Part shown: one piece after another, positions 1 through 64,000 of the stretch
How the letters are laid out: every line of letters starts with the position of its first letter
Numbering within the stretch: position 1 is the first letter of the stretch
NCBI RefSeq assembly: GCF_900106535.1
Contig: NZ_FNOH01000010.1
Location: 62,001 to 126,000 of the forward strand
Reading direction: 5' to 3'
Length of the DNA stretch: 64,000 bases
Source: Myxococcus xanthus
Lineage (GTDB): Bacteria > Myxococcota > Myxococcia > Myxococcales > Myxococcaceae
Translations under genes and position numbers: made by a program
The notes under the pieces: model-generated
What the model saw: only the letters and a program-made list of their open reading frames with translations
What the model was told of the DNA's origin: nothing
Database searches by the model: none

Positions 1-633
1 TGGTACTCGAACGAGAGCGCCTTCAACCTGGAGCTCATCGACAAGGTCCGTGAGCAGGCGCAGGCGGCCTCGTCGCTGCTCCTGGTGTGGGGCGCCCACG
101 CGGGCGTGGAGGTGACGCCGCTCTACGGCAAGTTCGCCTTCCTCAACAACTCGCTCGCGCAGTTCAGCGTGGTGCTCAGTGGCGGCGCGGGCGTCGGCTC
201 CACGCGCCACCTCATCCGCCCCGCGGTGACGAACGATGTGGAGGGCGAGTCGTTCCGGGTGCCCGCGCGCTTCGGTGACACGGGCACCAAGTTCATGGGC
301 TCGGTGGGGGGCGGCTTCCGGCTCCAGTTCGGCGAGTCGTACGCGCTGCGCGTGGAGGTGCGGGACCTCATCTACACCGCGCGCGTGGACCGGGTGGACG
401 GCTGCAACCTGGCGGACTTCGAGGCGCTCGAAGCGGCGCGTTCCACCAACCAGGACTTCGCCTCGCTGAACCTGAGCGGCAGCTGCCGCTACGAGAAGTT
501 CGACGGCATCGACCCGAAGACGAAGAAGAACTACCGCGAGGACATCATCCTGGGCCGAGACCTGGTGGTCGAGCCGTCCTCGGACGTCCTCAACAACGTG
601 AGCTTCTACGCCGGCTTCTCTGTCCTCTTCTGA
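1..633 (+). CDS. nfsB: Outer-membrane beta-barrel protein, C-terminal part (NfsB-like)
   Basis: The reading frame is open from the first base, so the start lies upstream of the window; a GTG at 85 is internal. The visible 210 residues are rich in alternating hydrophobic/polar strands (for example FAFLNNSLAQFSVVLSGGAG and YALRVEVRDLIYTARVD) and the protein ends in FYAGFSVLF. A terminal Phe is the usual outer-membrane barrel assembly signal. It lies 23 bp before a TPR gene. In the Nfs spore-coat cluster of Myxococcus two barrel genes (nfsA, nfsB) precede a TPR gene (nfsC), so by position this would be nfsB. The paralogous gliding proteins GltA/GltB have the same architecture, so the family is surer than the symbol. 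Confidence 0.7.
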   Translation, partial: WYSNESAFNLELIDKVREQAQAASSLLLVWGAHAGVEVTPLYGKFAFLNNSLAQFSVVLSGGAGVGSTRHLIRPAVTNDVEGESFRVPARFGDTGTKFMGSVGGGFRLQFGESYALRVEVRDLIYTARVDRVDGCNLADFEALEAARSTNQDFASLNLSGSCRYEKFDGIDPKTKKNYREDIILGRDLVVEPSSDVLNNVSFYAGFSVLF

Positions 634-656
634 TGCGCAGGAAGGCCTGAACCGCC

Positions 657-2195
657 ATGAAACGACTGCTCAGCCTCTTCGTCGCCCTGGCGCCGCTCGC
701 GGTGTCCGCCCAGCCTGATTCGGGTGGCTACAACCGCGCGCTGGCCGCCTTCAACGCCGGTGACATGGACACCGCCGCACCCCTCTTCTTCGAACTCGCG
801 GAGAGCGCCTCCGACGCGGAGGTGAAGGGCAAGGCGGAGTACTTCCTCGGACAGTCCTTGGCCCAGAAGGGCCTGCCCGTGGCCGCCTTCATCACCTATG
901 CGGCCATCGTCAATGCCGGACCCTCGCACCCCTCGTATCTCAAGGCGGTGGAGGGACTGGTGGACATGCAGCAGCAACTGGATGAGCACAACCTCATCCC
1001 CAGCATCCTCAACCAGGCCTACACCGACGAGGTGCGCGACCGCTGGGTGACGCTGCCCAAGGAGGTGCTCGCGCGCATCAACTACCTGGTGGGCACGGTG
1101 AGCCAGCGCAAGAGCCGCTTCGAGGAAGCGCGCTCGCTGCTGGAGGCGGTCCCCCAGGACAGTCGCGTGTACGCGAAGTCCCGCTACCTGCTCGGCGTGG
1201 TGCTGGCGGACCCGCGCTTCCCGGGCCGTCCCAGCGAGGCCTCCGTGTTGGACAAGGACGCGCTGGCCGCCTTCAACGCGGTACTGGCCGCGAAGGAGGG
1301 GCAGTTGGACTTGCGCGCCACGCAGCACCTGGCGCTCATCGCCCTGGGCCGGCTCCACTACCGCCGCGGTGAGTACACCGACGCCAGCGCCGCTTATGAG
1401 CGAGTGCCGCGCTACTCGCGCTACTGGGACCAGGCCCTCTTCGAGAACGGCTTCGCGCGCTTTCAGAACGAGGACTTCGGCGGGGCGCTCGGCAGCCTCC
1501 AGGCGCTGCATGCGCCGCAGTTCGCCGGGGCCTTCCAGCCCGAGTCGTGGATTCTCAAGGCGACCGTCTATTACTACTCGTGCCTCTACGACGAGGTGAA
1601 GACGACGCTGGCGGCCTTCGACGAAATCTACGCTCCCATGGAGCGGCAACTGGAGCCCTTCACCGGGGAGGACGTGCCGCTGGTGCAGTCCTTCAACCTG
1701 GTCGCGGCGGAGAACCGCCGGTTGCCGCGCCCGGTATACCTGTGGCTTCGCAACAACGAGCGCATCCGCGAGGTGATGCGGATGCTGGAGCGCGTGGACG
1801 ATGAGAAGCGTGCGCTGACGAACGGACGCTGGCGCGGTACGCCGCTGGCGGCGCAGTCCACCGCGTCGCTCGAGGAGGTTCGCGGGACGCTGCTGCAGGT
1901 GGGCGGAACGCTGGCGCAGAGCCGCATTCGTGAGGCAGCGGACAACCTGCGGACCTTCTCCGACCAGGCGGAAATCATCCGCGTGCAGACGGCCTTGGAT
2001 GAGAAGGACTTGTTGCAGGCCGGCGTTGACCAGAAGGCGCTGCTGACGCGGCAGTCGCTGTATCGCCCGAAGATGCCGAGCGCGGCCTGGAACTACTGGA
2101 AGTTCCAGGGCGAGTTCTGGATCGACGAGATTGGTTATTACCAATACACGCTGAAACGTGGCTGCCCGGCGAAGACCGCTGAACAGCAGCCGTAG
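657..2195 (+). CDS. nfsC: Periplasmic TPR protein (NfsC-like)
   Basis: A 512-residue protein with a signal peptide (MKRLLSLFVALAPLAVSA, cleavage after about residue 18) followed by helical repeats: an early TPR-like pair (YNRALAAFNAGDMDTAAPLFFELA), then others around residues 150-300 (RRGEYTDASAAYERVPRYSRYWDQALFENGFARFQNEDF). No catalytic motif is visible, so the likely role is a protein-protein scaffold in the periplasm or at the outer membrane. It follows the barrel gene by 23 bp and precedes the giant TPR gene, the order expected for nfsC/gltC. The downstream gap contains a strong hairpin (2232-2273), so it may end a transcription unit. Confidence 0.7.
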   Translation: MKRLLSLFVALAPLAVSAQPDSGGYNRALAAFNAGDMDTAAPLFFELAESASDAEVKGKAEYFLGQSLAQKGLPVAAFITYAAIVNAGPSHPSYLKAVEGLVDMQQQLDEHNLIPSILNQAYTDEVRDRWVTLPKEVLARINYLVGTVSQRKSRFEEARSLLEAVPQDSRVYAKSRYLLGVVLADPRFPGRPSEASVLDKDALAAFNAVLAAKEGQLDLRATQHLALIALGRLHYRRGEYTDASAAYERVPRYSRYWDQALFENGFARFQNEDFGGALGSLQALHAPQFAGAFQPESWILKATVYYYSCLYDEVKTTLAAFDEIYAPMERQLEPFTGEDVPLVQSFNLVAAENRRLPRPVYLWLRNNERIREVMRMLERVDDEKRALTNGRWRGTPLAAQSTASLEEVRGTLLQVGGTLAQSRIREAADNLRTFSDQAEIIRVQTALDEKDLLQAGVDQKALLTRQSLYRPKMPSAAWNYWKFQGEFWIDEIGYYQYTLKRGCPAKTAEQQP

Positions 2196-2231
2196 GTTCA
2201 CGAGCGACGCTGTCACGCATGCACGTACCTT

Positions 2232-2273
2232 GAGGGGCCGGCTCCACGCGACACCGCGTGGAAGCGGCCCCTC
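2232..2273 (+). terminator. Strong hairpin between the two TPR genes
   Basis: GAGGGGCCG at 2232-2240 pairs with CGGCCCCTC at 2265-2273, and inside it CCACGCG (2244-2250) pairs with CGCGTGG (2255-2261) around an ACAC loop. The sequence after it is TGTCGTTGTT, a modest U tract. It looks like an intrinsic terminator or attenuator within the nfs-like cluster. Confidence 0.6.
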
Positions 2274-2409
2274 TGTCGTTGTTGACAGTGCGCAAGCACC
2301 GTTCCACCGCCACTTCTCAATCCAGAAATGCGCATCTACTTTCCGTCGTCCCTCGTCAGTGGGTGCTGGATTGCCCGCATGCCGGGTCGGCTTCACGGCA
2401 GGAGCTCGC

Positions 2410-5400
2410 ATGAAGGTGGTTCTTCGTTTCGGTGCGCTGGCGGTGGGCGCGGTGCTCATCACTGGCGGGGTGGGAGAGGCGGCGGAAACGCAGGCCCGCA
2501 AGGGGGGGAAGAAGCCCGCTGCGGCGTCCGCGTCGAAGACCTCCGGTGCGTCCAGCAAGGCGGGCGGGAAAAAGAAGTCCGCGAAGGCCCAGGTCGACCG
2601 CAAGGCAGAGGAGAAGGCTCCGCCGCCGGGGGTTGCGCCGGAGGACGTGCGGCAGGGGCCGGCGCGCGTTCAGCCCGCGTCGGCGAAGTTCGCGGAGCTG
2701 CCCCGCATCCCGGACGCCAAGCGGGACGCGCTGGCGGACAAGAAGCGCGACGAGGCCATTGCCGCCTTCAAGCGCCTCATCCCCAAGCTGCGGGACGGCA
2801 ATCCGCAGAAGGCGGAGATGCTCTACCGCCTGTCGGAGCTCTACTGGGAGAAGTCCAAGTACCTCTACCAGTTGGAGATGACGCGCTTCCTCGCGGCGGA
2901 GAAGGAATACGACGCGGCCGTGGCGCGCGGCGAGAAGGTGGAGCCGCCCAAGAAGAACCACGCGGACAGCGAGCGCTACCGCACCGAAACGATGGGCATC
3001 TACGAGGACATCCTCCGCGCGTACCCGGATTATCCCCAGCGCGACGAGGTCCTCTTCTCCATGGGGTACAACTACTACGAGCTGGGACGCCGCGAGGACG
3101 CGGTGGCCCGCTACGAGGAGTTGATCCGCGACTTCCCGAAGTCGCAGTTCGTGCCGGACGCGTACATCCAGCTCGGCAACCACTACTTCGAGAACAACAA
3201 GCTCATCCCCGCCAAGGAGAACTATGAGAAGGCGCGGGACTCGGGCGTGCCGAAAATCTACGGCTACGCCGTCTACAAGCTGTCCTGGTGCGACTACAAC
3301 ACCGGCGACTACGAGCTGGGGCTGAAGAAGCTCCACGAGGTGGTGGACTACGCCGCGAAGAGCCCTGAGTTGGGTGACCTGCGCACCGAGGCGCTCAACG
3401 ACCTGACCGTCTTCTACGTCCAGTTGGACCAGCCGAAGGAAGCCATCGCCTACTTCAAGGAGAAGGCGCCGGCGCAGCGCGTGGGCCGCCTGCTGGCCAA
3501 GACGGCCGCGGGCCTGGTGGACGCGGGCCACTTCGACAGCGCCATCCTCGCGTACCGCACGCTCGTGGACGACGAGCCCATGGGCGCCAACGCGCCGGAG
3601 TACCAGCAGGCCATCGTCCGCGCCCACGAGGGGCTCCGCCAGCGCCAGTTGGTCCGCAAGGAAATGAAGCGGATGGTGGACCTCTACAGCCCTGGTGGCG
3701 GGTGGTGGAAGGCCAACGAGGGCAAGACGGCCGTCCTGCGAAACGCCTTCAACGTCACTGAAGAGGCCATGCGCGTCATGGTCACCGAGTACCACCAGGA
3801 GGCGCAGAAGACGCGCCAGGTGGAGACCTACCGGCTGGCGCGTGACATCTACAAGCAGTACGTGGACGCGTTCGCCTCCAACGCGAACCCGGACTTCGTG
3901 GCGGACTCCGCCTTCAACCTCCGCTTCTTCTACGCGGAGATCCTCTGGGCTTTGGAGGAGTGGGAAGCGGCCGCGGCCGAGTACGACGCGGTGGTGGCCT
4001 TCAAGATTCCGGACCGCGACACCGCGCGCGAGGTCTCCAACGAGGCGTACCGCAAGAGCGCCGGGTACAACGCCATCCTCGCCTACGACAAGCTGGTGAA
4101 GATCGAGCGAGGCCAGCTCGCCAAGAGCGACCTGCGCGACGGCCAGAAGGTCGACGAGAAGAAGGACAAGGGCGACGTCGCCAAGCAGAAGATCGTCAAG
4201 CGCGACGCGAAGGACCGCCAGGAAGAGGCGCTCACGAAGTTCGAGGACCGGCTGGTCGCCGCGTGTGACGTCTATGTGAAGCTGTATCCGAACACGCAGG
4301 ACGAAATCGACCTGCGCTACCAGGCCGCCGTCATCCTCTATGACCGCAGCCACTTCGTGGACGCGGCCCGGCGCTTCGGCGAAATCATCGAGAAGTTCCC
4401 CGAGGAGCGCCGCTCGCGCGACGCGGCCGACCTCACCATGTACGTGCTGGAGAGCCGCGAGGAGTGGCTCGAGCTGAACACGCTGTCGAAGAAGTTCCTG
4501 GAGAACAAGAAGCTGGCCAAGCCCGGAACGGACTTCGCCGTGCGCGTCAGCCGCGTCGTCGAAGGCAGCCAGTACAAGTGGGTGGACGAGGTCGTCTACA
4601 AGAAGGAGAAGAACCCGAAGAAGGCCGCCGAGGAGTTCCTCCGCTTCGTGTCCGACTTCCCCAAGTCAGAGAACGCGGACCGTGCGCTCACTTACGCGAT
4701 GGTCATCGCGCAGGAGGCGGGCGAAATCGACAAGGGCCTGGCCGCGGGTGAGCGCTTCCTCAAGGAGTACCCGCGCAGCCCCTTCGAGCTGAAGGCGCGT
4801 TACTCGCTGGCGGGCCTCTACGAGAAGGTCGCTGAGTACCGGAAGGCCGCCGTCATGGCGGAGTCCCTCGTCGCCAGCTACGACGCCGCGATGAAGGCGG
4901 ACGATGCCAACGGCAAGCGCAAGGCGACCAAGGCGGCCGCCAAGGTGAGCGTCGCGCCGGGCGCCGAGGACGCGGAGTCCAAGCGCGAGCGGGTGGCCGC
5001 CGAGCGCAAGGCGCTGCTGGAAGAGGCCGGCGGCTGGATGGCGGATGCGCAGTTCAATGCGGGCGTCTGGTGGGAAGGCGCGGGTGAGCCGCAGAAGGCG
5101 GTGGCTGCCTACAACACGTACGTCTCCCGCTTCAAGGACCGCAAGGACGTGCCGCAGGTGGCCTTCGCGGCGGCGCTCGCGTGGGAGAAGGAGAAGAAGT
5201 GGAGCGAGGCGGCCCGGGCGTTCGGCGCCTTCGCGGAGACGTACGGCCGTGACTCGCGCTCCAGCTCGGCGCAGGTGTACCAGGCGCGCTACCACGAGCT
5301 GCTGGCGTACGAGCACCTGAGGAACGCACGCGAGCAGGAGCGCGTGCAGGGCGAGCTGGTGCGGGCGTGGAACCGGCTGCCGGAGAGTGCTCGCAAGGAC

Positions 5401-6018
5401 GCGGCGGTGCTCAATGCTTACGGCCATGCGCGCTTCCTGTCGCTGGAGCCGGCGTGGAAGCGTTACGTGGGCATCCGCTTCTCGCGGGTGAGCACCATCC
5501 GCCGGGACCTGGCGGCGAAGCAGAAGGAGATTCAGCGGCTGGAGAAGGAGTACCTCGCCGTCCTGTCCACCGGCTCCGGTGATTGGGGCATCGCGGCGCT
5601 CACGCGCATCGGCCTGGCCTATGCCGACTTCGCGCGCAACATCATGGACTCGCCGGACCCGTCCGGGCTCGATGAGGAGCAGCTCGCCATGTACCGCAGC
5701 GAGCTGGAGAACCTGGCGTTGCCGCTGGAGGACAAAGCCGCCGAGGCCCTGGAGAAGGCCCTGGAGAAGGCCTACGAGCTGGGCGTCTACAGCCCGTGGA
5801 CCCTGGCCGCGCAGGACCAGGTGAACCGCCTGCGTCCGGGGGCCTACGCACAGGTGCGGCAGGTGGACTACCGCGGCAGCGACACACTCGTCCGCTCGGA
5901 CCTGGTGCGCGTGCTGGAAGGCGCCACCGCGACGACGCCGGCCCCGGCGGACTCCTCGAAGCCCTCGGATGACGAGGCGCAGGCACCCACGGCGGCGCGC
6001 GGGGAGGTGCTGCGATGA
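2410..6018 (+). CDS. nfsD: Giant TPR protein (NfsD/GltD-like)
   Basis: A 1202-residue protein made largely of tetratricopeptide-type helical repeats. I place the start at ATG 2410 because AGGAG lies 5 bases upstream (2400-2404) and the protein then begins with a signal peptide (MKVVLRFGALAVGAVLITGGVGEA); the open frame extends upstream without a credible start. A Lys/Ala/Pro-rich segment (about 25-75) is followed by repeats such as YPDYPQRDEVLFSMGYNYYELGRREDA and FPKSENADRALTYAMVIAQEAG. A charged insert rich in Lys/Asp is near 585-620. Size and order match NfsD and its gliding paralogue GltD (AgmU), large TPR proteins thought to join inner- and outer-membrane parts. Its stop overlaps an ATG of the next gene (ATGA at 6015). 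Confidence 0.72.
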   Translation: MKVVLRFGALAVGAVLITGGVGEAAETQARKGGKKPAAASASKTSGASSKAGGKKKSAKAQVDRKAEEKAPPPGVAPEDVRQGPARVQPASAKFAELPRIPDAKRDALADKKRDEAIAAFKRLIPKLRDGNPQKAEMLYRLSELYWEKSKYLYQLEMTRFLAAEKEYDAAVARGEKVEPPKKNHADSERYRTETMGIYEDILRAYPDYPQRDEVLFSMGYNYYELGRREDAVARYEELIRDFPKSQFVPDAYIQLGNHYFENNKLIPAKENYEKARDSGVPKIYGYAVYKLSWCDYNTGDYELGLKKLHEVVDYAAKSPELGDLRTEALNDLTVFYVQLDQPKEAIAYFKEKAPAQRVGRLLAKTAAGLVDAGHFDSAILAYRTLVDDEPMGANAPEYQQAIVRAHEGLRQRQLVRKEMKRMVDLYSPGGGWWKANEGKTAVLRNAFNVTEEAMRVMVTEYHQEAQKTRQVETYRLARDIYKQYVDAFASNANPDFVADSAFNLRFFYAEILWALEEWEAAAAEYDAVVAFKIPDRDTAREVSNEAYRKSAGYNAILAYDKLVKIERGQLAKSDLRDGQKVDEKKDKGDVAKQKIVKRDAKDRQEEALTKFEDRLVAACDVYVKLYPNTQDEIDLRYQAAVILYDRSHFVDAARRFGEIIEKFPEERRSRDAADLTMYVLESREEWLELNTLSKKFLENKKLAKPGTDFAVRVSRVVEGSQYKWVDEVVYKKEKNPKKAAEEFLRFVSDFPKSENADRALTYAMVIAQEAGEIDKGLAAGERFLKEYPRSPFELKARYSLAGLYEKVAEYRKAAVMAESLVASYDAAMKADDANGKRKATKAAAKVSVAPGAEDAESKRERVAAERKALLEEAGGWMADAQFNAGVWWEGAGEPQKAVAAYNTYVSRFKDRKDVPQVAFAAALAWEKEKKWSEAARAFGAFAETYGRDSRSSSAQVYQARYHELLAYEHLRNAREQERVQGELVRAWNRLPESARKDAAVLNAYGHARFLSLEPAWKRYVGIRFSRVSTIRRDLAAKQKEIQRLEKEYLAVLSTGSGDWGIAALTRIGLAYADFARNIMDSPDPSGLDEEQLAMYRSELENLALPLEDKAAEALEKALEKAYELGVYSPWTLAAQDQVNRLRPGAYAQVRQVDYRGSDTLVRSDLVRVLEGATATTPAPADSSKPSDDEAQAPTAARGEVLR

Positions 6019-6065
6019 AGCTGTTTCGCATCGATTCCTTTCAGGTTGGGGCGGGGAAGACGCAG

Positions 6066-7514
6066 ATGACCTGGTTCCGTTCGCTCCTCGTCGGCTCGCT
6101 GGCCTTTACGGCGGCGTGCGCCTCGGGGCCTCAGAAGAAGCAGACCGCTGCGCCGGAGGTGACGCCGCCCGCGGCGCAACAGCCCGCGCCCGAGCAGAAG
6201 CCGGTGCCGCCTCCCGCGCAGAAGTCCGGCAGCGCGCAGTCCGCCTTCGCGGCGGCGCTCCAGTCCTATGAAGCGGGGGACCTGGACGGTGCGCGCAAGG
6301 GCTTCGAGGCGGTGGTGGATGAACTGCCGCAGAGCCTCAACGCGCAGTTCAACCTGGGCGTCATCGCGGAGCGCCAGGGCCGTCCGGATGACGCGCGCGT
6401 GGCCTACGAGAAGGTCCTCCTGTTGGACCCGGCGCACGTGCCCGCGGTGGTCAACCTGGGCGTCATGTATCGGGCGCAGGGGCGGCTGGACGAAGCCATC
6501 GCGTTGTTCCAGCGGGCGCTGAAGACGCCTGGTCGCGAGTACGACGCGTCGCTGCTCAACAGCCTGTCCATCACCTATCGCGTTGCCGGAAAGCTGGACG
6601 AGTCCGAGGCCGCCGCGCGCCGCGTGCTGGTGCGCAACAAGGACGACCCGGGGGCCTACAAGAACCTGGCGCACGTGGCCTACGCACGGGAGAAGTACCG
6701 GCTGGCGGAGCTGCTGGCCGGCACCGCGCGCAAGCACTCGGAGAACGACCCGGCGCTCTACAACCTGCTGGGCATGGTCTACCTGAAGCTGGACGACCGG
6801 GCGCGCGCGCTGGTGCAGTTCCAGAAGGCCATCTCCCTGGATGCGAAATTCACCCCGGGCTACCTCAACCTGGGCGCCCTGGCGCTGAGCTACCGCGACT
6901 ACGTGGGCGCCGAGCGCTCCTTCGGAAAGGCCGTGGAGCTGGAGCCGGGCTCACCGGACGCGACGCTGTACCTGGCCTGGGCGCTGGACGGGCAGAAGGG
7001 GCGTGACCCGAAGAAGGGCCTGGCCGCGGGCGAGGCGTTCGAGAAGGTGCTGGCCACGCGCGCGGACCTGCCGGAGGCCGTGTGCGGCGCGGGCTGGGCG
7101 TATGCGTCGGACCGCGCGGGCTGGCAGAAGGCCATCGCGTTCCTCGACCGCTGCAAGGGCCTGGAGACGACGACCGACAATGACAAGCAGATGATCACCG
7201 CGAAGGTCCAGGGCCTGCAGAACATGCTCAAGGCCCCACCACCCGAGGCCGCGCCCGCCACCGCGGAAGGGGAAGGCGATGGCGCTCCGGCGGATGAGGC
7301 CATTGGCGGCGGTGGTGCGCAGCCCGCGGGGGGCGCCGAGGGCGTGGCGCCTGGACAGGGCTCGGATGTGGCGCCGGAAGGCGATGCCACGGGCGGCGCG
7401 GGCGCACATCCTGGGCAGGGCACTGATGCGATGCCCGCGGACGACGCGACCGGTGGCGTGGGCAGTGGGGCGCCGCTTGCTCCCGGTGGGAAAGGCACGC
7501 CCGCGGGCAAGTGA
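6066..7514 (+). CDS. nfsE: TPR lipoprotein (NfsE/GltE-like)
   Basis: From ATG 6066 the protein is 482 residues and starts MTWFRSLLVGSLAFTAAC, a lipoprotein-like signal with Cys18, although Thr at -3 is not the commonest lipobox residue. An in-frame ATG at 6015 overlaps the preceding stop (ATGA) and would add 17 residues before the hydrophobic stretch; I prefer 6066, which has GGGGAAG upstream. Residues about 60-370 are TPR repeats (FEAVVDELPQSLNAQFNLGV, LLGMVYLKLDDRARALVQFQ). The last 100 residues are Gly/Ala/Pro-rich low complexity. Order and build match NfsE and the gliding protein GltE (AglT). Confidence 0.7.
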   Translation: MTWFRSLLVGSLAFTAACASGPQKKQTAAPEVTPPAAQQPAPEQKPVPPPAQKSGSAQSAFAAALQSYEAGDLDGARKGFEAVVDELPQSLNAQFNLGVIAERQGRPDDARVAYEKVLLLDPAHVPAVVNLGVMYRAQGRLDEAIALFQRALKTPGREYDASLLNSLSITYRVAGKLDESEAAARRVLVRNKDDPGAYKNLAHVAYAREKYRLAELLAGTARKHSENDPALYNLLGMVYLKLDDRARALVQFQKAISLDAKFTPGYLNLGALALSYRDYVGAERSFGKAVELEPGSPDATLYLAWALDGQKGRDPKKGLAAGEAFEKVLATRADLPEAVCGAGWAYASDRAGWQKAIAFLDRCKGLETTTDNDKQMITAKVQGLQNMLKAPPPEAAPATAEGEGDGAPADEAIGGGGAQPAGGAEGVAPGQGSDVAPEGDATGGAGAHPGQGTDAMPADDATGGVGSGAPLAPGGKGTPAGK

Positions 7515-7721
7515 GGCGGCTTCGCTTGGGGAGCGCCGTGCGTCGTTTCCATCGGGGCCACCTGGCACCCGAGGCATCACCTCAGCAGGCAGGCTGGAGT
7601 TTTGACGAAGAGGGACGGAACTTTTTTCCTCTCTCCAGGCTTCAGTCCCCGGATGAGCAGGCGAGCTCCTCTGGATTCAAGGACTTGAGGTTGGATCGCG
7701 CTGTGCATTGGGAGGTTGAGC

Positions 7722-8006
7722 ATGAGGCGACTGGTATCAGCGGTGGTGGTGCTGGGCCTGTGGGCGGCACCCTCGGTGGCGATGTCACAGGAGCCGAGAG
7801 ACACGGTGAAGATCGTCCAGGAGGAGGACCGCACCGTCGTCCGGAAGAAGACGGTCATCGACTTCACGGATGTCGCGGTGGAAGGCGAGCTCACGAAGCC
7901 TGAGGGCTCGTACGTACTCCACCGGAAGAAGACGGACTTCCAGAGCCTCATCAAGGTCCGGGACAACTTCGATCCAGAGTTACAAAAGTCAGTCGACAAC
8001 CTCTAG
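7722..8006 (+). CDS. nfsF: Small exported protein (NfsF-like)
   Basis: A 94-residue protein with a signal peptide (MRRLVSAVVVLGLWAAPSVA) and a charged mature part with paired KK/RK runs (VVRKKTVIDFTDVAVEGELTKPEG). I chose ATG 7722 over the TTG at 7716 because GGAGG at 7711-7715 is correctly spaced for the ATG. No recognised domain. It sits between the TPR lipoprotein and the FHA/TonB-like protein, where Nfs and Glt clusters carry a small gene (nfsF, gltF); the symbol rests on position alone. The 207 bp upstream hold no clear terminator or promoter. Confidence 0.6.
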   Translation: MRRLVSAVVVLGLWAAPSVAMSQEPRDTVKIVQEEDRTVVRKKTVIDFTDVAVEGELTKPEGSYVLHRKKTDFQSLIKVRDNFDPELQKSVDNL

Positions 8007-8061
8007 CGGCAGCGGGCGGCGGCAGTCGTTCTAAGGGCGGAATGGAAGAGGGAAAATCCTC

Positions 8062-10110
8062 ATGGCGGCGGCGAAGAACAACGGCTTGACGCTTCGGATC
8101 ACCGGGCCGGATGGCTCCACGGCGGAAGCCGTGTCGGAGGCCGAGAGCGTCATTGTGGGGTCGGGCGCTCAGGCGGCAGTGAAGATTCAGGACCCGCGGG
8201 TCTCGAATCTCCATGTGATGCTGAAGGTGGACAAGGATGGCTCGGTCACGGCCATCGACCTGGGCAGTGAGGGTGGCACGGAAGTGCGGGGACAGCGGCT
8301 CGTCCTCCCCACGGCGCTCAACCCCGGGGATGTGTTGATGGTGGGCGGCAGCCAGGTGGAGGTGCTCTTCGGAGCGACCCAGCCGGAGCGTCCGCTTCCC
8401 GCGGGTGCGCGGGTTGCGGGGCCGGTGTTCCAGGGGCCGGTGGCCACGCCACCGCCGCCGCGTGGCATGCAGATGCAGACGCAGACGCGCGCGGACCTGC
8501 CGAACCTGGTTCCCACGCCGCCGCCGCCCATGCGCCAGGTGTCCACGGCGCTGGGCAACCGCGTGGAGCGGGTGGCCTCTCCCGGTGTGATTCCGGTCGA
8601 GCCACCCCGGCAGGTGCCTCCAGGGCTCCAGCCTCGCACGACGCCCTCCTCGGCGCGGACGTCCACGCCGAATGTGGCGAACACGGCCACGCCGCGGCGG
8701 ACGGTGGCGCCGCACCTCCAGGAGCCGCTGCCTCCCGAGGCCATGCCCACGCCCGAGGCGCGCGTCCTCCAGGTCGCGCTGCTGTGGGGCGACACCCTGC
8801 TGGAGGTCCAGCACTTCAAGGACGGCGTGCCCGTCACCATCGGCGAGGCGAAGCAGAACTTCTTCAACGTCTTCGCGCCGTCCGTGGGCAAGAGCCACGT
8901 GCTGGCCGTCAGCAAGAAGGATGTGTTGGAGGTGCGGGCTCCCGCGGGCTCGCGCGCCTTCGTCACCAACCAGGGCAACGTGCGCACCAAGGACGCGCTG
9001 CGGGCCGCGGGCGCGCTCTCCGGCCAGGCCGGCGACGACGCCGAGCAGCGCTTCACCCTGGGCCTGCACGACCGGGTGGAGGTGTCGCTGGGCACGGTGT
9101 CCTTCGTCGCGCGCTACGTGAAGCCGTCTCCGGTCATCACCGCCGCGTCGCTGAAGGACTCTGACTTCACGTTCTTCAAGATCACCAGCATCTGCATGCT
9201 GGCGGGCCTGGCGGTGGTGCTGACGATGGTGCTGACGCCGCGCCCGGAGCTGCCGCAGAGCGCGGACATCTTCGAGTCCCAGCAGCGCGTGGCGAAGTTC
9301 CTCATCGCCCCGGAGAAGAGGCTGGAGGCGAAGAAGCTCCAACTGTCCGCGCCGGAAGAGGGCGCCAAGGCGAAGGACGAGGAAGGCAAGTTCGGCAAGG
9401 AGGAGGCGAAGCAGCAGGAAGCGGCGCCTTCCAAGCCCGGCACGCCCGTGGTGGACAAGAGCAAGAAGGAGAAGGACCGTCAGGCGGTGGGCAAGGCCGG
9501 CCTGCTGGGCGCCTTCAAGGGCATGAAGGGTGGGGCATCGGACGTGTTCGGTCCCGGCGGCTTCGGCACCGGCATCAACGATGCGCTGGGCGGCCTCAAG
9601 GGCGGCGCGGCCATGGGTGACGCGCAGGGCGTGGGCGGCGTGGGCTCGCGTGGCACTGGCAAGGGCGGTGGTGGCACCGCGCTGGGCATCGGTGGTCTCG
9701 GGACGCAGGGCACCGGCCGTGGCACGGGCGGGTCGGGCGGCATCGACCTGGGCGGCCGTGGCAAGTCCATCACCAAGGTCATCCCCGGCAAGACGACGGT
9801 GGTGGGCGGCCTGGACAAGGACGTCATCGCCAAGGTCATCCGGCGGCACCAGGGGGAGATCAAGTACTGCTACGAGTCGGAGCTGAACAAGGATCCGAGC
9901 CTCGCCGGCAAGGTGGCGGTGTCCTTCGTCATCGACCCCGCGGGCGCGGTGTCCGACGCGAGTGTCTCCGAGACGACGCTGAACAACGCCGCGGCGGAGC
10001 GCTGCATGCTGTCGCGAATCCGCCGCTGGAAGTTCCCGGAGCCCAAGGGCGGCGGCGTGGTGTCGGTGACGTACCCCTGGCTCTTCGCGCCCGCTGGCGC
10101 GGGAGGGTGA
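8062..10110 (+). CDS. nfsG: FHA-domain inner-membrane protein with AgmX/PglI TonB-like C-terminus (NfsG-like)
   Basis: A 682-residue protein in four parts: an FHA-type domain (about 1-105, with IVGSGAQAAVKIQDPRVSNLH), a Pro-rich linker and second beta-rich domain (about 230-352), one transmembrane helix (about 372-392, ITSICMLAGLAVVLTMVL), then a Lys/Glu- and Gly-rich periplasmic linker and a C-terminal TonB-like domain (about 575-682, with IRRHQGEIKYCYE and CMLSRIRRWKFPEP). This is the build of GltG and AgmX in gliding and NfsG in sporulation. Such proteins are thought to carry energy from the AglRQS proton-driven motor across the periplasm, with the FHA domain reading phosphothreonine in the cytoplasm. 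It is followed by a terminator-like hairpin. Confidence 0.78.
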   Translation: MAAAKNNGLTLRITGPDGSTAEAVSEAESVIVGSGAQAAVKIQDPRVSNLHVMLKVDKDGSVTAIDLGSEGGTEVRGQRLVLPTALNPGDVLMVGGSQVEVLFGATQPERPLPAGARVAGPVFQGPVATPPPPRGMQMQTQTRADLPNLVPTPPPPMRQVSTALGNRVERVASPGVIPVEPPRQVPPGLQPRTTPSSARTSTPNVANTATPRRTVAPHLQEPLPPEAMPTPEARVLQVALLWGDTLLEVQHFKDGVPVTIGEAKQNFFNVFAPSVGKSHVLAVSKKDVLEVRAPAGSRAFVTNQGNVRTKDALRAAGALSGQAGDDAEQRFTLGLHDRVEVSLGTVSFVARYVKPSPVITAASLKDSDFTFFKITSICMLAGLAVVLTMVLTPRPELPQSADIFESQQRVAKFLIAPEKRLEAKKLQLSAPEEGAKAKDEEGKFGKEEAKQQEAAPSKPGTPVVDKSKKEKDRQAVGKAGLLGAFKGMKGGASDVFGPGGFGTGINDALGGLKGGAAMGDAQGVGGVGSRGTGKGGGGTALGIGGLGTQGTGRGTGGSGGIDLGGRGKSITKVIPGKTTVVGGLDKDVIAKVIRRHQGEIKYCYESELNKDPSLAGKVAVSFVIDPAGAVSDASVSETTLNNAAAERCMLSRIRRWKFPEPKGGGVVSVTYPWLFAPAGAGG

Positions 10111-10137
10111 GCGACGGTAGCGGCCCGTGAAGGACCC

Positions 10138-10169
10138 AAGTGGCGTGGGCGAAACGGTCCACGCCACTT
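10138..10169 (+). terminator. Terminator hairpin between nfsG and nfsH
   Basis: AAGTGGCGTGG (10138-10148) pairs perfectly with CCACGCCACTT (10159-10169) around a 10-base loop, and the hairpin runs into TTTCGTTTT. This is a convincing intrinsic terminator and suggests that the last barrel gene is transcribed separately or by read-through. Confidence 0.75.
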
Positions 10170-10262
10170 TCGTTTTCCCCCACTGCCGGTTCCGGGGGGG
10201 CGTCATTAACGTCTGCGGCGCTCCCGCGTTGCGCTGGGAGGGCACGTCTGTCGGGAGGACCC

Positions 10263-10865
10263 GTGAAGAAGTCTCAGTTGATTGCCGCGCTCGCGCTGCT
10301 GTCGTCTCCGGTTCTTGCGGCCACACCGCCGGAAGGGGTGGCGTTCGAGCCGCGCCGTGGTTTCTTCACCGAGACGGACATCGGCGTGTTCTTCACCGTG
10401 GGCGGGGAGAACGTCTACTCCAACGCCCAGACGTACCTTCAGCTCGGGGTGGGGTACGACCTCACGGAGAAGCTGTCGCTGGGGGCGCACTTCGGGCTCG
10501 GCTCGTCCGCGCAGAACTGCTTCGCGGGCTACCTGCCCGGCACGGAGACGTGCGCGCTGTCGGACAACTTCACCATGGCCTTCTTCAACCTGTCGGCGGC
10601 CTACCACGTGCGCGTCATGGACCGGCTGTTCCTCACGCCCAAGGTCGTGGCGGGCTACACGCGGCTGGATCCAGCGCCCGTGGACCCCGACGAGGGCGAC
10701 CCGGGACGCGCCGTCAACGCGCCCAACGCGGGCCTGGGCTTCGGCGTGGAGTACGCCACGGGCATGGACCACTTCTCCGTCGGCGCGGACCTGCTGGCCC
10801 GCTACATCATCGGGCCCAACATCACCTCCTTCGCCATCTTCCCGAAGGTGAAGTACACGTTCTGA
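10263..10865 (+). CDS. nfsH: Outer-membrane beta-barrel protein (NfsH-like)
   Basis: I place the start at GTG 10263 because GGGAGG lies just upstream (10253-10258) and the protein then begins with a signal peptide (KKSQLIAALALLSSPVLA); the frame is open further upstream without support. The 200-residue product has amphipathic strands (YLQLGVGYDLTEKLSLGAHFGLG, FFNLSAAYHVRVMDRLFLTPKVVAGY) and ends in KVKYTF with a terminal aromatic residue, typical of small eight-stranded barrels. Two Cys (CFAGYLPGTETC) could form a surface-loop disulphide. By position this is the last gene of an nfs-like cluster; the gene order with one trailing barrel fits nfs better than glt. Confidence 0.65.
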   Translation: MKKSQLIAALALLSSPVLAATPPEGVAFEPRRGFFTETDIGVFFTVGGENVYSNAQTYLQLGVGYDLTEKLSLGAHFGLGSSAQNCFAGYLPGTETCALSDNFTMAFFNLSAAYHVRVMDRLFLTPKVVAGYTRLDPAPVDPDEGDPGRAVNAPNAGLGFGVEYATGMDHFSVGADLLARYIIGPNITSFAIFPKVKYTF

Positions 10866-10880
10866 AGCCCGCATACACGA

Positions 10881-10914
10881 AGGGCCCGCCCCCAACGCAG
10901 TGGGAACGGGCCCT
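10881..10914. terminator. Bidirectional terminator between nfsH and bipA
   Basis: AGGGCCCG (10881-10888) pairs with CGGGCCCT (10907-10914), with an inner CCCA/TGGG pairing and a six-base loop. It sits between converging genes and has no long T tract on either strand. Confidence 0.6.
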
Positions 10915-10957
10915 GGGGATGCGGAGCGCCCCGTGAGCGCCCCAGCAGAGCGAAGGC

Positions 10958-12805
10958 CTACTCGCCTTCGGACGCGCGCTCCTCGCGCTTGCGGTCACGC
11001 TCGGCGCGGTAGCGCTCGCCCACCGCCAGCGCCTTCTTGCGCATGCGGATGGACTTGGGCGTCACCTCGACCAGCTCGTCGTCGGCGATCCACTCCAGCG
11101 CCTTCTCCAGGCTGATTTCCCGCGGAGTGGTGAGGATGACGTTCTCGTCGCGGCCGGCGGCGCGGATGTTGGTGAGCTTCTTCTCACGGCAGCAGTTCAC
11201 GTTCAGCTCGGACGCGTGCGAGTGCTCGCCGATGATCATGCCCTCGTACACCGTGGTGCCGGCGCCGATGAAGAGCGAGCCACGCTCCTGGATGCTGAAG
11301 AGCGCGTAGGGCACGGTGTCGCCCAGGCGGTCGGAGACGATGGCGCCATTCTGGCGCTTGGGGATGTAGCCGAACCACGGCTCGTAGCCGTCGAACTGGC
11401 TGCTCATGATGCCCTCGCCACGGGTGATGGTGAGGAACTCCGAGCGGAAGCCGATGAGGCCACGCGCGGGGATGCGGAACTGGAGCCGGGTACGGCCCGA
11501 GCCCAGGGAGCCCATGTCCACCATGCGGCCCTTGCGGGGCCCCAGGCGCTCCGTCACCACGCCCACGCTGTTCTCCGGCACGTCGCAGAAGAGCAGCTCC
11601 ATGGGCTCGTGGACCTGCCCGTCGATCTCCTTGGTGATCGGCTCCGGGTTGGAGGCCGTCAGCTCGTAGCCCTCGCGGCGCATGTTCTCGATGATGACGG
11701 CCAGGGCGAGCTCGCCACGGCCCACCACGCGGAACGCGTCCGGCGTGTCGGTGTCCTCCACGCGGACGCCCACGTTGCGGTAGGCCTCGCGGTAGAGGCG
11801 CTCACGCAGGTTGCGGGAGGTGACGAACTTGCCTTCCTTGCCCGCGAGCGGCCCGTCGTTGACCTTGAAGACCATCATCATCGTGGGCTCGTCCACGGCG
11901 ATGCGGGGCAGGGCCACCGGCTTCTCGGCGTCGGCGATGGTGTCGCCGATGGAGATCTCCTCGATGCCGGCGATGGAGACGATTTCACCCGGACCCGCGT
12001 CCGGAATCTCCACGCGCTTCAGGCCGGAGAAGCCGTAGAGCTTGACGATTTTACCCGGCTGCACCTTGCCGCCCTCGCGGCAGACGGAGACAGGCATGTT
12101 GGCGGTGATGCGGCCGGACTGCACGCGGCCCACGGCCAGACGGCCGACGTAGTCGTCGTAGTCCAGGTTGGCGACCAGCAGCTGCAGCGACGGCTCGTCC
12201 GACTTCGGCGGAGGCGGGATGTGGTTGATGATGGCGTCGTACAGGGGCTCCAGCGTCTTGCCGGGGACCTCCAGCTGCGTGGACGCCTGACCCTGGCGGG
12301 CGATGGTGTAGAGGACGGGCATCTCCAACTGCTGCTCGTCCGCGCCCAGGTCGATGTAGAGCGAGTACACCAGGTCCAGCACGTCCTTCGCGCGGGCGTC
12401 CTGGCGGTCGATCTTGTTGATGACCAGCACCGTCTTCAGGCCCATGGCCAGGGCCTTGCTGAGCACGAAGCGCGTCTGGGGCAGGGGGCCTTCGGCGGCG
12501 TCCACCAGCAGGATGACGCCCTCAACGAGGCGCAGACCACGCTCCACCTCACCACCAAAGTCGGCGTGACCCGGGGTGTCGATGATGTTGATCTGCATTC
12601 CCTTGTAATTGACCGCGGTGTTCTTCGCGAGAATGGTGATGCCCTTCTCGCGCTCGAGGTCGTTCGAGTCCATCACCCGTTCGGCGACGTGCTCGTTGCT
12701 ACGGAAAGTGCCCGCCTGGCGAAGCAGGTGATCGACGAGCGTGGTCTTGCCATGGTCGACGTGAGCGACAATGGCGACGTTACGAATATTTTCGCGAGGA
12801 ATCAT
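10958..12805 (-). CDS. typA: Ribosome-associated GTPase BipA/TypA
   Basis: A 615-residue translational GTPase. The start at 12805 gives [20 protein letters not shown], the canonical BipA N-terminus; the frame remains open upstream but this is spurious. G1 AHVDHGKTT is near residue 14, G3 [14 protein letters not shown] near 70, G4 NKID near 125, followed by EF-Tu-like domain 2, EF-G-like domains and the BipA C-terminal domain ([20 protein letters not shown]). The length is normal (605-615). BipA binds 70S ribosomes and helps assembly and translation under stress or cold. It runs convergently to the nfs-like cluster and downstream of a hydrolase on the same strand, 199 bp away. Confidence 0.95.
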
Positions 12806-13004
12806 ACGAACCGAACTGTGATGGCAGGTGGGGAACGCCCGAGGACGCCGGGGCTTCCGAACCCCACCGGAACCCGGGAGGTCGGCGCTTATATGCCGCG
12901 AGTGCGTCCCCTGCAATGCAGCCGGAAGCCCAGCGTCCGTGCGGGCGGGTTTTCACTCCTGTCATCCATGAACAACGCCAGGGGGCCGGCCCCTTCCGGA
13001 GGGC

Positions 13005-13942
13005 TCAGGGGCCAGCGGGAGGGCTCACCACCGGTGTAGGCGTGGGTGAGGGGGCGCCGGTACGCACGTTCAGTCGCTCCCGGAGGAAGCGCTCGACGCG
13101 GGCCTCCACCCGCCCGGGGGCTTCGAGTGGGGTGGTGTGGGTGCCTTCGGGGATGAGCTCCAGCTCGGCGCCGGGGATCCGGTCGGCCATTTCCTCGGAG
13201 ATCCAACCCGGCGTGAACTTGTCCTGGCCGCCCGCCACCACCAGCGTGGGGACGTCCACATGAGGCAGGTGGTCCCACGCGTTGTGCTCCGCCATGGACT
13301 CCAGGGTGCGCACGAAGACGACGGGGTCCATCCGGGCCAGGTGGTCGAAGTAGGGGGCCAGGTCGTTGCGGGCGATGCGCTCCCGGTTCATCTCCAGGGT
13401 GATGGCCAACTGCACGGCCAGCTCCGTGCGCAGCACCGTGTGGATGATGCGGGCGGACTGCTCGGGGTAGCGCTCCACCACGCGGCGGATGAGCGGGAAT
13501 GCCCGCTTGAGCGCGGTGGAGTCGTGGAAGGTGTCCAGCGGGTTGCCGTAGCTGCCGCACACCAGGACGAGCCCACACACGCGCTGGGCGTAGCGGCGCT
13601 GGAACTCCAGCGCCACCTGGACGCCCATGGAGTGGCCGAAGAGGACGACGCGCTCCATCCCCACGGCGTCGAGCATCCGCCGCAGGTCATCGCAGGTGTA
13701 CAGCATGCCGATGCGAGAGCGGTCCTCGGGGACGGTGGAGCGGCCGTGGCCCCGGTAGTGCCAGCGCAGCACGCGGTGGTTCCGGACCAGGTAGGGCGCC
13801 AGGTACTTCCAGGCGAAGCCGTCACAGCCCAGGCCGTCACAGAAGACCATGCCCGGAAGGCCATCTCCCTGGACCTGGTAATACAACTGCGCGCCATCCG
13901 GGACGCGCAGGCGATCCTGGTGGAAGTACCGCGGACCAGGGC

Positions 13943-13946
<4 letters not shown>
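13005..13946 (-). CDS. Alpha/beta-fold hydrolase
   Basis: A 313-residue alpha/beta hydrolase. The nucleophile elbow is GHSMG (Ser near residue 104), the segment HYRGHGRS precedes it, the acid is in VVAGGQDKFTP and the catalytic His in PEGTHTTPLEAP. No signal peptide. The start overlaps the stop of the PocR-NtrC regulator by four bases (ATGA), so translation is coupled and the two genes form an operon. The substrate is unknown. The C-terminus ends in a Pro/Thr-rich tail. The start at 13946 is preferred over in-frame extension into the regulator gene. Confidence 0.85.
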
Positions 13947-15529
<1,583 letters not shown>

Positions 15530-15645
15530 CCCCACCTCCGTCGCGTCTCCCCACGCTCCGGAGCAGGGGATGCCGGGCCTGGCGGCAGCCAGATTCCCGG
15601 CCTCTCATACCTCATGACTGGGCATTAGCCGCACCCCTCACTCCC

Positions 15646-16653
15646 GTGACTACTTCCCCTTACACCCGCGGTGAATCCGGGCATGGCCACGAGCATGACC
15701 ACGGCGACGGACATGGCCATGGCCATCATCATCATGGCCATGGGCACGGTCATGGGCACGGTCCCCGGAGGGGCGGACTGGCGGAGGAGCGGAAGAAGGA
15801 CAAGCGCCGGCTCATCTTCGCCCTGGTGCTGACGGCCACCATCGCGCTGGCGGAGGCGGTGGGCGGCTGGCTGACGAACTCGCTGGCCCTGATGTCCGAC
15901 GCGGGCCACATGCTGACGGACGTGTCCGCGCTGGCGCTGAGCCTGGTGGCGCTGTGGTTCGCGGGCAAGCCGGCGGACGTGAAGAAGACGTACGGCTACT
16001 ACCGGATGGAGATCCTCAGCGCGCTGCTCAACGGCGTGCTGCTGATGGGCATCACCGGCTTCATCCTCTATGAGGCCTGGGAGCGGGTGCGCTCGCCGGC
16101 GCAAGTGAACATCGGGCCCATGGCCATCGTGGCGTCGGTGGGCCTCTTGGCCAACCTGGGCGCGCTGGGGTTCCTGCACCGCTCCCACTCCATGAACGTG
16201 CGCGGGGCCTTCCTGCACGTGCTGGGGGATACGCTGTCGTCGGTGGGCGTGCTCGTGGGCGCGGGCATCATGGCGTACACGGGCTGGTACGTCGTGGACC
16301 CCATCATCTCGGTGGTCATCTCCATCGTCATCGTCATCGGCGCGGTGCGGCTGGTGCGCGACGCGGTGGACGTGCTGATGGAGGCGGTTCCGGCGCACGT
16401 GGACCTGGCGCAAATCAAGGAGCTGATGCTGCGCGCGCAGGGCGTCACGGCGGTGCATGACCTGCACGTGTGGACCATCTCCAGCGGCGTGTACGCGCTG
16501 TCCGCGCACCTGGTGGTGCAGGACCCCATGGTCTGCAACAACGACGAGATTCTCTCCGCGGTGAAGCACGACCTGTTCGACCGCTTCGGAATCGACCACA
16601 CCACGATTCAAATCGAGAGCGAGACCTACTCCCACCTGGGCGAGGTCCACTGA
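15646..16653 (+). CDS. Cation diffusion facilitator family transporter with His-rich N-terminus
   Basis: A 335-residue CDF protein starting at GTG 15646. Residues 10-40 are a cytoplasmic His/Gly/Asp tract (about 15 His), a metal-buffering loop typical of zinc-type CDFs. Six transmembrane helices follow (about 58-245). The metal site is formed by SDAGHMLTD in the second helix and HVLGDTLSS in the fifth, both HxxxD, the signature of Zn/Cd exporters such as CzcD and ZitB. The C-terminal ferredoxin-like domain ends in IDHTTIQIES. It probably exports Zn(II) against protons. It is divergent from the PocR-NtrC gene with 116 bp between. Confidence 0.9.
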   Translation: MTTSPYTRGESGHGHEHDHGDGHGHGHHHHGHGHGHGHGPRRGGLAEERKKDKRRLIFALVLTATIALAEAVGGWLTNSLALMSDAGHMLTDVSALALSLVALWFAGKPADVKKTYGYYRMEILSALLNGVLLMGITGFILYEAWERVRSPAQVNIGPMAIVASVGLLANLGALGFLHRSHSMNVRGAFLHVLGDTLSSVGVLVGAGIMAYTGWYVVDPIISVVISIVIVIGAVRLVRDAVDVLMEAVPAHVDLAQIKELMLRAQGVTAVHDLHVWTISSGVYALSAHLVVQDPMVCNNDEILSAVKHDLFDRFGIDHTTIQIESETYSHLGEVH

Positions 16654-16758
16654 CGGCCCTGGGGCCCGGCCGGGGCCCCCCGTCCGCGTGCCCCAGCGGA
16701 CGCTCCCAGCAGCTTCGCCTTGCCTCGGGCGGCGCGGGCGGATGATTCTCCGCGCTCC

Positions 16759-17793
16759 ATGAACGTGCTGGACAAGGTGCTGACGTTACGGCCGGGGAAC
16801 ACGGTGGCGCGGGTGGGCGCGGGTTCGCGCGTTCCGCTGCTCAATCCCCGGGAGCTGCTGCGTGCCCTGGCGGAGGCGCCGGTGGCGCTGCCGTGCCTGC
16901 CGGTCCAAGCGAAGGGCGCCTTGCCGGGCCTGCTGCGCGCGGCCCGGTCGGAAGACGCCGTGCTGGGGCTGGCCTGCCCACACCCGCTGTCTGACCGGGG
17001 GGCGCCCGAGCGCTTCGTCGTGGCCGCGCACCAGGCGGCCGCCGAGGCCGAACACGCGCGGCCCCTGTTCCTCCAGGCCGGGCCCATTCGGGTGGCCCGG
17101 GCGGACGCGGACACCCTGGACGCCCTGAAGGACGGCATCTACCGCGTGGTGGACGCCGGCTTCTCGCTGGTGTCGTTGGACCTGTCCCGGCTGGACTCCT
17201 ATGAGGCCGTGGAGGCCGTGAATGCCCTGGTGGCGCCGGTGACCGAGCGCGAGCTGGCGCTGGAGCTGACGGGACCGGCCGCTTCTGGCGGGTTCGTGGA
17301 CGCGTACCGGACGCTGCTGGAGGGCCTCAGGCAGTGGAAGGTGCCAGTGGACTTCGTCCGTGTGCCGGAGTCCGCGCTAGGTGAGGGCGAGCCGGACGTG
17401 CGGCTGCTGCGGAGCCTGGTGGAACTGGCCGCGGAGTACGACGCCGTGCTGTCGGTGGGTGAGGCGGGCGCGGCGCTGGCCGGCGGGCTGCCCACGTACG
17501 TGGCGGCGGGCGTGCGCAAGGTGGACTGCGTGGGCGGCTTCGAGCGGCTCGCGCTGGGGGCGTGGCCCCCGGAAGTCCGCGCCAGCGTGGCGGAGAAGGC
17601 CACAGCCGCCGGGCTGCCCGCAGGCCAGCTGCTGAGCGTGCTGGAGGAGCAACTGCCGCCGCTGGACGACGCCGCGCGGGAGAAGCTGGAGGCCCTGTCC
17701 TTCATGGAGGCCACCGAGGTACTGGCCGCGCTGGGTGCCACGCGCACGGGGCAGGCGTCACTGCGCTTCCTGGCGGAGAAGCGGGGCGACTGA
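16759..17793 (+). CDS. Uncharacterised TIM-barrel-like protein, distantly aldolase-like
   Basis: A 344-residue soluble protein. ATG 16759 is preferred over an upstream in-frame TTG (16720). The pattern of alternating strands and helices (RPLFLQAGPIRV, GFSLVSLDLSRL, ERELALELTGPA, AEYDAVLSVGEAGAALAGGLPTYVAAGVRKVDCVG) suggests a (beta/alpha)8 barrel like class II aldolases or GatZ/KbaZ-type subunits, but I do not see the zinc-binding His residues of an active class II aldolase. It could be a non-catalytic relative or another barrel family. It lies 26 bp before rsmD, likely in one transcript. Confidence 0.5.
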   Translation: MNVLDKVLTLRPGNTVARVGAGSRVPLLNPRELLRALAEAPVALPCLPVQAKGALPGLLRAARSEDAVLGLACPHPLSDRGAPERFVVAAHQAAAEAEHARPLFLQAGPIRVARADADTLDALKDGIYRVVDAGFSLVSLDLSRLDSYEAVEAVNALVAPVTERELALELTGPAASGGFVDAYRTLLEGLRQWKVPVDFVRVPESALGEGEPDVRLLRSLVELAAEYDAVLSVGEAGAALAGGLPTYVAAGVRKVDCVGGFERLALGAWPPEVRASVAEKATAAGLPAGQLLSVLEEQLPPLDDAAREKLEALSFMEATEVLAALGATRTGQASLRFLAEKRGD

Positions 17794-17818
17794 GGCCGGA
17801 GCGGTGTAGAAGGGGCCC

Positions 17819-18376
17819 ATGCGAATCGTCGCAGGCACCGCCAAGGGCCGCGCCCTGGCCGGCCCCAAGTCCTCGTCCCTTCATATCCGTCCCACGGCCG
17901 ACCGCGTCCGGGAGACGCTCTTCAACGTGCTGGGCCAGTTCCTGGACGGCCAGCGGGTGCTGGACCTCTACGCCGGCACCGGCGCGCTGGGCCTGGAGGC
18001 CGTGTCCCGTGGCGCGGGACAGGCGGTGCTGGTGGACCAGGACCGCGAGGCGCTCACCCTCTGCCGTGAGAACGCGCAGGCCGTGGGGCTCGCCGGGCAG
18101 GTGGAGGTGCTGGCCGCGCCGGTGGCCCGGGCGCTGGAGACGCTGAAGCGGCGGGGCGACCGCTTCGAGCTCATCTTCGCGGACCCGCCGTACGCCGCGC
18201 GCGTGGTGGAGACGGTGCTGGACGGCATCGTGGCCGCCGGGCTGCTGACCCCCTCTGGCATGGTGGTGGTGGAGCACGACAAGCGCGAGGCGGCGCCGGA
18301 CACACATGCCGGGCTTGACCGGGAAGACCAGCGCCGCTTCGGGGATACGTTGGTGAGCTTCTATCGGGCGCCGTGA
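17819..18376 (+). CDS. rsmD: 16S rRNA (guanine(966)-N(2))-methyltransferase RsmD
   Basis: A 185-residue SAM-dependent methyltransferase. The N-terminus MRIVAGTAKGRALAGP and RPTADRVRETLFNVL are family hallmarks. Motif I is VLDLYAGTGALGLEAVSRGA (about 45-62) and the N6/N2-methylase signature DPPY is in IFADPPYAARV. It methylates G966 of 16S rRNA in 30S subunits. It precedes coaD, a common rsmD-coaD pair. Confidence 0.93.
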   Translation: MRIVAGTAKGRALAGPKSSSLHIRPTADRVRETLFNVLGQFLDGQRVLDLYAGTGALGLEAVSRGAGQAVLVDQDREALTLCRENAQAVGLAGQVEVLAAPVARALETLKRRGDRFELIFADPPYAARVVETVLDGIVAAGLLTPSGMVVVEHDKREAAPDTHAGLDREDQRRFGDTLVSFYRAP

Positions 18377-18421
18377 GCAGACCTTGACCGGCTCCCGGGG
18401 GCATCCGAGACTTCCCGGCAC

Positions 18422-18904
18422 ATGCTGGTCGCCATCTATCCTGGTTCTTTTGATCCGCTCACCAACGGGCACCTGAGCCTCATTCAGCGCAGCCTGAAGA
18501 TGTTCGATCGGCTCATCGTGGCCATCGCGGTGAACCCGAAGAAGACACCGCTCTTCTCCGAAGAGGAGCGGCTCACGTTGATTCGAGAGGCCGTCCAGGA
18601 CGACCGGGTGGAGGTCGACGCCTTCCACGGTCTGCTGGTGGACTACGTGCGGCGCCGCAACGCGGGCGTCATCGTTCGCGGGCTGCGGGCGGTGTCGGAC
18701 TTCGAATACGAGTTCCAGCTCGCGAACATGAACCGCAAGCTGGCACCCGACGTGGAGACCGTCTTCATGATGACGGGGGAGGACTACTTCTACATCTCCT
18801 CCAACCTCGTCCGGGAGGTGGCCTCCTTCGGTGGGGACGTCACCGGGCTGGTGCCGCCCAACGTGCACGAAGGTTTGAAGGCCAAGTTCGCTGGACGGAA
18901 GTAG
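18422..18904 (+). CDS. coaD: Phosphopantetheine adenylyltransferase
   Basis: A 160-residue protein of usual family length. The nucleotide-binding (H/T)xGH motif is seen in [18 protein letters not shown], and the family segment [21 protein letters not shown] follows; [16 protein letters not shown] is near the C-terminus. It catalyses the fourth step of CoA synthesis: 4'-phosphopantetheine plus ATP gives dephospho-CoA and pyrophosphate. It lies 45 bp downstream of rsmD and 47 bp upstream of the aminotransferase. Confidence 0.95.
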
Positions 18905-18951
18905 CAGGCAGTCCCCTTGTCCGGAGTGGGGCTCCGCGTTAGGCAGGGGAC

Positions 18952-20142
18952 ATGAAACTCGCTCACCGGCTCCAGGCCATCAAGCCGTCTCCGACGCTCG
19001 CTCTCAACTCGCGCGCCAAGGCGCTCGTCGCCAAGGGTGTGGATGTAGTAGTCCTGGCCGCGGGAGAGCCGGACTTCGACACGCCGGATTACGTGAAGCA
19101 GGCCGCGGTGGACGCACTGCGAGCGGGCTTCACCAAGTACACCCCGACCAACGGCATCCCGGAGCTGCGCGAGGCCATCTGCGCCAAGCTCGAGCGGGAC
19201 AACGGCTTGCGCTACACGCCGGACCAGGTGCTCGTCACGTCCGGTGGCAAGCAGGGCCTCTACAACTTCTGCCAGGCGGCGCTGGAGGAGGGGGACGAGG
19301 TCATCATCTTCGCGCCCTTCTGGGTCAGCTACCCGGACATGGTGCGGCTGGCGGGTGCCACGCCCGTCATCGTCCCCACGCGCGAGGAGGACGGCTTCGC
19401 GCCGGACCCGGACGCCATCCGCCGCGCGCTCACGCCGCGCACGCGCGCCGTCATCATCAACAGCCCAGGCAATCCCACCGGCGCCGTCTATTCGCGCGCG
19501 GCGCTGGAGCGCATCGCGGAGGTGCTGCGGCCCCACGACTGCCTCATCGTCACGGACGACATCTACGAGAAGCTGCTCTACACCGACGAACGCCTGGGCA
19601 TCAGCGACGTAGCGCCGGACCTGGTGCCGCGGCTGGTGGTCGTGAACGGCATGAGCAAGGCGTACTCCATGACGGGCTGGCGCATGGGCTACGTCGCCGG
19701 GCCCAAGCCGCTTTTGGCCGGCATGCAGATGGTGCAGGACCAGTCCACGTCCAACGCCTCCTCCATTGGCCAGAAGGCCGCGCTGGCGGCGTTGCAGGGG
19801 CCGCCGGACACCATCGCCGCCATGGTGAAGGAGTACCGCGAGCGCCGTGACTTCTTCATCGCGGGACTGAACGCGCTGGATGGCGTGCGCTGCCGGATGC
19901 CCGAGGGCGCCTTCTACGCCTTCGCGGACGTGCGGGGCCTGCTGGGCCGGTCGTACAAGGGCAAGCCGGTGACGTCCGCGATGCAGCTGTCGGAAATCCT
20001 CCTCGACGACTTCCGCGTCGCCGCCGTGCCCGGCGAGCCGTTCGGCGCGGAGGGCTACGTGCGCATGAGCTTCGTCACCTCGCGCGAGGTGCTGCAGAAG
20101 GGCCTTGCCCGGCTGGGTGAGCTGGTCAAGGCCCTGAGCTGA
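18952..20142 (+). CDS. Class I aminotransferase (aspartate aminotransferase type)
   Basis: A 396-residue fold type I PLP enzyme close to the Thermus/Bacillus-type (class Ib) aspartate aminotransferases. Visible motifs: AAGEPDFDTPDYVKQAA near the N-terminus, SPGNPTGAVYS for substrate binding, and the Schiff-base lysine motif SKAYSMTGWRMGY near residue 240. It transfers the amino group of aspartate (or a similar amino acid) to 2-oxoglutarate; specificity cannot be set from sequence alone and prephenate is a known alternative in this class. No signal peptide. Confidence 0.9.
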   Translation: MKLAHRLQAIKPSPTLALNSRAKALVAKGVDVVVLAAGEPDFDTPDYVKQAAVDALRAGFTKYTPTNGIPELREAICAKLERDNGLRYTPDQVLVTSGGKQGLYNFCQAALEEGDEVIIFAPFWVSYPDMVRLAGATPVIVPTREEDGFAPDPDAIRRALTPRTRAVIINSPGNPTGAVYSRAALERIAEVLRPHDCLIVTDDIYEKLLYTDERLGISDVAPDLVPRLVVVNGMSKAYSMTGWRMGYVAGPKPLLAGMQMVQDQSTSNASSIGQKAALAALQGPPDTIAAMVKEYRERRDFFIAGLNALDGVRCRMPEGAFYAFADVRGLLGRSYKGKPVTSAMQLSEILLDDFRVAAVPGEPFGAEGYVRMSFVTSREVLQKGLARLGELVKALS

Positions 20143-20146
20143 CCGC

Positions 20147-20962
20147 TCAGTCCGTGTAGGCGAAGGCGCGGAACTCGTCGCGGTACTTGCGGTAGACGAG
20201 GACAGCGGGGCGGCCGGAGATGTTACCCACGGCCGTCCACACGTCCTTGGGGTTGCGCAGGTCCAAGCCCAGCCGCGCGGGCGCCTTGCCGTACTTCTTC
20301 TCCATGGCCTCCAGCGGCATCACTTCGACGTCATAGAGGGTGATGAGGTCCGTGCGCTTCAGTCGCAGCTGCTTCACCCACGCCGACACCAGCTCCTCCG
20401 GCGTGGCGTAGCGCTCCGCCTCCAGGCTGAACGGGTAGAGCAGCTCGTTCGAGGCGGTGCGTACGTCCCCCGTCAGCAGGGACTGGAGGAGGAAGCGCGC
20501 GTCCGCCTGGATGTCCTTGCGGATCTGCTCCTCGGGCGACAGCGGCGGCGCGTCCGGGATGGCGTCGCGCTTGAAATCGGCAAATCCGGGGGGCAGTTCG
20601 ACCGGCGGTGCGTCCGCAGGGGGCGGTGTGGGCGCCGCGCGGGGTGACTCGGCGGCGGCTGCCGACTTCGGAGCGGCGGAGGCCCCGGAATTCGGGGCCG
20701 CGGCCTCGGCCTTCTTGGCGGCGGTGCGTGCCTTCTTGGCGGGGGCCTCAGAGGGAGCCGGCACAGCGGGCGCTTCAGCGGCCGGTGGCGTCGCGGGCGC
20801 CTCGGCCTGCTTGGGCTCCGCCTCGGGCGTGGGCTCCGCGGGCGTGGGGGCCGTCACCGCGGGTGGCGGGGGCTGGGCGCCTTCGGGCGCGGGGGCGGCG
20901 GCATCCTGGGCGAGGGCGGGGGACGCGAGCGAAACGAGCAGTGCCAGGGACCAGTGGCGCAT
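20147..20962 (-). CDS. Exported Ala/Pro-rich protein of unknown function
   Basis: A 271-residue protein with a signal peptide ([18 protein letters not shown]). Residues 20-125 are a low-complexity Ala/Pro/Glu linker with a Lys-rich patch ([13 protein letters not shown]). The C-terminal 130 residues form the likely folded domain ([49 protein letters not shown]). No family recognised. The extended linker suggests a periplasmic protein spanning cell wall, or a surface-bound one. It converges on the aminotransferase gene and is divergent from carB. Confidence 0.7.
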
Positions 20963-21084
20963 GGAACCTCCGTGGGCGGCGGAGCCTAGCAGAGGACCGC
21001 GGGCGGGGCCCGGCGTCCGTGCGAGCAGGCGGCTTCAACACAGTCCTCGCATGTGGGGGCGGAGGTTGGTATGGGGGCGCCCCG

Positions 21085-24336
<3,252 letters not shown>

Positions 24337-24365
24337 AACGCAGCGCTCGCTGGACGTGAGTCATG

Positions 24366-24394
24366 CGGCCCCGCTCCTCCTGGGAGTGGGGCCG
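24366..24394 (+). terminator. Hairpin after carB
   Basis: CGGCCCC (24366-24372) pairs with GGGGCCG (24388-24394), with CTCC/GGAG pairing inside. It lies 30 bp past the carB stop, between converging genes. There is no strong T tract. Confidence 0.5.
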
Positions 24395-24413
24395 TCTGCG
24401 TTTCCGGGCCGCC

Positions 24414-25499
24414 TCAGGCCGGTTGGTCCGTCACGAAGCCGCGCCAGTTGCGCATGTAGTTCACGAAGACGTCGGACAGGCCCTCGGCGTTGAGCGTGGT
24501 GGGGGACAGCGGCGGCACCTGGAGCGCGTCGCCTCGCTGCACGCGGCGCGGCCAGTCATGGTTCGCGATGGCCGCTCGGCCCACGGCCACGGCATCCGCC
24601 CCGCGCGCGAGCTGGGCCTCTGCCTCCTCGCGCGTGCGCACCTCGCCCGCGACCACGATGCGGACACCGGTGCCCACGGCCTGCCGGAAGAGCGGCGTCG
24701 CGTGCTGGTCCGGCCGCTTCAGGGTGTTGTGGGCCGCCTTCCACAGGGACAGGTGGAGGATGTCCACGCCCTCGCGCGTGAGCATGCGCGCGACCTCCAG
24801 CGACTCGTCCAGGTCCAGGCCCCTGGCCTGCCTCGCGTCCTCCGGCGACAGGCGCACGGCGAGGACCAGGGAGGGCGCCGCGCGCCGCACCGCGCGGACT
24901 GTCTCCTGAAGGAGGCGCCAGCGGTTCTCCAGCGAGCCGCCCCATCGGTCCTGCCGGCGGTTGAAGACGGTGCTCAGGAACTGCGAGAATAGGTAGCCGT
25001 GCGCCCCATGGAGTTCCACGGCGTCGAACCCCGCCTCGGCGCAGCGGCGCGCCGCGTTCGCGAAGGCCGCGATGACGCCCTCGATGTCGGCCTCGGTGGC
25101 TTCGCGGCAGTGGAGGCCGTCCGCGTCATACGCGCTGGCGCTCCACACCTCGCGCTGGCTGACCTCGGCGTTGGCGCGAAGTCCTCCGTGGAAGAGCTGC
25201 GCGGAGAGCAGGGCGCCCCCTTCATGGATGCGCGCGGCCATTCGCTTCAGTCCGGGCAGCATCGCGTCGTCGTGAACGCCCAGCTCGCCCGGCCACGTCT
25301 TGCCGTCCTGGGAAACGTAGGCGGCGCACGTCTCCACCATGCCGAACCCGCCATCGGCGCGCATCGCGAGGAAGCGAAGCTCCGCGTCGGAGAGCGTGCC
25401 ATCGGGATGGCTCTGGGTGTTCGTCAGGGGCGCCAGCCAGATGCGGTTGGGCGCGATGACACTCTTTCGGAGCTCGAGGGGCGCGAACAGGTCGGTCAT
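24414..25499 (-). CDS. NADH:flavin oxidoreductase (Old Yellow Enzyme family)
   Basis: A 361-residue FMN-dependent (beta/alpha)8 enzyme. The start at 25499 gives MTDLFAPLELRKSVIAPNRI, typical for the family. Visible are the substrate-side segment AGFDAVELHGAHGYLFSQFLS, the phosphate-binding region RRQDRWGGSLENRWR and VVAGEVRTREEAEAQLARGADAVAVGRAAIANHDWPRR. It probably reduces activated alkenes or acts as a 2,4-dienoyl-CoA-reductase-like enzyme without the extra C-terminal domains. It is divergent from the desaturase gene; a palindrome lies between them. Confidence 0.88.
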   Translation of the reverse strand: MTDLFAPLELRKSVIAPNRIWLAPLTNTQSHPDGTLSDAELRFLAMRADGGFGMVETCAAYVSQDGKTWPGELGVHDDAMLPGLKRMAARIHEGGALLSAQLFHGGLRANAEVSQREVWSASAYDADGLHCREATEADIEGVIAAFANAARRCAEAGFDAVELHGAHGYLFSQFLSTVFNRRQDRWGGSLENRWRLLQETVRAVRRAAPSLVLAVRLSPEDARQARGLDLDESLEVARMLTREGVDILHLSLWKAAHNTLKRPDQHATPLFRQAVGTGVRIVVAGEVRTREEAEAQLARGADAVAVGRAAIANHDWPRRVQRGDALQVPPLSPTTLNAEGLSDVFVNYMRNWRGFVTDQPA

Positions 25500-25624
25500 G
25501 ACGGCATCTCGCTTTCGATGTGGGCGGGTCCATTCGCTCGGGCTGATGGGGGCGCCAGGCCGCTTGCCGTGCCGCGCGGCGGCCTGCTTCCCCTTGACGT
25601 CAATGTCGCCCTGTGAGCCGGACT

Positions 25625-25652
25625 CGAGGCGCGGGGTATAACCTGCGCCTCG
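25625..25652. promoter_or_regulatory. Palindrome around a TATAAC box between ene-reductase and desaturase genes
   Basis: CGAGGCGC (25625-25632) and GCGCCTCG (25645-25652) form a perfect 8-bp inverted repeat whose 12-bp centre holds TATAAC (25637-25642), a good -10 element for the desaturase direction. The layout suggests a repressor site over a promoter. No convincing -35 is seen. Confidence 0.4.
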
Positions 25653-25793
25653 GGGCTCCGCATGGCCTCGTTCGAAAGCAGGGGCCGAGGGCAAAGCGTG
25701 GCTGGACGCCCGCGGACCCTGGCGGCTACGGTTCGCGCCGAGCTGTTGCCCCCCTTCGCCCGTGTCCATCTCCGCGACCGAGGAGAGCCGTTC

Positions 25794-26945
25794 ATGCCGT
25801 CCCAGGCTGCCCCCGACTTCGACATTTCTTCCGTGGACGTGGAGGGGTTTCACCGTGAGTTGAAGGCGCTTCGTGAGCAACTGGACGCATCGCTGGGCGA
25901 GGCGGATGCGGCGCACCTCCGGAAGATTGAGCGCTGGGGTCGGGCGGCGACCGCGCTGGGTGCGGCGACCTGCTGGCTGGCGCCGAACCCGCTCAGCGCG
26001 GCGGCGCTCAGTGTCGGGCGGTCCACGCGTTGGCTGCTGATGCACCATGTGGGGCATCGGGGCTACGACCGAGTGCCGGGGCTTCCGGCGTCTCGCACGG
26101 GTAAGGGCTTCGCGAAGGGGAGCCGCCGCTATCTGGACTGGCTCGACTGGATGCTGCCGGAGGCCTGGGTGTTCGAGCACAACGTGCTCCACCACTCGCA
26201 CACTGGAGAGGATGCGGACCCCGACCTCCTGGAGCGCAACGCGGAGGGGACGCTGCGCAACCCGGAGCGTTCGCTGGCGCTGCGGTACGTGCAGCTCTCG
26301 CTGCTCGCGCTGACGTGGCGGGCCAGCTACTACGCGCCGGAGACGCTCAGTTCGCTGCGCCGCAAGGGCCGGCGCAAGGGTGGGGAGCTGACGCGCGAGG
26401 AGCTGAAGGAGCTGCTGCTGAGCTGCTATCTGCCGTATTCGGCCGTGCAGTTCGGGCTCTTCCCGGCGCTCTACCTGGTGTTGGGGCCGTGGGCGTCGTT
26501 CAGCGCGTTCTGCAACTCCGTGATGGCGGACATCCTCACCAGCCTGCACACGTTCCTGGTGGTGGGGCCGAACCACACGGGCGAGGACTTGTACCGGTTC
26601 GACTCGAAGCCGGAGAGCCGTGGCGAGCGCTACGTGCAGCAGGTGATTGGCAGCGCGAACTACCGCACGGGCGGGGACCTGAACGACTTCGCCCACCTGT
26701 GGCTGAACTACCAGATTGAGCACCACATCTGGCCGGACCTGCCGATGCTGAAGTACCGCGAGGTGCAGCCGCAGGTGAAGGCGCTTTGCGAGAAGTACGG
26801 CATCCCCTACGTGCAGGAGAGCGTCTGGACCCGCGCGAAGAAGATGGTGGACGTCGTGGTGGGCAAGACGTCCATGCGGAAGCTCGCGCCGAAGCGCCCG
26901 GCCCAGGATGCCGGAGTGGCCGCTGTGCCTGCTCCCGCGGCGTGA
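25794..26945 (+). CDS. Membrane fatty acid desaturase
   Basis: A 383-residue diiron desaturase or related hydroxylase. I chose ATG 25794 (MPSQAAPDFDISS) because AGGAG at 25781-25785 precedes it; an upstream in-frame ATG at 25662 lacks this. The histidine boxes are HHVGH, HNVLHHSHTG and QIEHHIWPDLP, the last with the QxxHH form of front-end (delta-5/6-like) desaturases, here without a fused cytochrome b5. Hydrophobic segments lie around residues 60-85 and 220-270. It probably introduces double bonds into membrane acyl chains using ferredoxin or another electron donor. The C-terminal tail is Ala/Pro-rich. Confidence 0.88.
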   Translation: MPSQAAPDFDISSVDVEGFHRELKALREQLDASLGEADAAHLRKIERWGRAATALGAATCWLAPNPLSAAALSVGRSTRWLLMHHVGHRGYDRVPGLPASRTGKGFAKGSRRYLDWLDWMLPEAWVFEHNVLHHSHTGEDADPDLLERNAEGTLRNPERSLALRYVQLSLLALTWRASYYAPETLSSLRRKGRRKGGELTREELKELLLSCYLPYSAVQFGLFPALYLVLGPWASFSAFCNSVMADILTSLHTFLVVGPNHTGEDLYRFDSKPESRGERYVQQVIGSANYRTGGDLNDFAHLWLNYQIEHHIWPDLPMLKYREVQPQVKALCEKYGIPYVQESVWTRAKKMVDVVVGKTSMRKLAPKRPAQDAGVAAVPAPAA

Positions 26946-26960
26946 GGCAGGGACGTTCGG

Positions 26961-27443
26961 CTACTCGGTGTAGGCTGCGAGGTTCGCCAGGGTCGAGGTC
27001 AGTCCCTCGATGTGGTCTTCCTGGCGAATGCCTTCGGGCACGTCTTCACAGGTGACGGTGACGCGGGTTCCCCCGGCGACGGGCGTCAGCGTCCAGGTCA
27101 TGGTCATCGTGCCCGCGTAGGCGGGGTCATCCGATTCGAACTCGAATCGCTGCACGATGCGTTCGTTGGGGACGAGCTCCACGAAGAGGCCCTCGACGAC
27201 GTCCTCGTGCGCGGAGGTCTTCCCGGGCGCGGTGTGGTCCGCATTGTCGTAGGAGAGTGTCATCCGGTACGTCCCGCCCGCGCGTGGCTCGAACGCGTGG
27301 ATGTGGCCCTTCATGCCTTCCGGTGGGAGCCAGGTCGCCACGGCCTCGGGCTCCACGAAGGCCCGGTAGAGGGCTCCTGGCGAGGCCGCGATGACTCGCG
27401 ACGCCGTGTCGATTCTCTTCCCAGGGCCTGTCGTGTTCGTCAC
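26961..27443 (-). CDS. SRPBCC (AHSA1-like) domain protein
   Basis: A 160-residue protein from GTG 27443. It fits the START/Bet v1-like AHSA1 family: VIAASPGALYRAFVEPEAVATWLPPEGM at the N-terminus, FEPRAGGTYRMTL, and a C-terminal helix region (GLTSTLANLAAYTE). These fold around a hydrophobic cavity and bind lipid-like ligands or act in stress responses; the ligand is unknown. The next gene upstream on the same strand is 29 bp away. Confidence 0.85.
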   Translation of the reverse strand: MTNTTGPGKRIDTASRVIAASPGALYRAFVEPEAVATWLPPEGMKGHIHAFEPRAGGTYRMTLSYDNADHTAPGKTSAHEDVVEGLFVELVPNERIVQRFEFESDDPAYAGTMTMTWTLTPVAGGTRVTVTCEDVPEGIRQEDHIEGLTSTLANLAAYTE

Positions 27444-27472
27444 GGGGGCATCCTGTTCGTGGGCGGTGCGGC

Positions 27473-27952
27473 CTACGCGCGCCGCGTGGTTCGTGTCAGC
27501 GTCTTCCGTGGTGGAGCTTCGGCGGCGTCGTGCCGGACGGCCTCGACATCCACCACGCGCGAGCCATCTGGCGGAACCGGTGGGCCCAGCGTCACCACGA
27601 GCACTCGGTAGGACTCCTCCAGCCGCTTGTGCAGCTTGGAGAAGATCAGTTGGGCGGTGCCGGGCATGTCCTCGGTGTACGTGAAGTACCAGCGCAGCTC
27701 ATCCAGGCGGCCGTAGAAGTGGTCCACCACGGCTTGTTCCTGCTCGGGCAGGTGGATGAGCTGGTCGAACGCGCCGTCGGCGTACCGTGACGCGATGGTG
27801 CCCAGGAGCGGTTCGCGGCTGCGCAGGCGGGAGAAGAGGGCGAACATCTCATCCCGGCGGGCATCGAGCCTGCGCATGATGCCCGCGGCGTCCATCGCGA
27901 GCAGGTTTCGGACGCGGGAGGCCATTTCATCGGCCTTCTTGCGACGAGCCAT
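27473..27952 (-). CDS. Uncharacterised 159-residue helical protein
   Basis: A soluble protein with a basic N-terminus (MARRKKADEMASRVRNLL) and long amphipathic helices (MRRLDARRDEMFALFSRL, LPEQEQAVVDHFYGRLDELRWY). The tail is Arg/Thr/Pro-rich. I recognise no family. It probably followed the TonB-like gene (stop at 28745) directly before the 31-bp-repeat cassette came between them. Confidence 0.65.
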   Translation of the reverse strand: MARRKKADEMASRVRNLLAMDAAGIMRRLDARRDEMFALFSRLRSREPLLGTIASRYADGAFDQLIHLPEQEQAVVDHFYGRLDELRWYFTYTEDMPGTAQLIFSKLHKRLEESYRVLVVTLGPPVPPDGSRVVDVEAVRHDAAEAPPRKTLTRTTRRA

Positions 27953-27968
27953 GGCGCGTCAGCCTAGC

Positions 27969-27999
27969 ATCAGTAGACGCGCAACAAGTGGGACCGGAT
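27969..27999. repeat. 31-bp direct repeat, downstream copy
   Basis: Identical over 31 bp to 28742-28772; the flanking bases differ on both sides (a versus c before, a versus c after). It begins GCATCAGTAG and ends GTGGGACCGG. The 773-bp repeat unit contains one lower-GC gene. Confidence 0.95.
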
Positions 28000-28028
28000 G
28001 GGGCTGTTCCGCCCGTGCTTGCAAATCG

Positions 28029-28745
28029 TCAAGGCGTACCCGGCTCCAGCTGCGAATCCCACCAGCGTGGAGCGTCATCAATCGGATTGTCCGGCGAAGG
28101 GAAGTAGAAGGGGATTCCCCATCGCTCATGCGCAATCTGGCCAAGTTCCTCTGCGATTTCTTTTCCGGACCAGGATGGGACGCTCCCCTGGATGAACCGC
28201 ATGTCCCCAGATTCTCCGCGCATGGTGACCAAGCGGACGCTCGTGAACCGCGGATGCTCCCTAGACGCTCCGGGCAAAATCGCTTCGAGCGTGAGGAGCC
28301 AACCCGTCGAGTCTCCATCCCAAATTGCCTCCACGGCACAGGGCGGACGGGCCAACTGGGACAGATTCTCCAGCCCCTGCGTGCGCCAAGAAGAAGGAGA
28401 CGTCTCCCTCTCTTTCCTTGCCGTTTCCTCCGCACGAAATCGAGGGTGGAGTTCCATCAGCGCTTCGGTGCGATGTGTGATCCACTCGAGTGCATCGTGG
28501 AGACCACAGCGCGTTCGCTCCTTGAAGAGCTTGATAGCAAGGATGAACTGCCCGTCTAGAAGGAGCGCATCCGCAGCTTCGAGCACATCTTCCGGAACAG
28601 GCTTGCTCAACGTGTCGGTCACGCCGAGGAGCTTCTCGCCGACGGTCGCGAGGCGCAAGGCATGGACACTCTTCATGTCGGACACTGCTTCGCCCATGAC
28701 CTGCTGTACGTGCAGCCGCGCTGATGAGCGCCCGTGATCTCGCAT
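28029..28745 (-). CDS. Cassette protein with an L7/L12-like helical segment, function unknown
   Basis: From ATG 28745 the product is 238 residues; this ATG overlaps the stop of the TonB-like gene (TGATG). Later in-frame ATGs (MGEAVSDMKSVHALR) are possible starts. The segment LLLDGQFILAIKLFKERTRCGLHDALEWI resembles the ribosomal L7/L12 C-terminal pattern (IKxxRExTGxGLxEAKxxV) found in assorted small proteins. The C-terminal half (VEAIWDGDSTGWLLTLEAIL, YFPSPDNPIDDAPRWWDSQ) is unrecognised. GC is about 57-62% in the lines I counted against about 67-70% nearby, and 31-bp direct repeats bound it, so it looks acquired. An immunity-type role is conceivable but not shown. Confidence 0.6.
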   Translation of the reverse strand: MRDHGRSSARLHVQQVMGEAVSDMKSVHALRLATVGEKLLGVTDTLSKPVPEDVLEAADALLLDGQFILAIKLFKERTRCGLHDALEWITHRTEALMELHPRFRAEETARKERETSPSSWRTQGLENLSQLARPPCAVEAIWDGDSTGWLLTLEAILPGASREHPRFTSVRLVTMRGESGDMRFIQGSVPSWSGKEIAEELGQIAHERWGIPFYFPSPDNPIDDAPRWWDSQLEPGTP

Positions 28746-28772
28746 CAGTAGACGCGCAACAAGTGGGACCGG
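28742..28772. repeat. 31-bp direct repeat, upstream copy (3' end of TonB-like gene)
   Basis: The same 31 bp as 27969-27999. This copy encodes the last residues and stop codon of the TonB-like protein (RSHLLRVY then stop) and includes the ATG proposed for the cassette gene. Confidence 0.95.
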
Positions 28773-29992
28773 CACACGAACCGTGGGTTGCGGAAGTCGA
28801 TGACCTCGATTTCGCCCGTCGTCTCCTCGAAGCGTCCGGCCAGGATGCCAGCAGCGCTCGTCGCGGCGATGTACCAGGCGTCCTGTCCCTTCAGTTCCTT
28901 GAGCTTGCGCAGGTACACGACGCGGCCTTCCACGGCCCACAAGGTATGGATGCCGTCGGCTCGGACACCTCGCGCGCCAGCGGGTGGCGCAGCGAGCTTC
29001 GCAAGTGACGCCGGAATGGCGTTCAGGACGTAGGCGTCGTAGGCCGGGTTGCCACTCAGCGAGATGAGCTTCGCATCGCGCAGGGTGCCATCCACCTCCT
29101 GCGTCAGCTCCAGCGTCACGACGAGCTTCGAGCCGCCACCGGTGGCCAGATGTTGGAGCTCCTGACCCGCTTGGGCCAAGAGGCGCGGGCGCTCCATGGA
29201 GTCGTCTCCGGCGCGCTGCTGGAGGTCGTAGAGCTGTTCGGTCGTGGTGGGCGCCTTCGGCGGTGGGCCGTCTCCTGGGTTGCCAGCCGCACCGAAGCTG
29301 CTGGCTCGGGAAGCCCAGGCGGTCCCTGCCTGATTCACCAGGCTGGTTCCTGGGAATACCGGCGCATCTTCGAGGCCCTTCTCAAGCGCCTCTCGAAGGC
29401 GGCTGAAATACGGGTCGATGAGACCGTTGGCGACGCGAAGCTGGGCCTGATTGTCGACGATGAATTCCTCCACACGCCCCGCGACGATGGCCTCCTCCTG
29501 CGCGGCGAGCTGCTCACGGGAAGGTGCCGGGTCGCCAGGGCGCAACGTGCGTCCACTCGGTGTCCTTGGACCGGCGAGTGGCGCTCCTCCTGGCACCAGG
29601 AACGAGGGCAGGGACTCGGCGCCAACGTGGAGTTGTTGCGGCCTGCGCGGGGCGTCCGGCGGCGATGCGGTGGTTTCCGGCGCAGCACCCGTGTCGGGTG
29701 CGTCGGGAGGTGCCGGGGATGGCGCTGCGACGAGGCCATCCCCGGCCGGTGTCTTTCTCACCCGCTTTCCCTTGGGACGAGGCGTGGACGCCGAGGGTGC
29801 AGGCTGCCTCGGGAGAGGTGGGGGCGTCAGCACAGGTGGCGTGGTGACGATGTCCACCGCGAGCGGCTTCGACGTGACGGCCCGGCGAGGTGCACGCTCC
29901 GGCGGGTCGACAGACCCGAGCAGCAAGAGCAGCCCCACGTGGATGACGAGCGATACCAGCGCGGCCCCGCCGAGTCGTCGCATCCTCCGCAT
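28745..29992 (-). CDS. TonB-like periplasm-spanning protein
   Basis: About 415 residues from ATG 29992; ATG 29983 or an upstream GTG are alternatives. The N-terminus has a single membrane anchor (LGGAALVSLVIHVGLLLLLGSV), then a Pro/Ala-rich linker (about 35-190) as in TonB. A helical region (YFSRLREALEKGLEDAP) follows, and a C-terminal TonB/TolA-like fold (about 310-390) with GGSKLVVTLELTQEVDGTLRDAKLISLSGNPAYDAYVLNA. There is no ExbB/ExbD partner in the window. It may energise an outer-membrane process or be a structural TonB-like protein as is common in myxobacteria. Its stop lies in the 31-bp repeat. Confidence 0.72.
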   Translation of the reverse strand: MRRMRRLGGAALVSLVIHVGLLLLLGSVDPPERAPRRAVTSKPLAVDIVTTPPVLTPPPLPRQPAPSASTPRPKGKRVRKTPAGDGLVAAPSPAPPDAPDTGAAPETTASPPDAPRRPQQLHVGAESLPSFLVPGGAPLAGPRTPSGRTLRPGDPAPSREQLAAQEEAIVAGRVEEFIVDNQAQLRVANGLIDPYFSRLREALEKGLEDAPVFPGTSLVNQAGTAWASRASSFGAAGNPGDGPPPKAPTTTEQLYDLQQRAGDDSMERPRLLAQAGQELQHLATGGGSKLVVTLELTQEVDGTLRDAKLISLSGNPAYDAYVLNAIPASLAKLAAPPAGARGVRADGIHTLWAVEGRVVYLRKLKELKGQDAWYIAATSAAGILAGRFEETTGEIEVIDFRNPRFVCRSHLLRVY

Positions 29993-30221
29993 CTCGACTC
30001 TCACGCTCCCTGGGACGGGGTCTCCACGTCCTACCAGCATACCCAGCACGGACCTTGGCCTGGACACGCCTACGTCCCGCTGTGCGCGCCATTGCGTGCA
30101 GTCCCCATCAGGACATGGGGTGCGACCGTGCGGTGTCCAACGCAATGACTCACTGCGACAAGCGATTCCTTTACCGCCGTCTGTCTCGCGCGTCGGTTAC
30201 GCTCAGTGCTTCGAGGCCACC

Positions 30222-31001
30222 ATGAACAACGCTCCTGATGATGGCTTTCCGGCTGACCAGCGCTTGCTGCGGAGACCGGGTAGAACGATGCCAGACGCGC
30301 TCCGGCAGTTCGTCGCGGAGACCTGGGTCTTCCGCAGGCAGGAGGAACTGGAGGCGGGGCTGCGCTTCGCCCGATTGGCGGGAGCGCTCGAGCAACTGGC
30401 CACGCCCGAAACGCTGGTGGAACTCGCGAGCCGCGCTGCGGAGGACGAACGGCGCCACGCGGGCATGTGCGAGCTGATGGCGCGCACCTACGGACAAAAG
30501 GTAATGCCCCCCGTTCCCCTGGTGGCGCGGGAGACTGCCCCGCAAGCCCTCGGCTTCCGTGAGCGCGTGCTCTACGAAGTCGTCGCCGCCTGCTGCATCT
30601 CAGAGACGGAGAGCACGGCCGGGTTGACCTCGGTGCTGGCCGTGGACGGACCACCCCGGGTGCGCGCGGTGCTTCGAGACATCCTTCGGGACGAGGTCGC
30701 GCACAGCCGGTTGGGGTGGGGCTACCTCGCGCATGCAGCCAAATCGGGCTCCGTGGCGTTCCTGTCGCCGTACCTGCCTGAGATGCTGGAGGAGAGCGTG
30801 TCGCCCAGGCTCTTCGCGAAGGGCCTGTCCGATGCGGAGGGTTCCATGCTCCTGGCGCACGGCGTGTTGCCGCATGAGCGGAAGCTCGAGGTGTTCGTCC
30901 AGGCCCTGCACGACGTCGTCTTTCCCGGGCTGGAACGGTGCGGAGTGGACACCACTCCCGGACGGCAGTGGGTGGAGCATTGTCGCCGGTCAGGAGCGTA
31001 G
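30222..31001 (+). CDS. Ferritin-like diiron-type protein
   Basis: A 259-residue helical protein. ATG 30222 is chosen because the coding character begins there; the open frame upstream covers the divergent gene. Ligand-type motifs are EDERRHAGMC (ExxRH, first pair) and RDEVAHSRLGW (second pair), with CISETESTAG between, the pattern of ferritin-like four-helix bundles. It may bind iron or carry out an oxidase or oxygenase reaction; the substrate is unknown. It lies 22 bp upstream of peptide deformylase, itself an iron enzyme. Confidence 0.75.
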   Translation: MNNAPDDGFPADQRLLRRPGRTMPDALRQFVAETWVFRRQEELEAGLRFARLAGALEQLATPETLVELASRAAEDERRHAGMCELMARTYGQKVMPPVPLVARETAPQALGFRERVLYEVVAACCISETESTAGLTSVLAVDGPPRVRAVLRDILRDEVAHSRLGWGYLAHAAKSGSVAFLSPYLPEMLEESVSPRLFAKGLSDAEGSMLLAHGVLPHERKLEVFVQALHDVVFPGLERCGVDTTPGRQWVEHCRRSGA

Positions 31002-31023
31002 CGGGCCCTGCTACGCTGGCGGC

Positions 31024-31629
31024 ATGGTGCTCAAGATTGTCCAGGCAGGGGACCCGGTGCTGCGTCGGAAGGCGCGCGATTTGACGCCGGAGGAGATTGC
31101 CAGCCCGGAGACGGCGCGGCTCATCGAGCAGATGCGCGACACGATGCGGGACGCACCCGGCGTCGGGCTGGCGGCGCCCCAGGTGGGCGTGGGCCTGCGA
31201 GTCGTCGTCATCGAGGACCGGCCCGAGTATCAGGCCGGCCTCTCGGAGAGCGAGCGGGCGGCGCGAGGACGGAAGCCCGTTCCCTTCCACGTGCTCATCA
31301 ATCCCAGGCTGGTGGTGGAGGACGCGGCACCCGCGGAGTTCCACGAAGGGTGTCTGAGTGTGTCGGGCTTCGCGGCCCTGGTGCCCCGCGCCTGCGCCGT
31401 GCGCGTGGATGCACTCGATGAGCACGGCCAGCCCGTGACGGTCCAGGCCCGGGGCTGGTACGCGCGCATTCTCCAACACGAGCTGGACCACCTGGACGGC
31501 ACGCTCTACGTGGACCGGATGGAGACACGGAGCTTCACCACCGCGGAGAACCATCGCCGGTACCAGGCGGGGCGCAGCACCGAGGAGCTGCGCGCCGAGC
31601 TGGGGCTGCCAGTGCCCGACAAGGGGTAG
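31024..31629 (+). CDS. def: Peptide deformylase
   Basis: A 201-residue metallopeptidase. All three motifs are present: GVGLAAPQVG (motif 1, about 46-55), EGCLSV (motif 2, Cys ligand) and QHELDHLDG (motif 3, HExxH-type with Asp variation in the fourth position). It removes the formyl group from nascent polypeptides with Fe(II) at the active site. A 12-residue insert (SESERAARGRKP) is longer than in E. coli. It is probably cotranscribed with the ferritin-like gene. Confidence 0.93.
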   Translation: MVLKIVQAGDPVLRRKARDLTPEEIASPETARLIEQMRDTMRDAPGVGLAAPQVGVGLRVVVIEDRPEYQAGLSESERAARGRKPVPFHVLINPRLVVEDAAPAEFHEGCLSVSGFAALVPRACAVRVDALDEHGQPVTVQARGWYARILQHELDHLDGTLYVDRMETRSFTTAENHRRYQAGRSTEELRAELGLPVPDKG

Positions 31630-31647
31630 GGCACGACGTCTTTCGCG

Positions 31648-32142
31648 TCAGCCTTCGCGGCCGTGCGCCGCGGCCTTCAACTGGGCCGTGTCGACGCGGA
31701 CGAAGATGGAATCACCCACCGCGGTCAGCGTCTCGCCCGCGAAGACTTCGCAGAGGACTCGGCTCTTGCGTCCGACTTCGCCCTCGACGCGTGCACGGAG
31801 GGTGAGCGGGACGCCCATGGGCGTGGGTTTGATGAACTTCACGCCCAGGCTTCCGGTGACGCATTCGATGGCCGGCGAGCTGCCAGGTGAGCGGCCCTCG
31901 GCGCGGTAGTGGTACGCCATGGCCGTCCAGTTCGAGTGACAGTCGACCAGCATGGCAATCAGACCGCCGTAGACGAGCTCCGGCCAGCCGCTGTACCGGG
32001 CATCGGGCGTGTGGCGTGCCACCACGTGGATGCCGTCCTCATCCCAGTAGCTTTGGATGTGCAGGCCGTGAGGGTTCTTGGTGCCGCAGCCGTAGCAGAT
32101 GCCTTCTGGCGCGACGACTTCTTGGAGAGATGAGGTTTCCAT
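31648..32142 (-). CDS. Hotdog-fold (PaaI-type) thioesterase
   Basis: From ATG 32142 the protein is 164 residues and begins shortly before [14 protein letters not shown], the usual N-terminal motif of this hotdog subgroup. In-frame starts at 32223 and 32253 would leave no room for a promoter between it and the divergent MBL gene. Also seen are [22 protein letters not shown], which covers the central helix with the catalytic acid, and [12 protein letters not shown]. It probably hydrolyses an acyl-CoA; the substrate is unknown. Confidence 0.8.
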
Positions 32143-32245
32143 GTGGGGCCCTGACTGCAAGGGAGGCGCAACGATGCGCACATCCTGGCCCAGCAGGGGC
32201 CTTTCGTCGCGTGTCTCGTCCATGCCCAGGATAGTGTCCGTGTCG

Positions 32246-33094
32246 ATGCTCACTGAAGTCCAGGCAGGTCCCTACACCGTCCGAGGCGTGTCCGTGGGCG
32301 GCGTGTACACGTCGCTCCAGGTCCCCGAACTGGACGTAGTGCTCGACGTGGGGCTACCCATTCGCTCCTTCTGTGGCTCGGACCGCATCTTCTTGAGCCA
32401 CGCGCACCCGGACCATGCCAGCGGGCTCGGCTCGCTGCTCGGCATCCGTCGGCTCATCGGCAAGGGGGCACCCCAGGTCTTCCTGCCCGCGGAGATCGAG
32501 GAGAACGTCCAGGCGTCGCTCGCCGTGATGTCGCGGCTGCACCACACCTCCATGGAGGTGCACACCGTGCCGATGTTGCCAGGGGACGTGCGGCCCCTGG
32601 GGCAAGGTCTGTTCGTTCGCGCATTCCGGACGCATCACCCGGTGCCGTCGCTCGGCTACCAGTTCTTTCGCCGTGTCGCGAAGCTCCGGCTCGAGCACCA
32701 GTCACTCCCGCCTCAGGAAATCGCCAGGCGGCGGCAAGCAGGCGAAGCGCTCTTCGACGAAGTGGAGCGGCTGGAGTTGGCCTATGCCACCGATACCCTG
32801 TCCCGCGTCCTGGACACGGAGCCAGGCCTCTTCGACTCGCGCGTGCTCATCCTCGAGTGCACCTTCGTCGACGCGCGCCACTCCGTGCAGGACGCTCAGG
32901 CGAAGGCGCATCTCCACGTGGACGAACTCCTCGCGCGCGCGGACCAGTTCCGCAACGAGGCCCTGGTCCTGATGCACTTCAGCCAGGCGCTTCCTCCTGA
33001 ATCCGTCCACGCCACGTTGCGCGCGCGACTGCCGCCGTCGCTGGCCGAACGCGTCCGCGTCTTCGCTCCCGAAGCGGGCCGTTGGTTCGGGTGA
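32246..33094 (+). CDS. MBL-fold metallohydrolase (RNase Z-like)
   Basis: A 282-residue beta-lactamase-fold enzyme; start at ATG 32246, with a GTG two codons before. The metal-binding motif is [12 protein letters not shown] (HxHxDH, about 58-66). [18 protein letters not shown] and YATDT follow, and a late LILECTF and LMHFS supply the distal ligands. The order resembles RNase Z-type or plant-like MBL proteins rather than class B beta-lactamases. It may be a tRNA 3'-processing-like nuclease or a phosphodiesterase; the RNase Z exosite is not obvious. Confidence 0.8.
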
Positions 33095-33154
33095 GCCGTG
33101 CCCGTGAAGTACGTGTCAGAGCGCCAGACCCCGTATGGCAACTCCGCGGCGGTG

Positions 33155-33187
33155 GTGCAGCAGTGACCTCCCGTCACTGTGTTGCAC
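33155..33187. promoter_or_regulatory. Nested inverted repeat upstream of the FAD monooxygenase
   Basis: CAGTGAC (33161-33167) and GTCACTG (33173-33179) are perfect arms around CTCCC, nested within GTGCA (33155-33159) and TGCAC (33183-33187). The centre lies about 60 bp before the ATG at 33231. Likely a regulator-binding operator. Confidence 0.45.
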
Positions 33188-33230
33188 ATGAATCGCGACT
33201 CGCCACGGCATACCTGTTAAAGCGCGGCGC

Positions 33231-34388
33231 ATGAGCACGTCATCGCCCAGGCATGTTCTCGTGGCTGGGGCTGGAATTGGTGGACTCACGCTGGCTTGCG
33301 CGCTTCGGCGCGCGGGCCTCTCCGTCACTGTCTTCGAGCGCTCCGACGCCTTGAAATGGGTGGGCGCGGGCCTCACGGTTCAGATGAACGCCTCGGCGGC
33401 CCTGCGCCGCATCGGCCTGTGTGACGAGGTGGCCCAGGCCGGTGCGTGTCCCACGGACAGCGCGATTCTGAAGCCGTCGGGTTCGGCGCTCACGCGGCTT
33501 CCGGTGACTCGGATTCAGGAGGAGCTGGGGCTGCCTCTGGTGTGTGTCCACAGGGCGCGGCTCCAGTCCGTGCTGATGGCCCATGCCGGGGAGGAGAACG
33601 TCCGGCTGGGGCTCACCGTGACGGCGTTTCACGACGATGGCCAGACGGTGACGGTGCGGTTGTCGGACGGCAGCTCGGTGACGGGCGATGCGCTGGTGGG
33701 GGCGGACGGGCTGCGCTCGGTGGTGCGTGGGGCGCTGCTGGGCGACGCGCCGCTGCGCTATTCGGGCTACACGAGCTGGCGGGGCGTGTGCCCAGACGTC
33801 CCGAGCGCGACGCCGGGACTTGTTTCAGAGACGTGGGGGCGTGGGGCGCGCTTCGGTGTGGTGCCCATTGGCTTCGGGCAAACGTACTGGTTCGCCACGC
33901 AGAATGCTCCGGCCGGAGAGCAGGATGCCCCCGGGGAGACACGGGCCCGGTTGCAGTCCCTCTTCGGCGGGTGGCACGCGCCCATCGCGGACCTGATTGC
34001 CGCGACGGACGAAGCGAACATCATCCGCACGGACATCCACGACCGGCCGCCTGCCAGCCGCTGGAGCCGGGGCCGGGTGACTTTGTTGGGAGACGCCGCG
34101 CACCCGATGACGCCCAACATGGGGCAGGGCGGGTGTCAGGCCATCGAGGATGCCGTGGTGCTGGCCGAGCTGCTGGCCGGGGAGGGCCCCGTGGACGCGG
34201 CGCTGGCGGCCTACGAGCAACGTCGGCTCGGGCGTGCCAACAGCTTCGTGACGCGTTCATGGAGCCTGGGGCGCGTGGCCCAGTGGGAGAGTTCAGCGGG
34301 GCGCTTCATTCGTAATGCGCTCTTCCAACTCGTGCCTCAAGGGTTCGCCGCCCGGCAGGTCCGAGCGTTGGTGCGCGACGCCGAGTAG
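33231..34388 (+). CDS. FAD-dependent aromatic-type monooxygenase
   Basis: A 385-residue class A flavoprotein monooxygenase (PHBH/UbiH type). The dinucleotide motif is VAGAGIGGLTLACALRRAGLSVTVFERS (GxGxxG), the DG motif GADGLRSVVR is near residue 160 and the GD motif LLGDAAHPMTPNMGQGG is near 287. It hydroxylates an aromatic or similar substrate with NAD(P)H and O2; the substrate is unknown. No transmembrane segment. It stands alone with its own operator-like repeat upstream. Confidence 0.88.
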   Translation: MSTSSPRHVLVAGAGIGGLTLACALRRAGLSVTVFERSDALKWVGAGLTVQMNASAALRRIGLCDEVAQAGACPTDSAILKPSGSALTRLPVTRIQEELGLPLVCVHRARLQSVLMAHAGEENVRLGLTVTAFHDDGQTVTVRLSDGSSVTGDALVGADGLRSVVRGALLGDAPLRYSGYTSWRGVCPDVPSATPGLVSETWGRGARFGVVPIGFGQTYWFATQNAPAGEQDAPGETRARLQSLFGGWHAPIADLIAATDEANIIRTDIHDRPPASRWSRGRVTLLGDAAHPMTPNMGQGGCQAIEDAVVLAELLAGEGPVDAALAAYEQRRLGRANSFVTRSWSLGRVAQWESSAGRFIRNALFQLVPQGFAARQVRALVRDAE

Positions 34389-34407
34389 GGCTCTCGAGGA
34401 GCGGTTT

Positions 34408-35118
34408 CTAGAGGTCCAGTCCAAGCAACGCCCCCGCGAACGGGCCGTCGAGCGAAACCGTGAATGCGGCCGCATCAGGAGCCGGCTGCAGCCCGTCCGC
34501 CTGTTCGAAGTAGCGCGTATAGCCCCCATGGACGCGCGCATGCACGTAGCGACTCAGCTTGACCTGGATCGCAGCCAGTCCGCCCGCGCCGAAGGCCCAC
34601 TTGCGCATGCGGCCCTCGTAGAAGTTGTTCCCGCCAATGGGGGTGTAGCCCGGCTCCCCTGGCTGCACCTGACCAATCTGCCCCGTGGGCAATGAGACCT
34701 CCGCCGCGCTGCCGAACGCGCTCACCCCGAGCGTCACGTTTCGTGTCAGCGAGAACCGCTTCTCCAGCCCCGGCCGCAGCGCCAGTACCTGGACGTCACC
34801 ACCCGCCAGGTACCAGTCGATGCCGTTCGTCCACCACCAGTCGCTCCGTTCGGAGCCACGGACGAGGTTGAAGTGGAGTCCGCCGGAAAGGCGCGCGGCT
34901 CCGCTTCGGGCGTTCACCGTCTTCACCCGTGAACGCAGCGTTGGCACCTCCGTCGCGGGATGCCGCATCGGAGACAGCGTCCCGCCGACCTCCACCGCGA
35001 GCTGTGGCGGCGGGAGCGTCGCTTCCTGCTCTGGGGGCGGCTCTGCTCCCAGGGCTGGAGAGGACAGGCAGGCAGACATCAGCAAGCCGATGGTGGACAC
35101 CGCGCGAGTGATGCACAT
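34408..35118 (-). CDS. Exported protein, probable outer-membrane or autotransporter-like barrel
   Basis: A 236-residue protein from ATG 35118, preceded by a strong GGGAGGAAG ribosome-binding site. It has a signal peptide (MCITRAVSTIGLLMSACLSSPALGA). The mature part has beta-strand-like alternation (LEKRFSLTRNVTLGVSAFGSAAEVSL, AAIQVKLSRYVHARVHGGYTRYF) and ends FAGALLGLDL. No family recognised. A Pro/Glu-rich stretch follows the signal. It lies downstream of the two MuiA-like genes on the same strand, 93 bp away. Confidence 0.6.
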   Translation of the reverse strand: MCITRAVSTIGLLMSACLSSPALGAEPPPEQEATLPPPQLAVEVGGTLSPMRHPATEVPTLRSRVKTVNARSGAARLSGGLHFNLVRGSERSDWWWTNGIDWYLAGGDVQVLALRPGLEKRFSLTRNVTLGVSAFGSAAEVSLPTGQIGQVQPGEPGYTPIGGNNFYEGRMRKWAFGAGGLAAIQVKLSRYVHARVHGGYTRYFEQADGLQPAPDAAAFTVSLDGPFAGALLGLDL

Positions 35119-35211
35119 GGGGCTTCCTCCCGGGGGGATGAATGCTTCCGCCGGAACCATGGTGGAAGTCCCGGCCCCCCAGGGCTGTTTCGCGGTGGAA
35201 CCCGGGCCTGC

Positions 35212-36768
35212 TCAGAGCCCGGCCACCTTCGCCGCGCTCGTCACCACGTAGTCCATCGCCAGCTCCTGCTGCGAGCGGGGCGACGCCGTCAGCTCGAAGC
35301 GGACGATGCCATCCTCGCTGACGCGCGCGGGCGCGGGCTTCGTGCTCTCCCTCTGCAACTGGATTTCCACCGACTCCACCTCGGAGACGGGAATCCGCTC
35401 CTCGATGGCCACCGGCACCGACTTCGCGCCCATGTTGGAGAGGAACAGTCGCACCTTGTGCGTCGTCACCTTGCGGCCGGTGAGCCGGCTGGTCTCCCGT
35501 CCCACGTCCTCCGTTCGTGCCACGCGCAGCGCGTCCTCGCTGCCGAAGCCCAGCTTCACGCGCTCGCCCTTGCCGGTGAAACGCAGCTGCGCACGCCCCA
35601 CATAGCCGTGAGTGCGCACCAGCTTCACGGGGCCCGCGAGCAACACCGTGGGGCCCGTGTTGTCGAACCGGGCCACCCGGTGCACCAGGGGGGACTGCTC
35701 CGGCATGGCCACCAGCTCGGAGGCAGCGGGCGCGGTGAACTGGAACAGGGGCACGCGGTAGGGCTCGCCGTCCGGTGGCACGCTGGCCCGATGCGGGGCC
35801 GTCACCGTCAGCGGTTCACCTCCGTCGTCCATGCCCGGTAGCGCATCGTCCCGTCGGGCAGCGCCGGCCTCGCCCGCGGTCTGGATGACCTCCTCACGGA
35901 TGGCCACCTCCACCACCTGCTTCTCGCGCTCCGTCTTGTCCCGCAGCCACAGCCGGTCCTCCTGGAGCCGCGGCGGCGTGGCGCCCAGCGTGGGGCGCGC
36001 GGTGGAGAACGCCAGCTCCACGTCCTTCCACTCCTCACCGGTGCGCTGCCAGACGACGGCCTCGCACTCCAGTGTGACGGACTCACCGGAGGCTTCGCGG
36101 GACAGCGTTGCGCGGTAGGACGGCCGCCAGGCCGTGCAGGGCACCAGGTACGTGACGGACAGCGTGGCGGGCCCGCCCGTGGGGTGGCCCACCTCCAGCT
36201 CGGCCTGGGTGTCGACCGTTGGCTCCAGGAGCTCGACAGCCGTCTGCGAGGCCCGTGCTTCGTCGAACTGTTCCCGCAGTCGCAGCGTCCGGCGCTCAGC
36301 CTCTCGGAGCGCCGAGTCCGCCGACAGTTGCTCGCGGCGCACCGTCTCCAACTGCTCCCGCCACGTCTCCGGCCGCGACTGTCCGGCGCCTGCCTGCTCG
36401 GAGATGGCGCGGTGGACATCGGCGCGCGCGGTGTCCAACAGCCGCAGCCGCGCCGCCAGCCGGGTTTCGTCCGCGACCACGCGCCGGAGCTCCTGCTCCA
36501 GCTCCGCGACGCGCTTTCCGAGCGCCGTGCGGTGTTCGCGCTCGGCCTCGGGTGGTTGCGGCTTCGTCGCCCGGCGGATGCGTGCCTGGGAGATGGTGCC
36601 ACCCGCGACCTTCGCCTGGAGCGAGCGGTCCACGGCGAGCGGGGACAGTCCCTGGATGACCAGTCGCTGCGTTCCCACGGACAGGGGAATCTCCCCCCGC
36701 CGCTCGACGAGCGCCCGGTCCTCGAGGACGGTGACCTTGACCACGGGCAGGATGAAAGGGGTGCCCAT
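35212..36768 (-). CDS. MuiA-family protein (DUF4140/DUF4139), first paralogue
   Basis: A 518-residue protein. ATG 36768 overlaps the stop of the upstream paralogue (TGATG) and has GGAGG five bases before it. Residues about 1-100 match the DUF4140 N-terminal domain (VKVTVLEDRALVERRGEIPL, LVIQGLSPLAVDRSLQAKV), then a coiled-coil (about 75-180), then DUF4139 (SVTYLVPCTAWRPSYRATLS, YVGRAQLRFTGKGERVKLGFG). No signal peptide. The family was named from mucoidy inhibition (MuiA); the biochemical role is unknown. Confidence 0.85.
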   Translation of the reverse strand: MGTPFILPVVKVTVLEDRALVERRGEIPLSVGTQRLVIQGLSPLAVDRSLQAKVAGGTISQARIRRATKPQPPEAEREHRTALGKRVAELEQELRRVVADETRLAARLRLLDTARADVHRAISEQAGAGQSRPETWREQLETVRREQLSADSALREAERRTLRLREQFDEARASQTAVELLEPTVDTQAELEVGHPTGGPATLSVTYLVPCTAWRPSYRATLSREASGESVTLECEAVVWQRTGEEWKDVELAFSTARPTLGATPPRLQEDRLWLRDKTEREKQVVEVAIREEVIQTAGEAGAARRDDALPGMDDGGEPLTVTAPHRASVPPDGEPYRVPLFQFTAPAASELVAMPEQSPLVHRVARFDNTGPTVLLAGPVKLVRTHGYVGRAQLRFTGKGERVKLGFGSEDALRVARTEDVGRETSRLTGRKVTTHKVRLFLSNMGAKSVPVAIEERIPVSEVESVEIQLQRESTKPAPARVSEDGIVRFELTASPRSQQELAMDYVVTSAAKVAGL

Positions 36769-38981
36769 CATGTCCTCCGGTTGCCGCCGCCGAGCATCTT
36801 GTTGCCCGGAATCTTGACCGTCCATGTCGCCTTCAGCGTCTGCGCTTCACCTGGCTGGAGCACCACGCGCCACGCCCGCTCGCCCTCCACCTTCGCTTCA
36901 CCGGGCAAGGGCAGGCGCTTCTGCCAGAGCGGGGCCACTTCCAATTCCTCCACCTTGATGTCCTTCTCCGTATTGACGGGAACGGTGGGCACGCGCTCGC
37001 ACACCTCGACCAGGACGCGATTGCTGAGCCGGTTGGCCAGCTCCACCGACACGTGGTGCGTCAGCATCGTCGAGCCGCCGAACATGCCGCCCATGGCCTC
37101 GTCGAACCGCGTGTTGCGCGCGACCTTGATGGATTCCTCCACACCGAGCCCCAGCCGCTGCGTCGAGCCCGGGGCCATGGTGGGCAGGGGGGACGTCATC
37201 AGGAACTCGTTCTCCAGCGTGACGTCCACGGGACCCGCCAGCAGCGGATACGGCGTCCGGTTCTCCACGCGCACCGTGCGGAACGCACGCGACTCCACGG
37301 AGGGGACGCAGACGTATTCCGCGGACAGCCCCACTGGCACGGACAACACCGGCACGGTGTGCCACGCTCCATCCGAAGGCACGTCCGCGCGCGTCTCTAC
37401 ATCGAAGCGCGCATCGAAGTGAGGCGAGGACGTGCGTGGCGGCTGGGACCACGCCGGCGCGGGGGCCGCCCATATGGAAGAGGTCTCCTGCAGACTCAGG
37501 GCGACTCGCACGGTGATGTCGATCTGCGCGTGGACCTCCGCCAGGGCCACCAGCTCCTGGGTGACGTGCCCGGGGCGCGGTTGCAGCCTGCCACGCGCGC
37601 CCTGGTCATCCGCGGGCGGCATGGTCAGGCGGTCGTAGTCCAACAATGCGTCGGAGGGCTCCTGCCTCGGAGGTGTTCGCTCGCCGCCACCACCACCACC
37701 GCCCAGCGAGGCGGTATCCATGCTGAGCCCGTCTGCGTCATCGTCGAATGAACTCTCGGGCGCCTCCTCGAGTTCGGCCGGAGGTGGCGGTCGGCGCGCG
37801 CGCGACATCAAGCCACCGCCTCGCGCTCGCGCTCGCGATGTCGTCTCCTCGTCCTCGGGGGCAGCGGCACTGGGACGCATCGGAGCACTTCGAGGGGCCG
37901 CCGCCGGCGGAGGCGGTGGCGCGGCCGCTTCCGGCATGGCGAAGTCGGGCTTGGGCGCGATGGGCACGGCACTGCGCTTGTTCTTCTGGGGCTGCTCGAG
38001 GCCGGCGGGCATGGGCTCGGGTTCGGCTAGGAGCTCAGGCTGAACCGGCGTGGGCGACCGCGTGGCGTCGTAGCCCGCGAACAGCTCATCGAGCCCCGGT
38101 GGCGCCTCCCTCCAGCCCGAACGCGCGGGAGCCGGTTGATGGCGGCCAATGCGCAGCGCCTTCAGCTCGGGGACTTCCGCATGCCGGGCGAGGTCCGCGG
38201 TGGAGACGGCGAGCTTCACCCCCGTCCAGTCCTCGCCGGTGCGCTGGAGCACGGAGGCGCGCATGCGCAGCGTTCCCTCTTCCAGCGTTCGCGGCAGGCG
38301 CAAGTCGTAGGTGGGCACCCAGCGCGCCCCCTGGACGGCGTATTCGAGCGCGAGCCGCGCCCCCGGATCCGCGGGAAGGGGGCCCGACAGCGTCAGCACG
38401 ACCGCGCGGTACACGCGGGCGCGCTGGCCTCGCACGGACGAAGAGGCTTCGGCGACGCGGTTGCGCCGCAAGCGCAGCTCGGCTTCGGCGTCACGCTGCT
38501 GCCGCTCCAGGTCCAGCTTCCGCGAATGGAGCGCGGCGAGCTCGGTGTCCACGAAGGACATGAGCGACAGCATCGCGGACACGGGGGCGTCCCGGGGCTC
38601 CTGCGCTTCCTTCGGCCGGGGCGGAAACCCGGGGGACAGCTTCGACAGCGCATCCAGTTCCTGACCCACGCGCGCGAGCTGTTGGGTGAGGTCGGAGAGG
38701 CGGTGCTCGGCTTCCTCCAAGGCGCGGTGCTCCGCGGGCACGTCGACTTCTGGCGGAAGCTGGACGTCATAGGTGGGACGAAGGTCGCGCACGGCGAGTC
38801 CCGACGGGCCGTGCACCACGGACGCCCGGAGCGAGCCGGGTTGCAACGACAGGGGCAGTCCATTGATTCGCACCTGCGTGGGCAACATCCCTCCCGCCGT
38901 GGGAATCGTGGCGACCCGCGTACAAAGCGCCCCCTCCGCGTGGACGGTGACGGCTTCGAGGTTCGATGTGACGACGAGCAT
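36768..38981 (-). CDS. MuiA-family protein (DUF4140/DUF4139), second paralogue with long insert
   Basis: A 737-residue paralogue of the next gene. N-terminal DUF4140 (NLEAVTVHAEGALCTRVATI), coiled-coil (about 85-180), DUF4139 (LEYAVQGARWVPTYDLRLPRTL; later RVENRTPYPLLAGPVDVTLENEF). Between about 265 and 480 is a long Pro/Ala/Arg-rich low-complexity insert including a seven-Gly run. The N-terminus has no classical signal. The pair is translationally coupled and probably acts as a hetero-oligomer. A small palindrome (CTGAT-AAAA-ATCAG, 39006-39019) lies upstream. Confidence 0.85.
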   Translation of the reverse strand: MLVVTSNLEAVTVHAEGALCTRVATIPTAGGMLPTQVRINGLPLSLQPGSLRASVVHGPSGLAVRDLRPTYDVQLPPEVDVPAEHRALEEAEHRLSDLTQQLARVGQELDALSKLSPGFPPRPKEAQEPRDAPVSAMLSLMSFVDTELAALHSRKLDLERQQRDAEAELRLRRNRVAEASSSVRGQRARVYRAVVLTLSGPLPADPGARLALEYAVQGARWVPTYDLRLPRTLEEGTLRMRASVLQRTGEDWTGVKLAVSTADLARHAEVPELKALRIGRHQPAPARSGWREAPPGLDELFAGYDATRSPTPVQPELLAEPEPMPAGLEQPQKNKRSAVPIAPKPDFAMPEAAAPPPPPAAAPRSAPMRPSAAAPEDEETTSRARARGGGLMSRARRPPPPAELEEAPESSFDDDADGLSMDTASLGGGGGGGERTPPRQEPSDALLDYDRLTMPPADDQGARGRLQPRPGHVTQELVALAEVHAQIDITVRVALSLQETSSIWAAPAPAWSQPPRTSSPHFDARFDVETRADVPSDGAWHTVPVLSVPVGLSAEYVCVPSVESRAFRTVRVENRTPYPLLAGPVDVTLENEFLMTSPLPTMAPGSTQRLGLGVEESIKVARNTRFDEAMGGMFGGSTMLTHHVSVELANRLSNRVLVEVCERVPTVPVNTEKDIKVEELEVAPLWQKRLPLPGEAKVEGERAWRVVLQPGEAQTLKATWTVKIPGNKMLGGGNRRT

Positions 38982-39005
38982 GGCTGCTCACCGTAATCGA
39001 GGTGT

Positions 39006-39019
39006 CTGATAAAAATCAG
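39006..39019. promoter_or_regulatory. Short AT-rich palindrome upstream of the MuiA pair
   Basis: CTGAT-AAAA-ATCAG lies 25 bp upstream of the first codon of the MuiA-like operon, in otherwise GC-rich sequence. It could be an operator or part of a promoter. Confidence 0.3.
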
Positions 39020-39104
39020 TCCCCCCGGACAAAAGGCACCAACCCGTGAGGTCGGGATGCCCTTGGGCCGGATTGACGACACGCTGCATTGGAGCTAGCG
39101 CGCC

Positions 39105-39653
39105 TCAGCTCTTCTCGGTGCTCGCCACGGGCGGAGATTGGGGCCGTTGACGCTTCAAGGGGCGGCCCACGCAGTCACGCCCCGGCTTCGGCTCGCGGGT
39201 GCTGTGTGGGCGGTACTCCCAATGCCAGGGCTCGGAGCGCACCGTGCGCTTGAATCCGAAGCGGCATGCATTCGACACGAGCCAGTCATAGGTCGGTGTC
39301 TTGACACCGCCGATGACCAGGTCCACCGCGAGGCCTCGCTGATGGTTGGAGCGCCCGGGCCGTGCCGCCTGGGGCCCCTTGCCCTTGCGGTAGCGCTCAT
39401 AGAGCCGGCGCTGCTTCGCGGGGGAGCGGTAGCCGCTGTGGACCCAGAGGTAGATGTTCTTCGAACGCGCTTCGGCCTTCATCCGCCGGTACGCGTCCGC
39501 GGCGTCGGTATGAAGCAACTGGCCGTTCTTGAGACGAACGAGCCGACTGCCCTTCGCCTCACTTCGCCGGGGCTTTGCGTCGCCGGCGACGGCTTGGGGC
39601 GCGAAAAGACACAGGAGGATGAAGACTCCCCAGCGGAGCAGCGCGAGCGACAT
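39105..39653 (-). CDS. M15-family (VanY-type) D-Ala-D-Ala carboxypeptidase
   Basis: A 182-residue exported peptidase from ATG 39653. Signal peptide MSLALLRWGVFILLCLFAPQAVAG. The M15 zinc site is seen as SGYRSPAKQRRLYERY, then PGRSNHQRGLAVDL (His and Asp ligands) and EPWHWEYRP (catalytic Glu and third His). It trims stem-peptide D-alanine in the periplasm. A Cys in SNACRFGF and one in the tail (GRDCVG) could form a disulphide. Confidence 0.87.
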   Translation of the reverse strand: MSLALLRWGVFILLCLFAPQAVAGDAKPRRSEAKGSRLVRLKNGQLLHTDAADAYRRMKAEARSKNIYLWVHSGYRSPAKQRRLYERYRKGKGPQAARPGRSNHQRGLAVDLVIGGVKTPTYDWLVSNACRFGFKRTVRSEPWHWEYRPHSTREPKPGRDCVGRPLKRQRPQSPPVASTEKS

Positions 39654-39737
39654 GTTTGGAAGCCGGCCCCGTGGCCGGAATCCGAACTTTCGCGCGTCTG
39701 TGCCTCGACGCAAGCAGACGGGAGGGCGAGCGCCTGT

Positions 39738-40142
39738 TCAGAACAGTTTCAATTGCGCGTCCGGAGTCTTCACTTCGCGCGGAGGCAACGGCTGGAATCC
39801 ATGTGCGCGGGCCCACGTCTCGCTGGGGCCCGTCCAATGGTGTGACGCCATCCGGACGTGGTCGCGCTCGTCGAAGGTGACGCCCTCCGCCTCCAGGGCC
39901 TCGCGCTGTCCGTAGCCGGAGGTGCTGATGCCACCCGTGCGGTTGATGACGCGTTGCCAGGGCACGCTGTCCGCGCGGGCGCCCAACGCGCCCAGTGCAT
40001 GTCCCACGACGCGGGCATCGCAGCCATCACCGACGATGACGGCGATGTCCCCATATGTGGCCACCTGCCCAGGTGGCACTTGCGTGGTGACGGTGTAGAT
40101 GCGCTCGAAGTAGTCGCGCTCGTCGCGTGGCGGTGTGGACAT
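39738..40142 (-). CDS. Alkyltransferase-like (ATL) protein, MGMT family without active Cys
   Basis: A 134-residue protein. The DNA-binding part of MGMT is present (QVPPGQVATYGDIAVIVG, VVGHALGAL), but the active-site PCHR is replaced by PWQR in ADSVPWQRVINRTGGIS, the Trp-for-Cys change that defines ATL proteins. Such proteins bind O6-alkylguanine and flag it for nucleotide excision repair rather than repair it. The upstream FHA gene is 10 bp away on the same strand. Confidence 0.88.
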   Translation of the reverse strand: MSTPPRDERDYFERIYTVTTQVPPGQVATYGDIAVIVGDGCDARVVGHALGALGARADSVPWQRVINRTGGISTSGYGQREALEAEGVTFDERDHVRMASHHWTGPSETWARAHGFQPLPPREVKTPDAQLKLF

Positions 40143-40152
40143 GCGGGAAGGT

Positions 40153-40683
40153 TCAGCCGCTGCGCGAGCCCAGTCCAGTGGCTTCGCCCGCGCGCAGGCG
40201 CTCATGCAGGGTACGGGTGAGCAGGTACCAGAACTGCACGTTGCCCACGCTGAGGATGTCGCCGTCGCGCAGCACGGCCTCGCGGCCACCCAGGGAGCGG
40301 GCGTTGAGGAAGGTGCCGTTGGTGGAGCCCAGGTCCTGCACGGTGCAGCGCTGGTCGGCTTCGTTCCACCGCAGCTCCGCGTGCATCTTGGACACGGACG
40401 CGTCGTCGACGACCAGGTCGCAGTCCATGCGGCGGCCAATGCGCAGCCGGTCGGTGGCGTTGAGCGGCGGCAGGGTGGCCACGCGCAGGTGTTCGAACTC
40501 GAACAGCAAGGCCAGCATGCCCTGTTCGATTTCCGAGGGCGCCGCCATGCGGGTGGGGGCGAGCACGGCGGTCGAGGCCTCGGAAGGCGGGCGCTGGATG
40601 AGTGCAAAAGGCCCCAGTTGACGCTGGAAGGCACTGGGGGGCAGGGCGGCACCGAGCCCGCGCAATTCCTGGACGGACAGCAC
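40153..40683 (-). CDS. FHA-domain protein
   Basis: A 176-residue cytoplasmic protein. The FHA domain occupies about 75-160 with the phosphothreonine-binding core RIGRRMDCDLVVDDASVSKMHAEL (GR, S and H residues) and LGSTNGTFLN. The N-terminal 70 residues are helical, rich in Ala and Pro, with no other domain. It probably reads Ser/Thr kinase signals, a common theme in myxobacteria. It is in one unit with the ATL gene (10 bp apart) and divergent from greA. Confidence 0.85.
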   Translation of the reverse strand: MLSVQELRGLGAALPPSAFQRQLGPFALIQRPPSEASTAVLAPTRMAAPSEIEQGMLALLFEFEHLRVATLPPLNATDRLRIGRRMDCDLVVDDASVSKMHAELRWNEADQRCTVQDLGSTNGTFLNARSLGGREAVLRDGDILSVGNVQFWYLLTRTLHERLRAGEATGLGSRSG

Positions 40684-40749
40684 GGGGGCAGACTAGCGGG
40701 TCAAAGGGCGCGCGCCCAGCCCATCCCCCCGTTCCCTGTACGGGTTTCA

Positions 40750-40779
40750 TTGACCAACTTGTCAGTGGTTCCTTACATT
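40750..40779 (+). promoter_or_regulatory. Putative housekeeping promoter of greA
   Basis: TTGACC (40750-40755), an 18-bp spacer and TACATT (40774-40779) stand out in an AT-richer stretch about 95 bp before the greA start. Good -35, moderate -10. Confidence 0.5.
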
Positions 40780-40873
40780 GGGCTTTTGTTTGGTCGCGGG
40801 GGCCGGGCTCCGGAAGAGGAGCGCCGGCCCTCCATCTTATTTGAACCTGGGAGTGGTGGAAGGAGCTGTGTCG

Positions 40874-41392
40874 ATGAGCAGCGGGAGCGACAACATCCCG
40901 ATGACCCCGTCCGGACTGCGCAAGCTGAAGGAGGAACTGAAGCACCTCCAGTCCGTCGAGCGGGGGAAGATCTCGCGCGAGATCGAGGTCGCTCGCGCAC
41001 ATGGTGACCTGCGTGAGAACGCGGAGTACCACGCGGCGAAGGAGAAACAGTCGCACATCGAGGGGCGCATCCTGACCCTCAACGACTGGATTGCCCGCGC
41101 GGAGGTCATCGACCCAAAGAAGCTCGGCGGCGACAAGGTCATTTTCGGGGCGACGGTGGACCTGCTCGATACCGAAACCGACAAGCCGGTGAGCTACCGG
41201 CTCGTGGGGGAGATCGAGGCAGACCTGAAGAAGCGGTGGATTGCCGTCACCTCGCCGGTGGCGCGCGCGCTCATCGGTAAAAAGGTGGGCGACATCGCCA
41301 CGGTGCAGAGCCCCGGCGGCGTGCGCGAGCTGGAAGTCCAGGAGATCCGCTTCGAGGAGCCCGAGGAAGAGGCCCCGGCGAGCGGGAGCTGA
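40874..41392 (+). CDS. greA: Transcription elongation factor GreA
   Basis: A 172-residue protein; ATG 40874 has AGGAG at 40861-40865. The N-terminal coiled-coil with the acidic tip is GLRKLKEELKHLQSVERGKIS to ARAHGDLRENAEYHAAKEKQ; the pair D and E of GDLRENAEY is the catalytic tip. The C-terminal FKBP-like domain begins near VIFGATVDLLD. GreA stimulates RNA cleavage by backtracked RNA polymerase. A strong terminator follows. Confidence 0.95.
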   Translation: MSSGSDNIPMTPSGLRKLKEELKHLQSVERGKISREIEVARAHGDLRENAEYHAAKEKQSHIEGRILTLNDWIARAEVIDPKKLGGDKVIFGATVDLLDTETDKPVSYRLVGEIEADLKKRWIAVTSPVARALIGKKVGDIATVQSPGGVRELEVQEIRFEEPEEEAPASGS

Positions 41393-41415
41393 GCCTCGGA
41401 GGTCGCAGTGAGTTG

Positions 41416-41447
41416 CCGGGGGAGCGGGCCAGGGCTCGCTTCCCCGG
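41416..41447 (+). terminator. Terminator after greA
   Basis: A stem of about 13-15 pairs with two G-U pairs joins 41416-41430 to 41433-41447 (arms CCGGGGGAGCG and CGCTTCCCCGG), followed by TCTCGTTTTG. Confidence 0.7.
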
Positions 41448-41504
41448 TCTCGTTTTGTGGGAGACGTCATCCCCGTTCCGTAGGATGTACGGCGGAACCC
41501 CCGC

Positions 41505-44402
41505 GTGAACCACCCGCTCGCCAGCCTTGTTGGACCCCTCCGGTACGTGTGCCAGCGCGACTTCGCGATGCTGGCCACGGTGAAGTCGTTGCGCCCGGTG
41601 TTGGAGCGCGCGCTGGCGGGGGCCAGTGGCGTGGATGCACGGGCACTGGACCACTTGAGGGCCGCGCTGCCCGACGTGGACCACGCCATGCCCGAGCGCC
41701 GCAAGGCCGCGCTGCGGCGAGTCGTGGCCGGGCTGAAGGTCAGCGGGGTGGAGCTGCCCGCGGAGTTGCACGGCGTGACGATGGAGGGTGCGGTTCCGGC
41801 TCGGCCGAGGTCCACACAGGGCGCTCCGGTGGGTGCGGGAGGCACGACGCCTCCGGGGTATGTGCCGCCCTGGAAATCGGCGGAGCCACTGCCCACGTCG
41901 GGCCCGCGGCCGGACGCACCTCGAGGACCGGCTTCGCGTGGAGCCTCGGCCCCTGCGCGCGGGAGCGGCGTTGAGGGCCCCATGCCGCGCATGAGTCCTG
42001 ATGCGCCGCGGGGGCGTCAGGCCGGAATGGACTCGGAGCTCCTGCCTGCCCGTCCACCGCGGATGGCGCCGACGACGCAGCCTCCGCAGGCGAACGTCAC
42101 CGCGCCGCAGCCCGCCACCGGGCGGCAGGGCGCGCCGTCGTCTCGGGCGAAGCCGGGGCTCCGTCAGGCCGCGCTCGACACGGGGCCAGAGGCGGTTCCC
42201 GGAGCGAAGACGCGCAAGGAGAAGGCCCAGCGAAAGAAGAAGCGGGCGGTCGCGGCGGAGGCCTCTCGCTCCGAGGCGAAGCTCCTCTCCATCGCGCCGC
42301 GCTCCGGGCCGCTGGCGTCGCCGCTGAAGACGCTGGGCAAGCGGCTGGGACCCAGGCTCGTCTCGGCGCTCGACAAGAAGGGGCTGCGCCGCATGGGCGA
42401 CATCCTCTTCATGCTGCCGCGCTGCTACGAGGACCGCCGCCAGTTGCGCACCATCGCCGAACTGGAGCCCGGCGAGCGAGGCGTCACGGTGGGCATCGTC
42501 AAGGTGGCCGACTTCGTGCCGGGCCGTCAGGGCCGGCGCATGTTCCGCGCCGTCGTGGGGGACCGCTCGGGCAGCATCGCCGCCACGTACTTCAACGCGG
42601 GCCCCTGGTTGAAGAGCCGGTTCACCGTGGGCAAGCGCATCGTCCTCTCCGGCGAGGTCCGCGCCACCATGTCGGGCCGGGAGATGCCCCATCCGGAAAT
42701 CGAACCGGCGGAGGACATCGAGTCCACGACGTCGGTCCACTTCAACCGCATCGTCCCCGTGTATCCGGGCTTCGAGCGCGGCGAGCAGCGCTCGTTCCGC
42801 GAGCTGACCTCCCGCGTGGGCGAGCAGTACGCGCACGAACTGGATGACCCGCTGCCCGCCGACCTGCGCCGCCGCTTGGACCTGATGGGCCTGCCGGACG
42901 CGCTGCGCTTCATCCACTTCCCGCCAGGGGACGCGGACCTGGAGGCGCTCGATGCGCACCAGAGCCCCGCGCACCGGCGGCTCGCCTTCGACGAGCTGTT
43001 CTTCCTCCAACTGGGCATGGCGCTCAAGCGGCAGGGCGTGAAGGCGGAGGTCGGCATCTCCTTCGACGTGTCCGAGCCCCGGCTGGCGAAGGCGCGCAAC
43101 GCGCTGCCGTTCCAGCTCACCGGCGCGCAGGCGCGGGTGGTGGAGGAGCTCTGCTGGGACATGGCGCGCCCGGAGCCCATGAACCGGCTGGTCCAGGGAG
43201 ACGTGGGCAGCGGCAAGACGGCGGTGGCCATGGTCTCCGCCCTCATCGCGCTGCAGGCCGGCTACCAGGTGGCCGTCATGGCGCCCACGGAAATCCTCGC
43301 TGAGCAGCACGAGCGCAACTTCCGCAAGGTGATGGAGCCGCTGGGCTACCGCGTGGGCCTGGTGAGCGCGGCGGGCACGGCGAAGGCCAAGCGCCAGGTG
43401 CGCGAGGCCGTGGCCCGAGGCGAAGTTCATCTGGCCGTGGGCACGCACGCGCTCCTTCAGGCAGACGTCTCTTTCGACCGCCTGGGCCTGGTCGTCATCG
43501 ACGAACAGCACCGCTTCGGCGTGCTCCAGCGCCACACGCTGATGAGCAAGGGGCCCAAGCCGGATGTGCTGGTGATGACGGCCACGCCCATTCCCCGCAC
43601 GCTGGCCATGACGCTGTACGGCGACCTGGACTTGTCCGTCATCGACCAGCTTCCGCCGGGCCGCACGCCCATTCAGACGCGGGTGTTCAACGACAAGCAG
43701 CGCGCGCTCGTCTATGAGTCCGTGGGCGCGCAACTGGCCAAGGGGCACCAGGCCTACGTCGTCTACCCGCTGGTGGAGGAGTCGGAGAAGCTGGACCTGG
43801 AGGACGCCACGCGCGGCGTGGAGAAGCTCCGGAAGGTGTTCCCCGACGCGAAGGTGGGGCTGCTGCACGGACGGATGAAGGCGGAGGAGAAGGACTCCGT
43901 CATGGAGGACTTCCGCGAGAAGCGCCTGCACCTGCTCGTCTGCACCACGGTGGTGGAGGTGGGCGTGGACGTGCCCAACGCCTCCGTGATGGTGGTGGAA
44001 TCCGCCGAGCGCTTCGGCCTGTCACAGCTTCACCAGCTCCGGGGCCGGGTGGGGCGCGGCGCGGCGGCGAGTTTCTGCCACCTGGTGGCCGGAAGCGCCC
44101 GCTCCTGGGAGTCCGCCGAGCGCCTGACGGTGATGGAGCAGAGCAGCGACGGCTTCGTCATCGCGGAGAAGGACCTGGAGATTCGAGGCCCGGGTGAATT
44201 CCTGGGCACGCGCCAGAGTGGCCTGCCCGAGCTCGCGGTGGCCAACCTGGCGCGGGATGGCGACCTGCTCTCCATGGCGCAGTCCGAGGCCCGGCGCATC
44301 CTGGAGAAGGACCCGGACATGAAGGCGAAGGAGAACCAGGGCCTCGTGAAGGCGCTCGAGGAACGCTGGGAAGGGCGGCTCGCGCTCGCACGGGTGGGGT
44401 AG
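41505..44402 (+). CDS. recG: ATP-dependent DNA helicase RecG with N-terminal extension
   Basis: A 965-residue protein from GTG 41505, against about 690-780 for most RecG proteins. The first about 95 residues are helical; about 96-260 are low-complexity Pro/Ala/Arg. The wedge (OB) domain is about 310-400 (GVTVGIVKVADFVPGRQGRRMF). Helicase motifs: Walker A GDVGSGKTAVA (about 565), DEQHRFG (about 665), TATPIPRTLAM (about 692) and QLRGRVGRG. The C-terminus is normal. RecG remodels stalled forks and branched DNA. The extension is not essential to the fold and may mediate contacts. Confidence 0.93.
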   Translation: MNHPLASLVGPLRYVCQRDFAMLATVKSLRPVLERALAGASGVDARALDHLRAALPDVDHAMPERRKAALRRVVAGLKVSGVELPAELHGVTMEGAVPARPRSTQGAPVGAGGTTPPGYVPPWKSAEPLPTSGPRPDAPRGPASRGASAPARGSGVEGPMPRMSPDAPRGRQAGMDSELLPARPPRMAPTTQPPQANVTAPQPATGRQGAPSSRAKPGLRQAALDTGPEAVPGAKTRKEKAQRKKKRAVAAEASRSEAKLLSIAPRSGPLASPLKTLGKRLGPRLVSALDKKGLRRMGDILFMLPRCYEDRRQLRTIAELEPGERGVTVGIVKVADFVPGRQGRRMFRAVVGDRSGSIAATYFNAGPWLKSRFTVGKRIVLSGEVRATMSGREMPHPEIEPAEDIESTTSVHFNRIVPVYPGFERGEQRSFRELTSRVGEQYAHELDDPLPADLRRRLDLMGLPDALRFIHFPPGDADLEALDAHQSPAHRRLAFDELFFLQLGMALKRQGVKAEVGISFDVSEPRLAKARNALPFQLTGAQARVVEELCWDMARPEPMNRLVQGDVGSGKTAVAMVSALIALQAGYQVAVMAPTEILAEQHERNFRKVMEPLGYRVGLVSAAGTAKAKRQVREAVARGEVHLAVGTHALLQADVSFDRLGLVVIDEQHRFGVLQRHTLMSKGPKPDVLVMTATPIPRTLAMTLYGDLDLSVIDQLPPGRTPIQTRVFNDKQRALVYESVGAQLAKGHQAYVVYPLVEESEKLDLEDATRGVEKLRKVFPDAKVGLLHGRMKAEEKDSVMEDFREKRLHLLVCTTVVEVGVDVPNASVMVVESAERFGLSQLHQLRGRVGRGAAASFCHLVAGSARSWESAERLTVMEQSSDGFVIAEKDLEIRGPGEFLGTRQSGLPELAVANLARDGDLLSMAQSEARRILEKDPDMKAKENQGLVKALEERWEGRLALARVG

Positions 44403-44429
44403 GGCGCCTGCCATGATTAGGCTAGGGGC

Positions 44430-45068
44430 ATGGGTGACTGGGGAAGGGCCGACTACCTGTCGCGGCACGGCATCAAGGACGCGCGAGTCCTGGAGGCCAT
44501 CGCTCGGCTGAACCGCGCGGACTTCGTGCCGGAGGACCTGCGCGAAGAGGCGAGCGCGGACTCGCCGCTGCCCATCGGGCATGGGCAGACCATCAGCCAG
44601 CCCTACGTCGTGGCGCTGATGACGGAGGCGCTCCAGCTCCAGGGGGACGAGCGCGTCCTCGAAATCGGCACCGGCTCGGGCTACCAGACGGCGCTGCTGT
44701 CCCTGCTGTGCAGAGAGGTCTACTCCGTGGAAATCGTCCCCGAGCTGGCCCAATCGGCGCGAGAGGTGTTGGGGCGGCAGGGCTTCGAAAACGTCTCGTT
44801 CCGGGAAGGAGACGGCTCACTGGGCTGGCCGGACCAGGCGCCCTTCGACGCCATCCTCGCCGCCGCGGCGCCACCAGACGTTCCGCTTCAGCTCCTTTCA
44901 CAGCTCAAGCCGGGCGGGCGCATGATCATTCCGGTGGGGCCAAGGGGGGGCACCCAGCAACTGTTGCGCATCCAGCGAGCCCTCCGGCCCGGAGAGGTGC
45001 CCCAGGTGGAGTCCCTGCTGTCGGTTCGCTTCGTTCCCATGACGGGGCAGCCGCTCTCGCAGGGGTGA
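44430..45068 (+). CDS. pcm: Protein-L-isoaspartate O-methyltransferase
   Basis: A 212-residue protein. RLNRADFVPEDLREEA and PLPIGHGQTISQPYVVALMTEAL are family signatures, motif I is VLEIGTGSGYQTALLSLL and PEL of motif II follows (EIVPEL). The family segment LKPGGRMIIPVGP is near the C-terminus. It repairs isoaspartyl residues in aged proteins with SAM. It starts 27 bp after recG. Confidence 0.93.
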   Translation: MGDWGRADYLSRHGIKDARVLEAIARLNRADFVPEDLREEASADSPLPIGHGQTISQPYVVALMTEALQLQGDERVLEIGTGSGYQTALLSLLCREVYSVEIVPELAQSAREVLGRQGFENVSFREGDGSLGWPDQAPFDAILAAAAPPDVPLQLLSQLKPGGRMIIPVGPRGGTQQLLRIQRALRPGEVPQVESLLSVRFVPMTGQPLSQG

Positions 45069-45168
45069 CCTCCTGGGCTCGGGTGGCTCCTGACCCAGCG
45101 AGGCGGGAGGCAGGCTCTCTGTCCGCTTGCTCGCCATGTCGGCGGCGGCCCGCTAACGTTCGCACATC

Positions 45169-45728
45169 ATGATTATCTGTCCGCTCTGTGACCACGTTCA
45201 GCCCGAAGGGACGGAGTGCGACGTCTGCGGCAAGCGGTTCCCCGCGGCCGTGGCGGAGACCGCGCCCATCGCGACGTTGCCGGAGCTGGAGGTGACACCG
45301 CATGCCGGAGGCCGCGCGCCGGTGGTCGCGGCCGTGTTGCCCGACCTGGACGTGACGCGGCTCCGTTCCGGGCCCGATCTGCCGGCGCAGGTGGTTCCCG
45401 ACCTGCAACTGACACGCGCCAGGGACATGGGGGCCGTTCCGGTGACGCCCATGCCCGAGCTGGACACCGGGCGTGCCCCGGACGATGGCGTTCGCACCGC
45501 CGCGCCGCTGGGCGCCGTCGTCTGCCGTTACTGCCGCATCACCCAGGCCGAGGGGCTGCTCTGCGACAACTGCGGCATGCGCCTGCCTCGGGCGAAGCCC
45601 ACCGTGGCAGCGGCGCCTGGGAGACCTTCTGGCGACGACGATGGCTGGCGCTCTTGCGCATCGTGTCATACTCGCGTGCGGCCCGGTAAGGCCTGTCCGG
45701 AGTGTGGCACGCGGGCACAGGAGGAGGC

Positions 45729-45732
<4 letters not shown>
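45169..45732 (+). CDS. Small protein with three zinc-ribbon-type knuckle pairs
   Basis: A 187-residue protein starting [24 protein letters not shown]. Three CxxC...CxxC units are visible: residues 4-22, about 119-136 ([18 protein letters not shown]) and about 162-179 ([18 protein letters not shown]). Between the first two are repeated 'PxLxxTP/PDLxxTR' segments ([32 protein letters not shown]), a spaced, possibly modified or binding repeat. Function unknown. The stop overlaps the thrC start (ATGA), so the genes are translationally coupled. Confidence 0.7.
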
Positions 45733-47069
<1,337 letters not shown>

Positions 47070-47102
47070 ACCACGGGCCCGGTCCGCCCGGCGAGAGGCG
47101 CG

Positions 47103-48224
47103 TCAGTCCGGCTGGAGCGGGACGCGCTTCTCGATGGTGAGCCCGAAGCCCGCGAGCCCGCGGTAGGTGACGTCCGAGTTGGTCATCACCTGGAGCGTGT
47201 GGATGCCCAGGTCCGTGAGAATCTGGCAGCCCATGCCCAGGTCACGCGACTCCTGCGGGCCACGCGTGGGGCCGCTGCTGCCGTCGTTGTTGCGCTTGTG
47301 GTGGATGCCGAAGTCGTCCCCGTGCATGCCTGGCAGGTACACCAGCACGCCGGAGCCTTCGCGGGCGATGCGCGCCAGCGCCTGATCCAGCAGCACGTTG
47401 CAGTTGCACGACGGGGAGCCGAACACGTCACCCAGGGCACAGGCCGCGTGCAGGCGCACCAGGGTGCTGGGCCGCGACGCCGGGTCGCCCTTCACCAGGA
47501 CCAGGGACTTCACGCCGTCGGGCAGCCACGAATAGGTGAGGGCGGTGAACTCACCGTAGCGGGTGTTGACGGTCTGCTGGCCGGGCTCGCGGCGCACCAG
47601 CCGGTCCTTCCGGCGGCGGTATTCGATGAGGTCGGCGATGGTGATGAGCGACAGCTTGTGCTCGCGGGCGAAGACCTTGAGGTCCGGCATCCGCATCATG
47701 GTGCCGTCGTCCTTCACCAGCTCGCAGAGGATGCCGGAGGCGGACAGGCCAGCGAGGCGGGACAGGTCCACGGTGGCCTCGGTGTGGCCGGCCCGGCGGA
47801 GGACGCCGCCCTCGCGGTAGCGGAGCGGGAAGATGTGCCCGGGGCGCAGGAAGTCGTCGGCCTTGCTGGAGGGGTCCACCAGGGCGCGGATGGTCTTCGC
47901 GCGGTCCGCCGCGGATACGCCCGTGTGGGTGTCGTGGCGGTAGTCCACGGAGACGGTGAAGGCGGTGCGATGGGATTCGGTGTTGTCCGACACCATCTGC
48001 GGGAGGCGGAGCTCGTCCAGCCGCTCCGCCAGCATGGGCATGCAGACGATTCCGCTGGTGTGGCGCACCATGAAGGCCAGGTGCTCGGGCGTCACCTTCT
48101 CCGCGGCCATGATGAGGTCGCCCTCGTTCTCGCGGTCCTCGTCGTCGGCGACGATGACGAATTTGCCCTCCTGGATGTCTCGGATGGCGTCGTCGATGGA
48201 GGAGATCTCGCTGTCGTGACTCAT
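47103..48224 (-). CDS. ribBA: Riboflavin RibBA-type protein with altered RibA domain
   Basis: A 373-residue protein from ATG 48224 (an in-frame ATG at 48254 is also possible). The RibB half is intact: DDEDRENEGDLIMAAE and RAGHTEATVDLSRLAG. The RibA half keeps the zinc cysteines (CALGDVFGSPSCNC), but the family HRQEGRxIGL segment reads YLPGMHGDDFG and the following catalytic region is ESRDLGMGCQIL. GTP cyclohydrolase II activity is therefore uncertain, while 3,4-dihydroxy-2-butanone 4-phosphate synthase is likely. It makes riboflavin precursors. I see no FMN riboswitch upstream. Confidence 0.85.
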   Translation of the reverse strand: MSHDSEISSIDDAIRDIQEGKFVIVADDEDRENEGDLIMAAEKVTPEHLAFMVRHTSGIVCMPMLAERLDELRLPQMVSDNTESHRTAFTVSVDYRHDTHTGVSAADRAKTIRALVDPSSKADDFLRPGHIFPLRYREGGVLRRAGHTEATVDLSRLAGLSASGILCELVKDDGTMMRMPDLKVFAREHKLSLITIADLIEYRRRKDRLVRREPGQQTVNTRYGEFTALTYSWLPDGVKSLVLVKGDPASRPSTLVRLHAACALGDVFGSPSCNCNVLLDQALARIAREGSGVLVYLPGMHGDDFGIHHKRNNDGSSGPTRGPQESRDLGMGCQILTDLGIHTLQVMTNSDVTYRGLAGFGLTIEKRVPLQPD

Positions 48225-48428
48225 GGAGGTTTCGGTCCGGGCGGAGGGCTGCATGAGTCGCGCATGTAGCGTGGGCGAGGGTGGCTCGCAAGCCAACCGG
48301 TAGCCGGGCGCATGTAGGGATGATGGCGGGGATGAGGTGGGCAGGGGGCCGTTGGAGGGCCTACGGCCGGCGGGTGGGTAGGCGCCGACTCGACGTGACG
48401 GGCGCAGTGATGTAGGGTGCTTGGCGCC

Positions 48429-48770
48429 GTGATGACTTCCAATACCCAGGAACTCCGGGCTCGGCTCGACCAGCTCCAGGCCAGTCTTTCCACCCGCGAG
48501 AGCACGACACGCTTCGCCCGAGCGGGGGTGTCCACCGTCATTGCCCTCCTGGTGGGTGGGGCGTCGGGCAAGCTCTTCTACGATTCTCTTCGCACGCCCC
48601 TGCTGGCGTGGGCGGCGGCCCTGGTGTCCGTGTCGCTGCTCGTCTACGCCTTCATCAGCTACCGCTTGGGCCGGAAGGTCCTGGTGGATGAGCTGAAGCA
48701 ATACGAGTCGATGCTGGCCCTGCGCAGCGAGCTGCGGCTGGACGACCCCTCGGCGCTGCTTCCCCGGTGA
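48429..48770 (+). CDS. Small membrane protein of unknown function
   Basis: A 113-residue protein from GTG 48429 (ATG 48432 also possible). A basic amphipathic N-terminal helix (RARLDQLQASLSTRES) leads into two hydrophobic segments (AGVSTVIALLVGGASGKLFY; LLAWAAALVSVSLLVYAFISY) and a charged C-terminus with KQYESMLALRSELRLDD. Likely two-pass inner-membrane protein. Its stop overlaps the tmk GTG start (GTGA), so it is coupled to tmk. Confidence 0.7.
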   Translation: MMTSNTQELRARLDQLQASLSTRESTTRFARAGVSTVIALLVGGASGKLFYDSLRTPLLAWAAALVSVSLLVYAFISYRLGRKVLVDELKQYESMLALRSELRLDDPSALLPR

Positions 48771-49432
48771 GCGCCGCCCGGAAGAAGGCCGCCGCGCGCC
48801 GTCCAGGGCGTTTCATCGTCCTGGAGGGACTGGATGGGGCGGGTACCACGACGCAGGTGGAGCGGCTTGCCGCGGCCCTGCGCGCGGAGGGGCACTCGGT
48901 GCTGACCACGCGGGAGCCGTCTGACGGCCCCGTGGGGACGATGATTCGCCAGGCGCTCACGGGCCGGTTGGGACTGCCCGGTGGGGCGGGCCCGCTGGCG
49001 CCGGAGACGCTGGCGTTGCTGTTCGCCGCGGACCGGACGGACCACCTCACGGCCCGGGTGCTCCCGGCGCTGGCGGCGGGCCAGATTGTCCTGTGTGACC
49101 GCTACGTCCTGTCGTCCCTCGCCTACCAGGGGGCGTCGCTGCCCATGGAATGGGTGGAGGCGGTGAATGCGTGCGCGGTGTCGCCGGACCTGACGCTGTT
49201 CGTCGGCGTGGCGCCAGAGGTGGCGGCACGGCGCCGCAAGGCACGCGGCGGGGCGGCGGAGCTGTTCGAGGCGGACGAGGCACAGCGGCGGATTGCGAAG
49301 CAGTACGTGGCCGCCATCCGCCGCCGGGAGAAGCACGAGCGCATCGTCCACATCGACGGCGAACAGGGCATCGAGGCCGTGACGGCCGCGTCGTTGGTGG
49401 AGATTCGCAAGCTGCTGGCCCGCAAGCGCTGA
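48767..49432 (+). CDS. tmk: Thymidylate kinase with unusual P-loop
   Basis: A 221-residue protein from GTG 48767. FIVLEGLDGAGTTTQVERL is the P-loop region: the usual Lys of GAGKS/T is Thr here (codon acc). TREPSDGPVG, the DRYVLSSLAYQGASLPMEW (DR) motif and a lid with RRRKARGG are normal. It phosphorylates dTMP to dTDP. An Arg or Lys elsewhere in the lid could compensate. It is coupled to the small membrane protein. Confidence 0.88.
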   Translation: MSAARKKAAARRPGRFIVLEGLDGAGTTTQVERLAAALRAEGHSVLTTREPSDGPVGTMIRQALTGRLGLPGGAGPLAPETLALLFAADRTDHLTARVLPALAAGQIVLCDRYVLSSLAYQGASLPMEWVEAVNACAVSPDLTLFVGVAPEVAARRRKARGGAAELFEADEAQRRIAKQYVAAIRRREKHERIVHIDGEQGIEAVTAASLVEIRKLLARKR

Positions 49433-49441
49433 ACTGTCTGG

Positions 49442-49459
49442 GGCGGTTTTCCCCGCCCG
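49442..49459. terminator. Hairpin between tmk and the copper island
   Basis: GGGCGG (49442-49447) and CCGCCC (49454-49459) around TTTTCC lie between converging genes. Short but compact. Confidence 0.4.
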
Positions 49460-49504
49460 GCGGCGCCTTGCCTTGGATGCCGTCTTCGCCAGCGACGGAA
49501 GCGC

Positions 49505-49930
49505 TCAGTGTCCCGAGTGCTCGTGACGCTTCCCCTGCGTTGGTGGAGTGGGAGCCGGCTCGGTTTCCCCTGTGCCGCCCTGGTCCTTCCCTGTGCCCTT
49601 GGCGGGCGGCTTGCCGAACTTCACCAACTGCGCATGCACCTGGCCGTTGTTCATCTTCATCCCGTGCACGACGGCGCGCTCGCCGGGCTTGAGGTCGGAT
49701 GCGGTGACCGCCACGCCGCTCTTCTCGTAGCGGGTGCCGGGGTCCGTCATCACCTCCTGCTGCTTCTTGTCGCTCGTCTCCAGCACGAGCGCGGCCTGCT
49801 TCACTTCCTTCACCGTGCCCATGACGTGGACCCCGTCCTTGCCGTGGGCGAGGGCCAGCGCCGGAGTCAACAGGGCGAGGGTCACCACGGCGAGGCTCGT
49901 GAGGCGGGGACGAACGGGTTGGGGGCTCAT
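49505..49930 (-). CDS. Exported DUF5666-like protein with His tail
   Basis: A 141-residue protein with a signal peptide (MSPQPVRPRLTSLAVVTLALLTPALALA) and a DUF5666/OB-like domain of about 80 residues (GTVKEVKQAALVLETSDKKQQEV, LKPGERAVVHGMKMNNGQVHA). The tail is low complexity and ends GKRHEHSGH. It is the last gene of the ATPase-cytochrome-DUF5666 unit. The His residues and location suggest metal binding in the periplasm; function unknown. Confidence 0.65.
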   Translation of the reverse strand: MSPQPVRPRLTSLAVVTLALLTPALALAHGKDGVHVMGTVKEVKQAALVLETSDKKQQEVMTDPGTRYEKSGVAVTASDLKPGERAVVHGMKMNNGQVHAQLVKFGKPPAKGTGKDQGGTGETEPAPTPPTQGKRHEHSGH

Positions 49931-49958
49931 GGCATTGCGCTCCTTTCACATGTGACGG

Positions 49959-50561
49959 CTACTGTCCTTCGAGGAACGCGTCCTCGATGCGCTGCTCTTC
50001 AAGCTCATGCCGGGATTGGGGCAGGGCGGCTTTGATTTCATCGAGCTCTTCCTCGCCGAGACGCGGCAGCCTGCGGATGAGTTCGACGAGGGCCCAGCTA
50101 TCGTTGTTGCCCGCCCCCTCGTGGAGTTGTCCCCAGGCGGGCATGCCGGTCAGGCGGATGCCGTTCTGGATGATCCAGTACAGCTCGCCATCGCTCAGGT
50201 CCTGGGTCGGGGTGGCGCGCATGTTGGGGGCGCGCGGGTAGAGCCCCTGGCCGATGGGCGTCTGCCCGCTGCCATCCGCCGCGTGGCAGATGGCGCAGTG
50301 GTCAGCCCAATGGGCTCGCGCCTCGGCGAGGGCCTGCGGTGAGAGGGGCGCGAGCGGATTCTTCAGCTCCCGGGCCCCCGCGGGCATGCTGAAGCTCCGT
50401 GCCGCACGCGCCACCTTCGCTTCGAGCGCCGAGGGGGCCTCCCGGGCCGAGAAGCCGCGGCGCGCCACCGTCAGCCCATACACCCCGCCGCTCACGCCCA
50501 GGATGAGCGTCAGGGCGCCCAGTACAGCCAGTCCACCCACCACGGTACGGCGCAAGGTCAC
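49959..50561 (-). CDS. Membrane-anchored cytochrome c
   Basis: A 200-residue protein with one N-terminal anchor or uncleaved signal (VVGGLAVLGALTLILGVSGGVYGL). The haem site is CAICH (Cys89-Cys92-His93) with Met140 in RLTGMPAWG as the likely distal ligand, a class I single-haem cytochrome. It follows the P-ATPase by 35 bp and precedes the DUF5666 gene by 28 bp, so it is in their operon. It may link to an oxidase or supply electrons for periplasmic copper oxidation. Confidence 0.85.
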   Translation of the reverse strand: MTLRRTVVGGLAVLGALTLILGVSGGVYGLTVARRGFSAREAPSALEAKVARAARSFSMPAGARELKNPLAPLSPQALAEARAHWADHCAICHAADGSGQTPIGQGLYPRAPNMRATPTQDLSDGELYWIIQNGIRLTGMPAWGQLHEGAGNNDSWALVELIRRLPRLGEEELDEIKAALPQSRHELEEQRIEDAFLEGQ

Positions 50562-50596
50562 GGGGTATTCTCCTCTTGAATCCGGCGAGGTGGCGG

Positions 50597-53062
50597 TCAG
50601 AGGTCCAGCCGCTTCAGCCGCAGGGCATTGGCGATGACGGAGACGGACGAGATGCTCATCGCCGCGCTGGCAATCATGGGGCTCAGCAGCAGTCCGAAGA
50701 ACGGGTAGAGGACCCCCGCCGCGATGGGGACGCCGAGCACGTTGTAGATGAACGCGAAGAAGAGGTTCTGGCGGATGTTGTGCACGGTGCCCCGGCTCAG
50801 GTGCCGGGCGCGGACGATGCCTCGGAGGTCACCCTTCACCAGCGTGACGGCGGCGCTCTCCATGGCGATGTCAGTGCCCGTGCCCATGGCGATGCCCACG
50901 TTGGCCTGGGCGAGCGCGGGCGCGTCGTTCACCCCGTCTCCGGCCATGGCCACCACGTGGCCTTCGGCCTGGAGGCGCTTCACCATCGCGTTCTTCTCCT
51001 CGGGGCGCACCTCAGCGTGGACTTCGTCGATGCCCAGGCGCCGGGCCACCGCCTCCGCCGTCGTCCGGCTGTCACCCGTGAGCATCACGAGGCGCAGCCC
51101 ATCGGCACGGAGCTGCTGAACGGCTTCGGGGGTGCTGGCCTTCACCGGGTCGGCCACGCCGAGCAGCCCGGCCGGCTTGCCGTCCACGGCGACGAACATC
51201 ACCGTCTGCCCTTCTCGCCTCAGGGCCTCCGCCCTCTCCAGGAACGCCCCTGCCTCGATGCCGAGTCCCTCGAGCAGCCGGGCATTCCCGAGCGCCACCT
51301 GCGCACCATCCACACGCCCCGTCACGCCCTGGCCCGTCACGGACTTGAAGCCGTGCGTCTCGGTGAGGACGGCACCACGTGCCTCTGCGCCCTTCACGAT
51401 TGCGGACGCGAGCGGGTGTTCGCTCCCGCGCTCGATGCTGCCGGCCAGGTGAAGCAGCCGCGCCTCGTCGAAGCCGGGGGCGGCCACCACCGTGGTGAGG
51501 CTCGGCCTGCCCTCGGTGAGGGTGCCCGTCTTGTCGACGACGAGGGTGTCCACCTTCGCCAGTTCCTCGAGCGCCGCCGCGTCCCGGATGAGGACGCCGG
51601 CCTGCGCGCCACGCCCCATGCCCACCACGATGGAGATGGGAGTGGCCAGGCCCAGGGCGCACGGGCACGCGATGATGAGAACGGCCACGGCGTTGACCAG
51701 CGCGTGGGCGAGCCGGGGCTCTGGTCCCCACATGCTCCAGATGAACGCCGTGAGGACGGCGATGACCACCACCGCGGGCACGAACCACCCGGAGACGGTG
51801 TCGGCCAGACGCTGGATGGGGGCCCGGCTGCGTTGGGCCTCGGCCACCCGCTGTACGATTTGAGAGAGGAGCGTGTCGCGGCCGACGCGCTCGGCCCGTA
51901 TCACGAAGCCGCCGGTGCCGTTGACCGTCCCTCCTGTCACCCGGCTGCCAGGTGTCTTCTCGGAGGGAATCGGCTCACCTGTCACCATGGACTCGTCCAC
52001 GGCGCTCTCGCCCTCCAGGACCACGCCATCCACGGGCACCTTCTCGCCCGGTCGGACGCGGAGGCGGTCACCCACGTGGACCCCGTCCAGCGCCACGTCC
52101 TCTTCGCGCCCGTCCTCGCGCAGCAGTCGCGCCGTCTTCGGGGCCAGCCCGAGCAGCGCCTTCAAGGCTCCCGAGGTGGCATGGCGGGCCCGGAGTTCCA
52201 GCACCTGCCCCAGCAGCACCAGGGTGGTGATGACCGCCGCGGCCTCGAAGTACAAGGGCACGTGGCCGCCGTGGCCGGTGAAGGCGTGGGGCAGGAGGCC
52301 GGGGAAGAAGGTGGCGAAGACGCTGAAGCCGTAGGCGGCGCCCGTCCCAAGGGCAATCAGCGTGAACATGTTGAGGTGCCGGTTGCGCACCGACGTCCAG
52401 CCCCGCTGGAAGAAGGGCCAGCCCCCCCACAGCACCACGGGCGTCGCCAGGGCGAACTGCACCCAGGCCATGAGCGGCCCTGGGATGAGGCGCTGGATGG
52501 GCTGGCCCGGAATCATCTCGGACATGCCCAGAACGAACACAGGGAGCGAGAGGACGACGCTCACCCAGAATCGCCGCCGCATGTCGAGGTACTCCGGGTC
52601 GGGCGCGTCCTCAAGGGTGACGGTCCGTGGCTCCAGGGCCATGCCGCAGATGGGGCACGCTCCCGGCTCGGGCCGCACGATCTCCGGGTGCATCGGGCAG
52701 ACGTACTCGGTGCGCGTCTGGAGGACCGGCTGCTCGGGCTCGAGGGCCATGCCGCACTTGGGGCAGGTGCCGGGATGGTCCTGCCGCACTTCCGGGTCCA
52801 TCGGGCAGATGTACATGGTGCCCGCGGGGGCAGGCTCCGGCGGCTGGGGCTCGGGCGCGAGGTACTTCCGCGGCTCCGCCGTGAACTTCTCGCGGCACTT
52901 CGGGTTGCAGAAGAAGTACGTGTGCCCCTCGTGCACATGGCTGCCGCCCTTCGGTGCCTGGGGATCCACGAACATGCCGCAGACGGGGTCCTTCGTCTTG
53001 CCCTCCGGCAGGTGCGGAGGGTGGTGCCCGGTGTGAGCTTCTGGGGGGAGATGAGTCGTCAT
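50597..53062 (-). CDS. P1B-type copper/silver ATPase with YHS and two metal-binding N-terminal domains
   Basis: An 821-residue heavy-metal ATPase from ATG 53062 (AGGAAG upstream). There is no CxxC HMA domain; instead residues 23-65 form a YHS domain (DPVCGM, then FFCNPKC) and two heavy-metal-binding units ([22 protein letters not shown], Cys86/100/103; [22 protein letters not shown], Cys122/136/139). The core has [11 protein letters not shown] (about 469), DKTGT (about 510) and GDGVNDAP (about 705). CPC and this N-terminus indicate Cu(I)/Ag(I) export. It heads the operon with cytochrome c and DUF5666, under a sigma-54 promoter. Confidence 0.92.
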
Positions 53063-53211
53063 CGTCGCGCTTCCTTTTGCCGGGATCACGAAGCACCCCG
53101 TTCCTTCTTACAGTTCCGAGCGAAGCGGCCTGTCGCCCGAAGCGGGCCCATGGCTGCCTTCCAGGAATGCTCTCAGGGCGAACCCGTGCGGCTTGTCAGC
53201 TCGGGTAACAA

Positions 53212-53226
53212 GCAACCCCGAGGCCA
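53212..53226 (-). promoter_or_regulatory. Sigma-54 (-24/-12) promoter of the YHS P-ATPase operon
   Basis: On the minus strand TGGCCTCGGGGTTGC, followed by T, matches the consensus TGGC-N7-TTGCW at both cores. The predicted start is near 53200; the palindrome centre is about 87 bp upstream. Confidence 0.65.
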
Positions 53227-53278
53227 GCCGTGCCAACGGGCAAGTTCCGAGATTGACTCGGGCGTGCCTCCCTCTGGC

Positions 53279-53295
53279 GTAACCCGCGCTGTTAC
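53279..53295. promoter_or_regulatory. GTAAC-N7-GTTAC operator, ATPase promoter
   Basis: GTAAC (53279-53283) and GTTAC (53291-53295) are perfect inverted arms. The same GTRAC-N7-GTYAC pattern occurs at 58251-58267 and 60531-60547, each upstream of -24/-12 promoters of copper genes. Confidence 0.6.
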
Positions 53296-53411
53296 ACCCG
53301 GATGAGGTAGTCACACTTTTCTGCGCCCCACGCCGGGGCTGCTTCGCTCAGGGGCTCAAGGCGGTGGAGGCGGTGGCTCGCCGCCTCCAGTCGTGAATGC
53401 GCCGATGCCCG

Positions 53412-54005
53412 CTACGGTTGACTGCCGTACCAGGACTTGCGCCACTCAATCATCTGACCGATCTCCTTCGTCTGTGCGTCGATGATTCCGCGGGCAAGTG
53501 CGCGAATCTCCGCGTTGCTGGTCCGCCGAAGCGCGACGCTCGCCATCAGAATGGCGCTTGAGTGGTGCGGCATCATCGAATCGATGAACGCCTTGTCGAC
53601 GTCCGGTTGTCGCGCGAGCTCGGCGGTCATCAGCATGCCGCTGTTTTGCATCTCGGACTCGCTCATCATCGTCGGCACATCCGAGGAGCCGAAGTTGGCC
53701 TGCTTGAGGGCCTTCAGTTCCTCGATTTCTTGACGCTGGTCCTGAATCATTTTCGTGGCCAGCGCCCGGAGCTCCTGACGCGTGCCGCGTTGCTCCTCGA
53801 CCATGGCCATCTCGGTGGCCATTTGGTGGTGCGCGGCCATCATGTCGATAAACCGCTCGTCGGAATAGTTGCCGTCCACGACGAGCCGCTCGGGGGCAAC
53901 GTCACTGTCCATGGACATGCCCCCGTGCGACTCGTCATCTCCACACCCCGCTACTGCTGCGAGGAAGACGACCACCAGGGCGCTGCATAGCATTGAGGAT
54001 TTCAT
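53412..54005 (-). CDS. DUF305 lipoprotein
   Basis: A 197-residue protein from ATG 54005 (GGAGG upstream). Lipoprotein signal MKSSMLCSALVVVFLAAVAGC (Cys21). The ferritin-like DUF305 fold has the expected MMAAHHQMATEMA and later SMMPHHSSAILMAS, paired His and Met motifs. DUF305 proteins are common in metal-resistance islands. A Met/Gly/His stretch (SHGGMSMDSDV) follows the signal. Anchored to the inner or outer membrane facing the periplasm. Confidence 0.85.
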   Translation of the reverse strand: MKSSMLCSALVVVFLAAVAGCGDDESHGGMSMDSDVAPERLVVDGNYSDERFIDMMAAHHQMATEMAMVEEQRGTRQELRALATKMIQDQRQEIEELKALKQANFGSSDVPTMMSESEMQNSGMLMTAELARQPDVDKAFIDSMMPHHSSAILMASVALRRTSNAEIRALARGIIDAQTKEIGQMIEWRKSWYGSQP

Positions 54006-54108
54006 ACGTTCACAGCCTCCAGGTCGGACGCCTGGCATCCGCGGTGTGCCGAATTGCCAGAGGCGTCCGCCGCGCCGGATGCTGTGCATGGAGGTGGCCC
54101 GTGGCATC

Positions 54109-54127
54109 TGTGAGCGGCGGAGTTACA
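54109..54127. promoter_or_regulatory. Possible degenerate copy of the copper palindrome before the DUF305 gene
   Basis: TGTGAG-N7-GTTACA differs in one of 12 positions from TGTRAC-N7-GTYACA. The nearest -24/-12-like element (GGGC-N8-TGC, 54086-54100 minus) is weak and close to it. Confidence 0.3.
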
Positions 54128-54179
54128 GGCCACCTCACAGGGGGGGAGCCACGCCAATCACCTCGTACCTCGAGATGGG

Positions 54180-55217
54180 TCAGTTCTTGCGGAAGACAAG
54201 TCCGTTGGGCTGAGTGCCCACGGTGAGCGTCTTCCGAACGGTGCGCGAGGCGACGTCGACGATGCTGAGCGTCCCCGCGGTCTGGTTGGTGATGAATGAG
54301 GTGGCGCCATCAGCGGAGAACGCGATGCCATGGGCTCCGGCGCCAGTGGCCAGTTCCCCCTGACGTGTCGTCGTACCTGCGGCGAAGAAGATGACCTTGC
54401 CGTTGTCGGTGTCCGTCACCCAGAGGTCCCCATTGGGGGCGGTGGCGGCCATGGCCGGCGTGAAGCCCAGCGGATAGGTGCGCGCCACATCGAGGGTGCT
54501 GGCATCAATGCCGGTGAGGCTCTTGCCGTCCTCGTTGTCCACGTACATGAGGCCGTCGTTTCCTGGCCAGGCGCCGACCGGGTTGGCCCCGACGGTCACC
54601 GTCTTCACCACCGCCTTGGTGGCCGCGTTGATGACGGAGACGTTGTTGGAGTCGCCATTGGCGACGAAGGCGTAGCGCCCGTCCTGGGAGAACGTCACCT
54701 CCGCGGGCATGTCGCCCACGTCGATTGTTTGCTTGGGCTCGAGCGTCTGGCTGTCGAGCACGACCACCGCGCCCGGCTTTGCCATCAGGGCCGTCCACAC
54801 CTCGGTGCCGTCCGGCGAGAAGGCGCCGTTGTGGGTCATCACGTCGAACTGCCGCGTAGCCCGCGTCTTACCCGTCTTCGCGTCCAGCAGGAGGAGCTTG
54901 CCAGGCATGCTGTGACCGCCGTGCCCGCCGCCGTGCCCGCCGCTCAGGTCCATGCCGGGGACCGCCACCACGAGCAGGCTCCGGTCCGGGCTGAGGCTGA
55001 TGTGGTGGGGATAGGTCATGTCCTTCAATCGAAGGGTGCTGGTGACCTCCTGCCGCTCCACGTCAATGACGCTGAGGGAGTTGCTGCCACCATTCACGAC
55101 GAACACGGCGTCCTTTTCGAGGACGGGGAACGAGTTCGGGTCCTTGTCGGCGCAGCCACTCATCGCCAGCGCAGTCAGGAAGGGCATCATCCACAGTGTC
55201 GGCTTCATGCGTTCCAT
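54180..55217 (-). CDS. YVTN-type beta-propeller lipoprotein
   Basis: A 345-residue lipoprotein (MKPTLWMMPFLTALAMSGC, Cys near 22). Repeats such as AVFVVNGGSNSLSVIDVERQEVTSTL, YAFVANGDSNNVSVINAATKAVV and TSFITNQTAGTLSIVDVASRTVR form a seven-bladed YVTN propeller. A His/Gly loop (SGGHGGGHGGHS) near 110 could bind copper. It lies 86 bp past the response-regulator stop and may be read through from it. Periplasmic; substrate unknown, possibly a metal sensor or scaffold. Confidence 0.82.
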   Translation of the reverse strand: MERMKPTLWMMPFLTALAMSGCADKDPNSFPVLEKDAVFVVNGGSNSLSVIDVERQEVTSTLRLKDMTYPHHISLSPDRSLLVVAVPGMDLSGGHGGGHGGHSMPGKLLLLDAKTGKTRATRQFDVMTHNGAFSPDGTEVWTALMAKPGAVVVLDSQTLEPKQTIDVGDMPAEVTFSQDGRYAFVANGDSNNVSVINAATKAVVKTVTVGANPVGAWPGNDGLMYVDNEDGKSLTGIDASTLDVARTYPLGFTPAMAATAPNGDLWVTDTDNGKVIFFAAGTTTRQGELATGAGAHGIAFSADGATSFITNQTAGTLSIVDVASRTVRKTLTVGTQPNGLVFRKN

Positions 55218-55303
55218 TTCGACGGTCCTTTCGGCGGAATCATGTCGACGGCATCTACAGAGGCAGTGTCCGGTTGTGAATGCAGCTTGATTGCATGTGT
55301 TGC

Positions 55304-56704
55304 TTAGGGTGACTCCTTGAAGTCATCGGAACGCAGGCCAAAGCGCTTGAGGAGCCGGTGGAGGCTCTCGCGCTCCATGCCCGCGCGTTCAGCAGCCCGC
55401 GTCACATTGCCCCCGAATTCCCGCAGCAGGGCGATGAGGTAATCGCGCGATGCACGGTCCCGCGCCAGGTCCACCGCCTCCCGGAAGGGCATCTTCACCA
55501 GATGGTCTACGGGCAGTGCTCCCTGTTGTCCGCCCGTGACTTCAGGGGGGAGTGCGTCAGGGCCCACTCGGGAGCCAGTGGTGATGGCCACCGCGCGTTC
55601 GATGGCATTCTCTAGTTGGCGCACGTTGCCCGGCCAGGTGTACCCGGTGAGCGCACGCAACGCGTCCGGCTCCAGGCCATCCACCGGCTGCCGGTAGGTC
55701 TTCGCCGCCTTCTGTACGAAGTGCATGGCCAGCAGGGGGATGTCCTCGCGCCGCTCCCGCAGGGACGGCAGATGCACCGGGAAGACATTGAGCCGGTAGT
55801 AGAGGTCTTCGCGGAAGCGGCCCGCAGTCACTTCGGCCTTGAGGTCGCGGTGGGTGGCGGTGATGACGCGTGCGTCGATGCAGCGCGCAACCGCGTCTCC
55901 GACACGGCGCACTTCCTTGTCCTGGAGCGTGCGGTTGAGCTTCACCTGAACGGACAGGGGCAACTCTCCAATCTCGTCCAGGAAGATGGTTCCCCCGGAG
56001 GCTGCCTCGAAGAGACCGGCCTTGGTCTCTACCGCGCCAGTGAAGGCGCCCCGGGCGTGACCGAACAGCTCGCTCTCGATGAGTTCGGAGGGCAGCGCGC
56101 CGCAGTTGACCGCAATGAAGGGCCGGTCCTTGCGTGGGCCGTCGTGGTGGATGGCCCGCGCCACCAACTCCTTGCCCGTCCCCGTCTCCCCGGTGATGAG
56201 CACCGTGATGTCCAACTGGGAGGCGCGCTCCAGCAGGCCGTAGAGCGCACGCATGGGCGCGCTCCTGCCAATGATGTTCTGGAAGCTGTAGATGCCCTCC
56301 AGCTCGCGCCGCAGTGAGGCGGCCTGCTCCTTGAGCCGCTTGCGCTCGACGGCGCGGGCTACCACCAGGGACGCCTCGTCCGGGTCGAAGGGCTTGGGCA
56401 GGTAGTCGTAGGCCCCCTCCTTGATGGCCTCTACCGCCTTGGGGACGGAGGCGTACGCCGTCATCAGGATGACCTCGGTGGTGGGCGCGTGCTGCTTGAC
56501 GGCCTTGAGCACCTCGAAGCCGTCCGCTCCTGGCATTCGGATGTCCGTCACCACCACGTCGAACGGCTGCGTCTGGATGAGGGAGAGCGCACGGCCTCCG
56601 TCTTCAGCCGTCCTCACCTGATAAGCGTCACCGAGAATGCGGGTGATGAGGTGGCGCATGTTCTCCTTGTCGTCGACAACGAGAACACTCGGTCTGTCCG
56701 TCAC
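55304..56704 (-). CDS. NtrC-family sigma-54 response regulator of the copper island
   Basis: A 466-residue protein: receiver domain with the phospho-acceptor Asp54 ([13 protein letters not shown]), AAA+ with Walker A GETGTGKE (about 168) and GAFTGA (about 233), then a Fis helix-turn-helix ([21 protein letters not shown]). Its start overlaps the kinase stop by four bases (ATGA). It needs sigma-54, and the -24/-12 promoters of this island are the natural targets; the palindrome GTRAC-N7-GTYAC is the natural binding site. Unrelated to the PocR-type activator at 13943. Confidence 0.93.
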
Positions 56705-58128
56705 GGCGTACTCCGGGGGAGATGCAGGGTGAATTCCGCACCACGTCCAGGCAGGTTGCGCGGCTGGATGCGCCCACCATGGGCCTGGGCGATGGCCTGC
56801 GACACCGCCAACCCCAGCCCGGTGCCATGGGGTTTGGTGGTGAAGAAGGGCTCGAACATCCGCTTCTGTGCCTCGGGAGAGAGGCCGGGCCCGCTGTCGC
56901 GGAATGAAAGCGCCACCTCGCCTTCGTGGGCCTGGATGGCCACTGTCACCTGTCCAGAGGGACCTGCGGCCTCCATGGCGTTCTTGACCAGGTTCGTGAC
57001 CACCTGCCGCAGCCGCTGCGGATGCCCTGCCACCTGGGCTTCGCCTTCCACCGTCAGGGATGCCGCGGAGTGCTGGGCGGACTCCCGCTGCCGGGAGACG
57101 ACTTCCTCCACCAGCTCTCGCAGCTCCAGCGTCTCGCCCGGGACCTGGAGGGGCCGCGACAGGTCGAGCATCCCCTCCACGATGTCACGGCAGCGCAGCG
57201 TCTCCTCTTCGATGATGCGCAGGTCGTCCGCGAGCGCACCCTCCGCCTTGCGCTGAAGCAGGCGCACGTAGCCGAGGATGACCCCTAGGGGATTGTTGAT
57301 TTCATGCGCCACGCCCGCCGCGAGGCGGCCGATGCCCGCCAGCCGCTCGCTTTGAACCAGGCGCTCCTGGTGCTCGCGTAGCGCGGCGGTCATCCGGTTG
57401 AACTGCTGCGCCAGCCTTCCGAACTCATCCGGGCGGTCCAGCGCGATGCGAGTCATGAGGTCGCCCGCGGCGATACGGGCCGCGCCGGCCTCCAGCAGTG
57501 AAACCGGGCGGGCCACCGAGCGGCCGATGTAGAGGCCTACGCCCGCCGCGAGCAGGGCGGCGGCGGCCAGGATGGCGACCGTCCACTGGAAGCTGGCGTG
57601 CTGGACCGTGCTCGCGTGCTCCTCGAAGTTGCCAATGGCGCGCTCGTAGTGCGAGGCCAGGGTGTCCGCGCTCTCCTGGATGACGTCGACCAGTTCCAGG
57701 GCCCTGGCGTGTTCACGGGCCGCGGTGGCGTGGTCCTCGCGCAGCACGGCTGGCACGAGCGCCTCGCGGAAAAGCCGGTCCAGCTCCGTCGTGGTGCGGC
57801 GCATGGTCTCCACCTGGGCGCGTTCCTCGGAGGTGGTGGCCTGGGCTTGTACCGCTTCGAGCCGCTCCATGGCACGGTGATAGGCGCTGTCATAGAGCGG
57901 CAGGTGGCTGGCGTTGCCGAGGATGACGGTGTGCGCCTGGTGTGCGTAGAGGTCTCGCACCGAGGTCGCGAGCGACAGCGTGGTGCGCACGGCCGTTTCC
58001 TGCCGCCGCACGCTGTGCAGGGCCTCGTGGATCTCCGCCATGCCCTCGAGCGCGGCATAGGCTGCCGCGCCGAAGGTCAGGACGAGGAGCGAGAAGGCGT
58101 ATAAGAGCCTGCGAGCGGTTCCGGACAC
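56701..58128 (-). CDS. Membrane sensor histidine kinase
   Basis: About 475 residues from GTG 58128. The in-frame TTG 58176 is rejected because the -24/-12 promoter (58161-58175) overlaps it and an AGGGGATG site precedes the GTG. It has TM1 (about 5-27), a periplasmic helical sensor of about 150 residues with scattered His and Met, TM2 (about 180-203), HAMP, the H-box VAHEINNPLG (about 274), N-box NLVKNAMEAAG, and FEPFFTTKPHGTGLGL. No classic Cys/Met copper cluster is seen. Cognate of the adjacent NtrC-type regulator, and likely copper-responsive by context. Confidence 0.9.
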   Translation of the reverse strand: MSGTARRLLYAFSLLVLTFGAAAYAALEGMAEIHEALHSVRRQETAVRTTLSLATSVRDLYAHQAHTVILGNASHLPLYDSAYHRAMERLEAVQAQATTSEERAQVETMRRTTTELDRLFREALVPAVLREDHATAAREHARALELVDVIQESADTLASHYERAIGNFEEHASTVQHASFQWTVAILAAAALLAAGVGLYIGRSVARPVSLLEAGAARIAAGDLMTRIALDRPDEFGRLAQQFNRMTAALREHQERLVQSERLAGIGRLAAGVAHEINNPLGVILGYVRLLQRKAEGALADDLRIIEEETLRCRDIVEGMLDLSRPLQVPGETLELRELVEEVVSRQRESAQHSAASLTVEGEAQVAGHPQRLRQVVTNLVKNAMEAAGPSGQVTVAIQAHEGEVALSFRDSGPGLSPEAQKRMFEPFFTTKPHGTGLGLAVSQAIAQAHGGRIQPRNLPGRGAEFTLHLPRSTP

Positions 58129-58160
58129 GACATCCCCTGGCGAACGAAGGTAGGGATTTA

Positions 58161-58175
58161 GCAACAGGCAGGCCA
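58161..58175 (-). promoter_or_regulatory. Sigma-54 promoter of the kinase/regulator operon
   Basis: TGGCCTGCCTGTTGC, followed by T on the minus strand, is a full TGGC-N7-TTGC match. Predicted start near 58149, about 20 bases before the GTG at 58128; this supports that start codon. Confidence 0.65.
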
Positions 58176-58248
58176 ATGTGGTGCGCGCTGCAAGTGGCTG
58201 AACTCATTCCTGGGCGGCGTTCCCTCATCGTTGCGAGAAAAGGGCCGG

Positions 58249-58269
58249 GTGTGACCAGGCTGGTCACAC
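58249..58269. promoter_or_regulatory. Perfect palindrome GTGTGACCA-GGC-TGGTCACAC upstream of the kinase operon
   Basis: Nine-base perfect arms around GGC. Its core fits GTGAC-N7-GTCAC (58251-58267) and lies about 110 bp upstream of the predicted start. Strongest copy of the shared copper-island motif. Confidence 0.65.
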
Positions 58270-58335
58270 TGTAATGGGCCGGGGGCTCGACTTCAGGTCT
58301 GGCGAACGCGGCGCTGTCGGAATGGCGCGGCTCGC

Positions 58336-59781
58336 TTACTGGGAACCCTCCGCATGGACGTCCACGAGCGTCATCATCCCAGCCTCGGCGTGCTCTTGGA
58401 TGTGGCAGTGGAGCATCCAGGCCCCCACGTCCTGCGGGAACATCGCCACATCCACCGTCTCTCTTGGACGAATCAGCACGGTGTCGCGCCAGTGTCCCTC
58501 GTCCACCGATGCACCATTGCGTGCCACCACCCGGAAGAACTGGCCATGCACGTGCATGGGGTGCAGGCGGGAGGACTCGTTGACGAAACGCAGCGTGGCC
58601 CATTGGTGGGCAGGGAGCCGGTAGACCTTGTGGTGCGCGGAGGCATGCTCCCCCTCGTGGTGGAACGCCTCGTCATTGATGGTCCACTCGATGCCGAAGG
58701 GGCCTCCTCGCCTCGCATTCAGCCGAAAGGTCTCCGCGGGTTGCAGTGCACGCGCTGGAGAGAGGTCAGGACTCGGGGGCGGGGCAACTGCTGCCACTTC
58801 GGGTGGCCGCACGACCTCTCCAGACACCACCAGCGTTGCGAGAGGGAACGGCCTGCGGGTGAAGTGGTCCATCACCTCCATGCGCTGGTTGCTCAGCGCC
58901 TCGGGAACGGTGAAGTCCAGGTCGACGCGGTTCCCTGGAGCGAGCTCCAAGCGGGAGGCCGGCTGCGGCCGGTCCGTGGCCAGCCCGTCGATCGCGATGA
59001 CAGATGCGCCCAGCCCTTCGAAGGAAGGCGCGAACACGCGCCCGTTTGCAACGTTGACCATCCGCAGTCGCACCCGCTCGCCGGGCTGCAGCGGGACTTC
59101 TGGCTGGACAGCCCCGTTCACCGTGGAGACCTGCCCCCAGCGGCCGTCGTGCGCGAGGTCGTGGCGCGTGTTGAATCGGCCGTCAATCTGGCCACTCGCG
59201 TCGAGTCGCCAGTCGTCGAGCACCCAGACGAGCTCGCGTGAGAAAGGACCGGGCTTCTGGTCCTCCACGATGAGCACGCCGAACAGCCCTCGCTCGACTT
59301 GCTCGCTCCCGCGCAGGTGCGGGTGAAACCAGTAGGTTCCTGCGTCCTTCACTTTGAACTCATAGAGGAAGGTTCCCCCAGGTGGGATGGGAGGCTGGGT
59401 CACCCCGGGCACGCCGTCCATTCCGTTCGGAAGACGGATGCCGTGCCAGTGAATGGTCGTCGGCTGCGGCAGCTTGTTGGTGAATCGCACGCGGACCGTG
59501 TCGCCATGGGTGGCGCGAAGGGTGGGGCCGGGTACCTGGCCGTTGTAGGCCCAGACCTCCAGACTCCGGCCATCCAGGAGCGGGAGGGCTGTCGGGGCCG
59601 CGACGAGCTCGAACTCGCGCACGCGGCCCGTGGACGGGGTGTCTTCAGGGTAGGGCGGTGCCACGCGCGGCTGCCGGAGCGTCGCCATGGCGGCATCATC
59701 CTCCTGGCCGAGGCCGAGTGCCGCGAGCATTGCGAGGAGGGCAACGAGAGCTGCCGCGATGAACCAGCGATTGCGATGCAT
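58336..59781 (-). CDS. Multicopper oxidase
   Basis: A 481-residue exported oxidase (signal or anchor MHRNRWFIAAALVALLAMLAALGLG). The copper ligands are all present: HWHG (His111, His113), HPH (153, 155), HPMHVHG (407, 410, 412) and HCHIQEHAEAGM (458, 460, 464 with axial Met469). Three cupredoxin domains as in CueO and laccases. The usual CueO Met-rich insert is absent. It oxidises Cu(I) to Cu(II) or organic substrates in the periplasm. Likely cotranscribed with the cupredoxin gene 117 bp upstream. M. xanthus has several such oxidases (CuoA-C); which one this is was not established. Confidence 0.93.
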   Translation of the reverse strand: MHRNRWFIAAALVALLAMLAALGLGQEDDAAMATLRQPRVAPPYPEDTPSTGRVREFELVAAPTALPLLDGRSLEVWAYNGQVPGPTLRATHGDTVRVRFTNKLPQPTTIHWHGIRLPNGMDGVPGVTQPPIPPGGTFLYEFKVKDAGTYWFHPHLRGSEQVERGLFGVLIVEDQKPGPFSRELVWVLDDWRLDASGQIDGRFNTRHDLAHDGRWGQVSTVNGAVQPEVPLQPGERVRLRMVNVANGRVFAPSFEGLGASVIAIDGLATDRPQPASRLELAPGNRVDLDFTVPEALSNQRMEVMDHFTRRPFPLATLVVSGEVVRPPEVAAVAPPPSPDLSPARALQPAETFRLNARRGGPFGIEWTINDEAFHHEGEHASAHHKVYRLPAHQWATLRFVNESSRLHPMHVHGQFFRVVARNGASVDEGHWRDTVLIRPRETVDVAMFPQDVGAWMLHCHIQEHAEAGMMTLVDVHAEGSQ

Positions 59782-59898
59782 GAAGCCTCTTCACGAATGG
59801 ATGGAAGCTGCGGGCGAGGAGGGGACCAGGCCGCCGTGGTGGCGTGGCCCGGCCCCGAGGCGCGTGACCTCGGTGCGCAGCCTGCCCGGAACGGCGGT

Positions 59899-60372
59899 CT
59901 ACTGGATGGTGACGAGCCCGCTGATGTGGTCCATCGCGCAGGCGTAGCGCAGCGTGCCCGACTTGCTGGGGGTGAACTCCACGGTCACCGGCGTGTCCAT
60001 GGGGAGCGGCTTGTTGATGCCCAGGTCGGCCATGACGATTTCCGTGGCGCACGTCTTGGCCGTCTTGCGCGTGACCACGAGGCGGACGGGCTGCCCCGCC
60101 TTCACCTTCACGTCCGAGGGCTCGAAGCCCTTGGGGGTCACCGTGAGGTCCACGGTCTGGACGCCATTCCTGGTGGCCGGGGCCGAGGCGGGCTTCTGTG
60201 CGGGCGCAGCGGCCTTCTTGGCCGTGCCTCCGAGCGCGGAATGATCGCCGTGCTTGGCGTGCTCGCCGTGGCTGGCGTGCTCGCCGTGCTTGGCGTGCTC
60301 GTCACACGCGACCGCGGGGGCCGCGGCAATCAGGGGGAGTGCAGCAAGGAGTCCCATCAGGCTCTTCTTCAT
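59899..60372 (-). CDS. Exported cupredoxin-like protein with His-rich spacer
   Basis: A 157-residue protein from ATG 60372 (MKKSLMGLLAALPLIAAAPAVA signal). A His-rich segment (EHAKHGEHASHGEHAKHGDH) follows. The C-terminal cupredoxin domain has Cys in RKTAKTCATEIVMADLGI and CAMDHISGLV; the Met/His in CAMDH are probable copper ligands. Related to the short cupredoxin at 63199. It is upstream of the multicopper oxidase on the same strand and divergent from the second ATPase, under a -24/-12 promoter. Possible periplasmic copper carrier. Confidence 0.83.
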   Translation of the reverse strand: MKKSLMGLLAALPLIAAAPAVACDEHAKHGEHASHGEHAKHGDHSALGGTAKKAAAPAQKPASAPATRNGVQTVDLTVTPKGFEPSDVKVKAGQPVRLVVTRKTAKTCATEIVMADLGINKPLPMDTPVTVEFTPSKSGTLRYACAMDHISGLVTIQ

Positions 60373-60441
60373 CGCTTGGTTGCTCCCAGAGTGAGGATGC
60401 TCTCGAGGACGTCCGGCATCCCGTGAAGTCGGTCCGCTGGA

Positions 60442-60456
60442 GCACAACGCGTGCCG
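60442..60456 (-). promoter_or_regulatory. Sigma-54-like promoter of the cupredoxin-oxidase unit
   Basis: On the minus strand CGGCACGCGTTGTGC, followed by T. The -24 element GGCACG is full, the -12 is GTGC. The predicted start near 60430 is about 109 bp from the operator centre, like the kinase operon. Confidence 0.55.
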
Positions 60457-60530
60457 AGGGCTGAGCGAGCCTGTTCATGCGGGGTTGCCGTGGCGCGGCA
60501 CCTGTCCGGAGTACCCGGATGGGTTTCGCT

Positions 60531-60547
60531 GTAACCGTCACGGTCAC
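60531..60547. promoter_or_regulatory. Shared palindrome GTAAC-N7-GTCAC in the divergent region
   Basis: GTAAC (60531-60535) and GTCAC (60543-60547), with flanking T and A giving TGTAAC/GTCACA. About 85 bp upstream of the plus-strand start and about 109 bp upstream of the minus-strand start, so one site could serve both. Confidence 0.6.
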
Positions 60548-60549
60548 AG

Positions 60550-60576
60550 GTGGAACGTGGAGCAGCGTCGTTCCAC
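60550..60576. promoter_or_regulatory. Second inverted repeat GTGGAACG-N11-CGTTCCAC
   Basis: Eight-base perfect arms (60550-60557 and 60569-60576), between the shared palindrome and the plus-strand promoter. May bind another regulator. Confidence 0.45.
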
Positions 60577-60597
60577 GGAGCCGTGAAGTGCCGTTCA

Positions 60598-60612
60598 TGG
60601 CCGACACGCTGC
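60598..60612 (+). promoter_or_regulatory. Sigma-54 promoter of the HMA-type P-ATPase
   Basis: TGGCCGACACGCTGC matches TGGC-N8-TGC. The predicted start is near 60624, about 100 bases before the ATG. Confidence 0.55.
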
Positions 60613-60725
60613 GGGTGGCGCACGAGGCGCTGGCCACCGCGGCTGGCCCTCTTCGCAGGTGTAAGCCTTTCGGGGGAGGCGCGTCAGTGGGGTGACCCGC
60701 TAGCTCGCGGGCAGGAGGAAGCCCC

Positions 60726-63011
60726 ATGAATGCCGTTGAAGCAGCCTCGTCCCGGTCTCCCGCGGGCGCCCTGGAGCGGATGGACCTCGCCGTGTCGGGT
60801 ATGACGTGCGCCGCATGCGCGCGCCGCGTGGAACGCACTCTGAGCGAGGTGGAGGGGGTCCAGGAGTGCAGCGTCAACTTCGCCACCCGCCGTGCCAGCG
60901 TACTCTTCGATGCTCGGGCTACGTCCGTCAGTGCACTGGCCGATGCGGTGGCCGACGCCGGCTATCGCGCTGAGGTGCCGCAGGCTTCCACCGCCGAAGA
61001 GACGGACGCCGCGGAGGAGCGAGGGCTCCGGCGCCGGCTCGCCGTGGCCGTGCTCTTCGGCTTGCCGGTGGTCGTGCTGGCCATGTCCCACGGAGCGCTC
61101 GACTTCACCGGTTCCATCTGGGTGCAGCTCGGCCTGACGGTGCCAGTCATGGCGTACAGCGGTGGTCCCATCTTCCGGGCGGCGTGGGCCGCGTTGCGGC
61201 ACAGGTCGGCCGACATGAACGTCCTGGTGGCGCTCGGGACCGGCGCGGCTTTCATTTTCTCGGTGGTGGCCACCGTGTGGCCGACATTCATGGTCACCGG
61301 GGACCACGGAGGTCATGGTGGGCACGGAGCCGCACCCCCCATCTACTTCGAGGCGGCGGCCGCGGTGATTGCCTTCGTACTGCTCGGCCGCTTCCTGGAG
61401 TCGCGAGCACGCACCCGGGCAGGGGATGCCATCCGGCGGCTTCAGGCGTTGGCCCCTTCCATCGCCACCGTGCTGGAGAATGGCGTCGAGCGAGAGGTTC
61501 CTCTCGCCGAGGTGCGGGTGGGGGACCGTGTGGTGGTGCGTCCGGGGCAGTCCATCCCCGTCGATGGCTCCGTCGTGGACGGGGCCTCCTCGGTGGACGA
61601 ATCCATGCTCACGGGGGAAAGCCTGCCGGTGGAGAAGGCCGCGGGCGCGGAGGTCTTCGCCGGGACGATGAACGGCACGGGCCGCCTGGTCTTCCGCGCG
61701 GCCAAGGTGGGGAGTGACACCGCGCTCCAGCAGATTGTCCAGGTGGTGGAGCGGGCCCAGGGCACCAAGGCGCCCATCGCGCGCCTCGCGGACGTGGTGA
61801 GCGGCGTCTTCACTCCGGTGGTGCTGCTCATCGCCATCGCCACGTTCGCGGCCTGGTTCGTCTTGGCCCCCGAGGAGACGCGCCTGACGATGGCCCTGCT
61901 CAACGCGGTGGCCGTGCTGGTCATCGCTTGCCCGTGCGCCCTGGGCCTGGCCACGCCTGCGGCGCTCATGGTGGGGATGGGGCGGGGTGCGCAGCTCGGA
62001 GTGCTGGTGAAGAGCGCCGCTTCGTTGGAAGGCGCGAGCCGTATCGACACCGTGGTGCTCGACAAGACGGGCACGCTGACCCAGGGGCGCCCGGCGGTGG
62101 TCCGCGTCCTCACCGCGAGCGGCATGACGGAGGAGGAAGTGCTGACCCTCGCCGCCGCCGCCGAATCGGCGAGCGAGCACCCGCTGGCCCGTGCCGTCGT
62201 GTCCGAGGCCTCCAACCGGGGCCTGAAGGTCGGAACGCCCGAGTCGTTCACCGCCACTCCGGGACATGGCGTGGAAGCCGAGGTTGGCGGGCGCAAGGTG
62301 CTCGTGGGCAGTCGTCGGATGCTGGACGGACGGGGCGTGTCCGGGAGCGAGGACGCCGAGCGTGTGCTCACGACGGACGGGCAGACGCCCGTGCTCATCG
62401 CGGTGGACGGGCGCTGGGTAGGCGCCATCGGCATCGCGGATCCAGAGCGGGAGGAGGCCGCCACGGTGGTCCAATCCCTGCGGAGCATGGGGCTGCACGT
62501 GGTGATGCTCACGGGCGACCATGAGGGACCGGCCGCACGGGTGGCGCGCGCGCTCGGCATCGACCGGGTCTTCGCCGGTGTACTGCCGTCCGGCAAGGCG
62601 CACGTGGTGCGTACGCTCCAGGCGGAGGGACGGCGCGTGGCCATGGTGGGGGATGGCATCAACGACGCGCCGGCCCTGGCGGAGGCGGACCTCGGAGTTG
62701 CCATGGGGACGGGGACGGACGTGGCCCGGGATGCCGCGGGCGTCGCGCTGCTTCGCTCCGATTTGCGAGGACTGCCGGCCGCACTCGGGCTGGCTCGCAC
62801 CACGATGCGGGTCATCCGACAGAACCTGTTCTGGGCCTTCCTCTACAACGTGCTTGGCATCCCGGTAGCGGCGGGGTTGCTCTACGGCCTGACAGGCTGG
62901 CTGTTGTCACCAATGCTGGCGAGCGTGGCCATGTCCCTGTCGAGTGTGTCGGTGCTGCTCAACAGCCTGCGTCTGCGGCGCCTGCGCCTGCCAGCGCCCC
63001 AGGCGGCCTGA
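60726..63011 (+). CDS. copA: P1B-type copper ATPase, CopA-like with one HMA domain
   Basis: A 761-residue ATPase. One N-terminal HMA domain with GMTCAAC (Cys28, Cys31), then eight transmembrane helices; CPC in [11 protein letters not shown] (about 402), DKTGT (about 444) and GDGINDAP (about 641). The loop [16 protein letters not shown] is His/Gly-rich. It exports Cu(I). It is divergent from the cupredoxin unit and has its own sigma-54 promoter. Compare the YHS-type ATPase at 50597, which lacks HMA; the two probably have different substrates, affinities or chaperones. copA is used as a family name here. Confidence 0.92.
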
Positions 63012-63040
63012 GCCAGACCTTCCTCACGAAGTCCCCACGG

Positions 63041-63070
63041 CGCCACGGTCCTCCATTCGGGACCGTGGCG
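63041..63070 (+). terminator. Hairpin after copA
   Basis: CGCCACGGTC (63041-63050) and GACCGTGGCG (63061-63070) form a perfect 10-bp stem with a 10-base loop, 30 bp after the stop. Only TTCGTG follows, so a weak U tract. Confidence 0.55.
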
Positions 63071-63198
63071 TTCGTGCATTCACGGCACCTGTAAGAGCCC
63101 GGCTCTTGGCCCGTCAACAGGGGTGAACGCGGTGGACATGAGGGCGCGACCTGCTCCCTGGCCCGCCGCGTGGAACCTGCGTCCAGGGAGAGAGCGTC

Positions 63199-63579
63199 AT
63201 GTTGGATTCTATCGAAGTGGGAGTCGTCTCTGGCAGCGTGCTGGCCGCGGCGGCCACCGTCCTGTTCTTCTTCGGCCCGCGCCAGCGCACCCGGGCCCGG
63301 AGCGAGGTCGGCGGCGCGCAGGAAGTGGACCTGATGGTGGACGGCGGCTACCGCCCCGACCGCATCGTGGTGCGCGCGGGCGTGCCGGTGAAGCTCAACG
63401 TCCTGCGCACGGACCGCTCCGCGTGCTCGGAGCAGATCGTGCTCGGCGACCTCGGCGTCTCGCGCACGCTGCCCACCGGGCGCGTGGTGACCATTGACCT
63501 GCCCGCGCTCACGCCCGGCGCGTACGACTTCACCTGCGGCATGAGCATGCTGCGCGGCCGCCTCATCGCAGAGGTTTGA
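63199..63579 (+). CDS. Membrane-anchored cupredoxin-like protein
   Basis: A 126-residue protein with an N-terminal anchor (VVSGSVLAAAATVLFFFG) and a cupredoxin-type domain (VDLMVDGGYRPDRIVVRAGVPVKLNVLRTDRSACSEQIV and YDFTCGMSMLRGRL). Cys73 and Cys115 with nearby Met (CGMSM) are the likely metal site. Similar in pattern to the cupredoxin part of the 59899 gene (CATEIV and CAMDH), so the two are paralogues. It follows copA after a hairpin. Confidence 0.8.
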   Translation: MLDSIEVGVVSGSVLAAAATVLFFFGPRQRTRARSEVGGAQEVDLMVDGGYRPDRIVVRAGVPVKLNVLRTDRSACSEQIVLGDLGVSRTLPTGRVVTIDLPALTPGAYDFTCGMSMLRGRLIAEV

Positions 63580-63658
63580 GCCCCGGACCTGTAAGTCGCC
63601 GGCCCCTGCCACGTCCAAGGAGCCGAAGCCGGTCACCTGCTCCGAAAGGAATCCCATC

Positions 63659-64000
63659 ATGAAGAAGCTCCTCGTCCTCTCCTTGTTGTCTCCCCTCACC
63701 GCCTGCGCCGCCGCTCCCTGGAGCGCGCTCGACGAGGATTCCACGTCGCCCACTTCCTTGCGTGCGCCGGAGGCCCCCCGTCCGAATCTGGTCGCTGTGC
63801 TGACAGATGCTGATCCGCTGCGCGCGCCGTCGGGGATTGCCTCCGACGACGGAGTCCAGGGGAGCGACCACGCGGGCCATCACGGGCACCCAGGCGGTCA
63901 TGGTGGCACCGCTCGGCAAGGCAACACGACGGGGCATCCCTCTGGGCACTCTGGCCATGGCGGGCACACGGGGCATGGCGCGAAGCAGGGGAGCGCTCAC
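63659..64000 (+). CDS. His-rich lipoprotein, C-terminus beyond the window
   Basis: Open from ATG 63659 (AAAGGA 8 bases upstream) to the end of the window, 114 codons without a stop. Signal MKKLLVLSLLSPLTAC, lipobox LTAC with Cys16. The last 50 residues are His/Gly-rich (HAGHHGHPGGHGG, HPSGHSGHGGHTGHG). A likely periplasmic copper-binding lipoprotein. The true end is unknown. Confidence 0.75.
   Translation, partial: MKKLLVLSLLSPLTACAAAPWSALDEDSTSPTSLRAPEAPRPNLVAVLTDADPLRAPSGIASDDGVQGSDHAGHHGHPGGHGGTARQGNTTGHPSGHSGHGGHTGHGAKQGSAH

Follow-up and report, generated by a model that had tools for sequence, protein, structure and literature searches.

It is quite probable that the gap at positions 60373-60725 contains two copper promoters that face away from each other and belong to different sigma classes, a sigma-54 promoter directed leftwards and a CorE-type promoter directed rightwards, and that the palindrome located between them is an enhancer of the response regulator CorR acting leftwards. 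All positions refer to the window, that is, to the whole 64-kb stretch of DNA that was analysed. The gap is 353 bp long and separates a minus-strand cupredoxin-like gene from a plus-strand gene encoding a P1B-type copper ATPase. In the minus direction, towards gene A, cuoA, corS and corR, there is good support for the predicted action of the enhancer on a sigma-54 promoter.

Gene content of the locus

Judged by gene order and Pfam content, the minus strand of the window carries an orthologue of the M. xanthus curA copper operon, genes A to H. The order is as follows: the cupredoxin-like gene A (59899-60372; PF13473), the multicopper oxidase gene cuoA (58336-59781; PF07732, PF07731, PF00394), the histidine kinase gene corS (listed ORF 56701-58176; PF02518, PF00512, PF00672), the NtrC-type response regulator gene corR (55304-56704; PF00072, PF00158, PF02954), genes of a PQQ-like and a DUF305 protein, the P1B-type ATPase gene copA with a YHS domain (PF00122, PF19335, PF04945), and the gene of a cbb3-III-like cytochrome. 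Since these genes match the published curA operon, curA copA is located at 50597-53089 on the minus strand, and the name copA, given to the divergent gene in the preliminary description, probably does not apply to it.

By its Pfam domains, CorR combines a receiver, a sigma-54 interaction domain and a Fis-type HTH domain, and its translation contains the GAFTGA motif; thus a sigma-54-dependent regulator is encoded inside the operon. The sigma-54 DNA-binding domain has a single match in the whole genome.

Two listed gene starts seem to need correction. The candidate sigma-54 promoter of corS falls within the start of the listed ORF (58131-58176), and the true start of this gene is probably the GTG near 58131. 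The candidate CorE-type motif of curA copA overlaps the listed GTG start, and hence translation probably begins at the ATG located about 27 bases further in.

Candidate CorR operators and sigma-54 promoters

The palindrome of the gap, GTAACCGTCACGGTCAC (60531-60547), was found exactly where it had been described; its arms GTAACCGT-C-ACGGTCAC pair in seven of eight positions. Three copies of the pattern GTNAC-N7-GTNAC are present in the 64-kb window. These dyads, at 53279, 58251 and 60531, precede copA (53279-53295), corS (58251-58267) and gene A, respectively, all of them genes of the curA operon. The first-order Markov model predicts on average 0.55 dyads per 64 kb, with the maximum of three in 60 simulations. 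As at least one simulation also produced three dyads, we rely on their positions and not on the count alone. In the complete genome, the pattern GTRACC-N6-GTYAC has eight places (10 matches on both strands) versus 11 matches of the control pattern. Three of the eight places belong to curA, and the other five have no sigma-54 promoter scoring above 6.7 within 160 bp. The stricter pattern GTRACC-N5-GGTYAC, read from the same list, is retained at two places, both in curA. The genome search with TGGCACNNNNNTTGC produced 13 matches versus 11 control matches, none of them on this contig.

Candidate sigma-54 promoters were scored with a positional weight matrix (PWM) derived from 12 M. xanthus promoters (PMC9765219, Table 1), the background being 2392 segments of 160 bp from positions 1-48000 of the window. 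The minus-strand promoter claimed in the preliminary description is well confirmed: the site CGGCACGCGTTGTGCT upstream of gene A (60456-60441) scores 13.4 (segment P 0.0017), matches the general sigma-54 consensus in 10 of 13 positions, and shows no variation in any of its 16 columns across five genomes. The candidate promoters of corS (TGGCCTGCCTGTTGCT, 58160-58175, minus strand) and copA (TGGCCTCGGGGTTGCT, 53211-53226, minus strand) score 14.5, a value reached by none of the 2392 segments, and 12.0 (segment P 0.0046). These three sites are the only minus-strand matches scoring at least 11 between 49000 and 60725. Counted from the dyad centre, the -24 element begins 83 bp away at gene A, 84 bp away at corS and 61 bp away at copA. 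Directly before cuoA, neither the consensus nor the PWM revealed a strong sigma-54 site.

Dyads upstream of sigma-54 promoters are a typical form of NtrC-type enhancers. Several lines of evidence point to CorR as the protein that binds the dyad: each of the three dyads at the curA genes is paired with a strong sigma-54 site, this pairing recurs in related genomes, and CorR itself is of the NtrC type, is encoded in the same operon and belongs to a published control system, CorSR (PMC3707914). In the proposed mechanism, phosphorylated CorR would bind the palindrome at 60531-60547 and contact the RNA polymerase-sigma-54 complex at 60456-60441, 83 bp away; this contact would drive leftward transcription of the curA operon, beginning with gene A, cuoA, corS and corR, and the operator copies upstream of corS and copA would feed internal promoters.

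In relatives, the gene A dyad is conserved together with its promoter. Four close genomes (L049-L052) retain the dyads of both gene A and corS, and the corS dyad is present in all eight loci with CorR identity of at least 90% (six exact copies, two with one mismatch), at 82-84 bp. In the loci L056-L059, dyads such as GTAACTGTGACAGTTAC were found upstream of gene A, with a sigma-54 site 82 bp further on; no divergent ATPase was detected in the 11.6 kb of sequence retrieved. The same four loci have no relative of corS detectable by tblastn, though both gene A and orthologues of CorR (86-87% identity) are present, and thus a different kinase may be the partner of CorR there.

At larger distances the picture is less uniform. 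Among 19 loci with CorR identity of 63-70% (L060-L068 and L122-L131), the dyad adjoins corS or gene A in six (L061, L062, L065, L122, L124, L125). Four of these have a gene-side sigma-54 score of at least 10, at 118 bp in L062, 63 bp in L065, 81 bp in L124 and 83 bp in L125. L125 represents another genus; its dyad is accompanied by an identical promoter 16-mer, and its gene A homologue is 80% identical. L124 belongs to another family, its gene A homologue being 58% identical. The gene-side site of L061 is weak (7.1). In L122, the dyad at 6825 lies 38 bp before the corS homologue, and a strong sigma-54 site 111 bp from it points away from corS. Overall, 31 dyads were listed across the loci and 23 were re-scored. 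Those at L062 10226, L112 5518, L113 1766, L114 3300, L115 9236 and L116 9221 were set aside because they do not precede curA-type genes, while L120 and L121 were left out as duplicates of L059 and L056, respectively. On the side that faces gene A, corS or copA, the sigma-54 score is at least 10 in 20 of the 23; the exceptions are L061, L122 (5.7) and L129 (6.2, not near corS). As far as sequence comparison goes, the candidate operator is consistently present among close relatives and occurs patchily in more distant ones.

The dyad might also be the site of another regulator of copper genes, a repressor or an activator, rather than of CorR. Indeed, CorR and the dyad are linked here by sequence, and six of the nine distant loci L060-L068 have no dyad upstream of corS. 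However, the dyads of the window are situated 61-84 bp upstream of strong sigma-54 promoters, and enhancers are usually located at such distances. Moreover, some members of other genera and families with corR again have the dyad next to corS or gene A. Hence we regard a different regulator as very improbable and retain CorR as the candidate protein.

The second inverted repeat of the gap, GTGGAACG-N11-CGTTCCAC (60550-60576), is present as described previously. However, such repeats are expected at a mean of 0.36 per region and occur at least once in 23% of 1000 simulated regions (P 0.23), and its arms change in relatives; it was rejected as a functional site. In L050 both arms are altered, in a matching way.

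The divergent ATPase gene

The ATPase gene (60726-63011, plus strand; PF00122, PF00403) is preceded by the candidate CorE-type ECF promoter motif TGTAAG-N16-CGTC at 60660-60685. We compared ten orthologues of this ATPase (identity at least 82%) from 27 genomes of the genus. The motif, in the form TGTAA-N17-CGT, occurs 66-69 bp before the start codon in all ten. The dyad is present only in the five located beside gene A, and in the five located elsewhere the dyad is absent and no sigma-54 score within 330 bp exceeds 7.5. In L113-L116, where the ATPase is not beside gene A, it is preceded by a conserved stretch, CGCCCGTTGACNATGACGGTTCC, not seen in the arrangement of the window.

The general pattern TGTAAG-N16-CGTS has six matches in the 9.26-Mb genome versus 28 for the reversed control pattern, and five of the six fall in this copper cluster. 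Apart from the divergent ATPase, the motif precedes copA (53087-53112, minus strand; C10:115087-115112 in the genome pattern search), a small cupredoxin-like gene at 63199-63579 (TGTAAG-N16-CGTC at 63090-63115, plus strand), the gene of a His-rich protein at 63659 onward that leads the OEP-cuoB unit (TGTAAG-N16-CGTC at 63590-63615, plus strand), and, past the window end, the gene of an HMA protein of 74 aa. Also outside the window, starting about 3 kb from its end, is a corE-like ECF gene whose product has a Cys-rich tail. These observations suggest that CorE uses the TGTAAG-N16-CGTS motif and that the divergent ATPase is most likely under CorE control. The sixth match lies outside the copper cluster, on contig C8 (L119:3057, minus strand), where it overlaps the start of an ORF of 188 aa; it may be due to chance.

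The divergent ATPase is probably CopB and not CopA, since its gene has the CorE-type motif and lies in the cluster searched by the authors of the CorE study. The assignment is not certain, as a third ATPase has a looser motif and the published list omits the motif-bearing small cupredoxin gene; the literature search did not produce the gene number of copB. The genome encodes three ATPases at least 50% identical to the divergent one, itself included. The looser motif, GTAAG-N16-CGTT, occurs just inside the listed start of the third one (L118, contig C2, ORF 2025-4616, minus strand).

The preliminary description had one enhancer driving both units through two sigma-54 promoters. Then CorR bound at the palindrome would fire both ways, and the ATPase would have, besides the candidate CorE promoter, a sigma-54 promoter on the plus strand, at 60598 or 60616. 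Palindromic enhancers are able to act in either direction; the literature search for shared sigma-54 enhancers at divergent promoters was unproductive. The site implied originally, TGGCCGACACGCTGCG (60598-60613, plus strand), is at chance level (PWM score 5.4, segment P 0.29; 7 of 13 consensus matches, the level reached by 57% of segments), and we rejected it as a promoter. The distances of about 85 and 109 bp from the palindrome to the two starts do fit the starts expected from 60598 on the plus strand and 60456 on the minus strand, but the former site is the chance-level one. A better, although doubtful, candidate is TGGCGCACGAGGCGCT (60616-60631, plus strand). It scores 10.5 (segment P 0.016), and in its favour the score stays at 10.5-11.5 throughout the five divergent loci, although these are close relatives and not independent; among the 23 re-scored dyads, only these five copies of one site have scores of at least 10 on both sides. 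The general consensus disagrees with the kinder M. xanthus PWM, as the site has 8 of 13 matches, a level reached by 31% of segments. Moreover, 4 of its 16 columns vary in the five divergent loci, compared to 40 of 353 across the whole gap, and the -24 GG reads CG in L050. Its distance from the dyad, 77 bp, does not fit the 81-84 and 61-63 bp pattern, the deviation being a considerable fraction of a helical turn.

One precedent for such an arrangement is copA, where a dyad, a sigma-54 site and a CorE-type motif occur in a row and dual control has been published (PMC3707914). On the other hand, if the ATPase is CopB, its expression should depend on CorE, as copB-lacZ was undetectable without this factor (PMC3107203), and the five orthologues located elsewhere lack the dyad. 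Since the site named originally is at chance level, the site at 60616 is more variable than the surrounding gap, and the CorE-type motif is present without the palindrome elsewhere, activation of the ATPase through sigma-54 is unsupported. What remains of the shared-enhancer proposal is its leftward half. Two-way action is possible, but it is unlikely and is not needed to explain the data. We also doubt its evolutionary version, in which the ATPase of the M. xanthus group became a neighbour of gene A and captured its CorR enhancer, so that the dyad would fire both the 60456 promoter on the minus strand and the 60616 promoter on the plus strand, with the candidate CorE promoter of the ATPase acting in addition. 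If such a capture did occur, the response of the ATPase would have two phases, a fast one through CorE and a slow one through CorR. The preferred reading, a leftward CorR enhancer back to back with a CorE-type promoter, would show how the slow (CorR-sigma-54) and fast (CorE) copper responses can adjoin each other in one locus.

Comparison with published copper systems

In M. xanthus, CorSR controls gene A, cuoA, corS and copA, and sigma-54 promoters have been predicted before A, B (cuoA), C (corS) and G (copA) (PMC3707914). The operon of the window has the same content and order of genes A to H by domains, again with a sigma-54-dependent response regulator inside the operon. Strong sigma-54 sites precede A, corS and copA, but, unlike the published predictions, not cuoA. 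A further difference concerns the candidate CorR operator. The main text of PMC3707914 neither contains the words "binding site" nor names the dyad, and no published CorR binding site was found by literature search. The dyad provides a concrete, testable candidate operator. The copper-inducible PcuoA fragment from M. xanthus DK1622 spans 944 bp by its printed coordinates (PMC5559782). This is exactly the length of positions 59782-60725 of the window, and so, by arithmetic and not by alignment, the promoter used in that tool probably contains the dyad.

The ECF factor CorE controls cuoB, copB, a gene of an HMA protein and, less clearly, copA (PMC3107203). Similarly, CorE-type, cuoB, OEP and HMA genes adjoin the end of the window, and the TGTAAG-N16-CGTS motif is found before the corresponding kinds of units, but here also before the small cupredoxin gene. 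The text on CorE promoters mentions AAC in the -35 region (PMC3107203), whereas TGTAAG lacks it; our motif was derived independently of the published logo and may serve as a candidate motif of CorE promoters around the CorR operator.

Finally, the dyad resembles the enhancers of the NtrC type in being a 17-bp palindrome, GTRACC-N5-GGTYAC, with a centre of 5 bp, and in its location upstream of sigma-54 promoters. It differs from the NtrC site itself in the sequence of the half-sites and in that there is one dyad per promoter.
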